DNA of 34,657 nt. It comes from Minisyncoccota bacterium. GTDB taxonomy: Bacteria; Patescibacteriota; Minisyncoccia; Phycocordibacterales; Zambryskibacteraceae. The notes below the pieces were generated by a model. That model worked only from the letters and a program-made list of their open reading frames with translations. It made no database searches and had not been told where the DNA came from. Shown here piece by piece: positions 1 to 34,657 of the stretch (the stretch's first letter is position 1; each line of letters starts with the position of its first letter). The stretch covers positions 1 through 34,657 of the forward strand of contig JAGVCW010000012.1 in the NCBI GenBank assembly GCA_020059045.1, given 5' to 3'. The position numbers and the translations under genes are program-made.

Positions 1-2
1 CT

Positions 3-809
3 CGTGTTGCCAAGGAGTCTGGGTGCCTGACTGTTGCAGTAGTTACAAAACCTTTTTTCTTCGAAGGAATGCAGAGAATGCGCCTCGCCGAGCACGGTAT
101 AGATGAACTCAAGCAGTCAGTAGACGCTATTATTATAATTCCAAACGACCGACTACTTGCAACTATAGATAAAGACACTACCGCAAAAAACGCTTTCGCA
201 ATGTGTGACGATATTTTACGCCGTGCTGTAGAAGGTATTTCTGATCTTGTAACAACTCCTGGGCTTATCAACATCGACTTCGCTGATGTGCGAGCTGTTA
301 TGGAAAACGCTGGCGCAGCCCTCATGGGTATTGGATACTCATCTGGCGAGAAGCGTGCCGAGGAAGCTGCCCGTATTGCGATCAACTCACCTCTCCTTGA
401 AGTTTCAGTGGCTGGTGCAAAAGGTGTACTCTTCTCTATTGCAGGTGGTGATGATCTAACAATGTTTGAGATTCAAGATGCAGCTAAAATCATTACCGAG
501 TCGGTGGACCCTAACGCAAAGATCATATTCGGAACAGTTCGTGATGAGAAACTCAAAAAAGGTGAGATCAAGATTACAGTTATTGCCTCCGGGTTCCCAG
601 AAAATGTCTCGAAGAAATCTCTTTTCCAGAGTAACGATGATGACAAGAAGGGCAAAATATATAACTCCATGCCAAGTTTTGGTGCTAAAGAAACAAAGTC
701 AGAGGAACGAAAACCTGAACCCACAACAACTCCCACAGCAGAAAACAAGGATGATGAAGATGACTGGGGCGCGGTGCCAGCGTTTTTGAGGCGATCAAAG
801 TTAAAGTAG
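3..809 (+). CDS. ftsZ: Cell division protein FtsZ, C-terminal part (5' end outside window)
   Basis: FtsZ is the tubulin-like GTPase that polymerises into the division ring at mid-cell. The reading frame is open from base 3, so the N-terminal GTP-binding half lies outside the window. The visible part starts in the VVTKPFFFEG segment typical of FtsZ, then has the T7 loop NIDFADV that completes the GTPase site of the neighbouring subunit, and the AINSPLLE stretch of the C-terminal domain. A charged, poorly conserved linker follows (about the last 80 residues). The end VPAFLRR is the conserved C-terminal peptide that binds membrane tethers such as FtsA or SepF. The gene is intact at its 3' end. 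A 9-bp inverted repeat 36 bases after the stop may act as its terminator or as an operator of the next gene. Confidence 0.97.
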   Translation, partial: RVAKESGCLTVAVVTKPFFFEGMQRMRLAEHGIDELKQSVDAIIIIPNDRLLATIDKDTTAKNAFAMCDDILRRAVEGISDLVTTPGLINIDFADVRAVMENAGAALMGIGYSSGEKRAEEAARIAINSPLLEVSVAGAKGVLFSIAGGDDLTMFEIQDAAKIITESVDPNAKIIFGTVRDEKLKKGEIKITVIASGFPENVSKKSLFQSNDDDKKGKIYNSMPSFGAKETKSEERKPEPTTTPTAENKDDEDDWGAVPAFLRRSKLK

Positions 810-844
810 ACCCAAGGCACTAGGCTGTAGGCATCAGCATAAAG

Positions 845-871
845 AAGTATTAACCTAGAAGATTAATACTT
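845..871 (+). promoter_or_regulatory. 9-bp inverted repeat, possible operator or weak terminator
   Basis: The arms AAGTATTAA (845-853) and TTAATACTT (863-871) are perfect inverted repeats around a 9-base centre. The right arm abuts the putative -35 of the next gene. Phd/YefM proteins commonly repress their own promoter at palindromes, so an operator is plausible. An AT-rich terminator of ftsZ is the alternative. Confidence 0.45.
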
Positions 872-898
872 TGCATTTTATTCAAAATATGATCTAAT
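871..898 (+). promoter_or_regulatory. Putative promoter of the tandem Phd/YefM-like gene
   Basis: A -35-like TTGCAT (871-876) and a -10-like TCTAAT (893-898) are separated by 16 bases. The start codon follows 26 bases later, with a strong Shine-Dalgarno AAGGAGG (914-920). This is one of the few long-leader, strong-SD genes in the window. Confidence 0.45.
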
Positions 899-924
899 AC
901 ATTTAGGACACCCAAGGAGGTAAA

Positions 925-1284
925 ATGGGAATTTCAGTTACAGAAGCACCCACCGAAGTTACCCTGACCTACTTCAGGGACAATTTGCGAAGGGTTTTGA
1001 AGGCCGTAAAGAACGAAGGAAAGACATATGTGATTACAAAGGAAAATAAGCCCTTTGCTCGATTGGTTCCACTGTCGGGGGTTCAAGACCCACCAACCGA
1101 AGTAAATCTCACATATCTTCGAAACAATTTATTGGACACAGTAAACCTCATAAAATACGCAGGTAAAAGTTTTCTACTAGTCAAAGGTAGAAAGCCTCAG
1201 GCAACCCTTGCCCCCATTTCTGATGACATTGCCATGCTACCACTCTTTGGTAGCAAAACATCCGTCAAGAAGGTTTTGCATTAA
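925..1284 (+). CDS. Orphan protein of two tandem Phd/YefM-like antitoxin repeats
   Basis: The 119-residue protein consists of two similar halves with a 48-residue period. Residues 10-51 (TEVTLTYFRDNL to ARLVPLS) match residues 58-99 (TEVNLTYLRNNL to ATLAPIS). Each half has the layout of a Phd/YefM N-terminal domain: a short strand, a helix with R/N-N-L, a G-K turn, a strand, then K-P-x-A-x-L-x-P. Phd/YefM proteins are DNA-binding antitoxins that repress their own operon. No toxin follows: the gene ends at a strong terminator and the next gene is a flavoprotein. The start is supported by AAGGAGG 4 bases upstream of the ATG. It may be an orphan antitoxin or a stand-alone regulator. The family call rests on motif resemblance. 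Confidence 0.7.
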   Translation: MGISVTEAPTEVTLTYFRDNLRRVLKAVKNEGKTYVITKENKPFARLVPLSGVQDPPTEVNLTYLRNNLLDTVNLIKYAGKSFLLVKGRKPQATLAPISDDIAMLPLFGSKTSVKKVLH

Positions 1285-1316
1285 TCACCCTCAAATTCAG
1301 GGTGATTTTCTTTTCC
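1283..1316 (+). terminator. Rho-independent terminator
   Basis: AATCACCCT (1283-1291) and AGGGTGATT (1299-1307) form a perfect 9-bp stem with a 7-base loop, followed by TTCTTTTCC. It starts inside the stop codon of the tandem Phd/YefM-like gene, so that gene is transcribed alone. Confidence 0.88.
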
Positions 1317-1384
1317 TCATTCTTTTGCTATTGTGTATCCGTCATTCGTTATTCATTATTCATCCTTCATTATTCACACTTTTC

Positions 1385-2314
1385 ATGTACGACCTTGCAA
1401 TCCTTGGTGGTGGTCCAGCGGGCGTTGCCGCTGGTGTATACGCTTCCCGTAAGCGCCTTAAAACTATTTTTATTACCCAGGCTTGGGGTGGTCAGAGTAT
1501 TGATTCTGTGGGAATCGAAAACTGGATCGGAACTATTAATATCCCGGGACCGAAATTTGCGGAAGACTTGAAAAAACATCTCATGGCCTACGCCGGCAAT
1601 ATTGTGAATGTAAAAGAAGGTGAAAGTATAACTAGACTTACAGTCGGGAACGAAGAGGCAGGAACATTCAAAATAGAAACCGATCAAGGAAGCTACGAAG
1701 CTAAAACAGTTCTAATTGCTACCGGCAGTTCACGAAGGAAGCTGGCTGTCCCTGGTGCAGCAGAATTTGAAAACAAAGGTATAACTTATTGTGCCTCCTG
1801 TGATGGCCCTCTCTTTGCAGACAAGGACGTGGTGGTAATTGGTGGAGGTAACGCCGCTTTTGAAACAGCCGCTCAACTCCTAGCATACTGTAAAACCGTA
1901 ACTCTCATAAACAGAAGTGATGAATTTAAAGCTGATCCTGTAACTGTAGAAAAAGTTCTTGCAAACTCGAAAATGAAGGCATTGAAAAACGTTGAGCTCC
2001 TGAACATTAAGGGAGATAAATTTGTAAACGGGATTGTATACAAAGACGTGTTAACCCAAGATGTTAAGAACCTTCCAGCTGAAGGAGTTTTTGTTGAAAT
2101 TGGCTTAATACCAAATACAAGCTTTGCAAAAGAACTTGTAGAGTTAAACACCTACGGCCAGATTGTTATTGATCCTCGTACCCAAGCTACAAAGGTTTCA
2201 GGCATATGGGCAGCTGGAGATGCTACAGATGTCCTGTACCATCAGAACAATATTGCAGCAGGTGATGCTGTGCGAGCACTTGAAGACATCTACATGCATT
2301 TGCATGTGAAGTAG
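1385..2314 (+). CDS. trxB: Thioredoxin reductase-like FAD/NAD(P)H oxidoreductase
   Basis: The 309-residue product matches the size and order of low-molecular-weight thioredoxin reductase, which moves electrons from NADPH through FAD and a redox disulfide to thioredoxin. It has an N-terminal FAD-binding LGGGPAG, ATGSSRR before the central domain, the redox pair C136-A-S-C139-D-G, an NAD(P)H-binding VVVIGGGNAAFETA, and the C-terminal FAD contact GIWAAGDATD. The cysteine loop reads CASC instead of the common CATC. I chose the ATG at 1385 because the FAD-binding strand starts directly there. The longer open frame from 1208 would run across the upstream terminator and adds low-complexity residues. 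No Shine-Dalgarno is seen. The glutaredoxin at 24 kb is a possible redox partner in the same cell. A ferredoxin-reductase-type relative cannot be excluded. Confidence 0.88.
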   Translation: MYDLAILGGGPAGVAAGVYASRKRLKTIFITQAWGGQSIDSVGIENWIGTINIPGPKFAEDLKKHLMAYAGNIVNVKEGESITRLTVGNEEAGTFKIETDQGSYEAKTVLIATGSSRRKLAVPGAAEFENKGITYCASCDGPLFADKDVVVIGGGNAAFETAAQLLAYCKTVTLINRSDEFKADPVTVEKVLANSKMKALKNVELLNIKGDKFVNGIVYKDVLTQDVKNLPAEGVFVEIGLIPNTSFAKELVELNTYGQIVIDPRTQATKVSGIWAAGDATDVLYHQNNIAAGDAVRALEDIYMHLHVK

Positions 2315-2327
2315 TAACTTGGGGGTG

Positions 2328-2388
2328 GAATAGCGAATGAGAATTAAGGATTGTAATAAATCCGAGCATCCTTGCTCATTCGTTATTC
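2328..2388. terminator. Long bidirectional hairpin between convergent genes
   Basis: GAATAGCGAATGAG (2328-2341) pairs with CTCATTCGTTATTC (2375-2388) over 14 positions with one G.U. An inner stem AAGGAT/ATCCTT (2346-2351/2368-2373) is nested inside. It lies between trxB (plus) and the CAP gene (minus) and is followed by TTTACTC on the plus strand, so it can end transcription from both sides. The ATTCGTTATTC word also occurs in the low-complexity stretch before trxB (1345-1375). Confidence 0.65.
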
Positions 2389-2397
2389 TTTACTCTT

Positions 2398-3447
2398 CTA
2401 CAATATAATTACTTCTGTAAAAATATAGGTTCTATAAACAAACAGTAAAACCCCAATAAGCACAAGTAGAGCGAGACCTAGAGCGATGTTTCTAGGGTGT
2501 TGGCGTCTAATTTCTATAAATACCATAAGTATGAGCGCAAAAACTATTATTGTCCCTATAACAATGTAAAGTAGGGTTAGATTCCTTGTAGGATTTGCTA
2601 GCACATTATCAAAGTCACTTTCAACCGCAGTATAAGGCGCGCCATCACTACTTGAATTATTTGAGGCAAATGTTGTTTGTGTGGAATCCACCTCAATATT
2701 GGCCGTATCCATGACCGCAATGAATGTCTCAGTTTCCTCTATCACGACAGGTGGAATACTTGTGCCAAGAACTAGGTTATCATCTGTATTTTCACTTGCA
2801 ACAATTGGTGTGGTAGTAGGAGTGGATGTGCCCACAGTCGTACTTTGTGGAGCTGGTTTAGTCGTTAATTGTAGATTAATATTTATTGATTCACTTGGTT
2901 TCCCAAACATTTGTACAACGAACGTTGTTTCCTCACCATTGTAAAAGCCATTTGCTGTAGCAATACCAATTTCCGTAAATTTACCATTAAGAATGTTTGC
3001 CCTATGTCCAGGCGAATTCATCCATGCATTATTGACATCAAGAGAATCGGTAAAGTTAATAGCTAGATTTTCTCCCGCATATAGAAATTTGTACTTTACG
3101 TCTTTGAACCAGTGCCACGGAGTTAGTCCATCAGGACTGTTGTGTGCAAAGTAGCTTTTGGCAGCCATATCATTTGCCTTCTTTTGCGCCGCTTCAACAA
3201 GTAGAGGATTTATTGTAAGTACTGCCAATTTGTTTACAGTACGATCAGCATTAGCAAGATCAACAAGTGTTCGAGGTATAACCGCACTTAAAAAATTAGT
3301 TTTCTTAAGAACTGTTGTATGTACAATTCCAACAAAAAACACAAACAGAGATATAAATGCAATGACACTAACTGCCGATTTCCTTAAAATATGTGGCTTG
3401 TAATCATTGTCTTTATTCGGAATTAAATATTTTTTCACTATCTTCAT
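2398..3447 (-). CDS. CAP (SCP/PR1)-domain membrane protein, larger copy
   Basis: This 349-residue protein has an N-terminal membrane segment (about residues 24-45), an extracytoplasmic CAP domain (about 65-185), a Thr/Ser/Pro-rich stalk, and two hydrophobic segments at the C-terminus. The CAP signature residues are visible: H102 in YFAHNSPDGLTPW, E126 in AGENLA, and H148 in WMNSPGHRANIL, followed by TEIGIA. Bacterial CAP proteins are secreted and of mostly unknown activity; binding of lipids, metals or wall material has been proposed for the superfamily. The gene follows the sortase on the same strand after a 108-base gap. A promoter (TTGCAT, 17 bases, TATAAT) ends 11 bases before the ATG, so the mRNA is nearly leaderless. 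A smaller paralogue lies at 4241-4807. Confidence 0.9.
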   Translation of the reverse strand: MKIVKKYLIPNKDNDYKPHILRKSAVSVIAFISLFVFFVGIVHTTVLKKTNFLSAVIPRTLVDLANADRTVNKLAVLTINPLLVEAAQKKANDMAAKSYFAHNSPDGLTPWHWFKDVKYKFLYAGENLAINFTDSLDVNNAWMNSPGHRANILNGKFTEIGIATANGFYNGEETTFVVQMFGKPSESININLQLTTKPAPQSTTVGTSTPTTTPIVASENTDDNLVLGTSIPPVVIEETETFIAVMDTANIEVDSTQTTFASNNSSSDGAPYTAVESDFDNVLANPTRNLTLLYIVIGTIIVFALILMVFIEIRRQHPRNIALGLALLVLIGVLLFVYRTYIFTEVIIL

Positions 3448-3458
3448 TGTTATGTATA

Positions 3459-3487
3459 ATTATACCATTTTTTAGCTTGAAATGCAA
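3459..3487 (-). promoter_or_regulatory. Promoter of the larger CAP gene
   Basis: On the minus strand, -35 TTGCAT (3487-3482) and a perfect -10 TATAAT (3464-3459) are 17 bases apart. The predicted transcription start is about 5 bases before the ATG at 3447. Confidence 0.65.
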
Positions 3488-3555
3488 CATTAAACTCTGA
3501 TCACACTATTCGAAACTTACCTCCCGAATAACCTATACTACAAGCCATATTTTAC

Positions 3556-4254
3556 TCATATCAACTGTGGCTTCTCTTCCTCCTCACTTTCTACTGGATT
3601 TTCCCCAACTTGCTGTTCACTACTAATAGCCTCTGCAAATACTATTAGACGATCACTGTATTTCCTTAACTCAGGGATCCACACACCATCGCACGTTATG
3701 AGAACAATCTGCCTACTGTTTGTCTCACCGAATATTTCTTCTACATTGTGAGAGTTATAGTCTAGAACCTTTGTTTCTCTTACAAAAAATGATACTGCTT
3801 CCCCACTTTCTAGAGTTACCATAATCTCATCTCCAATTGTAAGCTTATTAACATTATAAAATACTCCCGGAGAACCACTACCATTATCCAAGTGCCCTGC
3901 AAACACAGCGCTACCGACCTCACCCGGCTCGGCACCATATTTGTACCACCCAGCTCGAGCATAACTTTTTGGCACTGCCATATTACCACTTCCGGCAATA
4001 CCTACAGGCTCTATAGCAGCTTCTAGACCAATTTTTTCTATCACTATTTTCTTCGGTCCCTGACTTGAAACATAATTTTCTGTTTTTTGTGGAGCTGGAG
4101 GAGAAGGCAACACAACCAATCTTTGCCTTTCACTCTCGTGCAGTACAAAGAAGAGAGCCCCGACTAGCAAAACAAATACCGCGTTAACAGCAATAACGTA
4201 TCGATATTTCTTACAAAAAGACAAAATCTTTTTTTTGTATTTATTTCGACGCAT
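3556..4254 (-). CDS. Sortase (transpeptidase) with intact catalytic triad
   Basis: Sortases are membrane-anchored cysteine transpeptidases that cut a C-terminal sorting motif (often LPxTG) and join the protein to the cell envelope. The 232-residue product has a basic N-terminus, one membrane segment (about residues 18-37), a Pro-rich linker, and a sortase beta-barrel (about 68-208). The expected catalytic residues are present: H121 in VFAGHLDN, C188 in LITCDG and R202 in KYSDRLIVF. The short barrel resembles class D/F-type sortases, but I cannot assign the class firmly. Its start overlaps the end of the upstream CAP gene by 14 bases, indicating translational coupling. A protein with an LPDTG motif is encoded next to this pair and is the obvious candidate substrate. 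Confidence 0.92.
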   Translation of the reverse strand: MRRNKYKKKILSFCKKYRYVIAVNAVFVLLVGALFFVLHESERQRLVVLPSPPAPQKTENYVSSQGPKKIVIEKIGLEAAIEPVGIAGSGNMAVPKSYARAGWYKYGAEPGEVGSAVFAGHLDNGSGSPGVFYNVNKLTIGDEIMVTLESGEAVSFFVRETKVLDYNSHNVEEIFGETNSRQIVLITCDGVWIPELRKYSDRLIVFAEAISSEQQVGENPVESEEEEKPQLI

Positions 4255-4807
4255 TAGCTTCTAACACTTGTATTTGGGCAAGAAGCACAGAAATAAGGTT
4301 TTTGAGTATTCTTATCTTTTTGCTGTCACTTGCACCCTGTGTTATTTTTTCAGATTTTGGTTTTGCAAAATAGCTGACTATATATAAAACGTCCTTTCCG
4401 CCAAACTTACCATTTATAACTCCTATACCAACTTCTGTAAAAAAAGAATTAATAATATTTTCTTTATGTGTTGGTGAATTCATCCATCTTTCAAATATTT
4501 CTTTTTCAGTCACCTGACCTACTCCCAAATTTTCTCCGGCATATAGATATGTGTAGCCAACATTTTCAAGAACTGCCCAGGCAGTACCTTGTTCGGCTAA
4601 AGAGTGGACCAAGTATCCAATATCTGCAAGCTCTTCTGCCTTACTTAAAGCCGCGTACGAAAGACGTGGATCCTCAACAAGTGCCCGCAAGCCCATAGCT
4701 TCTCTTTCTGTATTAATACTCTCAATCAAAACATTCGGAGAAAACTCTGATCCGAATGTAATAAGTGGAATAAGAAAAAACGTGAGTAGAAAAAGGATCT
4801 TTTTCAT
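4241..4807 (-). CDS. Secreted CAP (SCP/PR1)-domain protein, smaller copy
   Basis: The 188-residue product starts with a signal-like hydrophobic segment (residues 3-18) and is then almost entirely a CAP domain. Key positions are H68 in YLVHSLAEQGTAW, E92 in AGENLG, and H114 in WMNSPTHKENII, followed by TEVGIG. It lacks the C-terminal membrane segments of the larger copy, so it is either secreted or tethered only by an uncleaved N-terminal segment. The gene overlaps the sortase start by 14 bases, so the two are probably made together. A TATAAT (4822-4817, minus) ends 9 bases before the ATG, again suggesting a nearly leaderless mRNA. The molecular function of CAP proteins in this lineage is not known. 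Confidence 0.9.
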   Translation of the reverse strand: MKKILFLLTFFLIPLITFGSEFSPNVLIESINTEREAMGLRALVEDPRLSYAALSKAEELADIGYLVHSLAEQGTAWAVLENVGYTYLYAGENLGVGQVTEKEIFERWMNSPTHKENIINSFFTEVGIGVINGKFGGKDVLYIVSYFAKPKSEKITQGASDSKKIRILKNLISVLLAQIQVLEANASK

Positions 4808-4823
4808 TCAAAATTCATTATAA

Positions 4824-4864
4824 CACAAAACCACCCCCACGATATGTCAAGGATGGTTTTGTAA
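4824..4864 (-). terminator. Putative terminator after the LPDTG protein gene
   Basis: ACAAAACCA (4825-4833) and TGGTTTTGT (4854-4862) form a 9-bp stem, extended by CC/GG after one mismatch. On the minus strand the 3' arm is T-rich. It separates the LPDTG gene from the CAP-sortase pair. Confidence 0.5.
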
Positions 4865-4889
4865 TTATAGACCTATATATAGCTATATT

Positions 4890-7800
4890 TTACCTTTTGT
4901 GGAGTCTTACAACTTTGATCGAGAAGAAATTAAGAGTGAAGAGAGCAAGCATTCCTACTAATACAGTACCGAATACGCTATTTACCCCACTATTACTTGC
5001 AAATTGTAAGCTACTAAGCTGTGTATTTTTATTTATTAAACCCATTCCTGTATCAGGAAGCCCCGTGAAAGCACCTAGAACTTGCCCTTTTGGTCCGCCA
5101 CCACTACCACCATTTCCACCTCCTGATGATGCAGCGCCAAGAACAAACGGAGGAAAACCTCTCGAGCCACTCTGGCCCCCTCCCCCTCCTCCTCCATTAC
5201 CACTACTTGTGGTTACCGTACTTCCACCACCCCCATCATTTCCACCTCCATCTCCGTCACCTCCAGTCTCCCCGCCATTTGAAGTAGTTCCGTCTAAGGT
5301 AAAATGTGCATTCAGGGTTACATCGCCATTAATTGTTACATCGCATGGAGTTGAACTTGCGATACAAAATCCGGGATCACCGAGAGTAGTTGACCATCCT
5401 ATATTAAAGTTTGAACCAGAATTTGGAGTAGACGTAAGTGTCACAAGCGTCCCAGTGGCATAGGTTTCCGTACAGTCTCCTGTCTCACCAGTGCCTCCTA
5501 GAGCACTTGCGCAACTTATTCCTGTACCAAGAATTTCACCTTCGCCATCTCCACTTGTAGTAATAGTTAAAGTGAAGGGGTTATTGCCGCCACTACCTCC
5601 TCCATCGCCGGGTGGTGTAGTAGTGGGGACATTCCAAGCTACACAGTGATATGTGTTGCCAGCCTCTAGATTTGAGATTAATTCAAAATTGTCATAATTC
5701 AATACATCGTCGGCACAATACATTTCTGCAGAAACATTATCTATGGTGTTTTCACCTGTGAACGAAATGTAGTTTGCTTTCAACACTTCTCTTAATGATA
5801 TATTGGAAATAGGTGCTGTCAGATCTATTGAGGCAGTCACAACACCATTTGTATCTGTTGGACCAAACAAATTCCAAGGTGAACCTACTGGGCCGAGAGT
5901 GTTGTCTCCAGGGTTAAGCTCCTCATCAGATGCCCACTCAAACTCCCACCCCTGTGTCAGTGAACAGCTTTCATGAGTCTCTAACCAATCTACTGCGGTA
6001 TTTGCTGTAATTGAGTCACTGCCCGCTCCCCAATTTGGGAGATCGGTTTCATCTGTACAAATTATTTTTGAAGCAGAAATTGTTGCACTAGTAGGACAGG
6101 TTTCATTCCAAATAATTACATACTGATCTTTATCAATTCCATTTAAGTGGTATCCTGTTGTTGAAGTAGCAGCTGAATTCATGGCTTCAGCCCAAGTATT
6201 CCCGTAAGTGTACCCTACAACCCTATACTTACCTGGCACACAGGCATTACCATGTGGTAATACTTTACTTTCCGATGTGTCCTCGAATATATCCCCCGAA
6301 ACCAGCCCGTTTGATAACAAATTACTTGTCCATAGATAATCATTGTCGGGGTTCAAGACGTCAGTAGCTGATTCTGTACTTAGTACAATTTCAATTCCAA
6401 ATGTTTCATCACTATTATTATCTGCTGGTTCCCCGTCCAAAAATTTCTCGACATATATCGTCGACTTCCCGGGCTCACCAGGATTTCCACCATCATCACA
6501 ATCTTTACCACTCCATGACAATGTGTAGAGCAAACCCCCTGGATTATTTATTGCTGGTAGGTCTGGAGTTGCCCAATTCTTTATTCTTATTGTTAGTTTG
6601 TTTGCACCTGTAAGAAGACTACTTGACACATCAATCGTGTCTATAGAGCTATGGTTGTCTTCTCCCGAATCTGAACCCACCAAGCTTCCATTTACCCAAA
6701 CTTCGTAAGAATTATCAGTTGCAATTTCAAGAGTTGCGGTTGTTTGAGTTCCTGTAACTGTAAAATCTTTTTCAAATGTCACCCATTTATCTGTCTCCCA
6801 GTCAGTAACTGGGTCTTCGGACCAAATCCACTTTGCTAGAGGGTCCGATGTAAGAGCCCCCCATACCCCAGGTCCAAGTGCTTGTATAGAAGTGACATCT
6901 GAGACTTCGAGCGCTTGGTAATCAGAAGTAGTATCAGGATCTCCTAAATCTGTAACTACATTAGTCACAAGCGTGTCTATACCACTTGAGATCATACCTG
7001 AAGTTTCTACACAATCCTCTAGACACTCGACACTTACATTATCAAGAAAAGTTCCGAGTGAGTCCGGTGTACCAAGGTCAGCAAAAAGTATCTCTGCCAT
7101 AGAGGAAGTTGCGACAAGTATGAGCATGTAATCCTTCCACATCGTGTCAGTATTTGTAGAACCATCAAGTGAAAGTGTTGAGGTCGCAGCTATACCGTTC
7201 CAGAAAACTCCAAGCATGTTTTGACTAGCATCAGTCCCAGGTCTAGGAGAGAAAGAGAATTTGACTTGATACTCCTTACCCGGAACTGTGGGAATAATTT
7301 GAGAAATTTTTACTGAAGCGGGTTCACCTGGAGGTGGAAGGTTTGCACCATTTGGTCCATCCCAATCACCATCTAGCTCAGCAAACTGTTCACCCGTCCT
7401 CGATGACCAGAAAGCATCTTTATGAAATTCAAGTTTCGCCACGTCTGGAATCCAAGCCCCGGTGAGAGGATCTGGGTATCTTGTACTGCCCGGGCTCATC
7501 CATGCTACAAGCCATTCAAGACCTGCTGCACCATTGTTAAAAATGTCCCAATTTGAAATGTGTGTTACTGAAGGCGTTTCAAAATCTCCATTCTTTATGA
7601 GCTCAAGACCCGGAACACATATTGCAGGCTCTGGGTCAGGTTCATTAGGTATATGATCACCACACCACCAGTTGAGTCCTTTCGTGGTTGGCTTGCCATT
7701 TTCATCCACCTCACCACTGTAAGCAAAATCATTCTGGTGCTCACCATGATCATTCCAGCCATTACTATTTACAGAAATTACATTAAAGTGGTCGAAAGGA

Positions 7801-8441
7801 TGATCTCCGCCGTTGTCGTGGCAGATATATGTTTTTTCAATTTTCGTTCCACGAACATTTACACTATCGAGGTAGAAAACATCACTTGATTGGTTAAGGG
7901 TGGCTACAAAGCGAATTCTAAATTGTTCGTTATCGTTTGCCTCTATAGGTAAATCTGCTGACCAGTCATTCCAAATGTCAGATTCGTCTCCATCAATAAA
8001 AGTTTTAAGCGTATACCAATTAATACCATCGGGGGTCCACTCTACTTTCACATTATCTCCTTTTTCAAAATGATTGCCATCGGCGATTTGATACAAAAAT
8101 GAAAGAGAAATATTTTCATACCCTTCAGTAGAAAGTCGCTTACCTAAAATGTTGGGTATGTCCTCGGTACTACCAGAAGCTATCGCTTTTTTGCTTCCTG
8201 CGTGAGATGGAACACCTGCCTGAGTCCATTTCACATCCTGCCTAGACCACTTGCCAAAACCAGCACCACCTTCGCTATCTTCAAAACCACTTCCAAATAT
8301 AACAACTGAAGAAGCCGCGAAAACATCTTGTAACAAGAATGCTGAGGGAGCAATAGTTTGCAGAACCAGCGCTAGAATCACGAGAAAGCTTGAAAAAAGT
8401 TTTGCTCTCATTGAACTCTTCGACTTTGGTTGATAGATCAT
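4890..8441 (-). CDS. Large secreted surface protein with LPDTG sorting motif
   Basis: The 1183-residue protein has a signal peptide (hydrophobic about residues 14-35, then VFAA), so it is exported. Several beta-sandwich regions follow. Near residues 275-475 a region with NGDFETPS, SFSPRPG and FLDNVSV resembles DUF642/galactose-binding modules. A repeat near 1000-1075 (TLTITTSGDGEGEI to DVTLNAHFTL) resembles bacterial repeat domains with a G-W core. A long Gly/Ser linker contains two VLGA words. The C-terminus has LPDTG at 1128-1132, about 24 more residues, a hydrophobic helix and a basic tail (KVVRLHKR). This is a sorting signal, except that the gap between motif and helix is unusually long. 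The nearby sortase is the likely processing enzyme. The start could also be the Met at residue 11. A perfect consensus promoter drives the gene. Binding target unknown. Confidence 0.85.
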   Translation of the reverse strand: MIYQPKSKSSMRAKLFSSFLVILALVLQTIAPSAFLLQDVFAASSVVIFGSGFEDSEGGAGFGKWSRQDVKWTQAGVPSHAGSKKAIASGSTEDIPNILGKRLSTEGYENISLSFLYQIADGNHFEKGDNVKVEWTPDGINWYTLKTFIDGDESDIWNDWSADLPIEANDNEQFRIRFVATLNQSSDVFYLDSVNVRGTKIEKTYICHDNGGDHPFDHFNVISVNSNGWNDHGEHQNDFAYSGEVDENGKPTTKGLNWWCGDHIPNEPDPEPAICVPGLELIKNGDFETPSVTHISNWDIFNNGAAGLEWLVAWMSPGSTRYPDPLTGAWIPDVAKLEFHKDAFWSSRTGEQFAELDGDWDGPNGANLPPPGEPASVKISQIIPTVPGKEYQVKFSFSPRPGTDASQNMLGVFWNGIAATSTLSLDGSTNTDTMWKDYMLILVATSSMAEILFADLGTPDSLGTFLDNVSVECLEDCVETSGMISSGIDTLVTNVVTDLGDPDTTSDYQALEVSDVTSIQALGPGVWGALTSDPLAKWIWSEDPVTDWETDKWVTFEKDFTVTGTQTTATLEIATDNSYEVWVNGSLVGSDSGEDNHSSIDTIDVSSSLLTGANKLTIRIKNWATPDLPAINNPGGLLYTLSWSGKDCDDGGNPGEPGKSTIYVEKFLDGEPADNNSDETFGIEIVLSTESATDVLNPDNDYLWTSNLLSNGLVSGDIFEDTSESKVLPHGNACVPGKYRVVGYTYGNTWAEAMNSAATSTTGYHLNGIDKDQYVIIWNETCPTSATISASKIICTDETDLPNWGAGSDSITANTAVDWLETHESCSLTQGWEFEWASDEELNPGDNTLGPVGSPWNLFGPTDTNGVVTASIDLTAPISNISLREVLKANYISFTGENTIDNVSAEMYCADDVLNYDNFELISNLEAGNTYHCVAWNVPTTTPPGDGGGSGGNNPFTLTITTSGDGEGEILGTGISCASALGGTGETGDCTETYATGTLVTLTSTPNSGSNFNIGWSTTLGDPGFCIASSTPCDVTINGDVTLNAHFTLDGTTSNGGETGGDGDGGGNDGGGGSTVTTSSGNGGGGGGGQSGSRGFPPFVLGAASSGGGNGGSGGGPKGQVLGAFTGLPDTGMGLINKNTQLSSLQFASNSGVNSVFGTVLVGMLALFTLNFFSIKVVRLHKR

Positions 8442-8497
8442 GGTGGTTAGGTATTTTAAATAATAATGCTTAATAGGTTATAAAATTACATGCTTAT

Positions 8498-8526
8498 ATT
8501 ATACAAAATGTATATTGTTTTGTCAA
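8498..8526 (-). promoter_or_regulatory. Perfect sigma-70-type promoter of the LPDTG protein
   Basis: On the minus strand, TTGACA (8526-8521) and TATAAT (8503-8498) match the consensus exactly with a 17-base spacer. The leader would be about 50 bases. It is the best promoter in the window, which suggests high expression of the surface protein. Confidence 0.9.
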
Positions 8527-8630
8527 GAAATTGGACACCCTAAAACAAAAGTTGTCCTGTCCTAGATAGTATATCTCCATTTACTGACGTATACCAATCA
8601 ATTCTATGACATTATCCCCAGTTATATTTA

Positions 8631-8659
8631 TTAAAAAAGAGCGACTTTTGATCGCTCTC
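8631..8659 (-). terminator. Rho-independent terminator
   Basis: On the minus strand, GAGCGA and TCGCTC (8657-8652 and 8644-8639, extended by one A-T pair) enclose a 7-base loop and are followed by six Ts. It ends the G+C-rich gene upstream, 8 bases after its stop. Confidence 0.92.
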
Positions 8660-8666
8660 GGGCACA

Positions 8667-10169
8667 CTACCTAAAGGACAACTTAGCCATTGGCCAATCG
8701 AAAATATTATTCGGGGGGTTAACTGGGCCGCCAGGCTTAGACTTCTCACGACATATCACGAAATGATTGTGACATGCTGCCCAACCCGCTCCAAACCCTG
8801 CAAGGAAGCCCAGACCAATCGCTGGCCACTTATTTGACTTGATTGTTCTGGTGACGGTATCCACCCTGACTGTCTGCTTGGGTGGAGTTGTGTCCTTTTC
8901 GACCTTAATCCCCACAGTAACCGGTCGCGTAAAGGACAACTCTGCGCTGTCCGTTACCAAACGATCAACACCGGTCGTACTTTTTGCTCTGACTGAGTCT
9001 TTGTACGCTACCAGATGGAGACTGTCTCGCACTTCCACCTTTGGCGTATCTACCGCAACGGCCGGTAGTGGAACTCGATCTGGAAGAATGGTGGGTGTCT
9101 CTGTTGGATTGATACAATAGATCGAGACAACAAACTTCTTTGTATCTCTTTCCCGCAAACACATTTCTCCCGCCAGAGCACGCCTCGTTACACCCGCCCA
9201 GTCAATTCGACCGTTCGGGAATAGCCCAATCAGATTCATGGTTGAAGGACATGGTACCACCTCAAGTGTAGCGAAATACACAGCAAGTCCTGTAACATCA
9301 CTGACATCTCTTGCAAGACTGAGCTGACGAAGCGCTTCCAGAAGTCTCCCACATGTCGCGTACATCCCTGCAGGTTTACTGTTTTGTGTTCGACACATAC
9401 TTAGCATCATGATCACCTGTTGTTGTGTTCTAGATAGACTATGCACAGCAAATGGTAGTCTTGGTGCAAGTGCGTCGGGTAAAACAGGGTTCAGTGCAAC
9501 TGGTGTTGACGCCCCAGTAGTAGACCCTCTCTTCGGTACACTCACAACACTAGAAGCTGAGCTTGCCAAGGGTGGGTTCTGTACCTGTGTACGTTGTGCA
9601 GACGCTGGCTCCGGTTTCTCTTGGAGAGCCGCACTTGAAGTACGAGGTGTGGTGTCAACCTTCTTTGACTGATCAACAACAAGGACCGGCTGGGAAGAAG
9701 ATGTTGCTACTTGCCCATTTGCTGTTGCTACTGGGTTTGCAAGTGGCTCAGAGCCGGGATGCAGTGCTACTGCGACTTCGGGTCTGTCTCCATTATAGAG
9801 ACACTGCTCAGTTCCAGCGAAACTCCTGACTGTCCTAACGTTCAAACTCTTATTCCTCGGATGAACACCGGGGACGGAAACATTCCCTTTCGGGCAGGCC
9901 TTAAGTACGAGAGCTTCAATGAACTTCCCAACGGCAGCTGCCGCACTGGCCATCTGTACAGTACTATTTTGGGCTTTCACACTTAGAATTACTCCATCAC
10001 AAGTGGCATTGAACCACTCGTCTCGACAGTTTTTCTTTAAGCCCTCCTGGAGTTGCTCTCTCGTTACTGGAGCCTTGATGATTGGCACCCCGCCTCCGGC
10101 TTGAGCGGGTACCAAGTCAGGTGCAACAGCAACCATGACGAATCCGAGCAAAAGCGGCAATCTCTTCAT
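8667..10169 (-). CDS. Secreted or membrane protein of unknown function, atypical composition
   Basis: I do not recognise this family. From the ATG at 10169 (500 residues) it has a clear signal peptide (MKRLPLLLGFVMVAVAP to VPAQA). A Cys-containing region follows (CRDEWFNATC to ALVLKACPKG, about residues 47-95). A long Ser/Pro/Thr-rich stretch (about 120-230) leads to a second Cys-containing helical region (MLSMCRTQ to EVVPCPS and MCLRERD). Near the end a short hydrophobic, Gly-rich segment (WPAIGLGFLAGFGAGWAAC) precedes a basic tail. The start at 10169 is preferred over the longer frame because GAGGT sits 5 bases upstream and the signal peptide begins there. Composition is odd: bases 9001-9060 contain 32 G+C of 60, against 15 of 60 at 2401-2460. 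This suggests recent transfer. It has its own terminator. Confidence 0.75.
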   Translation of the reverse strand: MKRLPLLLGFVMVAVAPDLVPAQAGGGVPIIKAPVTREQLQEGLKKNCRDEWFNATCDGVILSVKAQNSTVQMASAAAAVGKFIEALVLKACPKGNVSVPGVHPRNKSLNVRTVRSFAGTEQCLYNGDRPEVAVALHPGSEPLANPVATANGQVATSSSQPVLVVDQSKKVDTTPRTSSAALQEKPEPASAQRTQVQNPPLASSASSVVSVPKRGSTTGASTPVALNPVLPDALAPRLPFAVHSLSRTQQQVIMMLSMCRTQNSKPAGMYATCGRLLEALRQLSLARDVSDVTGLAVYFATLEVVPCPSTMNLIGLFPNGRIDWAGVTRRALAGEMCLRERDTKKFVVSIYCINPTETPTILPDRVPLPAVAVDTPKVEVRDSLHLVAYKDSVRAKSTTGVDRLVTDSAELSFTRPVTVGIKVEKDTTPPKQTVRVDTVTRTIKSNKWPAIGLGFLAGFGAGWAACHNHFVICREKSKPGGPVNPPNNIFDWPMAKLSFR

Positions 10170-10278
10170 TTGACCTCTGGGTTGGTTGTTTGTCTGTATG
10201 TAAAGAACTGCCCGCACCCTACCATAATCAAGATGAATTGTAAATGATGAAATTAGGTGAGTTTGTGTGAAGCCCAAT

Positions 10279-10303
10279 TAGGCAAAATAGGCTATTTTGC
10301 CTA
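10279..10303. repeat. 25-base perfect palindrome
   Basis: TAGGCAAAATAG (10279-10290) and CTATTTTGCCTA (10292-10303) are perfect inverted repeats around a single G. It lies between the Cys-rich gene and the G+C-rich secreted gene on the minus strand. It could be an operator, a cruciform or a hairpin in the leader. It lacks a T-run, so it is not a standard terminator. Confidence 0.7.
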
Positions 10304-10336
10304 TTATATTTGCAAATTTAAGTAGTACTTATAAAT

Positions 10337-10365
10337 ATAAAAAGGCTTCGACCGAAATCGAAACC
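10337..10365 (-). terminator. Rho-independent terminator
   Basis: On the minus strand GGTTTCGA (10365-10358) and TCGAAGCC (10351-10344) form an 8-bp stem with one G.U and a 6-base loop, followed by TTTTTATATT. It begins at the stop codon of the Cys-rich gene. Confidence 0.8.
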
Positions 10366-10988
10366 TAGAACACGTCCTCTGGTATCTGCACGGGCTCTTC
10401 CACCCACACAAGAAAATTGCACCAATCAATTTCTTGGATACGAATCCATGGTTCAGTTCTGGTGTGTCCGTCGCCCAACGCAAGAGTATGTCCACTAGCA
10501 CAGCACTCGGGAGAACACTCATGGTCTGCATGGAACCAAAAATCAGATCCGTGCATACAGTCTTGGCACCAGACCAACTCACCACAACTACAACTCATGT
10601 AAATGAAACCCGTAGCACCGCAATACATACACCCAGGAGGAGGTGCAAGTGAGTCCGCACTTATTATCTCGTCCTTTTCTTCAAGCTCAATGAGAGACGG
10701 TTTCGTAGCATGAATAAATATTATCTCTGCGTCCAAGTCTTTAGCTGCTCGGACAAACTCATCACGCCCTTCTTCTGAAATTTCCAGTATAAATTGTCCA
10801 CCTCGCTGATCTTCAAAGGTCTGAACAACTCTCCGAAATACTCCATCCAGAGAGGGTGGATCGGGAAAGAAATCAAGTTGTTCCCATGAACCATCGAGGA
10901 AACTCTTCAAAAGTGCTGACAAAACTCTAAACTCCTCGATGGTACTAATCATGGGAGTCAGAGGAAATTTACTTTGCTCTGGCCACAT
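10365..10988 (-). CDS. Unknown protein with a Cys/His-rich putative zinc domain
   Basis: I do not recognise the family. The ATG at 10988 is chosen over the TTG at 11000 because a Shine-Dalgarno GGAG lies 5 to 8 bases upstream of it. This gives 207 residues. The N-terminal half (about 1-120) is acidic and mixed, with DAEIIFIHATKPS suggesting a small alpha/beta fold. Near residues 130-180 is a dense metal-ligand cluster: CMYC, then CSC, then CQDC, then HADHEC, then CC and H. The spacing C-x2-C, C-x-C-x5-C-x2-C and H-x2-H-x-C resembles treble-clef or B-box/ZZ-like zinc folds, but I cannot name one. The last 30 residues are acidic. There is no signal peptide, so it is probably cytoplasmic. Its G+C content (30 of 60 at 10501-10560) matches the downstream gene, so the two may have arrived together. 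Confidence 0.7.
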   Translation of the reverse strand: MWPEQSKFPLTPMISTIEEFRVLSALLKSFLDGSWEQLDFFPDPPSLDGVFRRVVQTFEDQRGGQFILEISEEGRDEFVRAAKDLDAEIIFIHATKPSLIELEEKDEIISADSLAPPPGCMYCGATGFIYMSCSCGELVWCQDCMHGSDFWFHADHECSPECCASGHTLALGDGHTRTEPWIRIQEIDWCNFLVWVEEPVQIPEDVF

Positions 10989-11040
10989 GATTATCTCCAA
11001 GAAGGGTGTCTGCCGAGATACTATACAAAATTAACAGTAT

Positions 11041-11592
11041 TCACAAGTTCTCTTTTTTTAGTGGAATATCGAGGAGTTTCTGATACAGTCCATCATTGGT
11101 GTCTTTCTGATAAAGTCGAACAAAAGTAACCAAGAATGACGGGACTGTATCAAATTCTATTTCTGCCCTTTTTCTCATTGTCTTAAGTTCTTCTTCCTTC
11201 ATCCCACCCCATGTAGCTTCTCCGAGTGTAAGGTGAGGGTGGTATAGTGGACCCTCAAAGAACTTTTCTCTTGCCTCTGCGTTTGGGTTGAAGAGTGTAA
11301 CCAACTTATTATGTAAATCCATAAGTCCTTCCGAAAATATGGGGTTCAAAAATAGTACCCGATTATCAAATCCGTCTAATCCTTCAAGCTTGATTTCAAA
11401 TGGTGTATGACTTCCCACAAGTGTCGTAAGTGGTGCAAGCCAAGCTTTGTCCTCTGGTAGCCCACTCGGAGCCTTTAATGTTATGTGGGGTTCATTAAAG
11501 TACGGAACCTTGTTTGATGGAAAACTTTTCTGAAACTTAAGGATTTTTTCTTTGGTAGCAAGTGGTGGGACAATGCCGATAAAAAATTTCAT
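11041..11592 (-). CDS. 2H phosphoesterase / 2'-5' RNA ligase family protein
   Basis: The 183-residue protein carries the two H-x-T/S motifs that define the 2H superfamily: H36-I-T38 in EPHITLK and H120-L-T122 in YHPHLTLGE. Each lies in the expected strand context with about 80 residues between them. Members hydrolyse or join 2',5' or cyclic phosphodiester bonds in RNA or nucleotides, and the two His side chains do the chemistry. The substrate cannot be told from the sequence. It has no signal peptide or membrane segment, so it acts in the cytoplasm. It lies between a GrpB-family gene and the Cys-rich gene on the same strand, with gaps of 84 and 52 bases. A TATTAT just before the ATG suggests its own nearly leaderless promoter. 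Confidence 0.85.
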   Translation of the reverse strand: MKFFIGIVPPLATKEKILKFQKSFPSNKVPYFNEPHITLKAPSGLPEDKAWLAPLTTLVGSHTPFEIKLEGLDGFDNRVLFLNPIFSEGLMDLHNKLVTLFNPNAEAREKFFEGPLYHPHLTLGEATWGGMKEEELKTMRKRAEIEFDTVPSFLVTFVRLYQKDTNDGLYQKLLDIPLKKENL

Positions 11593-11676
11593 AGTTTATA
11601 ATAAGATTCTAAATTTCGAACGGGTTAGATATAGTGAGTTAATACAAACATACTTTTGGGAAAGAGAAACTGAAAT

Positions 11677-12201
11677 CTACCTTATATCCATGATTCCGAG
11701 CCGATCTCGATAGACATTTTCCCAAAAAATCTTTTTTGCTGGCCTATATTCTTTGTAATATTTTCCCTCAAATTGTCGCTTGAGATCGTTGTACTGCTTT
11801 AAAAGCTCGGGGTCACTTTTTAGTAAATCCCTTGCTCCACGGTACTGACGCTCAGCATCCGTTCCTAAAACACTGACAAGATAATCTGTGGAAAAACTTT
11901 TTTCTATTCCTTTAAAAATTGCTTTATTTTCTGTCCAATTGTCTGGATTTTTTACTTTTGCATATAACATTAATATTTTAATAATTTCCGGAAAATCATC
12001 TTTCCGAACAATAATCTGAATATCTACATCCTTTTTGGTTAAACTTCCAAGAATAGAAGCTCCTCCAACATGTTCCAGACCCACCTCAAAACCTTTAAAT
12101 AATTCTGTAAGTTTCTGCTTTTCAGAGTGAAAAAAATCTTCGGCTTCCTGCCAAAATTCTTCAGATGGAATAAAGTGACAAATTTCTAAGTCCGCAGGCA
12201 T
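11677..12201 (-). CDS. GrpB-family (UPF0157) nucleotidyltransferase-fold protein
   Basis: The 174-residue protein resembles the GrpB/UPF0157 family, a small group with a nucleotidyltransferase-like fold. The core LEHVGGASILGSLTKKDVDIQIIV (residues 42-65) corresponds to the family signature: H-V-G-S-T/A-S, a loop, then a D-x-D-like acidic pair at D58/D60. The tail YNDLKRQFEGKYYKEYRPAKKIFWENV matches the helical end typical of these proteins. Some relatives are fused to CoaE or acetyltransferase domains; this one stands alone. The function is not established, and nucleotide transfer is a family-level guess. AGGT lies 7 bases before the ATG and TATAAT (12217-12212) lies close upstream, so the leader is very short. 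Confidence 0.82.
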   Translation of the reverse strand: MPADLEICHFIPSEEFWQEAEDFFHSEKQKLTELFKGFEVGLEHVGGASILGSLTKKDVDIQIIVRKDDFPEIIKILMLYAKVKNPDNWTENKAIFKGIEKSFSTDYLVSVLGTDAERQYRGARDLLKSDPELLKQYNDLKRQFEGKYYKEYRPAKKIFWENVYRDRLGIMDIR

Positions 12202-12341
12202 ATGATGACCTATTATACTGAATTTACGATTCTACACCTATCTCCTAGTGCTACCAGTTCTACTTGCTTGTTGTGTAGAAAAAGGAGGAAGACCCCCAAG
12301 TCAGTCTAGGAATGCCGTTTTTTCTCAATCCCGTAACAAAG

Positions 12342-12426
12342 CGGAGGGTACAGGATTTGAACCTGTGAGGAGTTGCCCCCAACCGCGTTTCGAGTGCGGC
12401 GCATTAGACCACTCTGCCAACCCTCC
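12342..12426 (-). tRNA. tRNA-Ser (CGA)
   Basis: On the minus strand the acceptor GGAGGGT (12426-12420) pairs with ACCCTCC. The anticodon loop CTCGAAA gives CGA, and a long variable arm with GGGG/CTCC supports serine. The anticodon stem has one A.C mismatch at its base next to the loop. The T-loop is TTCAAAT. The discriminator is G and CCA is not encoded. About 8 bases after the 3' end, the sequence ACGGGATTGAGAA can pair with the T-arm half TTCAAATCCTGT. Confidence 0.93.
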
Positions 12427-12493
12427 GCTTTTTTACTGGACGGGCCAGTTCCTTTGACCCCATGACACTTTTCCAGAATGACTCTAGCATTTT

Positions 12494-12521
12494 TTGATTT
12501 TTTTACAAAAAGTGTTATATT
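12494..12521 (+). promoter_or_regulatory. Promoter of tRNA-Glu
   Basis: TTGATT (12494-12499) and TATATT (12516-12521) are 16 bases apart. The predicted start is about 9 bases before the tRNA. Confidence 0.6.
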
Positions 12522-12536
12522 TTTTCTGCATTTTAC

Positions 12537-12608
12537 GGCCCTATCGTCTATCGGTTAGGACACAAGCTTTTCAAGCTTGGAAGCGGGGTTCGACTCCCCG
12601 TAGGGTCA
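12537..12608 (+). tRNA. tRNA-Glu (UUC)
   Basis: The acceptor GGCCCTA pairs with TAGGGTC (one G.U). The anticodon loop TTTTCAA gives TTC. The T-arm is CGGGG-TTCGACT-CCCCG. The discriminator is A, followed by CA rather than a full CCA. GGGAGAACC at 12615-12623 could pair with the tRNA's GGTT and CTCCC around a CGA bulge. Confidence 0.96.
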
Positions 12609-12765
12609 CAAAAAGGGAGAACCTTACTAATTTTAAACTGTCAAATCTATTTTATGGCTAAATTAATGGCTGAATGCTAAAGAAATAAAGTTCTGAAATT
12701 GAATTACTTCTCAAATTCATTTTTAATTTTGATATGATCAATTTGAAGTAAGATAAGGCTATTCT

Positions 12766-13617
12766 GTGGTTCTGAACATATATCATATCCAGATGAATAC
12801 TATTCGTGAACAATTGAATAAAGCTAAGTACTTCGTATGTCAGCAATTAATTGCTTTAAGTACATACATATCAAAGAAGTGGTCGGTGTTAATGAGTATT
12901 AGACATTCATGGGTGAATAAGACGCTATCCAGTTTGAGCGACCAGTTGCGTCATAGCTGGGTAACAATCTGTATTACGTTTATTATTGCTATAGCGACAG
13001 TATGTATCGCGAACCAGTACAATGCACTTACGGAACAGAAATATGATATGCAACTATTCAAGTATTTCTATGATTCAGAGAAAAAGGCAATAGCTTTAAA
13101 TTCAGGAGAAACATTTGCGCCAGTATTTGTTAAATGGCAAGTTCCTTATGCTGGTGCCACTACCACTGGATGGGTCAAGAACCAGCTCATGATTAAGGAT
13201 ATTATTATGAGCATCACCTCGGGAAATCATGACGGAGCGAACCCAGGTTTCTTTTTTGAGCATGGTGCCGGATATATACGTTGCAATATCTTAGATCGAT
13301 TCGGTATAGATGAAAGTTTAGTGCTTGGCGGGTTCCCAATCGGAGTTGAGACAACGTTTGTGACAAAGGGTAAACCGGAATTGGGATACAGAACGTCTAT
13401 GGATCTAATTTGGTTGAGAGGGTTTGATGATAATAACTTGGAAGTAAACGTACTTCCAAATGTGGATCCACAATATTTGAAAGATCAGCTCAGAAAGGGC
13501 AACAATGCGATCCAGAAGACACTGCAAATTGACAAATACGATCAAAACTATAAATATATTGGAGACGACGGTAATTGCTCACAGCAAGGTGAGATGTTTT
13601 TGCTTGAAGCTATCTAA
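12766..13617 (+). CDS. Unknown single-pass membrane protein
   Basis: I do not recognise this family. The 283-residue product starts at a GTG with AAGG 7 bases upstream; an ATG at 12793 is an alternative start. The first about 60 residues are polar, basic and helical, and contain a short internal repetition (IRHSWVNKTLSS and LRHSWVTICIT). One membrane segment follows (about residues 66-82, CITFIIAIATVCIA). The remaining about 200 residues should lie outside the membrane and look like a soluble alpha/beta domain (FAPVFVKWQVPYAGATTTGW, SGNHDGANPGFFFEHGAGY, RFGIDESLVLGGFPIGVETTFV). An extended -10 box (TG-A-TATGAT, 12730-12738) lies 27 bases upstream. The gene stands alone between tRNA-Glu and tRNA-Val, a position typical of lineage-specific genes. 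Confidence 0.7.
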   Translation: MVLNIYHIQMNTIREQLNKAKYFVCQQLIALSTYISKKWSVLMSIRHSWVNKTLSSLSDQLRHSWVTICITFIIAIATVCIANQYNALTEQKYDMQLFKYFYDSEKKAIALNSGETFAPVFVKWQVPYAGATTTGWVKNQLMIKDIIMSITSGNHDGANPGFFFEHGAGYIRCNILDRFGIDESLVLGGFPIGVETTFVTKGKPELGYRTSMDLIWLRGFDDNNLEVNVLPNVDPQYLKDQLRKGNNAIQKTLQIDKYDQNYKYIGDDGNCSQQGEMFLLEAI

Positions 13618-13659
13618 TGTTGAGTGTAAATATTTCATTAAGATTTTGGATTGCCAATT

Positions 13660-13668
13660 TGATATAAT
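13660..13668 (+). promoter_or_regulatory. Extended -10 promoter upstream of tRNA-Val
   Basis: TG-A-TATAAT (13660-13668) is an extended -10 element. No good -35 is seen. The predicted transcript starts about 43 bases before tRNA-Val. Almost the same arrangement (TG-A-TATGAT) precedes the gene at 12766. Confidence 0.5.
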
Positions 13669-13717
13669 CTCTTTGTTTAACTAGTTCTGAAATCCAAACA
13701 TTTAGGTCATTGTGTGC

Positions 13718-13790
13718 GGGCGGTTAGCTCAGTTGGTAGAGCGCGTCATTGACGTTGACGATGTCAGAGGTTCAAGTCCTCTACCGCCCA
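13718..13790 (+). tRNA. tRNA-Val (GAC)
   Basis: The acceptor GGGCGGT pairs with ACCGCCC (13783-13789). The anticodon stem CGTCA/TGACG encloses TTGACGT, giving GAC. The T-arm is AGAGG-TTCAAGT-CCTCT. The discriminator is A, followed by CA. The tRNA is followed by a long array of hairpins containing further partial copies of its own 3' end. Confidence 0.96.
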
Positions 13791-13792
13791 CA

Positions 13793-13830
13793 ATTAAGTA
13801 AATTTATTTACTTAATCTTGAGGACTTGAA
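13793..13830 (+). repeat. tRNA-Val tail unit 1: hairpin plus inverted T-arm copy
   Basis: ATTAAGTAAAT (13793-13803) pairs with ATTTACTTAAT (13806-13816). It is followed by GAGGACTTGAA (13820-13830), the exact reverse complement of TTCAAGTCCTC in the tRNA T-arm (13771-13781). The whole can fold as one long hairpin that uses the tRNA's T-arm and encloses its 3' end. Confidence 0.85.
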
Positions 13831-13832
13831 AA

Positions 13833-13896
13833 CCTTGAGTATATCGCGCGGAGCATGCGAGCACGATACGAAAGGTGTACAGAGTCTGTAGGACTC
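13833..13896 (+). repeat. Structured module X, copy 1
   Basis: Stem A pairs CCTT (13833-13836) with AAGG (13872-13875), then a symmetric GA/GA internal loop, then GTAT and CG with CGATAC (13864-13869). The apical part contains GGAGCA and GCGAG. A TGTACA linker (13876-13881) is followed by stem B: GAGTC, loop TGTAG, GACTC (13882-13896). Related copies lie at 14093-14155 and, on the minus strand, 24233-24286. Stem sequences differ between copies while pairing is kept. Confidence 0.75.
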
Positions 13897-13897
13897 G

Positions 13898-13915
13898 AGT
13901 CCTCTACCGCCCACA
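13898..13915 (+). repeat. Direct copy of the tRNA-Val 3' end (copy 2)
   Basis: Eighteen bases (AGTCCTCTACCGCCCACA) are identical to 13775-13792, the end of tRNA-Val plus two bases beyond its discriminator. The upstream T-loop differs (CTCG instead of TTCA). The rest of the tRNA is absent. Confidence 0.92.
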
Positions 13916-13920
13916 GGTAA

Positions 13921-13955
13921 ACACACAACATATGTTGTGTGTGTGAGGACTTGAA
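13921..13955 (+). repeat. tRNA-Val tail unit 2: palindrome plus inverted T-arm copy
   Basis: ACACACAACAT (13921-13931) is directly followed by its reverse complement (13932-13942), then again by GAGGACTTGAA (13945-13955). The hairpin is unrelated in sequence to that of unit 1, but the position and the inverted T-arm copy are the same. Confidence 0.85.
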
Positions 13956-14043
13956 GGCACAGCCATGTTTTGTCAGCCAGACAAAACAGGCGAGCCGGGG
14001 TCGAGAAAATTTTGATTTGACGAAATCAAAATTATTCGTGACC
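13956..14043 (+). repeat. Structured module Y, copy 1
   Basis: The 88-base element has two domains. The first pairs GGC and GCC (13956-13964) with GGC and GCC (13989-13996) around a variable hairpin GTTTTGTC/GACAAAAC. The second pairs GGTCGAGAA (13999-14007) with TTCGTGACC (14035-14043), with one G.U and one mismatch, around AATTTTGATTT/AAATCAAAATT. A copy on the minus strand at 23574-23660 keeps the flanks but has different hairpins that still pair. Confidence 0.8.
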
Positions 14044-14046
14044 TAG

Positions 14047-14089
14047 CCTCTACCGCCCACAAAAACCTTTGGTTTTTTGAGGACTTGAA
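14047..14089 (+). repeat. tRNA-Val 3' end copy 3 with hairpin and inverted T-arm copy
   Basis: CCTCTACCGCCCACA (14047-14061) repeats the tRNA end a third time. AAAAACC/GGTTTTT (14061-14067/14071-14077) forms a hairpin and GAGGACTTGAA recurs at 14079-14089. Confidence 0.85.
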
Positions 14090-14092
14090 AAA

Positions 14093-14155
14093 GCTGAATA
14101 TATCGCACGGAGCAAAGCGAGTACGATATGAAGCCTGTACAGCCTCTGTAAGAGG
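14093..14155 (+). repeat. Structured module X, copy 2
   Basis: GCT (14093-14095) pairs with AGC (14132-14134), followed by the same GA/GA internal loop and ATAT/CG against CGATAT. The apex is GGAGCA-AA-GCGAG, then TGTACA (14136-14141), then stem B CCTC, loop TGTAA, GAGG. A further degenerate piece follows (14163-14190): CCTCTAC resembling the tRNA end, then CGAAAGGTGTAC. Confidence 0.72.
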
Positions 14156-14190
14156 AAAGATTCCTCTACAATACGAAAGGTGTACGGCCT

Positions 14191-14212
14191 CTGCCTACCT
14201 GTCGGTAGGCAG
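14191..14212 (+). repeat. Short palindromic repeat (9-bp stem)
   Basis: CTGCCTACC (14191-14199) and GGTAGGCAG (14204-14212) pair around TGTC. On the minus strand it would read LPTGRQ in one frame. From memory, palindromes of this type are dispersed in many uncultured bacterial genomes; I cannot confirm this here. Confidence 0.7.
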
Positions 14213-14253
14213 GTAAGATTAAAGTTTTCACTTTGTATGCAAAACAAATTGTC

Positions 14254-14346
14254 ATGATTATTTTAAGTATTGAAACAAGCTGTGATGACCCCAAACGAAA
14301 TAGCGACTGCAGTACAGTCGATTTCGTACGGGGCGAGAATTGGTAA
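14254..14346 (+). pseudogene. Broken duplicate of the tsaD start, interrupted by a hairpin
   Basis: From the ATG at 14254 the frame reads MIILSIETSCDD, matching the first 12 residues of TsaD (starting at 14377) except the last. It then enters a strong hairpin (14289-14333: CCCC, ACGAAAT and CGACTG pairing with CAGTCG, ATTTCGT and GGGG) and stops at 14344. About 20 bases upstream of the two ATGs are also similar (GCAAAACAAA against GCAAAATAAA). Five coding differences from tsaD in residues 6-11 are synonymous, so this is not a fresh copy. The fragment came from a diverged tsaD allele or from an old duplication that stayed under selection for a time. Confidence 0.8.
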
Positions 14347-14376
14347 TGTTAAGTTTAATGTGCAAAATAAACCATC

Positions 14377-15570
14377 ATGATTATTTTAAGTATAGAAACC
14401 TCTTGTGACGAAACAGCCGTAAGCATTCTAGATGCCCGAGGGTCTGTTACCAATCCTAAATTTAAAGTTTTAGGAAATGCTTTGTATTCTCAAGAAAAAC
14501 TCCATGCTCCATACGGCGGTGTTTACCCAAATTTAGCAAGAAGGGAGCATCAGCAAAATCTCGTACCCTTACTTGTGAAAGCCCTTAGGGACGCGAAGCT
14601 ATTTCGGAAGAGAACTGGAATAAGCAGAAAACAAGAAAATATTCATAAGGTAATTAAAAAAGTTTTGAAAAAGGAAAGCACTCTTTATGAACACTTTTCA
14701 AGCCTCCTCTTTAACGTTGAGAAACCTAAGATCGGTGCGATAGCTGTCACAGTTGGACCGGGGCTTGAGCCAGCTCTTTGGGTGGGTGTAAATTTTGCAA
14801 CAGCGGTCGCGAAGCTTTGGGGGTTACCAGTCATCCCAGTTAACCATATGGAGGGACATATAATGTCAGTTTTGTTAAAGACAGACACCGAAAAAAATAA
14901 AAAAGATAACATTAGAATTAATTACCCAGCCATTTCACTTCTAATTTCTGGCGGCCATACTGAGCTTGTGTACTCGAAGAAACCCTTCGCATACAAAATT
15001 ATAGGGAAAACTAGAGATGATGCACTAGGAGAAGCGTTTGACAAAGTTGCTCGAATGATCGGACTACCCTACCCTGGAGGACCAGGGATTTCTCGTCTAG
15101 CGGAAATAAAAAGGAATAAAGGTTACAAAAAAGAGAAGTGGTCTTTGCCACGACCGATGATTCACTCGAAGGATCTAGACTTCTCTTTCTCGGGACTGAA
15201 AACTTCCATACTTTATAAAACAAAAAACAAAAAACTTAGCACAACTTCTAAAGAAGAAATTTCAAAAGAATTCGAAGATGCTGTGACAGAAGTAATCATA
15301 TCCAAAACTAGAAAAGCTTTAGACAAATTCTCTCCACGTTCACTTGTTGTGGGTGGAGGTGTAATAAATAACACTTATATAAGAGCCGAACTTGGGAATC
15401 TTGTAAATGAATACTCTGGAATAAAGCTCTTCATACCAACCAGAGAACTTTCCACCGACAATAGCACCATGATAGGAATGGCTGGATTTCTACAGATATT
15501 AAATAGTCCCAAAATCTTGAAGAAGAAGAGACGACTAAAGGCACAGGGTCATTTAAGTTTTAAATCTTAG
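14377..15570 (+). CDS. tsaD: tRNA N6-threonylcarbamoyladenosine transferase TsaD
   Basis: TsaD (Kae1/YgjD) transfers threonylcarbamoyl to A37 of tRNAs that read ANN codons, with TsaB and TsaE as usual bacterial partners (not in this window). The 397-residue product starts MIILSIETSCDETA, has metal ligands H157 and H161 in HMEGH, the SGGHTEL and DDALGEAFDKVAR motifs, YPGGPGISRLA, FSFSGLKTS, GGGVINN, and STDNSTMIG near the end. It is about 60 residues longer than the E. coli protein. Much of the excess is a Lys-rich insertion near residues 70-110, after the ARREH segment. A broken copy of the gene start lies 123 bases upstream. The last 11 bases overlap the convergent surface-protein gene. Confidence 0.96.
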   Translation: MIILSIETSCDETAVSILDARGSVTNPKFKVLGNALYSQEKLHAPYGGVYPNLARREHQQNLVPLLVKALRDAKLFRKRTGISRKQENIHKVIKKVLKKESTLYEHFSSLLFNVEKPKIGAIAVTVGPGLEPALWVGVNFATAVAKLWGLPVIPVNHMEGHIMSVLLKTDTEKNKKDNIRINYPAISLLISGGHTELVYSKKPFAYKIIGKTRDDALGEAFDKVARMIGLPYPGGPGISRLAEIKRNKGYKKEKWSLPRPMIHSKDLDFSFSGLKTSILYKTKNKKLSTTSKEEISKEFEDAVTEVIISKTRKALDKFSPRSLVVGGGVINNTYIRAELGNLVNEYSGIKLFIPTRELSTDNSTMIGMAGFLQILNSPKILKKKRRLKAQGHLSFKS

Positions 15571-18500
15571 GATCGTTCAAAGTGACCACTGCTCTCACCT
15601 CTTTGTCCTGGAAGGAAAACCAGAGAAGATATGCTGAAGCTACAATTATAGTTGCAAGCAGGGGCAGAATGATCTCATAGTACTTGAATGCGAGACATGC
15701 AATTGTCGCAATTACTAGTCCAAGTATGAAGATAAATACTTTACGAGTACGAACTGACTCTAGAGTCAGGATGTGACTTTTATTTTGGTAGTCTACAACT
15801 TCTCTTGCAATGATATAGAGAGCAAGGAGTATTGCTAGGAAGAGTATGACAGCCGTAAGTGAGTCTTGCCAACCCTGTGGACCTGCAAATATAGCCGCAG
15901 CTGCATTTCTAAGGTTTACGTTTGCAAGCAAGCCATTTAGTACTCCTTCACTCTCATTATTTCCTATTGATCCTGTTGTAGAACTTGTTGTCCCAACTCC
16001 AATGATTGTTCCTCCTGAAGTCCCACTAGACCCGTCAACTGACGACCCAGAATCTGAAACACCTGGAATTGTTATACCCTGAGCTTTTAGACTTTCTATA
16101 AAGGCTCTGAATTCTCGCACCTCATCCTCTTGCGCAGGTGTCAGAGGAAATGCCTTATTACAGAATATTTCATTTACCTTTTTCTTGGTAAGAATGTAGA
16201 CGAAACCAGTATATCTATCATGCCCCCATGGCCTCAATATGTCATCAAAGTATCTTTCTTGGAATATACCGACTGCGTCAAATGTTGCCTGGTCAAATGT
16301 ACCTGTGATTTCTAGGTTGCTAAATCCTTCTAGAGTCTTCAGAAATGCTTGTAGCTTTATAACCTCAACTGGATCATTGATCCAATCAATTCTCAAATAG
16401 TCCTTTAGATACTCACAGCTAGTTGCAGCTCCCAAAACATTTGAAGATGAACCTAGGGGTGGGGTCCTTCTATGACCTCCAACTGATCCACCGCCGCCGC
16501 CAGACGAACCACCGCCACCACCTCCGCCGCCGCCAGTATTTTCAGGATTAATAACGAGACTTATTGTTTCAGTACTTGTTCCACAGTTGTTGTCCAATGT
16601 AACAGTAATACTAAATGTTCCAGATTGAGTAGGAGTCCCTGAGATGGTTGTAGTTGAAAATGTTAGACCGTTTGGCAGTGTTGATGAGCCAATACTAAAG
16701 GTAATTGTAGATGTACCAGTCGAAGTTGCTGTTAGATTGTAATTAAGTGCAGTATTAACTTGTCCAGTTATTGTTTTAGCACTATCGATTGCCGGAAGTG
16801 TGCATTGTCCTAACGGAAGGACAACTACTGTTGCAGTACTTGTTGCTGATTGTGTAGAGTTTGAACAAGTAATTGAATACGCAGTTGTAGTTGCAGGAGA
16901 AACTAAAGTATTACCAGATGTAGATGTAGCAGTAGTCCATGAAGCAGAACATGCATTTGTATTCTGAGAATTCCACGTCAAAGTAGATGTTGCACCCACA
17001 AATACAGTTCCAGGATTTGCGGTCAAAGTTACTGTAGGATTATTATTACCGCCGCCATTTGGATTAGTAACATTTACTGCAAGTGTAGCCGTTGTTGTTC
17101 CACAGCTATTTACCGCACTTATTCCTATTGAATGTTGCGCAACAGCAGATGGAACTCCTGAGATAGAGTTTCCGTTCACCGATAGCCATGATGGTACTGT
17201 GTTAGTTGCAACGAAGTAGTTGATGGTTCCAGTATTACTTGATGTTGCATTAAGTGTGAAAGAAAATGTATTACCAACTACCACATCAAACGACAAAGCA
17301 CCAACAAATATAGGAAGTTCGCATGTGGGTGGAACACTAGTTTGCACAATAATAGTTTCTGTATCAGTAGCAGAATTTACTCCATTTGTACACGTGATTG
17401 AGTATACAGTTGTGGTTGCTGGGGATACAGTCTCTGATCCAATTCGAGACGTAGAAAGTGTCCACAAAGCCTGACAAGATGTAGCGTCAGTTGAAGCAAC
17501 CCAAGATAGTGTCGATGTAGCACCAGCTAGAATCGTAGAAGGATTTGCTGTTAAGGACACCGTGACCTGTAAAGGACATTGTGCTGAGGAAGTTGCTGCG
17601 GCTGCCACAGATGGATTGGAACTAGAAGTAACATTTAATGCTGTAACTGTATATGAATAACTTGTATTTGGACTAAGTAGAGTATCACTGTAGGTAGTAA
17701 GAGTAGTTGTTGCAATTTGCACACCTCCTCTTGCCAGAGCGTAACTTGTTGCTCCACTTACAGAGTTCCAAGAAAGGGTAACACCGCCTCCACAAGTACT
17801 ACTTGTTGAAGCAGTTAAAGTGGGTGAAGGAAGTGGTGGTGTCGAACAAGACGAGGAAGCTACTCCTGTCACGGGAAGTGAAGGTATTGAGTCACCAGCA
17901 CTATTTGAGGCAATGACAGTATAAACATGCGTACTTCCGGGCACTAAACCAGTATCTGTAAAGCTAGTTACTGAACTACTAAACACTTCCATTTGATCCC
18001 TAAAGACCTTATATGTGTTTGCTCCACTCACTGAATTCCATGAAACAAGAATGTTGCCACCACACTGTGTTCCTGTAGTAACTGTAATTACTGGCTTTGT
18101 TGGAGGTTGAGGTGGATTTGCTACCGATCCGTTCACAACAACTGAGTCAGTTATAGTTGTTCCTTGTACTCCAGCACAAGTAACCGTAAAGGTTCTTGAT
18201 CCTCCTGTGGCTGGATAATAGGCGTGTCCAGGGTCAATTGGGCTAATGTCACCATCTGTATCAACTCCAGTAGAAGATAGCCCGGAAATGTCCAGTGTAC
18301 ATGGTGCTGAAGCATTGGAAGAAATCCATTCAATAGTGAAGCTTTCTCCTTGGTTTAAGCTAAGTGGTCCTTGTGTACCACTTGCGGTAATATCAATCGT
18401 ACTTGTAGCAGGTGGGTTTTGAGGTGGTCCTGGGTAAACAGTTACACTGTCACTTACACTTACGCCATTGCTGTTACTACAATTAATAGTATACGTAGTT

Positions 18501-19357
18501 CCTCCTGCTTGTGGATAAAATGGGTGCGTAAGATGTAACTCGGAAACACCCGCATCACCAACACCAGAAACAAATGGTGTACTGAACGCACACTCATTTG
18601 CATTTGAAGTAACCCAGCTTAGAATCAAGTCTTCTGTTGCAACTAAAGTTACTGGCCCATCAGAGTCTTGGGCTTTTATGTCTATAGTTGGATTTGGACT
18701 TGGTGTAGGATTTCCAGCGGAGTCATTTGATACCTGGAAACGAGCAACTACACTTCCTTGAGTGGGCCATCCAGGAAAAATTGTCCCAATATTTACACCC
18801 TGTGAAGTAACAAACTCATCTCCAGTTTGACCAAATGGAAACGGAACCGACACACTCTGTGATTGGTCTGGATACCAACGAGTAGATCCAGGGATATACG
18901 AAAGTGACTGAGAAGATGAAATATTAATCGTGGTTTGCCCATTTACAACCACCGAATTATCTGCGGACAAAACACCTGTCGCAACAATAGATGTTCCAAC
19001 ACTAGTAGGTACTGATATAGAAGTTCTAACATTCTCTGCATCCTCACTTGAAGTATTGTGATAATAGATTGTAAGACTCACAACATCACCAGCGTCGGCC
19101 GAAGTTACATCCGCCCAATTAGTAGTACTGTCAGGAAATTTAGTATAGTTTGATGAGCGTAAAGTTGAAAAATCAAGTGGATCAGTATTAAAAGATGAAG
19201 CAGCTTCTGCAATCTTTGTAAACCAACGTTGAGCCACATTTTCACTATTTGTGAACTTTACGCTAGTAAATAGAAGGGATGAAACAAGAACCAAACCCCA
19301 AAGAAAAAGTGGCATTCTTCCCCATTCAATGTTGCTTTTTGTTATAGTTTCTTTCAT
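15560..19357 (-). CDS. Giant multidomain surface protein (FN3, Ig-like, peptidoglycan-binding-like)
   Basis: The 1265-residue protein has an N-terminal membrane segment (about residues 15-32). A region like conserved repeat domain DUF11 follows (DAGDVVSLTIYYHNTSSEDA). Two FN3-like domains start near ILVSWNSVSGANTYKVFRD and VTLSWNSVSGATSYALARG. After them come Ig-like repeats (SLTANPSTILAGATSTLSW, TLTANPGTVFVGATSTLTW) alternating with putative Ig domains that end in a CGT(T/S)T word. A Gly-rich linker and a VLGA word lead to CEYLKDYLRIDWINDPVEV, a peptidoglycan-binding-like module common in this group from memory. The C-terminus has about three membrane segments. It probably displays a long stalk and contacts the wall. 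No LPxTG motif is present, so it would not need sortase. The partner surface is unknown. Its start has no Shine-Dalgarno. Confidence 0.85.
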   Translation of the reverse strand: MKETITKSNIEWGRMPLFLWGLVLVSSLLFTSVKFTNSENVAQRWFTKIAEAASSFNTDPLDFSTLRSSNYTKFPDSTTNWADVTSADAGDVVSLTIYYHNTSSEDAENVRTSISVPTSVGTSIVATGVLSADNSVVVNGQTTINISSSQSLSYIPGSTRWYPDQSQSVSVPFPFGQTGDEFVTSQGVNIGTIFPGWPTQGSVVARFQVSNDSAGNPTPSPNPTIDIKAQDSDGPVTLVATEDLILSWVTSNANECAFSTPFVSGVGDAGVSELHLTHPFYPQAGGTTYTINCSNSNGVSVSDSVTVYPGPPQNPPATSTIDITASGTQGPLSLNQGESFTIEWISSNASAPCTLDISGLSSTGVDTDGDISPIDPGHAYYPATGGSRTFTVTCAGVQGTTITDSVVVNGSVANPPQPPTKPVITVTTGTQCGGNILVSWNSVSGANTYKVFRDQMEVFSSSVTSFTDTGLVPGSTHVYTVIASNSAGDSIPSLPVTGVASSSCSTPPLPSPTLTASTSSTCGGGVTLSWNSVSGATSYALARGGVQIATTTLTTYSDTLLSPNTSYSYTVTALNVTSSSNPSVAAAATSSAQCPLQVTVSLTANPSTILAGATSTLSWVASTDATSCQALWTLSTSRIGSETVSPATTTVYSITCTNGVNSATDTETIIVQTSVPPTCELPIFVGALSFDVVVGNTFSFTLNATSSNTGTINYFVATNTVPSWLSVNGNSISGVPSAVAQHSIGISAVNSCGTTTATLAVNVTNPNGGGNNNPTVTLTANPGTVFVGATSTLTWNSQNTNACSASWTTATSTSGNTLVSPATTTAYSITCSNSTQSATSTATVVVLPLGQCTLPAIDSAKTITGQVNTALNYNLTATSTGTSTITFSIGSSTLPNGLTFSTTTISGTPTQSGTFSITVTLDNNCGTSTETISLVINPENTGGGGGGGGGSSGGGGGSVGGHRRTPPLGSSSNVLGAATSCEYLKDYLRIDWINDPVEVIKLQAFLKTLEGFSNLEITGTFDQATFDAVGIFQERYFDDILRPWGHDRYTGFVYILTKKKVNEIFCNKAFPLTPAQEDEVREFRAFIESLKAQGITIPGVSDSGSSVDGSSGTSGGTIIGVGTTSSTTGSIGNNESEGVLNGLLANVNLRNAAAAIFAGPQGWQDSLTAVILFLAILLALYIIAREVVDYQNKSHILTLESVRTRKVFIFILGLVIATIACLAFKYYEIILPLLATIIVASAYLLWFSFQDKEVRAVVTLNDPKI

Positions 19358-19685
19358 AATTTATTTTTTATTGAGGTCTTCCATACTCCATATTTTATTT
19401 TTATTGTCAAGCAGTGTTAGAAAAGTTCCTAATCCAGTATAGCCTTATTTTAAGCCATATATTAAATTATGTCCTTTAAACAAATTATGTCCTTTATTAA
19501 ATTTCTTGGAACCCCAATAAACGTCTAAAAAGAAAAGTATTCTGTGTAGTACTTTTTTGCATTACAAATTAAATTATTTTTTAGATTTTAATGTCCTTTA
19601 GATTACTTATACATGCAACCATGTCCTTTAAAAGGGCAAGCGTACATATGGGACCTCAAAGATCTTTAGTGTTATTATTAACAAA
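19358..19685. promoter_or_regulatory. Divergent intergenic region with four ATGTCCTTTA repeats
   Basis: This gap between the giant surface gene (minus) and valS (plus) holds no gene. ATGTCCTTTA occurs four times (19469, 19487, 19591, 19621). The first two lie in exact 15-base repeats spaced 18 bases apart. On the minus strand a consensus -35 TTGACA (19410-19405) has only a poor -10. For valS, TATTAT (19673-19678) lies 7 bases before the ATG, suggesting a leaderless mRNA. I see no T-box sequence. Confidence 0.5.
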
Positions 19686-21818
19686 ATGAATGAAAAACTA
19701 CTGAAGCCATATGACCCTCACTCCATTGAGGCTGAAATTTACACATTGTGGGAGAATAGTGGTTTTTTTAACCCTGATAACTCGCCGACAACAGAGGCTA
19801 AGTCATTTTCGATTGTAATGCCACCCACAAACGCCAATGGGTCCTTGCATGCGGGACATGCTATGGTGATAGCAATTGAGGATATTATGACTCGCTTTAA
19901 AAGAATGCAGGGGTATAAAGCACTATGGCTACCTGGCCTTGATCATGCAGGTTTTGAAACACAGATTGTCTATGAAAAGGAACTTGAGAAAAACGGCCGA
20001 AGTAGATTTGGGATGAAAAGTGATGATCTGTATAAGGAGATACTTGATTTCACATTACAAAATTCGAAAAATATAAAGGGTCAGGTTAGAAGTCTAGGTG
20101 CATCATGTGACTGGTCAAGAGAACGCTTTACTCTTGACCCAATAATTGTTAACACCGTCTACAGAACTTTCAAGAAACTTGAGGATGACGATTTGCTATA
20201 CAGAGGAAAAAAAATAATTTCATGGTGCCCAAAACACCAAACATCCTTTTCAGATCTTGAAATTGAAAATGTGGAAAGGAAAGACAGACTTTATTACCTT
20301 AAATACGGACCATTTACTATAGCGACCACAAGACCGGAAACTAAATTTGGCGATAAATACGTAGTAGTCCACCCTGATGATACGCGGTACGCAAGCTACA
20401 AGCACGGGGAGACTCTGTCGCTTGAATGGATAAACGGGCCAACTACTGCAACCATAGTCAAAGATGCAAGTATCGACATGTCATTTGGTACTGGAGTTAT
20501 GACAATAACACCTTGGCATGACAACACAGACTTTGAAATAGCAGAGAGACATAACCTTGAAAAGGTTCAGATAATAAATGAGGAAGGAAAACTTCTACCT
20601 ATAGCTGGTGAGTTTGCGGGAATGAAAATAGCTCCTGCACGCGAAAAAATCATAGAGAAGCTTGCTACAAAGGGTTTAGTTGATAAAATTGATGAAAATT
20701 ATACACACAGTGTTAAGACTTGTTACAAATGTGGCACAGTAATTGAGCCCCAAATTCAAAGTCAGTGGTTTGTAAAAATGAAACCACTCGCAGAAGCTGC
20801 TCTCAAAAAAATTGAGAATAACGATATAATATATATCCCCGACCACTACAAGAAAATTTCTACACACTGGTTAAATAATATTGTTGATTGGAATATATCA
20901 CGCCAAATTGCCTGGGGTATTAAAATACCTGCAAAAATTTGTGATATCTGCGACAAGGGTTTTGTGGATATTAACGACATCTTAGTAAAGTGTCCTACCT
21001 GTGATGGGCAATTGCGTGAGGATAAAGACACCTTTGACACATGGTTTTCGTCATCGCAATGGCCATTTGCTACTCTCGGGTACCCTGATCATAGTGATTA
21101 TATAACTTACTACCCGACTGACATTCTTGAAACTGCAGGTGAGATTATTTTCTTTTGGGTAACCAGAATGATAATGCTTGGAATATACGTAACTGGCAAT
21201 ATCCCTTTCAAAACAGTTTATTTACACGGCCTTGTGCTTGACGGTAAGGGACAAAAAATGAGTAAAAGTAAAGGAAATGTTATCAACCCCTTGGATCTAA
21301 CCAAAACTTTTGGTACTGATGCTCTTAGAATGGCGCTCATTGTCGGTAATACTCCTGGGACATCTCTCTCACTTTCTCCGGACAAAATAAAGGCTTACAA
21401 ACACTTTGCAAACAAAATATGGAATGCATCAAGATTTGTTCTTTCAAACACGACAGATGGCAAAAATATACAAAAACCTTCACTTACTAGAGAAGATGAA
21501 AACAAAATTCTAGAAATGAATAGAGTATTTAACGACATAACATATGACATGGAGGAATACAGATTTTACCTAGCTGCAGAAAAGATATACCACTACTTCT
21601 GGCACACTTTTGCAGATATTATTATAGAGGAGAGTAAAAAAACTTTTTCCGGCGGAACCGATGAAGAAAAAGTATCAATAAAATACACCCTTTTCTATAT
21701 TTTAGAAAATTCCCTTAGGATACTACACCCATTTATGCCTTTTATTACCGAAGAAGTATGGTCAATGTTGCCTAACCGCAAAAACTTATTAATAGTCGAA
21801 AAATGGCCAGGATCATGA
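19686..21818 (+). CDS. valS: Valyl-tRNA synthetase, short form
   Basis: ValS attaches valine to tRNA-Val (one such tRNA is encoded at 13.7 kb). The class I signatures are HAGH at residues 55-58 (in NGSLHAGHAM) and KMSKS at 524-528. The editing domain is visible (TIATTRPETKFGDKYVVVHPDD and FGTGVMTITPWHDNTDFEIAERH). Two Cys pairs, CYKCG and CDICD with CPTCD, look like zinc sites. The catalytic WNISRQIAWG and DTWFSSSQWPF are typical of ValS. At 710 residues it is well short of the usual 850-950. It ends soon after the anticodon-binding region (FMPFITEEVWSMLP) and lacks the C-terminal coiled-coil arm. It is first in a tight operon, 4 bases before prsW. Confidence 0.96.
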   Translation: MNEKLLKPYDPHSIEAEIYTLWENSGFFNPDNSPTTEAKSFSIVMPPTNANGSLHAGHAMVIAIEDIMTRFKRMQGYKALWLPGLDHAGFETQIVYEKELEKNGRSRFGMKSDDLYKEILDFTLQNSKNIKGQVRSLGASCDWSRERFTLDPIIVNTVYRTFKKLEDDDLLYRGKKIISWCPKHQTSFSDLEIENVERKDRLYYLKYGPFTIATTRPETKFGDKYVVVHPDDTRYASYKHGETLSLEWINGPTTATIVKDASIDMSFGTGVMTITPWHDNTDFEIAERHNLEKVQIINEEGKLLPIAGEFAGMKIAPAREKIIEKLATKGLVDKIDENYTHSVKTCYKCGTVIEPQIQSQWFVKMKPLAEAALKKIENNDIIYIPDHYKKISTHWLNNIVDWNISRQIAWGIKIPAKICDICDKGFVDINDILVKCPTCDGQLREDKDTFDTWFSSSQWPFATLGYPDHSDYITYYPTDILETAGEIIFFWVTRMIMLGIYVTGNIPFKTVYLHGLVLDGKGQKMSKSKGNVINPLDLTKTFGTDALRMALIVGNTPGTSLSLSPDKIKAYKHFANKIWNASRFVLSNTTDGKNIQKPSLTREDENKILEMNRVFNDITYDMEEYRFYLAAEKIYHYFWHTFADIIIEESKKTFSGGTDEEKVSIKYTLFYILENSLRILHPFMPFITEEVWSMLPNRKNLLIVEKWPGS

Positions 21819-21822
21819 AGTC

Positions 21823-22521
21823 ATGAATTTTACATCATCAATTGAAGTTCTACTCCTGTCACTCCTCGGTGGTGTAGTTCCAGCACTACTATGGCTTTTC
21901 TTTTGGTTACATGAGGACAAGGAAAGACCGGAACCAAGAGGCCTTATAATGCTCACATTTTTTTACGGAATGCTAGCAGTTATTTTCGTTATTCCTTTTC
22001 AAAAATTTACTCAGATTACAGGCAATAATACTCTGACCTTCTTTCTGTGGGCTGGGCTAGAAGAGCTTTTTAAGCTCTGTGCCGCCTATCTTGCTGCTCT
22101 GAGGTGCAAGGAAGATAACGAACCGATTGACCCGCTTATATATATGATGACAGCGGCATTGGGGTTTGCTGCCTTAGAAAACACAATCTTCATATTTGAG
22201 CCACTTCTAAGTGGCAACTACGTGGAAACTCTAATAACGGGTAACACACGCTTCATTGGGGCAAGCTTACTGCACACATTATGTTCAGCTGTAATAGGAA
22301 TATCTATGGCACTACCATTCTACAGTGGCAGAACAGCAAAAAAACTTGATCTAATTATAGGTATAATCGTAGCTGTAGTGTTGCACACTATCTTTAACTT
22401 ATTTATAATTAAGGAGAACAGTGGAACAACCATTGCGACTCTTGGATTCGTTTGGATATTGATTATGATTGTCATGCTTTTCTTTGAAAGAATAAAAAGA
22501 ATATACCCTGTAAAAAAATAA
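21823..22521 (+). CDS. prsW: PrsW-family intramembrane metalloprotease
   Basis: PrsW-type proteases are multi-pass membrane proteins related to the CAAX/ABI protease group. In Bacillus, PrsW cleaves the anti-sigma factor RsiW. The 232-residue product has about seven hydrophobic segments and the family motifs in order: EDKERPEP after the first helix, E-E-L-F-K (in WAGLEELFK), GFAALEN, HTLCSAVIG and HTIFN near the end. The Glu pair and His residues are the presumed metal ligands. It lies 4 bases after valS and 4 bases before hsp20, so it is co-transcribed with them. No anti-sigma factor is seen in the window, so its substrate is unknown. Confidence 0.9.
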   Translation: MNFTSSIEVLLLSLLGGVVPALLWLFFWLHEDKERPEPRGLIMLTFFYGMLAVIFVIPFQKFTQITGNNTLTFFLWAGLEELFKLCAAYLAALRCKEDNEPIDPLIYMMTAALGFAALENTIFIFEPLLSGNYVETLITGNTRFIGASLLHTLCSAVIGISMALPFYSGRTAKKLDLIIGIIVAVVLHTIFNLFIIKENSGTTIATLGFVWILIMIVMLFFERIKRIYPVKK

Positions 22522-22525
22522 TACT

Positions 22526-22996
22526 ATGTTTAAGGATAAAAAATCATTTTTTGAACGTCTAACTGGTGCTGTAAAAATAAATGATGACATTGAGGTGGAA
22601 GAGTTTGAAGAAGAGAGCTCACCTTCTACTACAAAAAAGGAAAGTTGGATGGAAGAAGAAGCAGAAGAAGGGCAGCTTACTGTGGATGTATACGAAACGC
22701 CTACGGACATTGTCATTAAAACAATGGTAGCCGGTGTCAAGCCCGAAGATTTAGATATCTCTATTACTCGAGAAATGGTTACAATAAGAGGGAAACGGGA
22801 AGAAGATCGAACAGTTTCATCTGATGACTTCTTTCATAGAGAACTATACTGGGGATCATTCTCAAGAACCATCATGCTTCCTAAGGAAGTAGACATAGAG
22901 GAATCTGAGGCAATTGAAAAGTATGGCCTACTTATTCTAAAACTGCCCAAACTCGACAAAAACAGAGAAGCGAGACTCAAAGTAAAAGGCTCTTGA
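22526..22996 (+). CDS. Small heat-shock protein, Hsp20/alpha-crystallin family
   Basis: Small heat-shock proteins hold unfolding proteins as large oligomers without ATP. The 156-residue product has an acidic N-terminal arm (EVEEFEEESS, WMEEEAEEG). The alpha-crystallin domain runs from about residue 51 to 140: LTVDVYETPTDIVIKTMVAGVKPEDLDISI, VTIRGKREE, FHRELYWGSFSRTIMLPKEVD and the conserved YGLLILKLPKL. The C-terminal tail is short and basic, with no clear I-x-I/V motif. As last gene of the valS-prsW-hsp20 operon it could couple chaperone supply to membrane stress sensed by PrsW, which is an inference from position. Confidence 0.94.
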   Translation: MFKDKKSFFERLTGAVKINDDIEVEEFEEESSPSTTKKESWMEEEAEEGQLTVDVYETPTDIVIKTMVAGVKPEDLDISITREMVTIRGKREEDRTVSSDDFFHRELYWGSFSRTIMLPKEVDIEESEAIEKYGLLILKLPKLDKNREARLKVKGS

Positions 22997-23025
22997 TACA
23001 AAGTGAACTAGCTAAATAAAACCTT

Positions 23026-23047
23026 AAACATGTTCTAGTATGTTTGT
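23026..23047. terminator. Weak bidirectional terminator between hsp20 and tRNA-Phe
   Basis: AAACAT (23026-23031) and ATGTTT (23040-23045) form a 6-bp stem with an 8-base loop. On the minus strand it is followed by AAGGTTTTATTT, after tRNA-Phe. On the plus strand GTATATTTTC follows. Confidence 0.45.
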
Positions 23048-23057
23048 ATATTTTCTG

Positions 23058-23130
23058 TGCTTGGACCCAGGTTCGAACTGGGGACCCTTCCCTCTTCAGG
23101 GGAATGCTCTACCAACTGAGCTATCCAAGC
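23058..23130 (-). tRNA. tRNA-Phe (GAA)
   Basis: The acceptor GCTTGGA pairs with TCCAAGC. The anticodon stem TTCCC/GGGAA encloses CTGAAGA, giving GAA. The T-loop is TTCGAAC. The discriminator is A, followed by CA. Unlike the Val, Arg and Gly genes it has no hairpin array downstream. Confidence 0.96.
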
Positions 23131-23144
23131 GTTTCCCACTTAAC

Positions 23145-23390
23145 CTACTGAAACGCATTATTAAAGTTACTAATCGAGTCCTTAAATCCACCATAAGTAC
23201 CAAGAATCTGATCTACAAATGGCTGCATAAAGTAGAAAATGCCTACCGCTGAACCAACTATAATAATGATATACACGACTCTAATAAGCTTAGCCCAGCG
23301 CATAGCTCGGACCAACTTTTTAAGCATACTATTATTATCCTCAGAAAGTTCTAGGATTCTATCTAATTTTCTTTTATCTTCTGATTCCAT
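23145..23390 (-). CDS. Small single-pass membrane protein
   Basis: The family is not recognised by name, but such proteins are frequent in this group. From the ATG at 23390 the product has 81 residues: an acidic, helical N-terminus (MESEDKRKLDRILELSEDNNSMLKKLVRAM, heptad-like), a basic WAKLIR, one membrane helix (VVYIIIIVGSAVGIFYFM), and a polar tail. A longer frame from 23426 adds 12 hydrophobic residues and is less likely. It is squeezed between tRNA-Phe and the tRNA-Arg tail on the same strand, with no Shine-Dalgarno. The short coiled coil and helix suggest a small oligomeric membrane factor. No function can be given. Confidence 0.65.
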   Translation of the reverse strand: MESEDKRKLDRILELSEDNNSMLKKLVRAMRWAKLIRVVYIIIIVGSAVGIFYFMQPFVDQILGTYGGFKDSISNFNNAFQ

Positions 23391-23526
23391 CTTATACAAA
23401 TATATCAAGAAATGGGAAGAAAACAAATCCGAAATTTGATAAAAATATTACCCAAAACATACAGTAGGGGAAGTAGTATACTCCATGGTCAGAAATATTC
23501 GTGTAAAGAAGGGTTGAAATGGGTTT

Positions 23527-23556
23527 GGTCACAGATAATTTTCTAAAGAAAATTTT
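23527..23556 (-). repeat. Degenerate 3' half of module Y
   Basis: On the minus strand this reads AAAATTTTC, a short hairpin (AATTTTCT/AGAAAATT), then ATTATCTGTGACC. It matches the end of module Y (AAAATTATTCGTGACC) at a reduced level, just downstream of the full Y copy. Confidence 0.5.
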
Positions 23557-23573
23557 AGCAACTTCAAACTTGT

Positions 23574-23660
23574 GGTCACGAATAAATTACTCGCCGCCGC
23601 TCATAATTTTTCTCGACCCCGGCTCGCCTTCCCCGCAAGCTTGCGGGACAAGGCTCCGCC
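23574..23660 (-). repeat. Structured module Y, copy 2 (downstream of tRNA-Arg)
   Basis: On the minus strand it starts GGCGGAGCC and continues with a hairpin CCCGC/GCGGG, then GGCGAGCCGGGGTCGAG, a hairpin AATTA/TAATT, and ATTCGTGACC. The flanks are nearly identical to the copy at 13956-14043, but both internal hairpins have different sequences that still pair. The total length is 87 bases, against 88. Confidence 0.8.
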
Positions 23661-23661
23661 C

Positions 23662-23707
23662 GGCACATATATTTAAAACAAAACAATTTGTTTTAAATAT
23701 ATGTGCC
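23662..23707 (-). repeat. 19-bp perfect hairpin that includes the tRNA-Arg 3' end
   Basis: The arms 23689-23707 and 23662-23680 are perfect reverse complements (GGCACATATATTTAAAACA in one orientation) with an 8-base loop. The 5' arm on the transcript contains the last acceptor bases and discriminator of tRNA-Arg, so this hairpin would sequester the tRNA end before processing. No T-run follows. Confidence 0.85.
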
Positions 23708-23775
23708 CCAGGCCGGAATCGAACCGACATCAAATCCTTAGGACGGATCCGTTCTATCCATTGAACTACAGGGGC
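23704..23775 (-). tRNA. tRNA-Arg (CCU)
   Basis: The acceptor GCCCCTG pairs with CTGGGGC, with one T.T mismatch at pair 6-67. The anticodon stem GATCC/GGATT encloses GTCCTAA, giving CCT. The T-arm is GTCGG-TTCGATT-CCGGC. The discriminator is A, followed by CA. A perfect 19-bp hairpin starts inside its 3' end and module Y follows. Confidence 0.93.
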
Positions 23776-23832
23776 GTTTCAATTGGGCCAATATAACACA
23801 AAACCTATCTAAAACTATTAAAGACCAGTTTT

Positions 23833-23859
23833 TGAATTCTATGAATTCTATGAATTCAC
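23833..23859. repeat. Three tandem copies of a 9-base unit
   Basis: TGAATTCTA occurs twice, then TGAATTCAC. The array spans the stop codon and the last codons of the glutaredoxin gene, so its length could shift the end of that protein. Confidence 0.8.
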
Positions 23860-24093
23860 TGCGAGCCCTAAAAGTTCAGTAAGCTTCGGTTTGTCAAAAC
23901 CAACAACTAGATTGGAGTCTACAAAGATAACCGGTACGCCCATCTGACCACTCTTATCAATCATTTCTTTCCTTTTCTCCATATCCTCGGCTACATTGTG
24001 TTCCGTATACTCTACATTATTTTGCTTAAAAAACTCTTTTGTTGCATTACAATACACACAGTTTGGGGTTGAGTAAATTTCTACTTTCTTCAT
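23848..24093 (-). CDS. Glutaredoxin-like thiol-disulfide protein
   Basis: The 81-residue product has the compact glutaredoxin fold. VEIYSTPNCVYC places the redox pair at C12 and C15, and the loop GVPVIFVD contains the conserved cis-Pro. VVGFDKPKLTELLGL is the usual C-terminal helix with the G-F/Y-D turn. Such proteins reduce disulfides or mixed disulfides in the cytoplasm, using glutathione or a thioredoxin reductase. The TrxB-like protein at 1.4 kb could be its donor. The ATG at 24093 is chosen because the first strand begins there; the longer frame to 24147 adds an unrelated hydrophobic stretch. The stop falls within a 9-base tandem repeat. It lies between tRNA-Gly and tRNA-Arg on the same strand. 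Confidence 0.9.
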   Translation of the reverse strand: MKKVEIYSTPNCVYCNATKEFFKQNNVEYTEHNVAEDMEKRKEMIDKSGQMGVPVIFVDSNLVVGFDKPKLTELLGLAVNS

Positions 24094-24212
24094 TAAATCA
24101 ATATTTAACCTATTAAGTTCAAGTATTATAGCATGCAGAAATATCAATTTGTCTCTTGAAGTATCTGCATATCTATGACATACAATTTAAAACGAGCCTA
24201 CTCTTGCAGAAT

Positions 24213-24235
24213 TTGTGCGGGTAGCGAGAATCGAA
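24213..24235 (-). repeat. Direct copy of the tRNA-Gly 3' end
   Basis: Twenty-three bases are identical to 24321-24343, covering the T-loop, the acceptor 3' strand, the discriminator and four bases beyond. The 108-base offset is filled by a hairpin and module X. Confidence 0.92.
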
Positions 24236-24286
24236 TCTTACAGATTCTGTACACCTTTCGAATTCGCTGTGCTCATACACGAAAGG
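24233..24286 (-). repeat. Structured module X, copy 3 (downstream of tRNA-Gly)
   Basis: On the minus strand stem A pairs CCTTTCG (24286-24280) with CGAAAGG (24260-24254) around an apex with GAGCA-CA-GCGA. TGTACA (24253-24248) follows, then stem B: GAATC, loop TGTAA, GATTC (24247-24233). The linker, the loop and the CGAAAGG word match copy 1, while stem B bases differ in a compensated way (GAGTC/GACTC there). Confidence 0.77.
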
Positions 24287-24288
24287 TC

Positions 24289-24326
24289 TTCGATTTTCCC
24301 ATGCACAATAAAGCAGTTTATTGTGC
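24289..24326 (-). repeat. tRNA-Gly tail hairpin plus inverted T-arm copy
   Basis: GCACAATAAA and TTTATTGTGC form a 10-bp stem (24326-24317/24312-24303) with a 4-base loop. The stem includes tRNA bases 71-73. GGGAAAATCGAA (24300-24289) follows, close to the reverse complement of the tRNA T-arm (GAGAATCGAA). Confidence 0.8.
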
Positions 24327-24394
24327 GGGTAGCGAGAATCGAACTCGCGTCACAACCTTGGGAAGGTCGCATTCTACCACTAAACCATACCCGC
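24324..24394 (-). tRNA. tRNA-Gly (CCC)
   Basis: The acceptor GCGGGTA pairs with TACCCGC. The anticodon stem CGACC/GGTTG encloses TTCCCAA, giving CCC. The T-arm is GCGAG-TTCGATT-CTCGC. The discriminator is A, followed by CA. A hairpin, module X and a copy of the 3' end follow. Confidence 0.95.
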
Positions 24395-24435
24395 ATATAC
24401 AGTAAAAAGTAGTTTACTTCTTAAAAAATAAGAAA

Positions 24436-24822
24436 TCAATTTACTAGACCACTAAACCAATTTTCTATACTTACCCACCAAGACTTTTCTATCACTTGCT
24501 CTTCCACTTCAGATTTCTTTGGTTCAATCACGATTACCACTTCCTCTCCAGCCTTACGAACATCAAACTTACTTCTTATTTCCTTCTCCATACCGGCTCC
24601 TGTACTTAGCTCTTCAATATCTTTCTTCAACTCTGATTCTCTATCCTTGGCCTCTGTAAGTTTAACTGCAATAGCTTCCATGTGTATACGACTTTCATTT
24701 TCTTTTTGCACAACACCCCAAGCACCCTTCATAAGTAAAATGGTTATAAAAGCCACTACAACAAGTACTGTCTTTGAAAAAAGAAGTTTTTTTACCTTTT
24801 TCTTATATTGAAATTCATCCAT
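24436..24822 (-). CDS. Septum formation initiator (DivIC/FtsB-like) protein
   Basis: DivIC/FtsB proteins are small bitopic division proteins that act with FtsL to activate septal wall synthesis. The 128-residue product has a basic cytoplasmic N-terminus (YKKKVKKLLFSK), one membrane helix (about residues 18-32), and a coiled coil (about 38-72, ESRIHMEAIAVKLTEAKDRESELKKDIEEL). The family-typical E-K-E-I-R-S-K-F-D-V-R-K-A-G-E-E-V-V-I-V-I segment follows. An acidic linker leads to an aromatic end (WWVSIENWFSGLVN). A promoter-like TTGTCA, 19 bases, TATAAT lies just upstream. It is divergent from a 35-residue membrane protein gene. FtsZ lies elsewhere in the window. Confidence 0.85.
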   Translation of the reverse strand: MDEFQYKKKVKKLLFSKTVLVVVAFITILLMKGAWGVVQKENESRIHMEAIAVKLTEAKDRESELKKDIEELSTGAGMEKEIRSKFDVRKAGEEVVIVIEPKKSEVEEQVIEKSWWVSIENWFSGLVN

Positions 24823-24855
24823 TCTGTAATGAAAAGCTAAAGTAACTATAGTTTT

Positions 24856-24886
24856 ATTATATCTTTTTTTATATAATATATGACAA
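24856..24886 (-). promoter_or_regulatory. Putative promoter of the DivIC-like gene
   Basis: On the minus strand, TTGTCA (24886-24881) and TATAAT (24861-24856) are 19 bases apart, longer than ideal. The leader would be about 27 bases. Confidence 0.45.
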
Positions 24887-24949
24887 TAAAGGATACTACT
24901 CGTGAGGACCTACATCCATTATTACTATATAAAAGATAATAAACAAAGC

Positions 24950-25057
24950 ATGCTTTTCGATCCAAAAAACAAGAAGAGGCTTCAAATAGTGTGGACTGTG
25001 CTCGTAATTCTCATTATTGTGAGCATGATTTTATTGTATACTCCTATTTTCTACTAG
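24950..25057 (+). CDS. 35-residue single-helix membrane protein
   Basis: An ATG at 24950 opens a 35-codon frame ending at TAG 25057. It begins MLFDPKNKKRLQ, a polar and basic start, continues with one membrane helix (IVWTVLVILIIVSMILLY), and ends TPIFY. The DPKNKKR start followed by one helix and a short end with P-x-F looks like a family of tiny membrane proteins I associate with Patescibacteria genomes. I cannot verify this here. No clear Shine-Dalgarno is visible. It sits in the gap between the DivIC-like gene and lepA and is transcribed against both. The function is unknown. Confidence 0.5.
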   Translation: MLFDPKNKKRLQIVWTVLVILIIVSMILLYTPIFY

Positions 25058-25086
25058 ATTAGAGGTGTATCCCGTCACAAGTCTAG

Positions 25087-26928
25087 CTAATCAGATCTCA
25101 TCATTTTGAGAAATACGTCATGTGGAATGTTTACTTTTCCACCCTCTTTCATACGTTTCTTTCCTTTTTTCTGTTTCTCTCGTAATTTCATCTTACGAGT
25201 AATATCCCCTCCATACATATGTTGAGTAACATCTTTTTTTAGAGCCGAGAGCGTTCTTGAAGATATTATCCTACTCAATGCCCTACTTTGAATCTTGGTA
25301 ACAAACATTTGTCTTGGTAAAACTGAAAATAATCTTAGAACAGTAGCTTCTGCCTCGGTTTCAACCAATCTACGCGAAACGACTCTAGAAAAAGCAGGCA
25401 CGACTTCGTCCGCCACAAGTATATCCAAACGCACTACATCTGCTTCTTTCATTCCACTCAATTCGTATGAAACAGAGGCAAAACCGGAAGAAACGCTTTT
25501 CATTTTATCAAAAAAATTCCTCATTAGTTCTCTAAGCGGCATCTCTATCGCAATTGACGACCTGTCAGTTCCAAAATTTATCGTTTCAACGACAGTTGCT
25601 TCGTGTTCAAAAAGAAGTTGCATAATTGCACCAATAAAACCAATGGGCGTAATAATAGTAACTGCTGCCCAGGGCTCGAAGACTTTTTCAATTAGTGATT
25701 CATCAGGGAAAAAAACAGGAGAATAAACCTGGATTCTTTTCCCATTTTTTAGTACAACCTCATAAGTAATACTCGGTATTGTGACAACCAAATTAAGGTT
25801 AAATTCACGTCTTAAACGTTCTGTAATAATCTCAAGATGTAACATTCCCAAAAAACCACATCTAAATCCCCTTCCTAACGCACCGGAAGTTTCTTCCTCA
25901 AAGGAGAACGACGAGTCAGAGAGTTTAAGCTTGGCAAGTGATTGCTTCAATAACACAAAATCATCCTGGCTCTCCGGGTAAATAGACGCCCACACTACTG
26001 GACGCGGGACCATATACCCCGGCAAAGCGGGCAGATTAGAATTCACAAGAGTAATAGTTTCACCAACAGAAGCGATTCCCGGCTCTTTAATACCAGTTAC
26101 AATGTAACCGATTTCCCCTGCCACAAGATTATCTTTAGAAAGTTCTTCGGGAGAAAAAATCCCAACTTCCAAAGATGTGAACACTTCATTTGCAACCTGA
26201 AATACCAACTTATCTCCTTTCTTTACTTTTCCATTAACAACTCTAACGAAAACAATTACACCTCTGTGGTTTGAGTACTTGAAATCAAAGACAAGACCTC
26301 GAAAAACTTCTTGATTTTGTAATTCATTTTTGGGAGGCGGTACAATCTCAACTATTCGCGAAAGCAGGTCAAGTACACCTTGTCCAGTTCTTCCTGAAAC
26401 TTCTAAGATACTATTTGGATCACATTGTAGGAGCTCAACTATTTCTTTTTTGGTTTCTTCTATACGAGCAAGGGGTGAGTCCACCTTACTTACTACAGGT
26501 ACTATAGTAAGTCCTGCGTCTTGTGCCATTGTAAGAGTCGTGAGAGTTTGAGCTTGAACACCCTGAGTCGCATCAACTAGGAGAATCGATCCCTCAACTG
26601 CCTTTAGTGCCCTCGAGACCTCATAATAGAAATCAATATGGCCTGGCGTATCAATAAGATTTAATACAAATTCTTCGCCCTCTCGATCATGCCCCTTCCC
26701 CACCTGTCCTTCACTCTGCTGTTTAGGACCTCCAGGATACCATAGCATCCTTACGGGCTGCATTTTGATTGTTATACCTCGCTCTCGTTCAAGTTCCATT
26801 GAATCAAGGACTTGATCTCGCATTTTTCGCTTGTCTACCGTATTTGTAAATTCAAGCATCCGATCAGCAAGGGTTGATTTACCATGGTCAATATGAGCTA
26901 TGATTGAAAAGTTACGAATGTTATTCAT
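25087..26928 (-). CDS. lepA: Elongation factor 4 (LepA) with altered G4 and G5 motifs
   Basis: EF4 is a ribosome-associated translational GTPase that helps initiation and can back-translocate. The ATG at 26928 has AGGTG close upstream; a GTG at 26934 is an alternative. The product (613 residues) has G1 AHIDHGKST, G2 RGITI and G3 DTPGH (93-97). The later domains are complete through the EF4-specific C-terminus (FVTKIQSRALSRIISSRTLSALKKDVTQHMYGGDITRKMKLREKQKKGKKRMK). Two oddities stand out. G4 is SKVD (147-150) instead of NKxD, and G5 is SGR (178-180) instead of SAK. A 24-residue Gly/Gln-rich insertion lies between G2 and G3 (about 63-86). The murJ stop codon is 6 bases upstream, so the two are co-translated. 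Confidence 0.95.
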   Translation of the reverse strand: MNNIRNFSIIAHIDHGKSTLADRMLEFTNTVDKRKMRDQVLDSMELERERGITIKMQPVRMLWYPGGPKQQSEGQVGKGHDREGEEFVLNLIDTPGHIDFYYEVSRALKAVEGSILLVDATQGVQAQTLTTLTMAQDAGLTIVPVVSKVDSPLARIEETKKEIVELLQCDPNSILEVSGRTGQGVLDLLSRIVEIVPPPKNELQNQEVFRGLVFDFKYSNHRGVIVFVRVVNGKVKKGDKLVFQVANEVFTSLEVGIFSPEELSKDNLVAGEIGYIVTGIKEPGIASVGETITLVNSNLPALPGYMVPRPVVWASIYPESQDDFVLLKQSLAKLKLSDSSFSFEEETSGALGRGFRCGFLGMLHLEIITERLRREFNLNLVVTIPSITYEVVLKNGKRIQVYSPVFFPDESLIEKVFEPWAAVTIITPIGFIGAIMQLLFEHEATVVETINFGTDRSSIAIEMPLRELMRNFFDKMKSVSSGFASVSYELSGMKEADVVRLDILVADEVVPAFSRVVSRRLVETEAEATVLRLFSVLPRQMFVTKIQSRALSRIISSRTLSALKKDVTQHMYGGDITRKMKLREKQKKGKKRMKEGGKVNIPHDVFLKMMRSD

Positions 26929-26934
26929 AGACAC

Positions 26935-28611
26935 CTATACTATTGTCGAATCTGGAGAAGTGGGGTGTGTTTTCCAAAATTTCTCCCTGAGAGTAGCGAG
27001 AATTAAAGGAAATTCCTTGTTTTTGAGCACCAGAAGCATGATAACCCAGACAAATATCCCTACTACAGCCGACAGTATAGCCTGTAAAAAAACTCCTGCA
27101 AATGTATCAAGTGAAATAAATCGATCAAAAAATCTAAGTGCTAAGTAAGTGACAAATCCTAAAATTACCGAGCTAGAAAATATTTGAAAAATTGTTTTGG
27201 ATATTCTGAAAAAAACTTGTGGCCAGCTTTTGGCAAAAAATAACCACAAAAGAACTGCTTCAAATATAGAGCCGACTGTGAATGCAAGCGGCAAGGATAG
27301 CACCCTCGTACCAGGCAAGTCTGAAACTTTAAATAAAGCTTCAAAAAAGAATTTGAACGCTGGTATCGTGGTAAAAAGATTCTTAAACAAGAAAGCAAAA
27401 AACACGACCACAATGCCGTACATAATACTTATATAAAATGGCCTTGCTGTTGAGCCTGCGGCATAGAGAGCTCTCACACACAATAAAACCACAGCCTGAA
27501 ACACTAGGGAAATTGCAAATAGTGCAAGCACAGCAGCCGTAAGACGAGTATCTGCCCAATCGAACTGACCGGAACCGAGAACTACTCTAACAATGTGTGC
27601 CCGTAGTACCACAAAAAGTGTAGCGCAAGGCAAAATCCAAAATATTATATGTTTTGCGGAAATCAAAAATTTATCAATAAATTTGTCCTTTTCACCAAGT
27701 AAATATAGTTTTGATAAATGAGGAAAGGCAGCGAGCGAATAACTAACACCAAAAATCGATAGAGGAACAGATTGAATATTCCAAGCTAAGTTGAAAACGC
27801 TTATAGACCCTTCACCCATTGATGAGGCGAGCGACAATAAGAAAAGTATAGTCAAATGAGATATTGATAAAGCAAGTGTTCTTGGTATTGCTAGTACTAA
27901 CACTTCCTTAAACTGAGAAAAATTCACTTTCCAGGCCAAACGAGGAACCAGATTTAGTTCAGAAATCGTGGGGAATTGAACCAATAAATGTAGCAGAGCT
28001 CCTAAAATTACTCCCCATACAAGTCCCTGTACGCCAAACGTAGGCAATAAAAATATTATTCCAATTATAATCCCGCAGTTATACAACAAAGGGCTTATTG
28101 CAAAAACAAGAAATCTATTACGTGACTGAGCAAGACTACCAAAGAGGTTTGAAATTCCCAATAATATTGGTGAAAGTAAAAGAATTCTTGAAAGTTCTGT
28201 GGTCAAGCGAACATTCTCTGGACTAAATCCTCCAAACAAAATTTTTACTAAAGTTGGTGTAAAAAAAAATATTACTACACAAACGGAAACAATTACAACA
28301 AGAAAACAAGTAAATATCGTATTAATAAATTTTGATGCTCGCTCCTGACCTTTATCTAAAACAGAAATTATAAAAGGAACCAAAATTGAAAGGGAAACAA
28401 TTGAACCAATCGTTACAAAAATAAAATCTGGGATTCGAAACGCCGCATAGTAAACATCTAGTTCACTTCCCGCCCCAAAATTGTGGGCAAGCAGTTTGTC
28501 TCTGACAAGTGCAAGTATTTGTGACAAAAAAGCAAACAATCCCAATAGAAATGCAGCCTCATGGAGACTATTTGTTTCTCTCTTTATGAACTTTATAAGC
28601 GCGTCAACCAT
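26935..28611 (-). CDS. murJ: Lipid II flippase MurJ
   Basis: MurJ moves the peptidoglycan precursor lipid II across the cytoplasmic membrane. The 558-residue protein has about 14 hydrophobic segments and a family-typical start: FLLGLFAFLSQILALVRDKLLAHNFGAGSELDVYYAAFRIPDF, with Arg and Asp in the central cavity. Typical later pieces are SFSPENVRLTTELSRILLLSPILLGISN, FNLAWNIQSVPLSIFGVSYSLAAFPHLSKL and VVLLCVRALYAAGSTARPF. It is a little longer than the common 510-530, with a Lys-rich tail. It lies 12 bases after the O-antigen-ligase-like/TPR gene and directly before lepA. Its presence says the cell builds a peptidoglycan wall, consistent with the sortase and division proteins. Confidence 0.95.
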   Translation of the reverse strand: MVDALIKFIKRETNSLHEAAFLLGLFAFLSQILALVRDKLLAHNFGAGSELDVYYAAFRIPDFIFVTIGSIVSLSILVPFIISVLDKGQERASKFINTIFTCFLVVIVSVCVVIFFFTPTLVKILFGGFSPENVRLTTELSRILLLSPILLGISNLFGSLAQSRNRFLVFAISPLLYNCGIIIGIIFLLPTFGVQGLVWGVILGALLHLLVQFPTISELNLVPRLAWKVNFSQFKEVLVLAIPRTLALSISHLTILFLLSLASSMGEGSISVFNLAWNIQSVPLSIFGVSYSLAAFPHLSKLYLLGEKDKFIDKFLISAKHIIFWILPCATLFVVLRAHIVRVVLGSGQFDWADTRLTAAVLALFAISLVFQAVVLLCVRALYAAGSTARPFYISIMYGIVVVFFAFLFKNLFTTIPAFKFFFEALFKVSDLPGTRVLSLPLAFTVGSIFEAVLLWLFFAKSWPQVFFRISKTIFQIFSSSVILGFVTYLALRFFDRFISLDTFAGVFLQAILSAVVGIFVWVIMLLVLKNKEFPLILATLREKFWKTHPTSPDSTIV

Positions 28612-28623
28612 TTCTGCGCATCC

Positions 28624-31056
28624 CTAATTATTATCTTCAATCGGTAGCTCAGGTCTTTGTTCTGGCCGATTATCTATTGGGGGAGTTGCACCAGTAAACG
28701 GATCTTCATTATTTTTAAGATTTGTGAGAATTAAATCTATTTCAGTATTATCTGGGTTAGTCGCCATCAGGTCCTCGAATTGTTTTACGGCTTCTTCCCT
28801 ATTACCCACTCGATCTAAAGCAAGACCAAGAAAATATTTAGCATTGGCGTATTCTGGAACAATATTAATTGCTTGAGCAAAAGCTTCAATTGCACCATTC
28901 CAATCGGAGTCATTATATTTTAATAACCCTAGTTGAAATAATAAGCCTGGATTATTCGGGCTAAGCACAATTGTAGTTTCAAGAGACACGATAGCGTTAG
29001 ACAAATTCCCTTCAATAACTTCAATCTGTGCTAGTAAAAAATGTGCGTCAGCATAATTTGACTTAAGTAGAATTGCTTCATTAACATATTTCCTTGCCGC
29101 AATAAGATCATTATTATCAGCTTCCAATCGAGCAATAAACACTGGAATCAACGGGCTTGTAGCATTGACACTTCTTGCCTTATCGTAAGTTGCTTTTGCA
29201 TTTTCGTATGCACCTGGAATAGAAAGTGGTGCCGGAACAAGCGTTGAATAAACTCTTGCTAGAGCAAGCCAGTTTTGATAATTTTCTGGGCTTACTTCTG
29301 TAGCCTTCCTTGCACTTTCAATACTTGAAGCAATATTTTGCTGAAATTCATTTCTAAGTACCTCAACTTCCCCTTCAGTGCTAGCAAGAACTAGTCTTGC
29401 ATGTGTTAAATATAACTCAGAGAGCCCCCTATAATAGGTATCGTAGCCGCCCAAGGATATTGCTTTATTTATACCAACTCCTGCCTTTACAAAATCCTGA
29501 TCGACTTGAAACGCTTCAGCACTTTTTTCAAACTGAATAACTGACCAAGATTTTTTTGCAGATACATATCCAAGAGTCAAATTCAGTAGCATTAAGACTA
29601 CAAGCAATACTACAGAAACGAAGGAAAGTTTAGGATTATGGGAAAGAGATAATGCTTTACTTGATAATAAGCCCTCACGATAAAGTGATGCAATAAATAA
29701 TCCCAAAAAAAAGAATGCAAGAACAAAAATAACAATAGACGGAATGTATACAATTGCAATTACCCACAAAAACATTGTTACAAAAAAAGAAGAAGTTAGA
29801 AGATATCTTGAAAAAAGGTCAGAAACAGGTTGAAAAATTGATCTAACGCCAGTCCACAAGAGAACGGCAAAGAAGAAGAGCCATGTAAGTACTCCTACCA
29901 GACCAGTAGTAGCAAAAAACGAAGGGATAAGCCCAATACCACCTGTAAAGTCAACATTCCAAAAAATAGTATTATTTATACCTTCTGGCTTATGTTCTAC
30001 CCACAAATTACTAAACGTGTTTGGTCCTCTTCCAAAGAGAAAATCAGAAGCCAAACCGTCCTTAATTACATTTAAGGTTGACACCCAGGACGGTCTAACT
30101 TCGACATTTAAAACATTAATTGAATCAGCAATTTTTTGACCGATTATACTTCCTGAGAATATAAAAATAAGTGAAACAAGAATTACGGCAAGAGAATTGT
30201 ACGAAACTCTTCTTTTGTTCACCGTACCTGCGCTCGAATCTATATTTGTTTCATTTGGGACATTTTCTAAATTTTGTTTACTAAACTTTTTGCTTAAAGC
30301 AAATCTGTCAAAAGATATCAAATAAATGAAAAAGATTAGCGCAAATAGGCCAATTACGACCCATACTGTGTAGAAATTTACTATTACCAGTAGAACAATT
30401 GATAGAGAGAATATAAAATATACCAGCCATTTAAATATTTTTTTTAGTTCAAGCATCTCGAGAGTTATAAGAGATAAAATCGTGACCATGCCAAAAAAAA
30501 CACCCATGTCATTCCAGCTTCCAATTAGATTTGAGGTGGCTGAGTTGAAACTTCCAAATGAGAGAAAATTTGCACCCCATATAAGTCTACTTACTTGGTA
30601 CAGTGAAACCAGGGAAAAAGACACAAAAACGGTCAGGTATGAGTAGAAAATCCTTTCTTTGTTTTGAAAAATATTGCTAACCAAGAACAACAGAACTGTG
30701 CAAAAAAACATGAAAACAACTGTGTCAATCTCTATCCCATAACCAAAAAAATTTAAAGTACTATTACTGCTTGCCAATGCGGACACAAAAAAAGATACTA
30801 ATAGCAATAACGTAGATAGAAACAAAAGATTGATGGGCAACACTATTTTCCCTCGTAAAACAAGAGACCCAATATATATTGCAAGGGCAATTACAGCTAC
30901 CACAGAAAATAGTAGACCTTTTGCTATCTGCGAACTAGCTGGCGATCCAAAAATGAAAAAAAGAGGTAGGAGAAAAACAAAAAAACTAACAATCCAGTAA
31001 ATTATTTTTTCCAATTTTACTACCTTTGGTGAATTTTCCAATGTGCTGTTGTCCAT
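28624..31056 (-). CDS. O-antigen-ligase-like membrane protein with C-terminal TPRs
   Basis: The 810-residue protein has two parts. Residues about 15-480 contain some 12 membrane segments with a large outer loop. The stretch VRPSWVSTLNVIKDGLASDFLFGRGPNTF to GGIGLIPSFFATTGLVGVLTW matches the pattern of the O-antigen ligase/WaaL-O-antigen polymerase group. Residues about 500-780 are a tetratricopeptide array (YADAHFLLAQIEVIEGNLSNAIVSLETTIVLSPNNPGLLFQLGLLKYND, then YANAKYFLGLALDRVGNREEAVKQFEDLMATNPDN). The C-terminus is Pro-rich. Such fusions are frequent in uncultured small-genome bacteria and may assemble surface glycans or glycosylate proteins, with the TPRs as a docking surface. It heads the operon with murJ and lepA. 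Confidence 0.85.
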   Translation of the reverse strand: MDNSTLENSPKVVKLEKIIYWIVSFFVFLLPLFFIFGSPASSQIAKGLLFSVVAVIALAIYIGSLVLRGKIVLPINLLFLSTLLLLVSFFVSALASSNSTLNFFGYGIEIDTVVFMFFCTVLLFLVSNIFQNKERIFYSYLTVFVSFSLVSLYQVSRLIWGANFLSFGSFNSATSNLIGSWNDMGVFFGMVTILSLITLEMLELKKIFKWLVYFIFSLSIVLLVIVNFYTVWVVIGLFALIFFIYLISFDRFALSKKFSKQNLENVPNETNIDSSAGTVNKRRVSYNSLAVILVSLIFIFSGSIIGQKIADSINVLNVEVRPSWVSTLNVIKDGLASDFLFGRGPNTFSNLWVEHKPEGINNTIFWNVDFTGGIGLIPSFFATTGLVGVLTWLFFFAVLLWTGVRSIFQPVSDLFSRYLLTSSFFVTMFLWVIAIVYIPSIVIFVLAFFFLGLFIASLYREGLLSSKALSLSHNPKLSFVSVVLLVVLMLLNLTLGYVSAKKSWSVIQFEKSAEAFQVDQDFVKAGVGINKAISLGGYDTYYRGLSELYLTHARLVLASTEGEVEVLRNEFQQNIASSIESARKATEVSPENYQNWLALARVYSTLVPAPLSIPGAYENAKATYDKARSVNATSPLIPVFIARLEADNNDLIAARKYVNEAILLKSNYADAHFLLAQIEVIEGNLSNAIVSLETTIVLSPNNPGLLFQLGLLKYNDSDWNGAIEAFAQAINIVPEYANAKYFLGLALDRVGNREEAVKQFEDLMATNPDNTEIDLILTNLKNNEDPFTGATPPIDNRPEQRPELPIEDNN

Positions 31057-31179
31057 TTTATAAAAAGTGCAAGTTATTTAGGTTAATGCTTTAATATTAC
31101 ATTATTTGTGGGTCAGAATCAAACGATCTTGTTAATTAGATTACTTCAAATAATGGCCATCCTTGGGGGTTTTTTACTA

Positions 31180-31208
31180 TTGCAAAGGTGTTAGAAGAAT
31201 GATATACT
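31180..31208 (+). promoter_or_regulatory. Promoter of RNase P RNA
   Basis: TTGCAA (31180-31185) and TATACT (31203-31208) are 17 bases apart. The predicted start (about 31215) falls right at the first paired base of the RNA. Confidence 0.8.
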
Positions 31209-31216
31209 TAAGTTCA

Positions 31217-31653
31217 TCTTGGATCAGATAGCCGCTCTCTAAAACTTAAGTTTTTGGGAGAGGAAAGTCCGAACACGTATCAATTTTGTTGCTGTCTTGG
31301 ACATAACAAGTTGAGAGAGTAGCAGGTAACACCTGTCCGGGGCAATCCGCGAGGTGCGAACAGAGATGCCTTAGTGCGAAAGCGCGATGGGTATGTACAC
31401 AACATATAGTCCTAAAAGATTGTGACTTCGATATATTAATCTGGTAACAGAATACTAAATCGAAATTTGCTAAACAAAATTTTTTAGGGGTGCAACAGCT
31501 AAATCCTTACTTGCGTGCAAGGCCGGATCCGTAAAATTGCGGATGTGCCGCTTGAGTCCGAAAGCAATTGAGGACCTAGATAAATGGTTATCGCCACAAA
31601 AGACACTGTGTCCCTGTCTTTTGTGGAACAGAATTCGGCTTACAGATCCAAGA
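31217..31653 (+). ncRNA. rnpB: RNase P RNA, class A-like
   Basis: RNase P RNA is the catalytic subunit that trims 5' leaders of tRNA precursors. The ends form helix P1: TCTTGGATC (31217-31225) with GATCCAAGA (31645-31653). The universal core is visible: GGGAGAGGAAAGTCCGAACA near 31256-31276, ACAGAGA near 31360, the GGGTATG-type segment, and GAATTCGGCTTACAG (31631-31644) closing P4. TGGTTATCGCC is followed by an extra 12-bp helix, CCACAAAAGACA/TGTCTTTTGTGG (31594-31605/31615-31626), in the position of P19. The length is about 437 bases. It has its own promoter and is followed by an 18-bp hairpin. All six tRNAs in this window would be its substrates. Confidence 0.95.
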
Positions 31654-31656
31654 ATA

Positions 31657-31697
31657 CCCATACAAAAGACCTGCCTAAAGCAGGTCTTTTGTATGGG
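31657..31697 (+). terminator. 18-bp hairpin after rnpB
   Basis: The 18-base arms (31657-31674 and 31680-31697) are perfect reverse complements beginning CCCATAC, with a CTAAA loop. There is no T-run after it on the plus strand, only T-rich bases in the 3' arm (TCTTTTGTA). It may stabilise the RNA end or act as a terminator. It shares ACAAAAGAC/GTCTTTTGT with the extra helix inside rnpB. Confidence 0.65.
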
Positions 31698-31722
31698 AGA
31701 AAAAATTGAATTGTATATACTT

Positions 31723-32493
31723 TTATTTAAAACGTACTCCACCACGGAAAGTTGTCCCTCCTTTAACTGAAATTGATATGGAACTAGAACCACTGACTGG
31801 GGAAGGAGCTGTAGCTGTTGCTGCAGGCTTCACAGATATTCCTATCACTCTCCACAATTCAGACCCCCCAATGGTTCCGTTCATAACAACAGAAGTAGCC
31901 CCCGGTTCATCATCAAATATATTACGCATACGAGCGGTACCTACTGCAATTTGATGTCTTAGTCTCTGTGTCTGTCCTGTTCCGGTTGTATACGTCTGAT
32001 TTGTATCTTCATGGCAGATCGCGGCTACCACAAGATCATCTATAGCACTTGTAACTGTGACACTAGGTGTTACCCCTGTACCTGTTGCTGTCGACACAGT
32101 CCCAGTAGAAGTTGTCTGATCCACTCCAGAGTAAAGAAAGGCTGCATACATAGCTGAGTTTCCTTGAGCTGCAGTCCAGTCAACAGTCACGGTATTGCTA
32201 CCAAAATCTGGGTTTATTAGACTCCACACATCAAGACGATTGCTACCACCAACAGTACCTACTCTATACATTGCATCACCATTATAGTCTACGGTGGTTA
32301 TGGTTGCGGCAGTCGGTGAACACATAGTTACAAAAAGAATTGTGTTGTCTGTACTTGTCACATTAAATGAAAAAGTTTTGGGGTCAGCAGTTCCAGTGGA
32401 AGTAGTACTTGCTACAAATGTTACTGCTGCATCAACCACGCTTGGTAGAAAAAAACAAAATACCATTACACAAATTACTATTAACTTATTCAT
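31723..32493 (-). CDS. Secreted beta-sandwich protein of unknown function
   Basis: The 256-residue protein has a signal peptide (MNKLIVICVMVFCFFLPSVVDA, then AVTFV). The mature part is rich in Thr, Ser, Val and Gly with alternating hydrophobic residues, pointing to an all-beta fold. Recognisable stretches are TFSFNVTSTDNTILFVTMCSP, VDYNGDAMYRVGTVGG, WSLINPDFGSNTVTVDWTAAQGNSAMYAAFLYSGVDQ and LVVAAICHEDTN. These resemble secreted proteins of uncultured bacteria whose role is not known. The end GGTTFRGGVRFK is basic and Gly-rich, with no membrane helix or LPxTG motif, so the protein is probably released or held by other proteins. It follows the fibre-like gene by 38 bases on the same strand and is probably co-transcribed. 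Confidence 0.72.
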   Translation of the reverse strand: MNKLIVICVMVFCFFLPSVVDAAVTFVASTTSTGTADPKTFSFNVTSTDNTILFVTMCSPTAATITTVDYNGDAMYRVGTVGGSNRLDVWSLINPDFGSNTVTVDWTAAQGNSAMYAAFLYSGVDQTTSTGTVSTATGTGVTPSVTVTSAIDDLVVAAICHEDTNQTYTTGTGQTQRLRHQIAVGTARMRNIFDDEPGATSVVMNGTIGGSELWRVIGISVKPAATATAPSPVSGSSSISISVKGGTTFRGGVRFK

Positions 32494-32531
32494 ATTTGAT
32501 TTGAAATTTATTGTACATTTTAAAAGTAAAC

Positions 32532-34657
32532 CTAGCTACCCGCAGCCGTAGAATCAGAAGACGTGCTAGGGATAGCTATAGGTGAAGTACTAGTGGCAGC
32601 AGAATTTTGCTCTGGAGTAGTCGTTGCCCCACTGGTTGAACTTACTGGAGCTGAAGGCGTCACTATTGGGGCTGAGGTGCCTGAAGGAGTTGTTGATGAC
32701 GAAGACCCCACTACTGTTGGAGTAGAAGTGCCAGGGTTACTCAAATTTGGTGTGGGCGAAGTTGTTGGCGGGGTATTACTTATAGTAACAGAAGGAATGG
32801 CAGGATCCTCGTTTGCATCATAGTCGCCATTTTGTCTTGCAACAGTGATCCAATCAAAAGTTTTTCCTACATCAGCAAGTGACGCCCCTCTCACCTCAAA
32901 TCCATGTGTATTTTTGTCATACACATAAATTATGCTATTAACTTCTGAGGTTGGAGTAACAACTACTCTTATTGGGGCATCTGGATCCAAGAGACTTACA
33001 AAACTTTGATCAAAGCTAATACGTGCAAAAACTCCTGACCCACTTGGGTTCTCATACAGGGCCCCATTGCCGGACATCGTAATTTCTTTACGGGTAGATT
33101 GTTGATTGTAAGTCTCATATGTCACTGAGTCACTATCTTGTGAAGTAATGCGAAGCTTAGATACACTTGCGAGCATCGAATTAGTACTATCCCATAGAGA
33201 ACTTATGAGTGTCGTGACATACGCTTGAGTAGTTTCCCAGAGATTGGTTAACGTGGAACTAAGCTGTGACATCGCTGTTATGGATGAAGTGGCTGTGAGA
33301 TTTGCATAACCCTCATCGTTTACATAAGTTGTAGGTTTAACTAGTACCATTATTTTTGTAGTTGACCCCTGTGATCCGTCAAACGTTTCAAGAGCAACCC
33401 CCACTATTGCTCCAGTTGTTGAAGCCTTCATACCAATACCAGGAACAGACGACGACGTGATTTTGTCTCCCACATTAATCGAACCATTCTCTAATGAAAC
33501 CTTTGTTGGAATGCGCCCCAAAACCCCAACTGGAATATCATTTGAATTTTCAATTCGATATTCTGTAACATCGTTTGCTAAAGTTCCAATAATTCCAGGT
33601 TTTGTTGAGTAAACACCAACGAGGTTTTCTTGATACGCGGAATTTGATTTCTCAACTTTTCCAGCTTCAACTGAGGAAAGAACAATGATGTCTCCAGGCT
33701 CATAAGAAGATTTACCACCGACAACCGTAAACGCTTCCGCGTAGTCAGCCGGAGATGTGGCTGTACCATCGTAAAATACATCACCATCAGAGTCGACCAC
33801 AAAACGACGGTTGATTACATCACCAGTCGTGGTTGCGATCGTGAAAAGATAGGTATTCGCGTCGGTCTGATTTGAAACAATAGTGACATCTGCATCTGGA
33901 GTAGTAGTACCGATTCCTATTAATACAGGATTAGATCCTATTGGGGTTGTTTCAAAAATAATGTTACCAGCTGTCGATGTCCCAATTGTTACAAGTCCAC
34001 TATCAAGAACAGAGAATGCTGTGGACGAGGCATTATTTGTAACTTGGAATGCAATTGTTGAAGCTGTTGTACCAGAGCCCCACACACTTAATCGTGCGTA
34101 AGGTGTAGTGGTACCAACACCCACACGATCATTTAGCGAATCGATATTAAATGTTCCTCCGTCAATGTTCCAAGCAGAAATACCACTTGAAAGCGATGTT
34201 GTGACTGCGTTTGCAAAATTAAATGTTCCTCCGTTTATTGTTATCGAATCTCCTGAAACATCACCCAAAATAGTATTTCCGTTTGCAGTAAGTGAAGTAA
34301 ATACAGCCGTAGATGGTGTGCTTGCACCAATTGGTGTATTTTCAATAGTGCCTCCAGAAATTGTTAAGTTATCTGCCACACGAGAATCAGCGAGTGTACC
34401 AATCCAATTTGATGTAAATGTATGTGTATTCCCAGATGAGGTAATTGTTAGACCAATATTTGTGTCAGATGAAGTAGCAAACAACTGTGATGAACCAGTT
34501 TGTTGTTGCCCTGTTGGCCCAAGTGAAGTAATCCCTGAGCTACCACCTACACAGACATCACTAATCGAATAACACCCGGCTGTTAGGTTAATACCATTTG
34601 CAAATGTAGAAGTGGCTGATGATGAAGTAACATTTAGAAGATTTGTCTGTATTCCTC
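32532..34657 (-). CDS. Fibre-like surface protein with GTTTP repeats (N-terminus outside window)
   Basis: The frame stays open to the window edge, so this is the last about 708 residues of a longer protein. The N-terminal visible part has tail-fibre-like repeats with VGVGTTTPYARLSVWG and LIGIGTTTPDADVTIVS. These are short beta repeats common in predicted trimeric fibres of Patescibacteria. After them, SPADYAEAFTVVGG, PGDIIVLSS, LVGVYSTKPGIIG and VGDKITSSSVPGIGMKA form a domain resembling, at motif level, the G2-type autoproteolytic or chaperone-like ends of phage spike proteins. A helix-rich part and another beta domain follow. The last 80 residues are a Ser/Thr/Pro linker without a membrane helix. 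A role as adhesin or fibre is an inference. Confidence 0.8.
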   Translation of the reverse strand, partial: GIQTNLLNVTSSSATSTFANGINLTAGCYSISDVCVGGSSGITSLGPTGQQQTGSSQLFATSSDTNIGLTITSSGNTHTFTSNWIGTLADSRVADNLTISGGTIENTPIGASTPSTAVFTSLTANGNTILGDVSGDSITINGGTFNFANAVTTSLSSGISAWNIDGGTFNIDSLNDRVGVGTTTPYARLSVWGSGTTASTIAFQVTNNASSTAFSVLDSGLVTIGTSTAGNIIFETTPIGSNPVLIGIGTTTPDADVTIVSNQTDANTYLFTIATTTGDVINRRFVVDSDGDVFYDGTATSPADYAEAFTVVGGKSSYEPGDIIVLSSVEAGKVEKSNSAYQENLVGVYSTKPGIIGTLANDVTEYRIENSNDIPVGVLGRIPTKVSLENGSINVGDKITSSSVPGIGMKASTTGAIVGVALETFDGSQGSTTKIMVLVKPTTYVNDEGYANLTATSSITAMSQLSSTLTNLWETTQAYVTTLISSLWDSTNSMLASVSKLRITSQDSDSVTYETYNQQSTRKEITMSGNGALYENPSGSGVFARISFDQSFVSLLDPDAPIRVVVTPTSEVNSIIYVYDKNTHGFEVRGASLADVGKTFDWITVARQNGDYDANEDPAIPSVTISNTPPTTSPTPNLSNPGTSTPTVVGSSSSTTPSGTSAPIVTPSAPVSSTSGATTTPEQNSAATSTSPIAIPSTSSDSTAAGS

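Follow-up and report, generated by a model that had tools for sequence, protein, structure and literature searches.

Stacked hairpin modules behind tRNA-Val, with target duplications and tRNA-matched inverted copies, recur at tRNA genes in one order of Paceibacteria

Mitochondrial hairpin elements, comprising the RHE of sponges, the DHE of Allomyces and the GC clusters of yeast, are mobile folded elements whose mechanism is not known (PMC2800124, PMC4478555). They are tiny and gene-less, with a fold that is under selection, and the elements described here are alike in these respects; modules X and Y also show the double-hairpin build, being paired hairpins without an open reading frame that are mobile, a likeness for which we claim no homology. 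Whereas the mitochondrial elements show no target duplication or one of 2 nt, with no retargeted inverted copy of the target reported, the present elements are bacterial, sit mostly at tRNA 3' ends and are accompanied by duplications of about 20–60 nt.

REP and BIME sequences are likewise short, imperfect, intergenic palindromes that apparently fold as single-stranded DNA, and such a hairpin fold is found here too, but our elements have no consistent RAYT partner, and to our knowledge REPs have neither target duplications nor tRNA-matched inverted repeats. Integron attC sites are folded single-stranded sites in tandem, and here too a gene now and then lies between units (loci L115 and L185); however, no dedicated integrase is seen, most genomes having a single tyrosine recombinase that is presumably Xer, and the repeat is the end of a host tRNA and specific to its locus. 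Casposon integration and CRISPR spacer acquisition share with our locus a tRNA 3' end that is targeted and duplicated with each insertion, resulting in arrays, yet the inserts here form a conserved folded family, and Cas1 is missing in 60 of 61 relatives. tRNA-targeting integrative elements duplicate the stretch from the T-loop to the tRNA 3' end, as is found here, but our inserts carry no integrase gene, and one family serves most tRNA species, tmRNA and protein genes. Finally, as regards MITEs, a target duplication is seen, and T' and S (defined below) form an inverted pair around module X; since both derive from the target, they are not element termini. The tests made place the elements outside the REP/RAYT, integrase, casposon and retroelement families. 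In their working they come closest to the mitochondrial double-hairpin elements and GC clusters, and are somewhat REP-like, with the target-matched inverted copy as the distinctive trait. The initial annotation of this DNA knew of no described element with this build, and we likewise found no published description of such repeats in the open-access literature searched.

The array behind tRNA-Val and its counterparts in the same genome

In the window, by which we mean the whole 34,657-nt stretch of DNA analysed, tRNA-Val is followed by units with modules in the order X, Y, X, and by the remains of a further unit; X and Y also occur behind two other tRNA genes of the window.

13718..13791 (+): tRNA-Val(GAC), the target gene (ARAGORN; Rfam RF00005, 68.8 bits); repeat S is its 3' part, starting at T54 (about 13771)
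13772..13793 (+): S copy 1, the 3' end of tRNA-Val itself
13794..13817 (+): unit 1 hairpin, between S and T'
13820..13830 (+): unit 1 T' (GAGGACTTGAA), inverted 3' half of the tRNA-Val T-arm, ending at T54
13829..13897 (+): unit 1 module X, with hairpins P1, P2 and P3 (model R1, 89.7 bits)
13895..13916 (+): S copy 2, the target duplication (88% over 26 nt)
13922..13945 (+): unit 2 hairpin
13945..13955 (+): unit 2 T' (GAGGACTTGAA)
13956..14043 (+): module Y, two hairpins (single-stranded DNA fold, z -7.2)
14044..14062 (+): S copy 3, degenerate in its 5' part, core CTCTACCGCCCACA exact
14060..14076 (+): unit 3 hairpin
14079..14089 (+): unit 3 T' (GAGGACTTGAA)
14088..14157 (+): unit 3 module X (model R1, 79.4 bits)
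14163..14193 (+): fourth unit, decayed, an S remnant joined to a 3' fragment of X
23576..23662 (-): module Y region downstream of tRNA-Arg(CCT) (23703-23775, -), a perfect palindrome lying between the two; outer limits approximate
24232..24290 (-): module X (model R1) downstream of tRNA-Gly(CCC) (24323-24394, -); a copy of the 3' end of that tRNA follows

The initial annotation had reported three copies of the tRNA-Val 3' end, hairpins, an 11-base inverted T-arm and modules X and Y, and all of these are present as it had placed them. Its degenerate fourth piece at 14163 is indeed derived from S, and can be specified as the decayed beginning of S, CCTCTAC, fused to a 3' fragment of a further X. 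The hairpins after S copies 1, 2 and 3 (TTAAGTAAATTTATTTACTTAA, CACACAACATATGTTGTGTGTG and AAAACCTTTGGTTTT, respectively) had been taken for unrelated sequence, a view that our comparison does not bear out, as hairpins and inverted T-arm are integral to the unit and tRNA-specific. The strong folding ascribed to the inserts was recovered for the array region as a whole (z -10.4 against shuffled sequence, RNA fold) and, when S, hairpin and T' were folded as single-stranded DNA, for unit 1 (z -6.7) and unit 2 (z -5.1), but unit 3 is weak (z -1.1). Within the window, Rfam and ARAGORN matched tRNAs only, and the array yielded just the intact tRNA-Val. An assembly artefact is ruled out by the recurrence of the modules in hundreds of independent assemblies.

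Elsewhere in the same genome, X and Y lie behind tRNA-Leu, Ala, Met, Asp, Lys, Ser and others, on the same strand as the tRNA. The copies that flank a module, inverted in front of it and direct behind it, mostly match the adjoining tRNA and not tRNA-Val. Copies of tRNA 3' ends behind other tRNA genes, for which the initial annotation had proposed a search, are found both in this genome and in relatives. An array of S copies behind tRNA-Ser(tga) (L115:600-3900, contig C20 of this genome) has protein genes between its Y and X units, one of which encodes what we take to be a lycopene-cyclase-like membrane protein, the other being a small ORF; a comparable array behind tRNA-Leu (L185) encloses a small gene. 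As for a longer, autonomous version, just two arrays among the loci read have a gene between S copies, and neither gene resembles a transposase. At L114 (contig C7 of this genome), X and a Y fragment lie beside a tRNA-Ser relic, with an S copy that reaches about 25 nt past the tRNA end, and an intact tRNA-Ser lies about 1.5 kb from the relic.

A separate hairpin, element Z (CCCCAAACGAAAT...ATTTCGTACGGGGC), occupies 14289..14334 (+) upstream of tsaD and is flanked by a 51-nt duplication of the tsaD start (14238-14288 and 14361-14411, 80% identical). Z-like hairpins also occur upstream of tRNA-Ile (L260), tRNA-Leu (L068) and tRNA-Arg (L115), and Z may prefer gene starts.

Match of the units to the local tRNA and the fold of module X

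Beside tRNA genes the product is laid out as tRNA with S, hairpin, T', module and S, where T' is the inverted start of S. The canonical unit in relatives reads S, hairpin H1, inverted acceptor strand, hairpin H2, T', module, S. In many cases H1 is an intrinsic terminator bearing A- and T-tracts, and a tract of T5 or longer, like that of an intrinsic terminator, lies between tRNA and T' in 34 of 79 units; the stem of H2 is variable, with the loop AACTGCTT in 25/79 units. Most X copies (97/114) follow a tRNA of the same strand at a distance below 400 nt, a count for which many loci were fetched by a pattern including the start of S, which biases the set towards intact junctions and not towards tRNA association. 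Several of the copies without such a tRNA lie behind a tmRNA-like 3' end or behind tRNA relics.

In 83 of 89 units the end of T' falls exactly on T54, and T' pairs with the local tRNA at 10.26 of 12 positions, compared to 7.84 when tRNAs are exchanged by shuffling. An inverted acceptor strand (6 or all 7 of 7 nt) is found in 48/79 units, against 10.8% in controls. Where tRNA and S copy disagree, the partner of T' is the tRNA in 28 cases, the copy in one and neither in six, indicating that the pairing maintained is that between tRNA and T' and that it is the S copy that decays. A tandem G.A/A.G mismatch is often seen at positions 57-58 of T', replacing two pairs while the helix is kept; this is not expected of pure templated copying, and therefore selection on the fold must also act. 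At L124, L177 and L143 (G223 and G365) there are shortened relatives of X that have an additional conserved hairpin, GYGTACTCRC, between P3 and S, as well as a variant ending in GTACCAGCGACCGTAGG, both being further subfamilies.

Module X was modelled from 24 copies with ends set by hand (alignment A1, model R1). It consists of three hairpins, in which both sides have changed in 17 of 19 pairs and 94.8% of cells are paired. Slid controls reached 25-43% paired, a comparison biased in favour of X in that its structure was read from the same sequences; independently of this, shuffles and the number of pair types were used, and none of 500 shuffles was as high on four of the five measures. The modules are thus kept folded by compensatory changes, and this occurs without a surplus of G-U pairs. 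About 118 distinct X sequences (roughly 1058 cells of stems P1 and P3, leaving out the outermost P3 pair) yielded 6 G-U, 6 A-C and 10 other mismatches, compared to 153 G-U and 8 A-C in 3180 stem cells (acceptor and T) of 265 tRNAs at these loci (Fisher p ~4e-13, for related sequences that are not independent). More G-U is tolerated in P2, where one pair may be non-canonical, and T' with tRNA shows 19 G-U and 14 A-C. Since G-U is tolerated in an RNA helix and not in a DNA helix, X would fold at the DNA level, or else its arms would be equalised by DNA copying. We infer that the folding molecule is single-stranded DNA, for example the lagging strand or a cruciform, although the shortage of G-U could in part stem from recent copying rather than from DNA-level selection.

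Insertion signature, gain and loss, and distribution

At about 60 loci the duplication has a fixed start, at T54 or, in variants and Y, a few bases later, and a variable end, 0 to about 40 nt past the gene, which bears out the initial view of the repeats as duplications of an insertion target. Units have also been gained or lost between relatives: the tRNA-Val locus differs among them, and the prospect raised at the outset that it might be identical in all relatives did not come true, given that G058 and G032 have tRNA-Val without units. In G058 tRNA-Val abuts tsaD, an empty site compared to the window, where the array lies between the two, and two species of one genus differ in the presence of units at tRNA-Val-glmU and at tRNA-Lys.

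Insertions at protein genes are rare and lie at the 3' ends of rplK and topA, in the order S, inverted start of S, module, S. At rplK, X occurs at the 3' end in two genomes of different families (L259, contig C17 of the window's genome, and L137, contig C47 of G398), each time together with one inverted and one direct copy of the end of rplK. Behind topA (L072, contig C15 of the window's genome), Y is accompanied by a duplication of about 75 nt from the 3' end of the coding sequence, the start of which is also present in inverted form. A further type, X2, is found near gene starts, with longer duplications and without T'.

Model R1 detected X in 207 of the 397 genomes sampled from the window's order (Paceibacteria such as Zambryskibacteria and Nomurabacteria), covering 107 of 179 genera; per-genome copy numbers are lower bounds, as up to 12 candidates per genome were scored. 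The same model gave nine positives in a sample of 380 Patescibacteria genomes, all from the window's order, and none in about 363 Patescibacteria outside it. An exact X pattern, searched across 84,980 species, matched Ca. Zambryskibacteria, Nomurabacteria, Kaiserbacteria, Taylorbacteria, Lloydbacteria and other Patescibacteria, and additionally one record labelled Woesebacteria and one labelled Bacteroidales, which we suspect to be mislabelled or misbinned. As far as tested, the element family is confined to one order of Paceibacteria. A viral origin was set aside, one exact X pattern having no match in 2.9 million viral contigs.

Candidate machinery, explanations and meaning

Searches of 61 relatives for Y1_Tnp, RVT_1, Phage_integrase, Cas1 and a TnpB-like zinc domain showed that no single one of these families accounts for all carriers. 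Cas1 occurs solely in G054, where X was not found. Among the X-rich genomes, the TnpB/Cas12f-like zinc domain gave single weak to moderate matches in G040 and G044 only, and an origin as a guide RNA of such a system was rejected; the frames concerned (G040:C10:14057-14272 and G044:C9:6067-6264) are of 636 and 648 aa. G040 (100% complete, at least 11 X copies) lacks Y1_Tnp, RVT_1 and Cas1 and has one tyrosine recombinase, presumably Xer, and the same three families are missing from G033 (96% complete, at least 12 X) and G042 (97%, 8 X). It seems that not every carrier needs Cas1, a reverse transcriptase, an IS200-like transposase or a dedicated integrase, which would leave host replication and repair, or a family beyond those searched, as the candidate. 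No autonomous relative was seen in the loci read.

We lean towards the explanation that the array consists of stacked, small, non-autonomous hairpin elements (X and Y, 60-95 nt) that duplicate their target and whose T' is templated from it. Insertion would start from a break, flap or strand displacement at T54, whereupon a polymerase may re-copy S, giving the duplication while sparing the tRNA. The 3' end would then switch template onto its own strand at the palindrome, giving T', and this inverted copy would stop at T54, where its template runs out, with the module joined in between. Template switching in imperfect inverted repeats equalises their arms, also in highly transcribed DNA (PMC7202029, PMC3820800), and such known quasipalindrome switching could keep T' matched to the tRNA. 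Either this hairpin-templated correction or selection would maintain T', with the spare S copy decaying. Points against stacked elements with a templated T' include the tandem mismatch in T', H2 inside the inverted copy, which a single template switch does not account for, the alternative reading of the G-U shortage as an effect of recent copying, and the X2 units without T'. A bolder and rather doubtful version holds that each element is a self-retargeting, gene-less folded single strand that inserts behind almost any tRNA, re-copies the target, writes an inverted copy of it and thereby re-creates a recognition hairpin specific to the host gene, relying on host replication or repair alone.

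Among the alternatives, X and Y could be structured RNAs made by read-through from the tRNA, either as a tRNA-like unit or as a trailer through which the tRNA would alternate between a folded and a sequestered form. The topology of the unit is that of a tRNA (inverted acceptor, H2, T', module, T, acceptor), with X in place of the T-loop and H2 in place of the D and anticodon arms, and both the maintained pairing with the local tRNA and the RNA fold of the array region are consistent with it. We nevertheless judge it unlikely, considering that P1 and P3 are nearly free of G-U, which is no commoner there than A-C, that terminator-like T tracts often separate tRNA and T', that the S copy needed for a tRNA-like fold decays, and that presence among relatives is erratic. 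DNA-like rather than RNA-like stems also count against a SINE-like retroposition, in which a transcript of X or Y would be reverse transcribed at a nick in the target to yield a long target duplication. That process would suit small, structured, gene-less elements of high copy number and duplications that are long, fixed at one end and variable at the other, but it gives no account of T', and no RVT_1 reverse transcriptase was found in the element-rich, nearly complete genomes G033, G040, G041, G044, G050 and G052; we consider it improbable.

Mobilisation of REP-like sequences by an IS200-like (RAYT) transposase acting on hairpins of single-stranded DNA would fit the folded-DNA signature. The initial annotation had suggested looking for such a transposase or a tyrosine recombinase, and Y1_Tnp genes are indeed common in the order (40/61 relatives), somewhat more so in X carriers (17/24 against 8/20 of the others, by hand count), while the recombinase is mostly single, and neither emerged as a consistent partner. 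The X carriers G033, G038, G040 and G042, some with high copy numbers, have no Y1_Tnp, and the RAYT-like genes whose flanks were read have no X or Y beside them. Additionally, we know of no target duplication in Y1 insertion, and we hold out little prospect for such a transposase as the driver. The least probable explanation, in our view very much so, is an array of attachment sites left by tRNA-targeting tyrosine integrases, the likeness drawn initially. The stretch from the T-loop to the tRNA 3' end is a classical integrase sublocation; however, most relatives have a single Phage_integrase (PF00589) match, presumably Xer, with one tyrosine recombinase each in G040, G041, G044, G046, G047, G050, G052 and G053. 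A fixed attP would not match targets as diverse as tRNA-Val, Gly, Leu, Lys and Ser, tmRNA, rplK and topA, the inverted copies seen here are not made by integrases, and the exact X pattern went unmatched in viral contigs.

If stacked elements with a templated T' are the correct explanation, a large fraction of the tRNA genes in one order of ultra-small bacteria would bear hairpin parasites or adopted hairpins, providing a natural case of palindrome copying at the DNA level at highly transcribed genes and possibly an element that can do without a transposase. Because the units covary strictly with the local tRNA, sequence data suffice to put the mechanism to the test. The family also serves as a lineage marker for Paceibacteria, in which annotation pipelines may take its units for tRNA pseudogenes.
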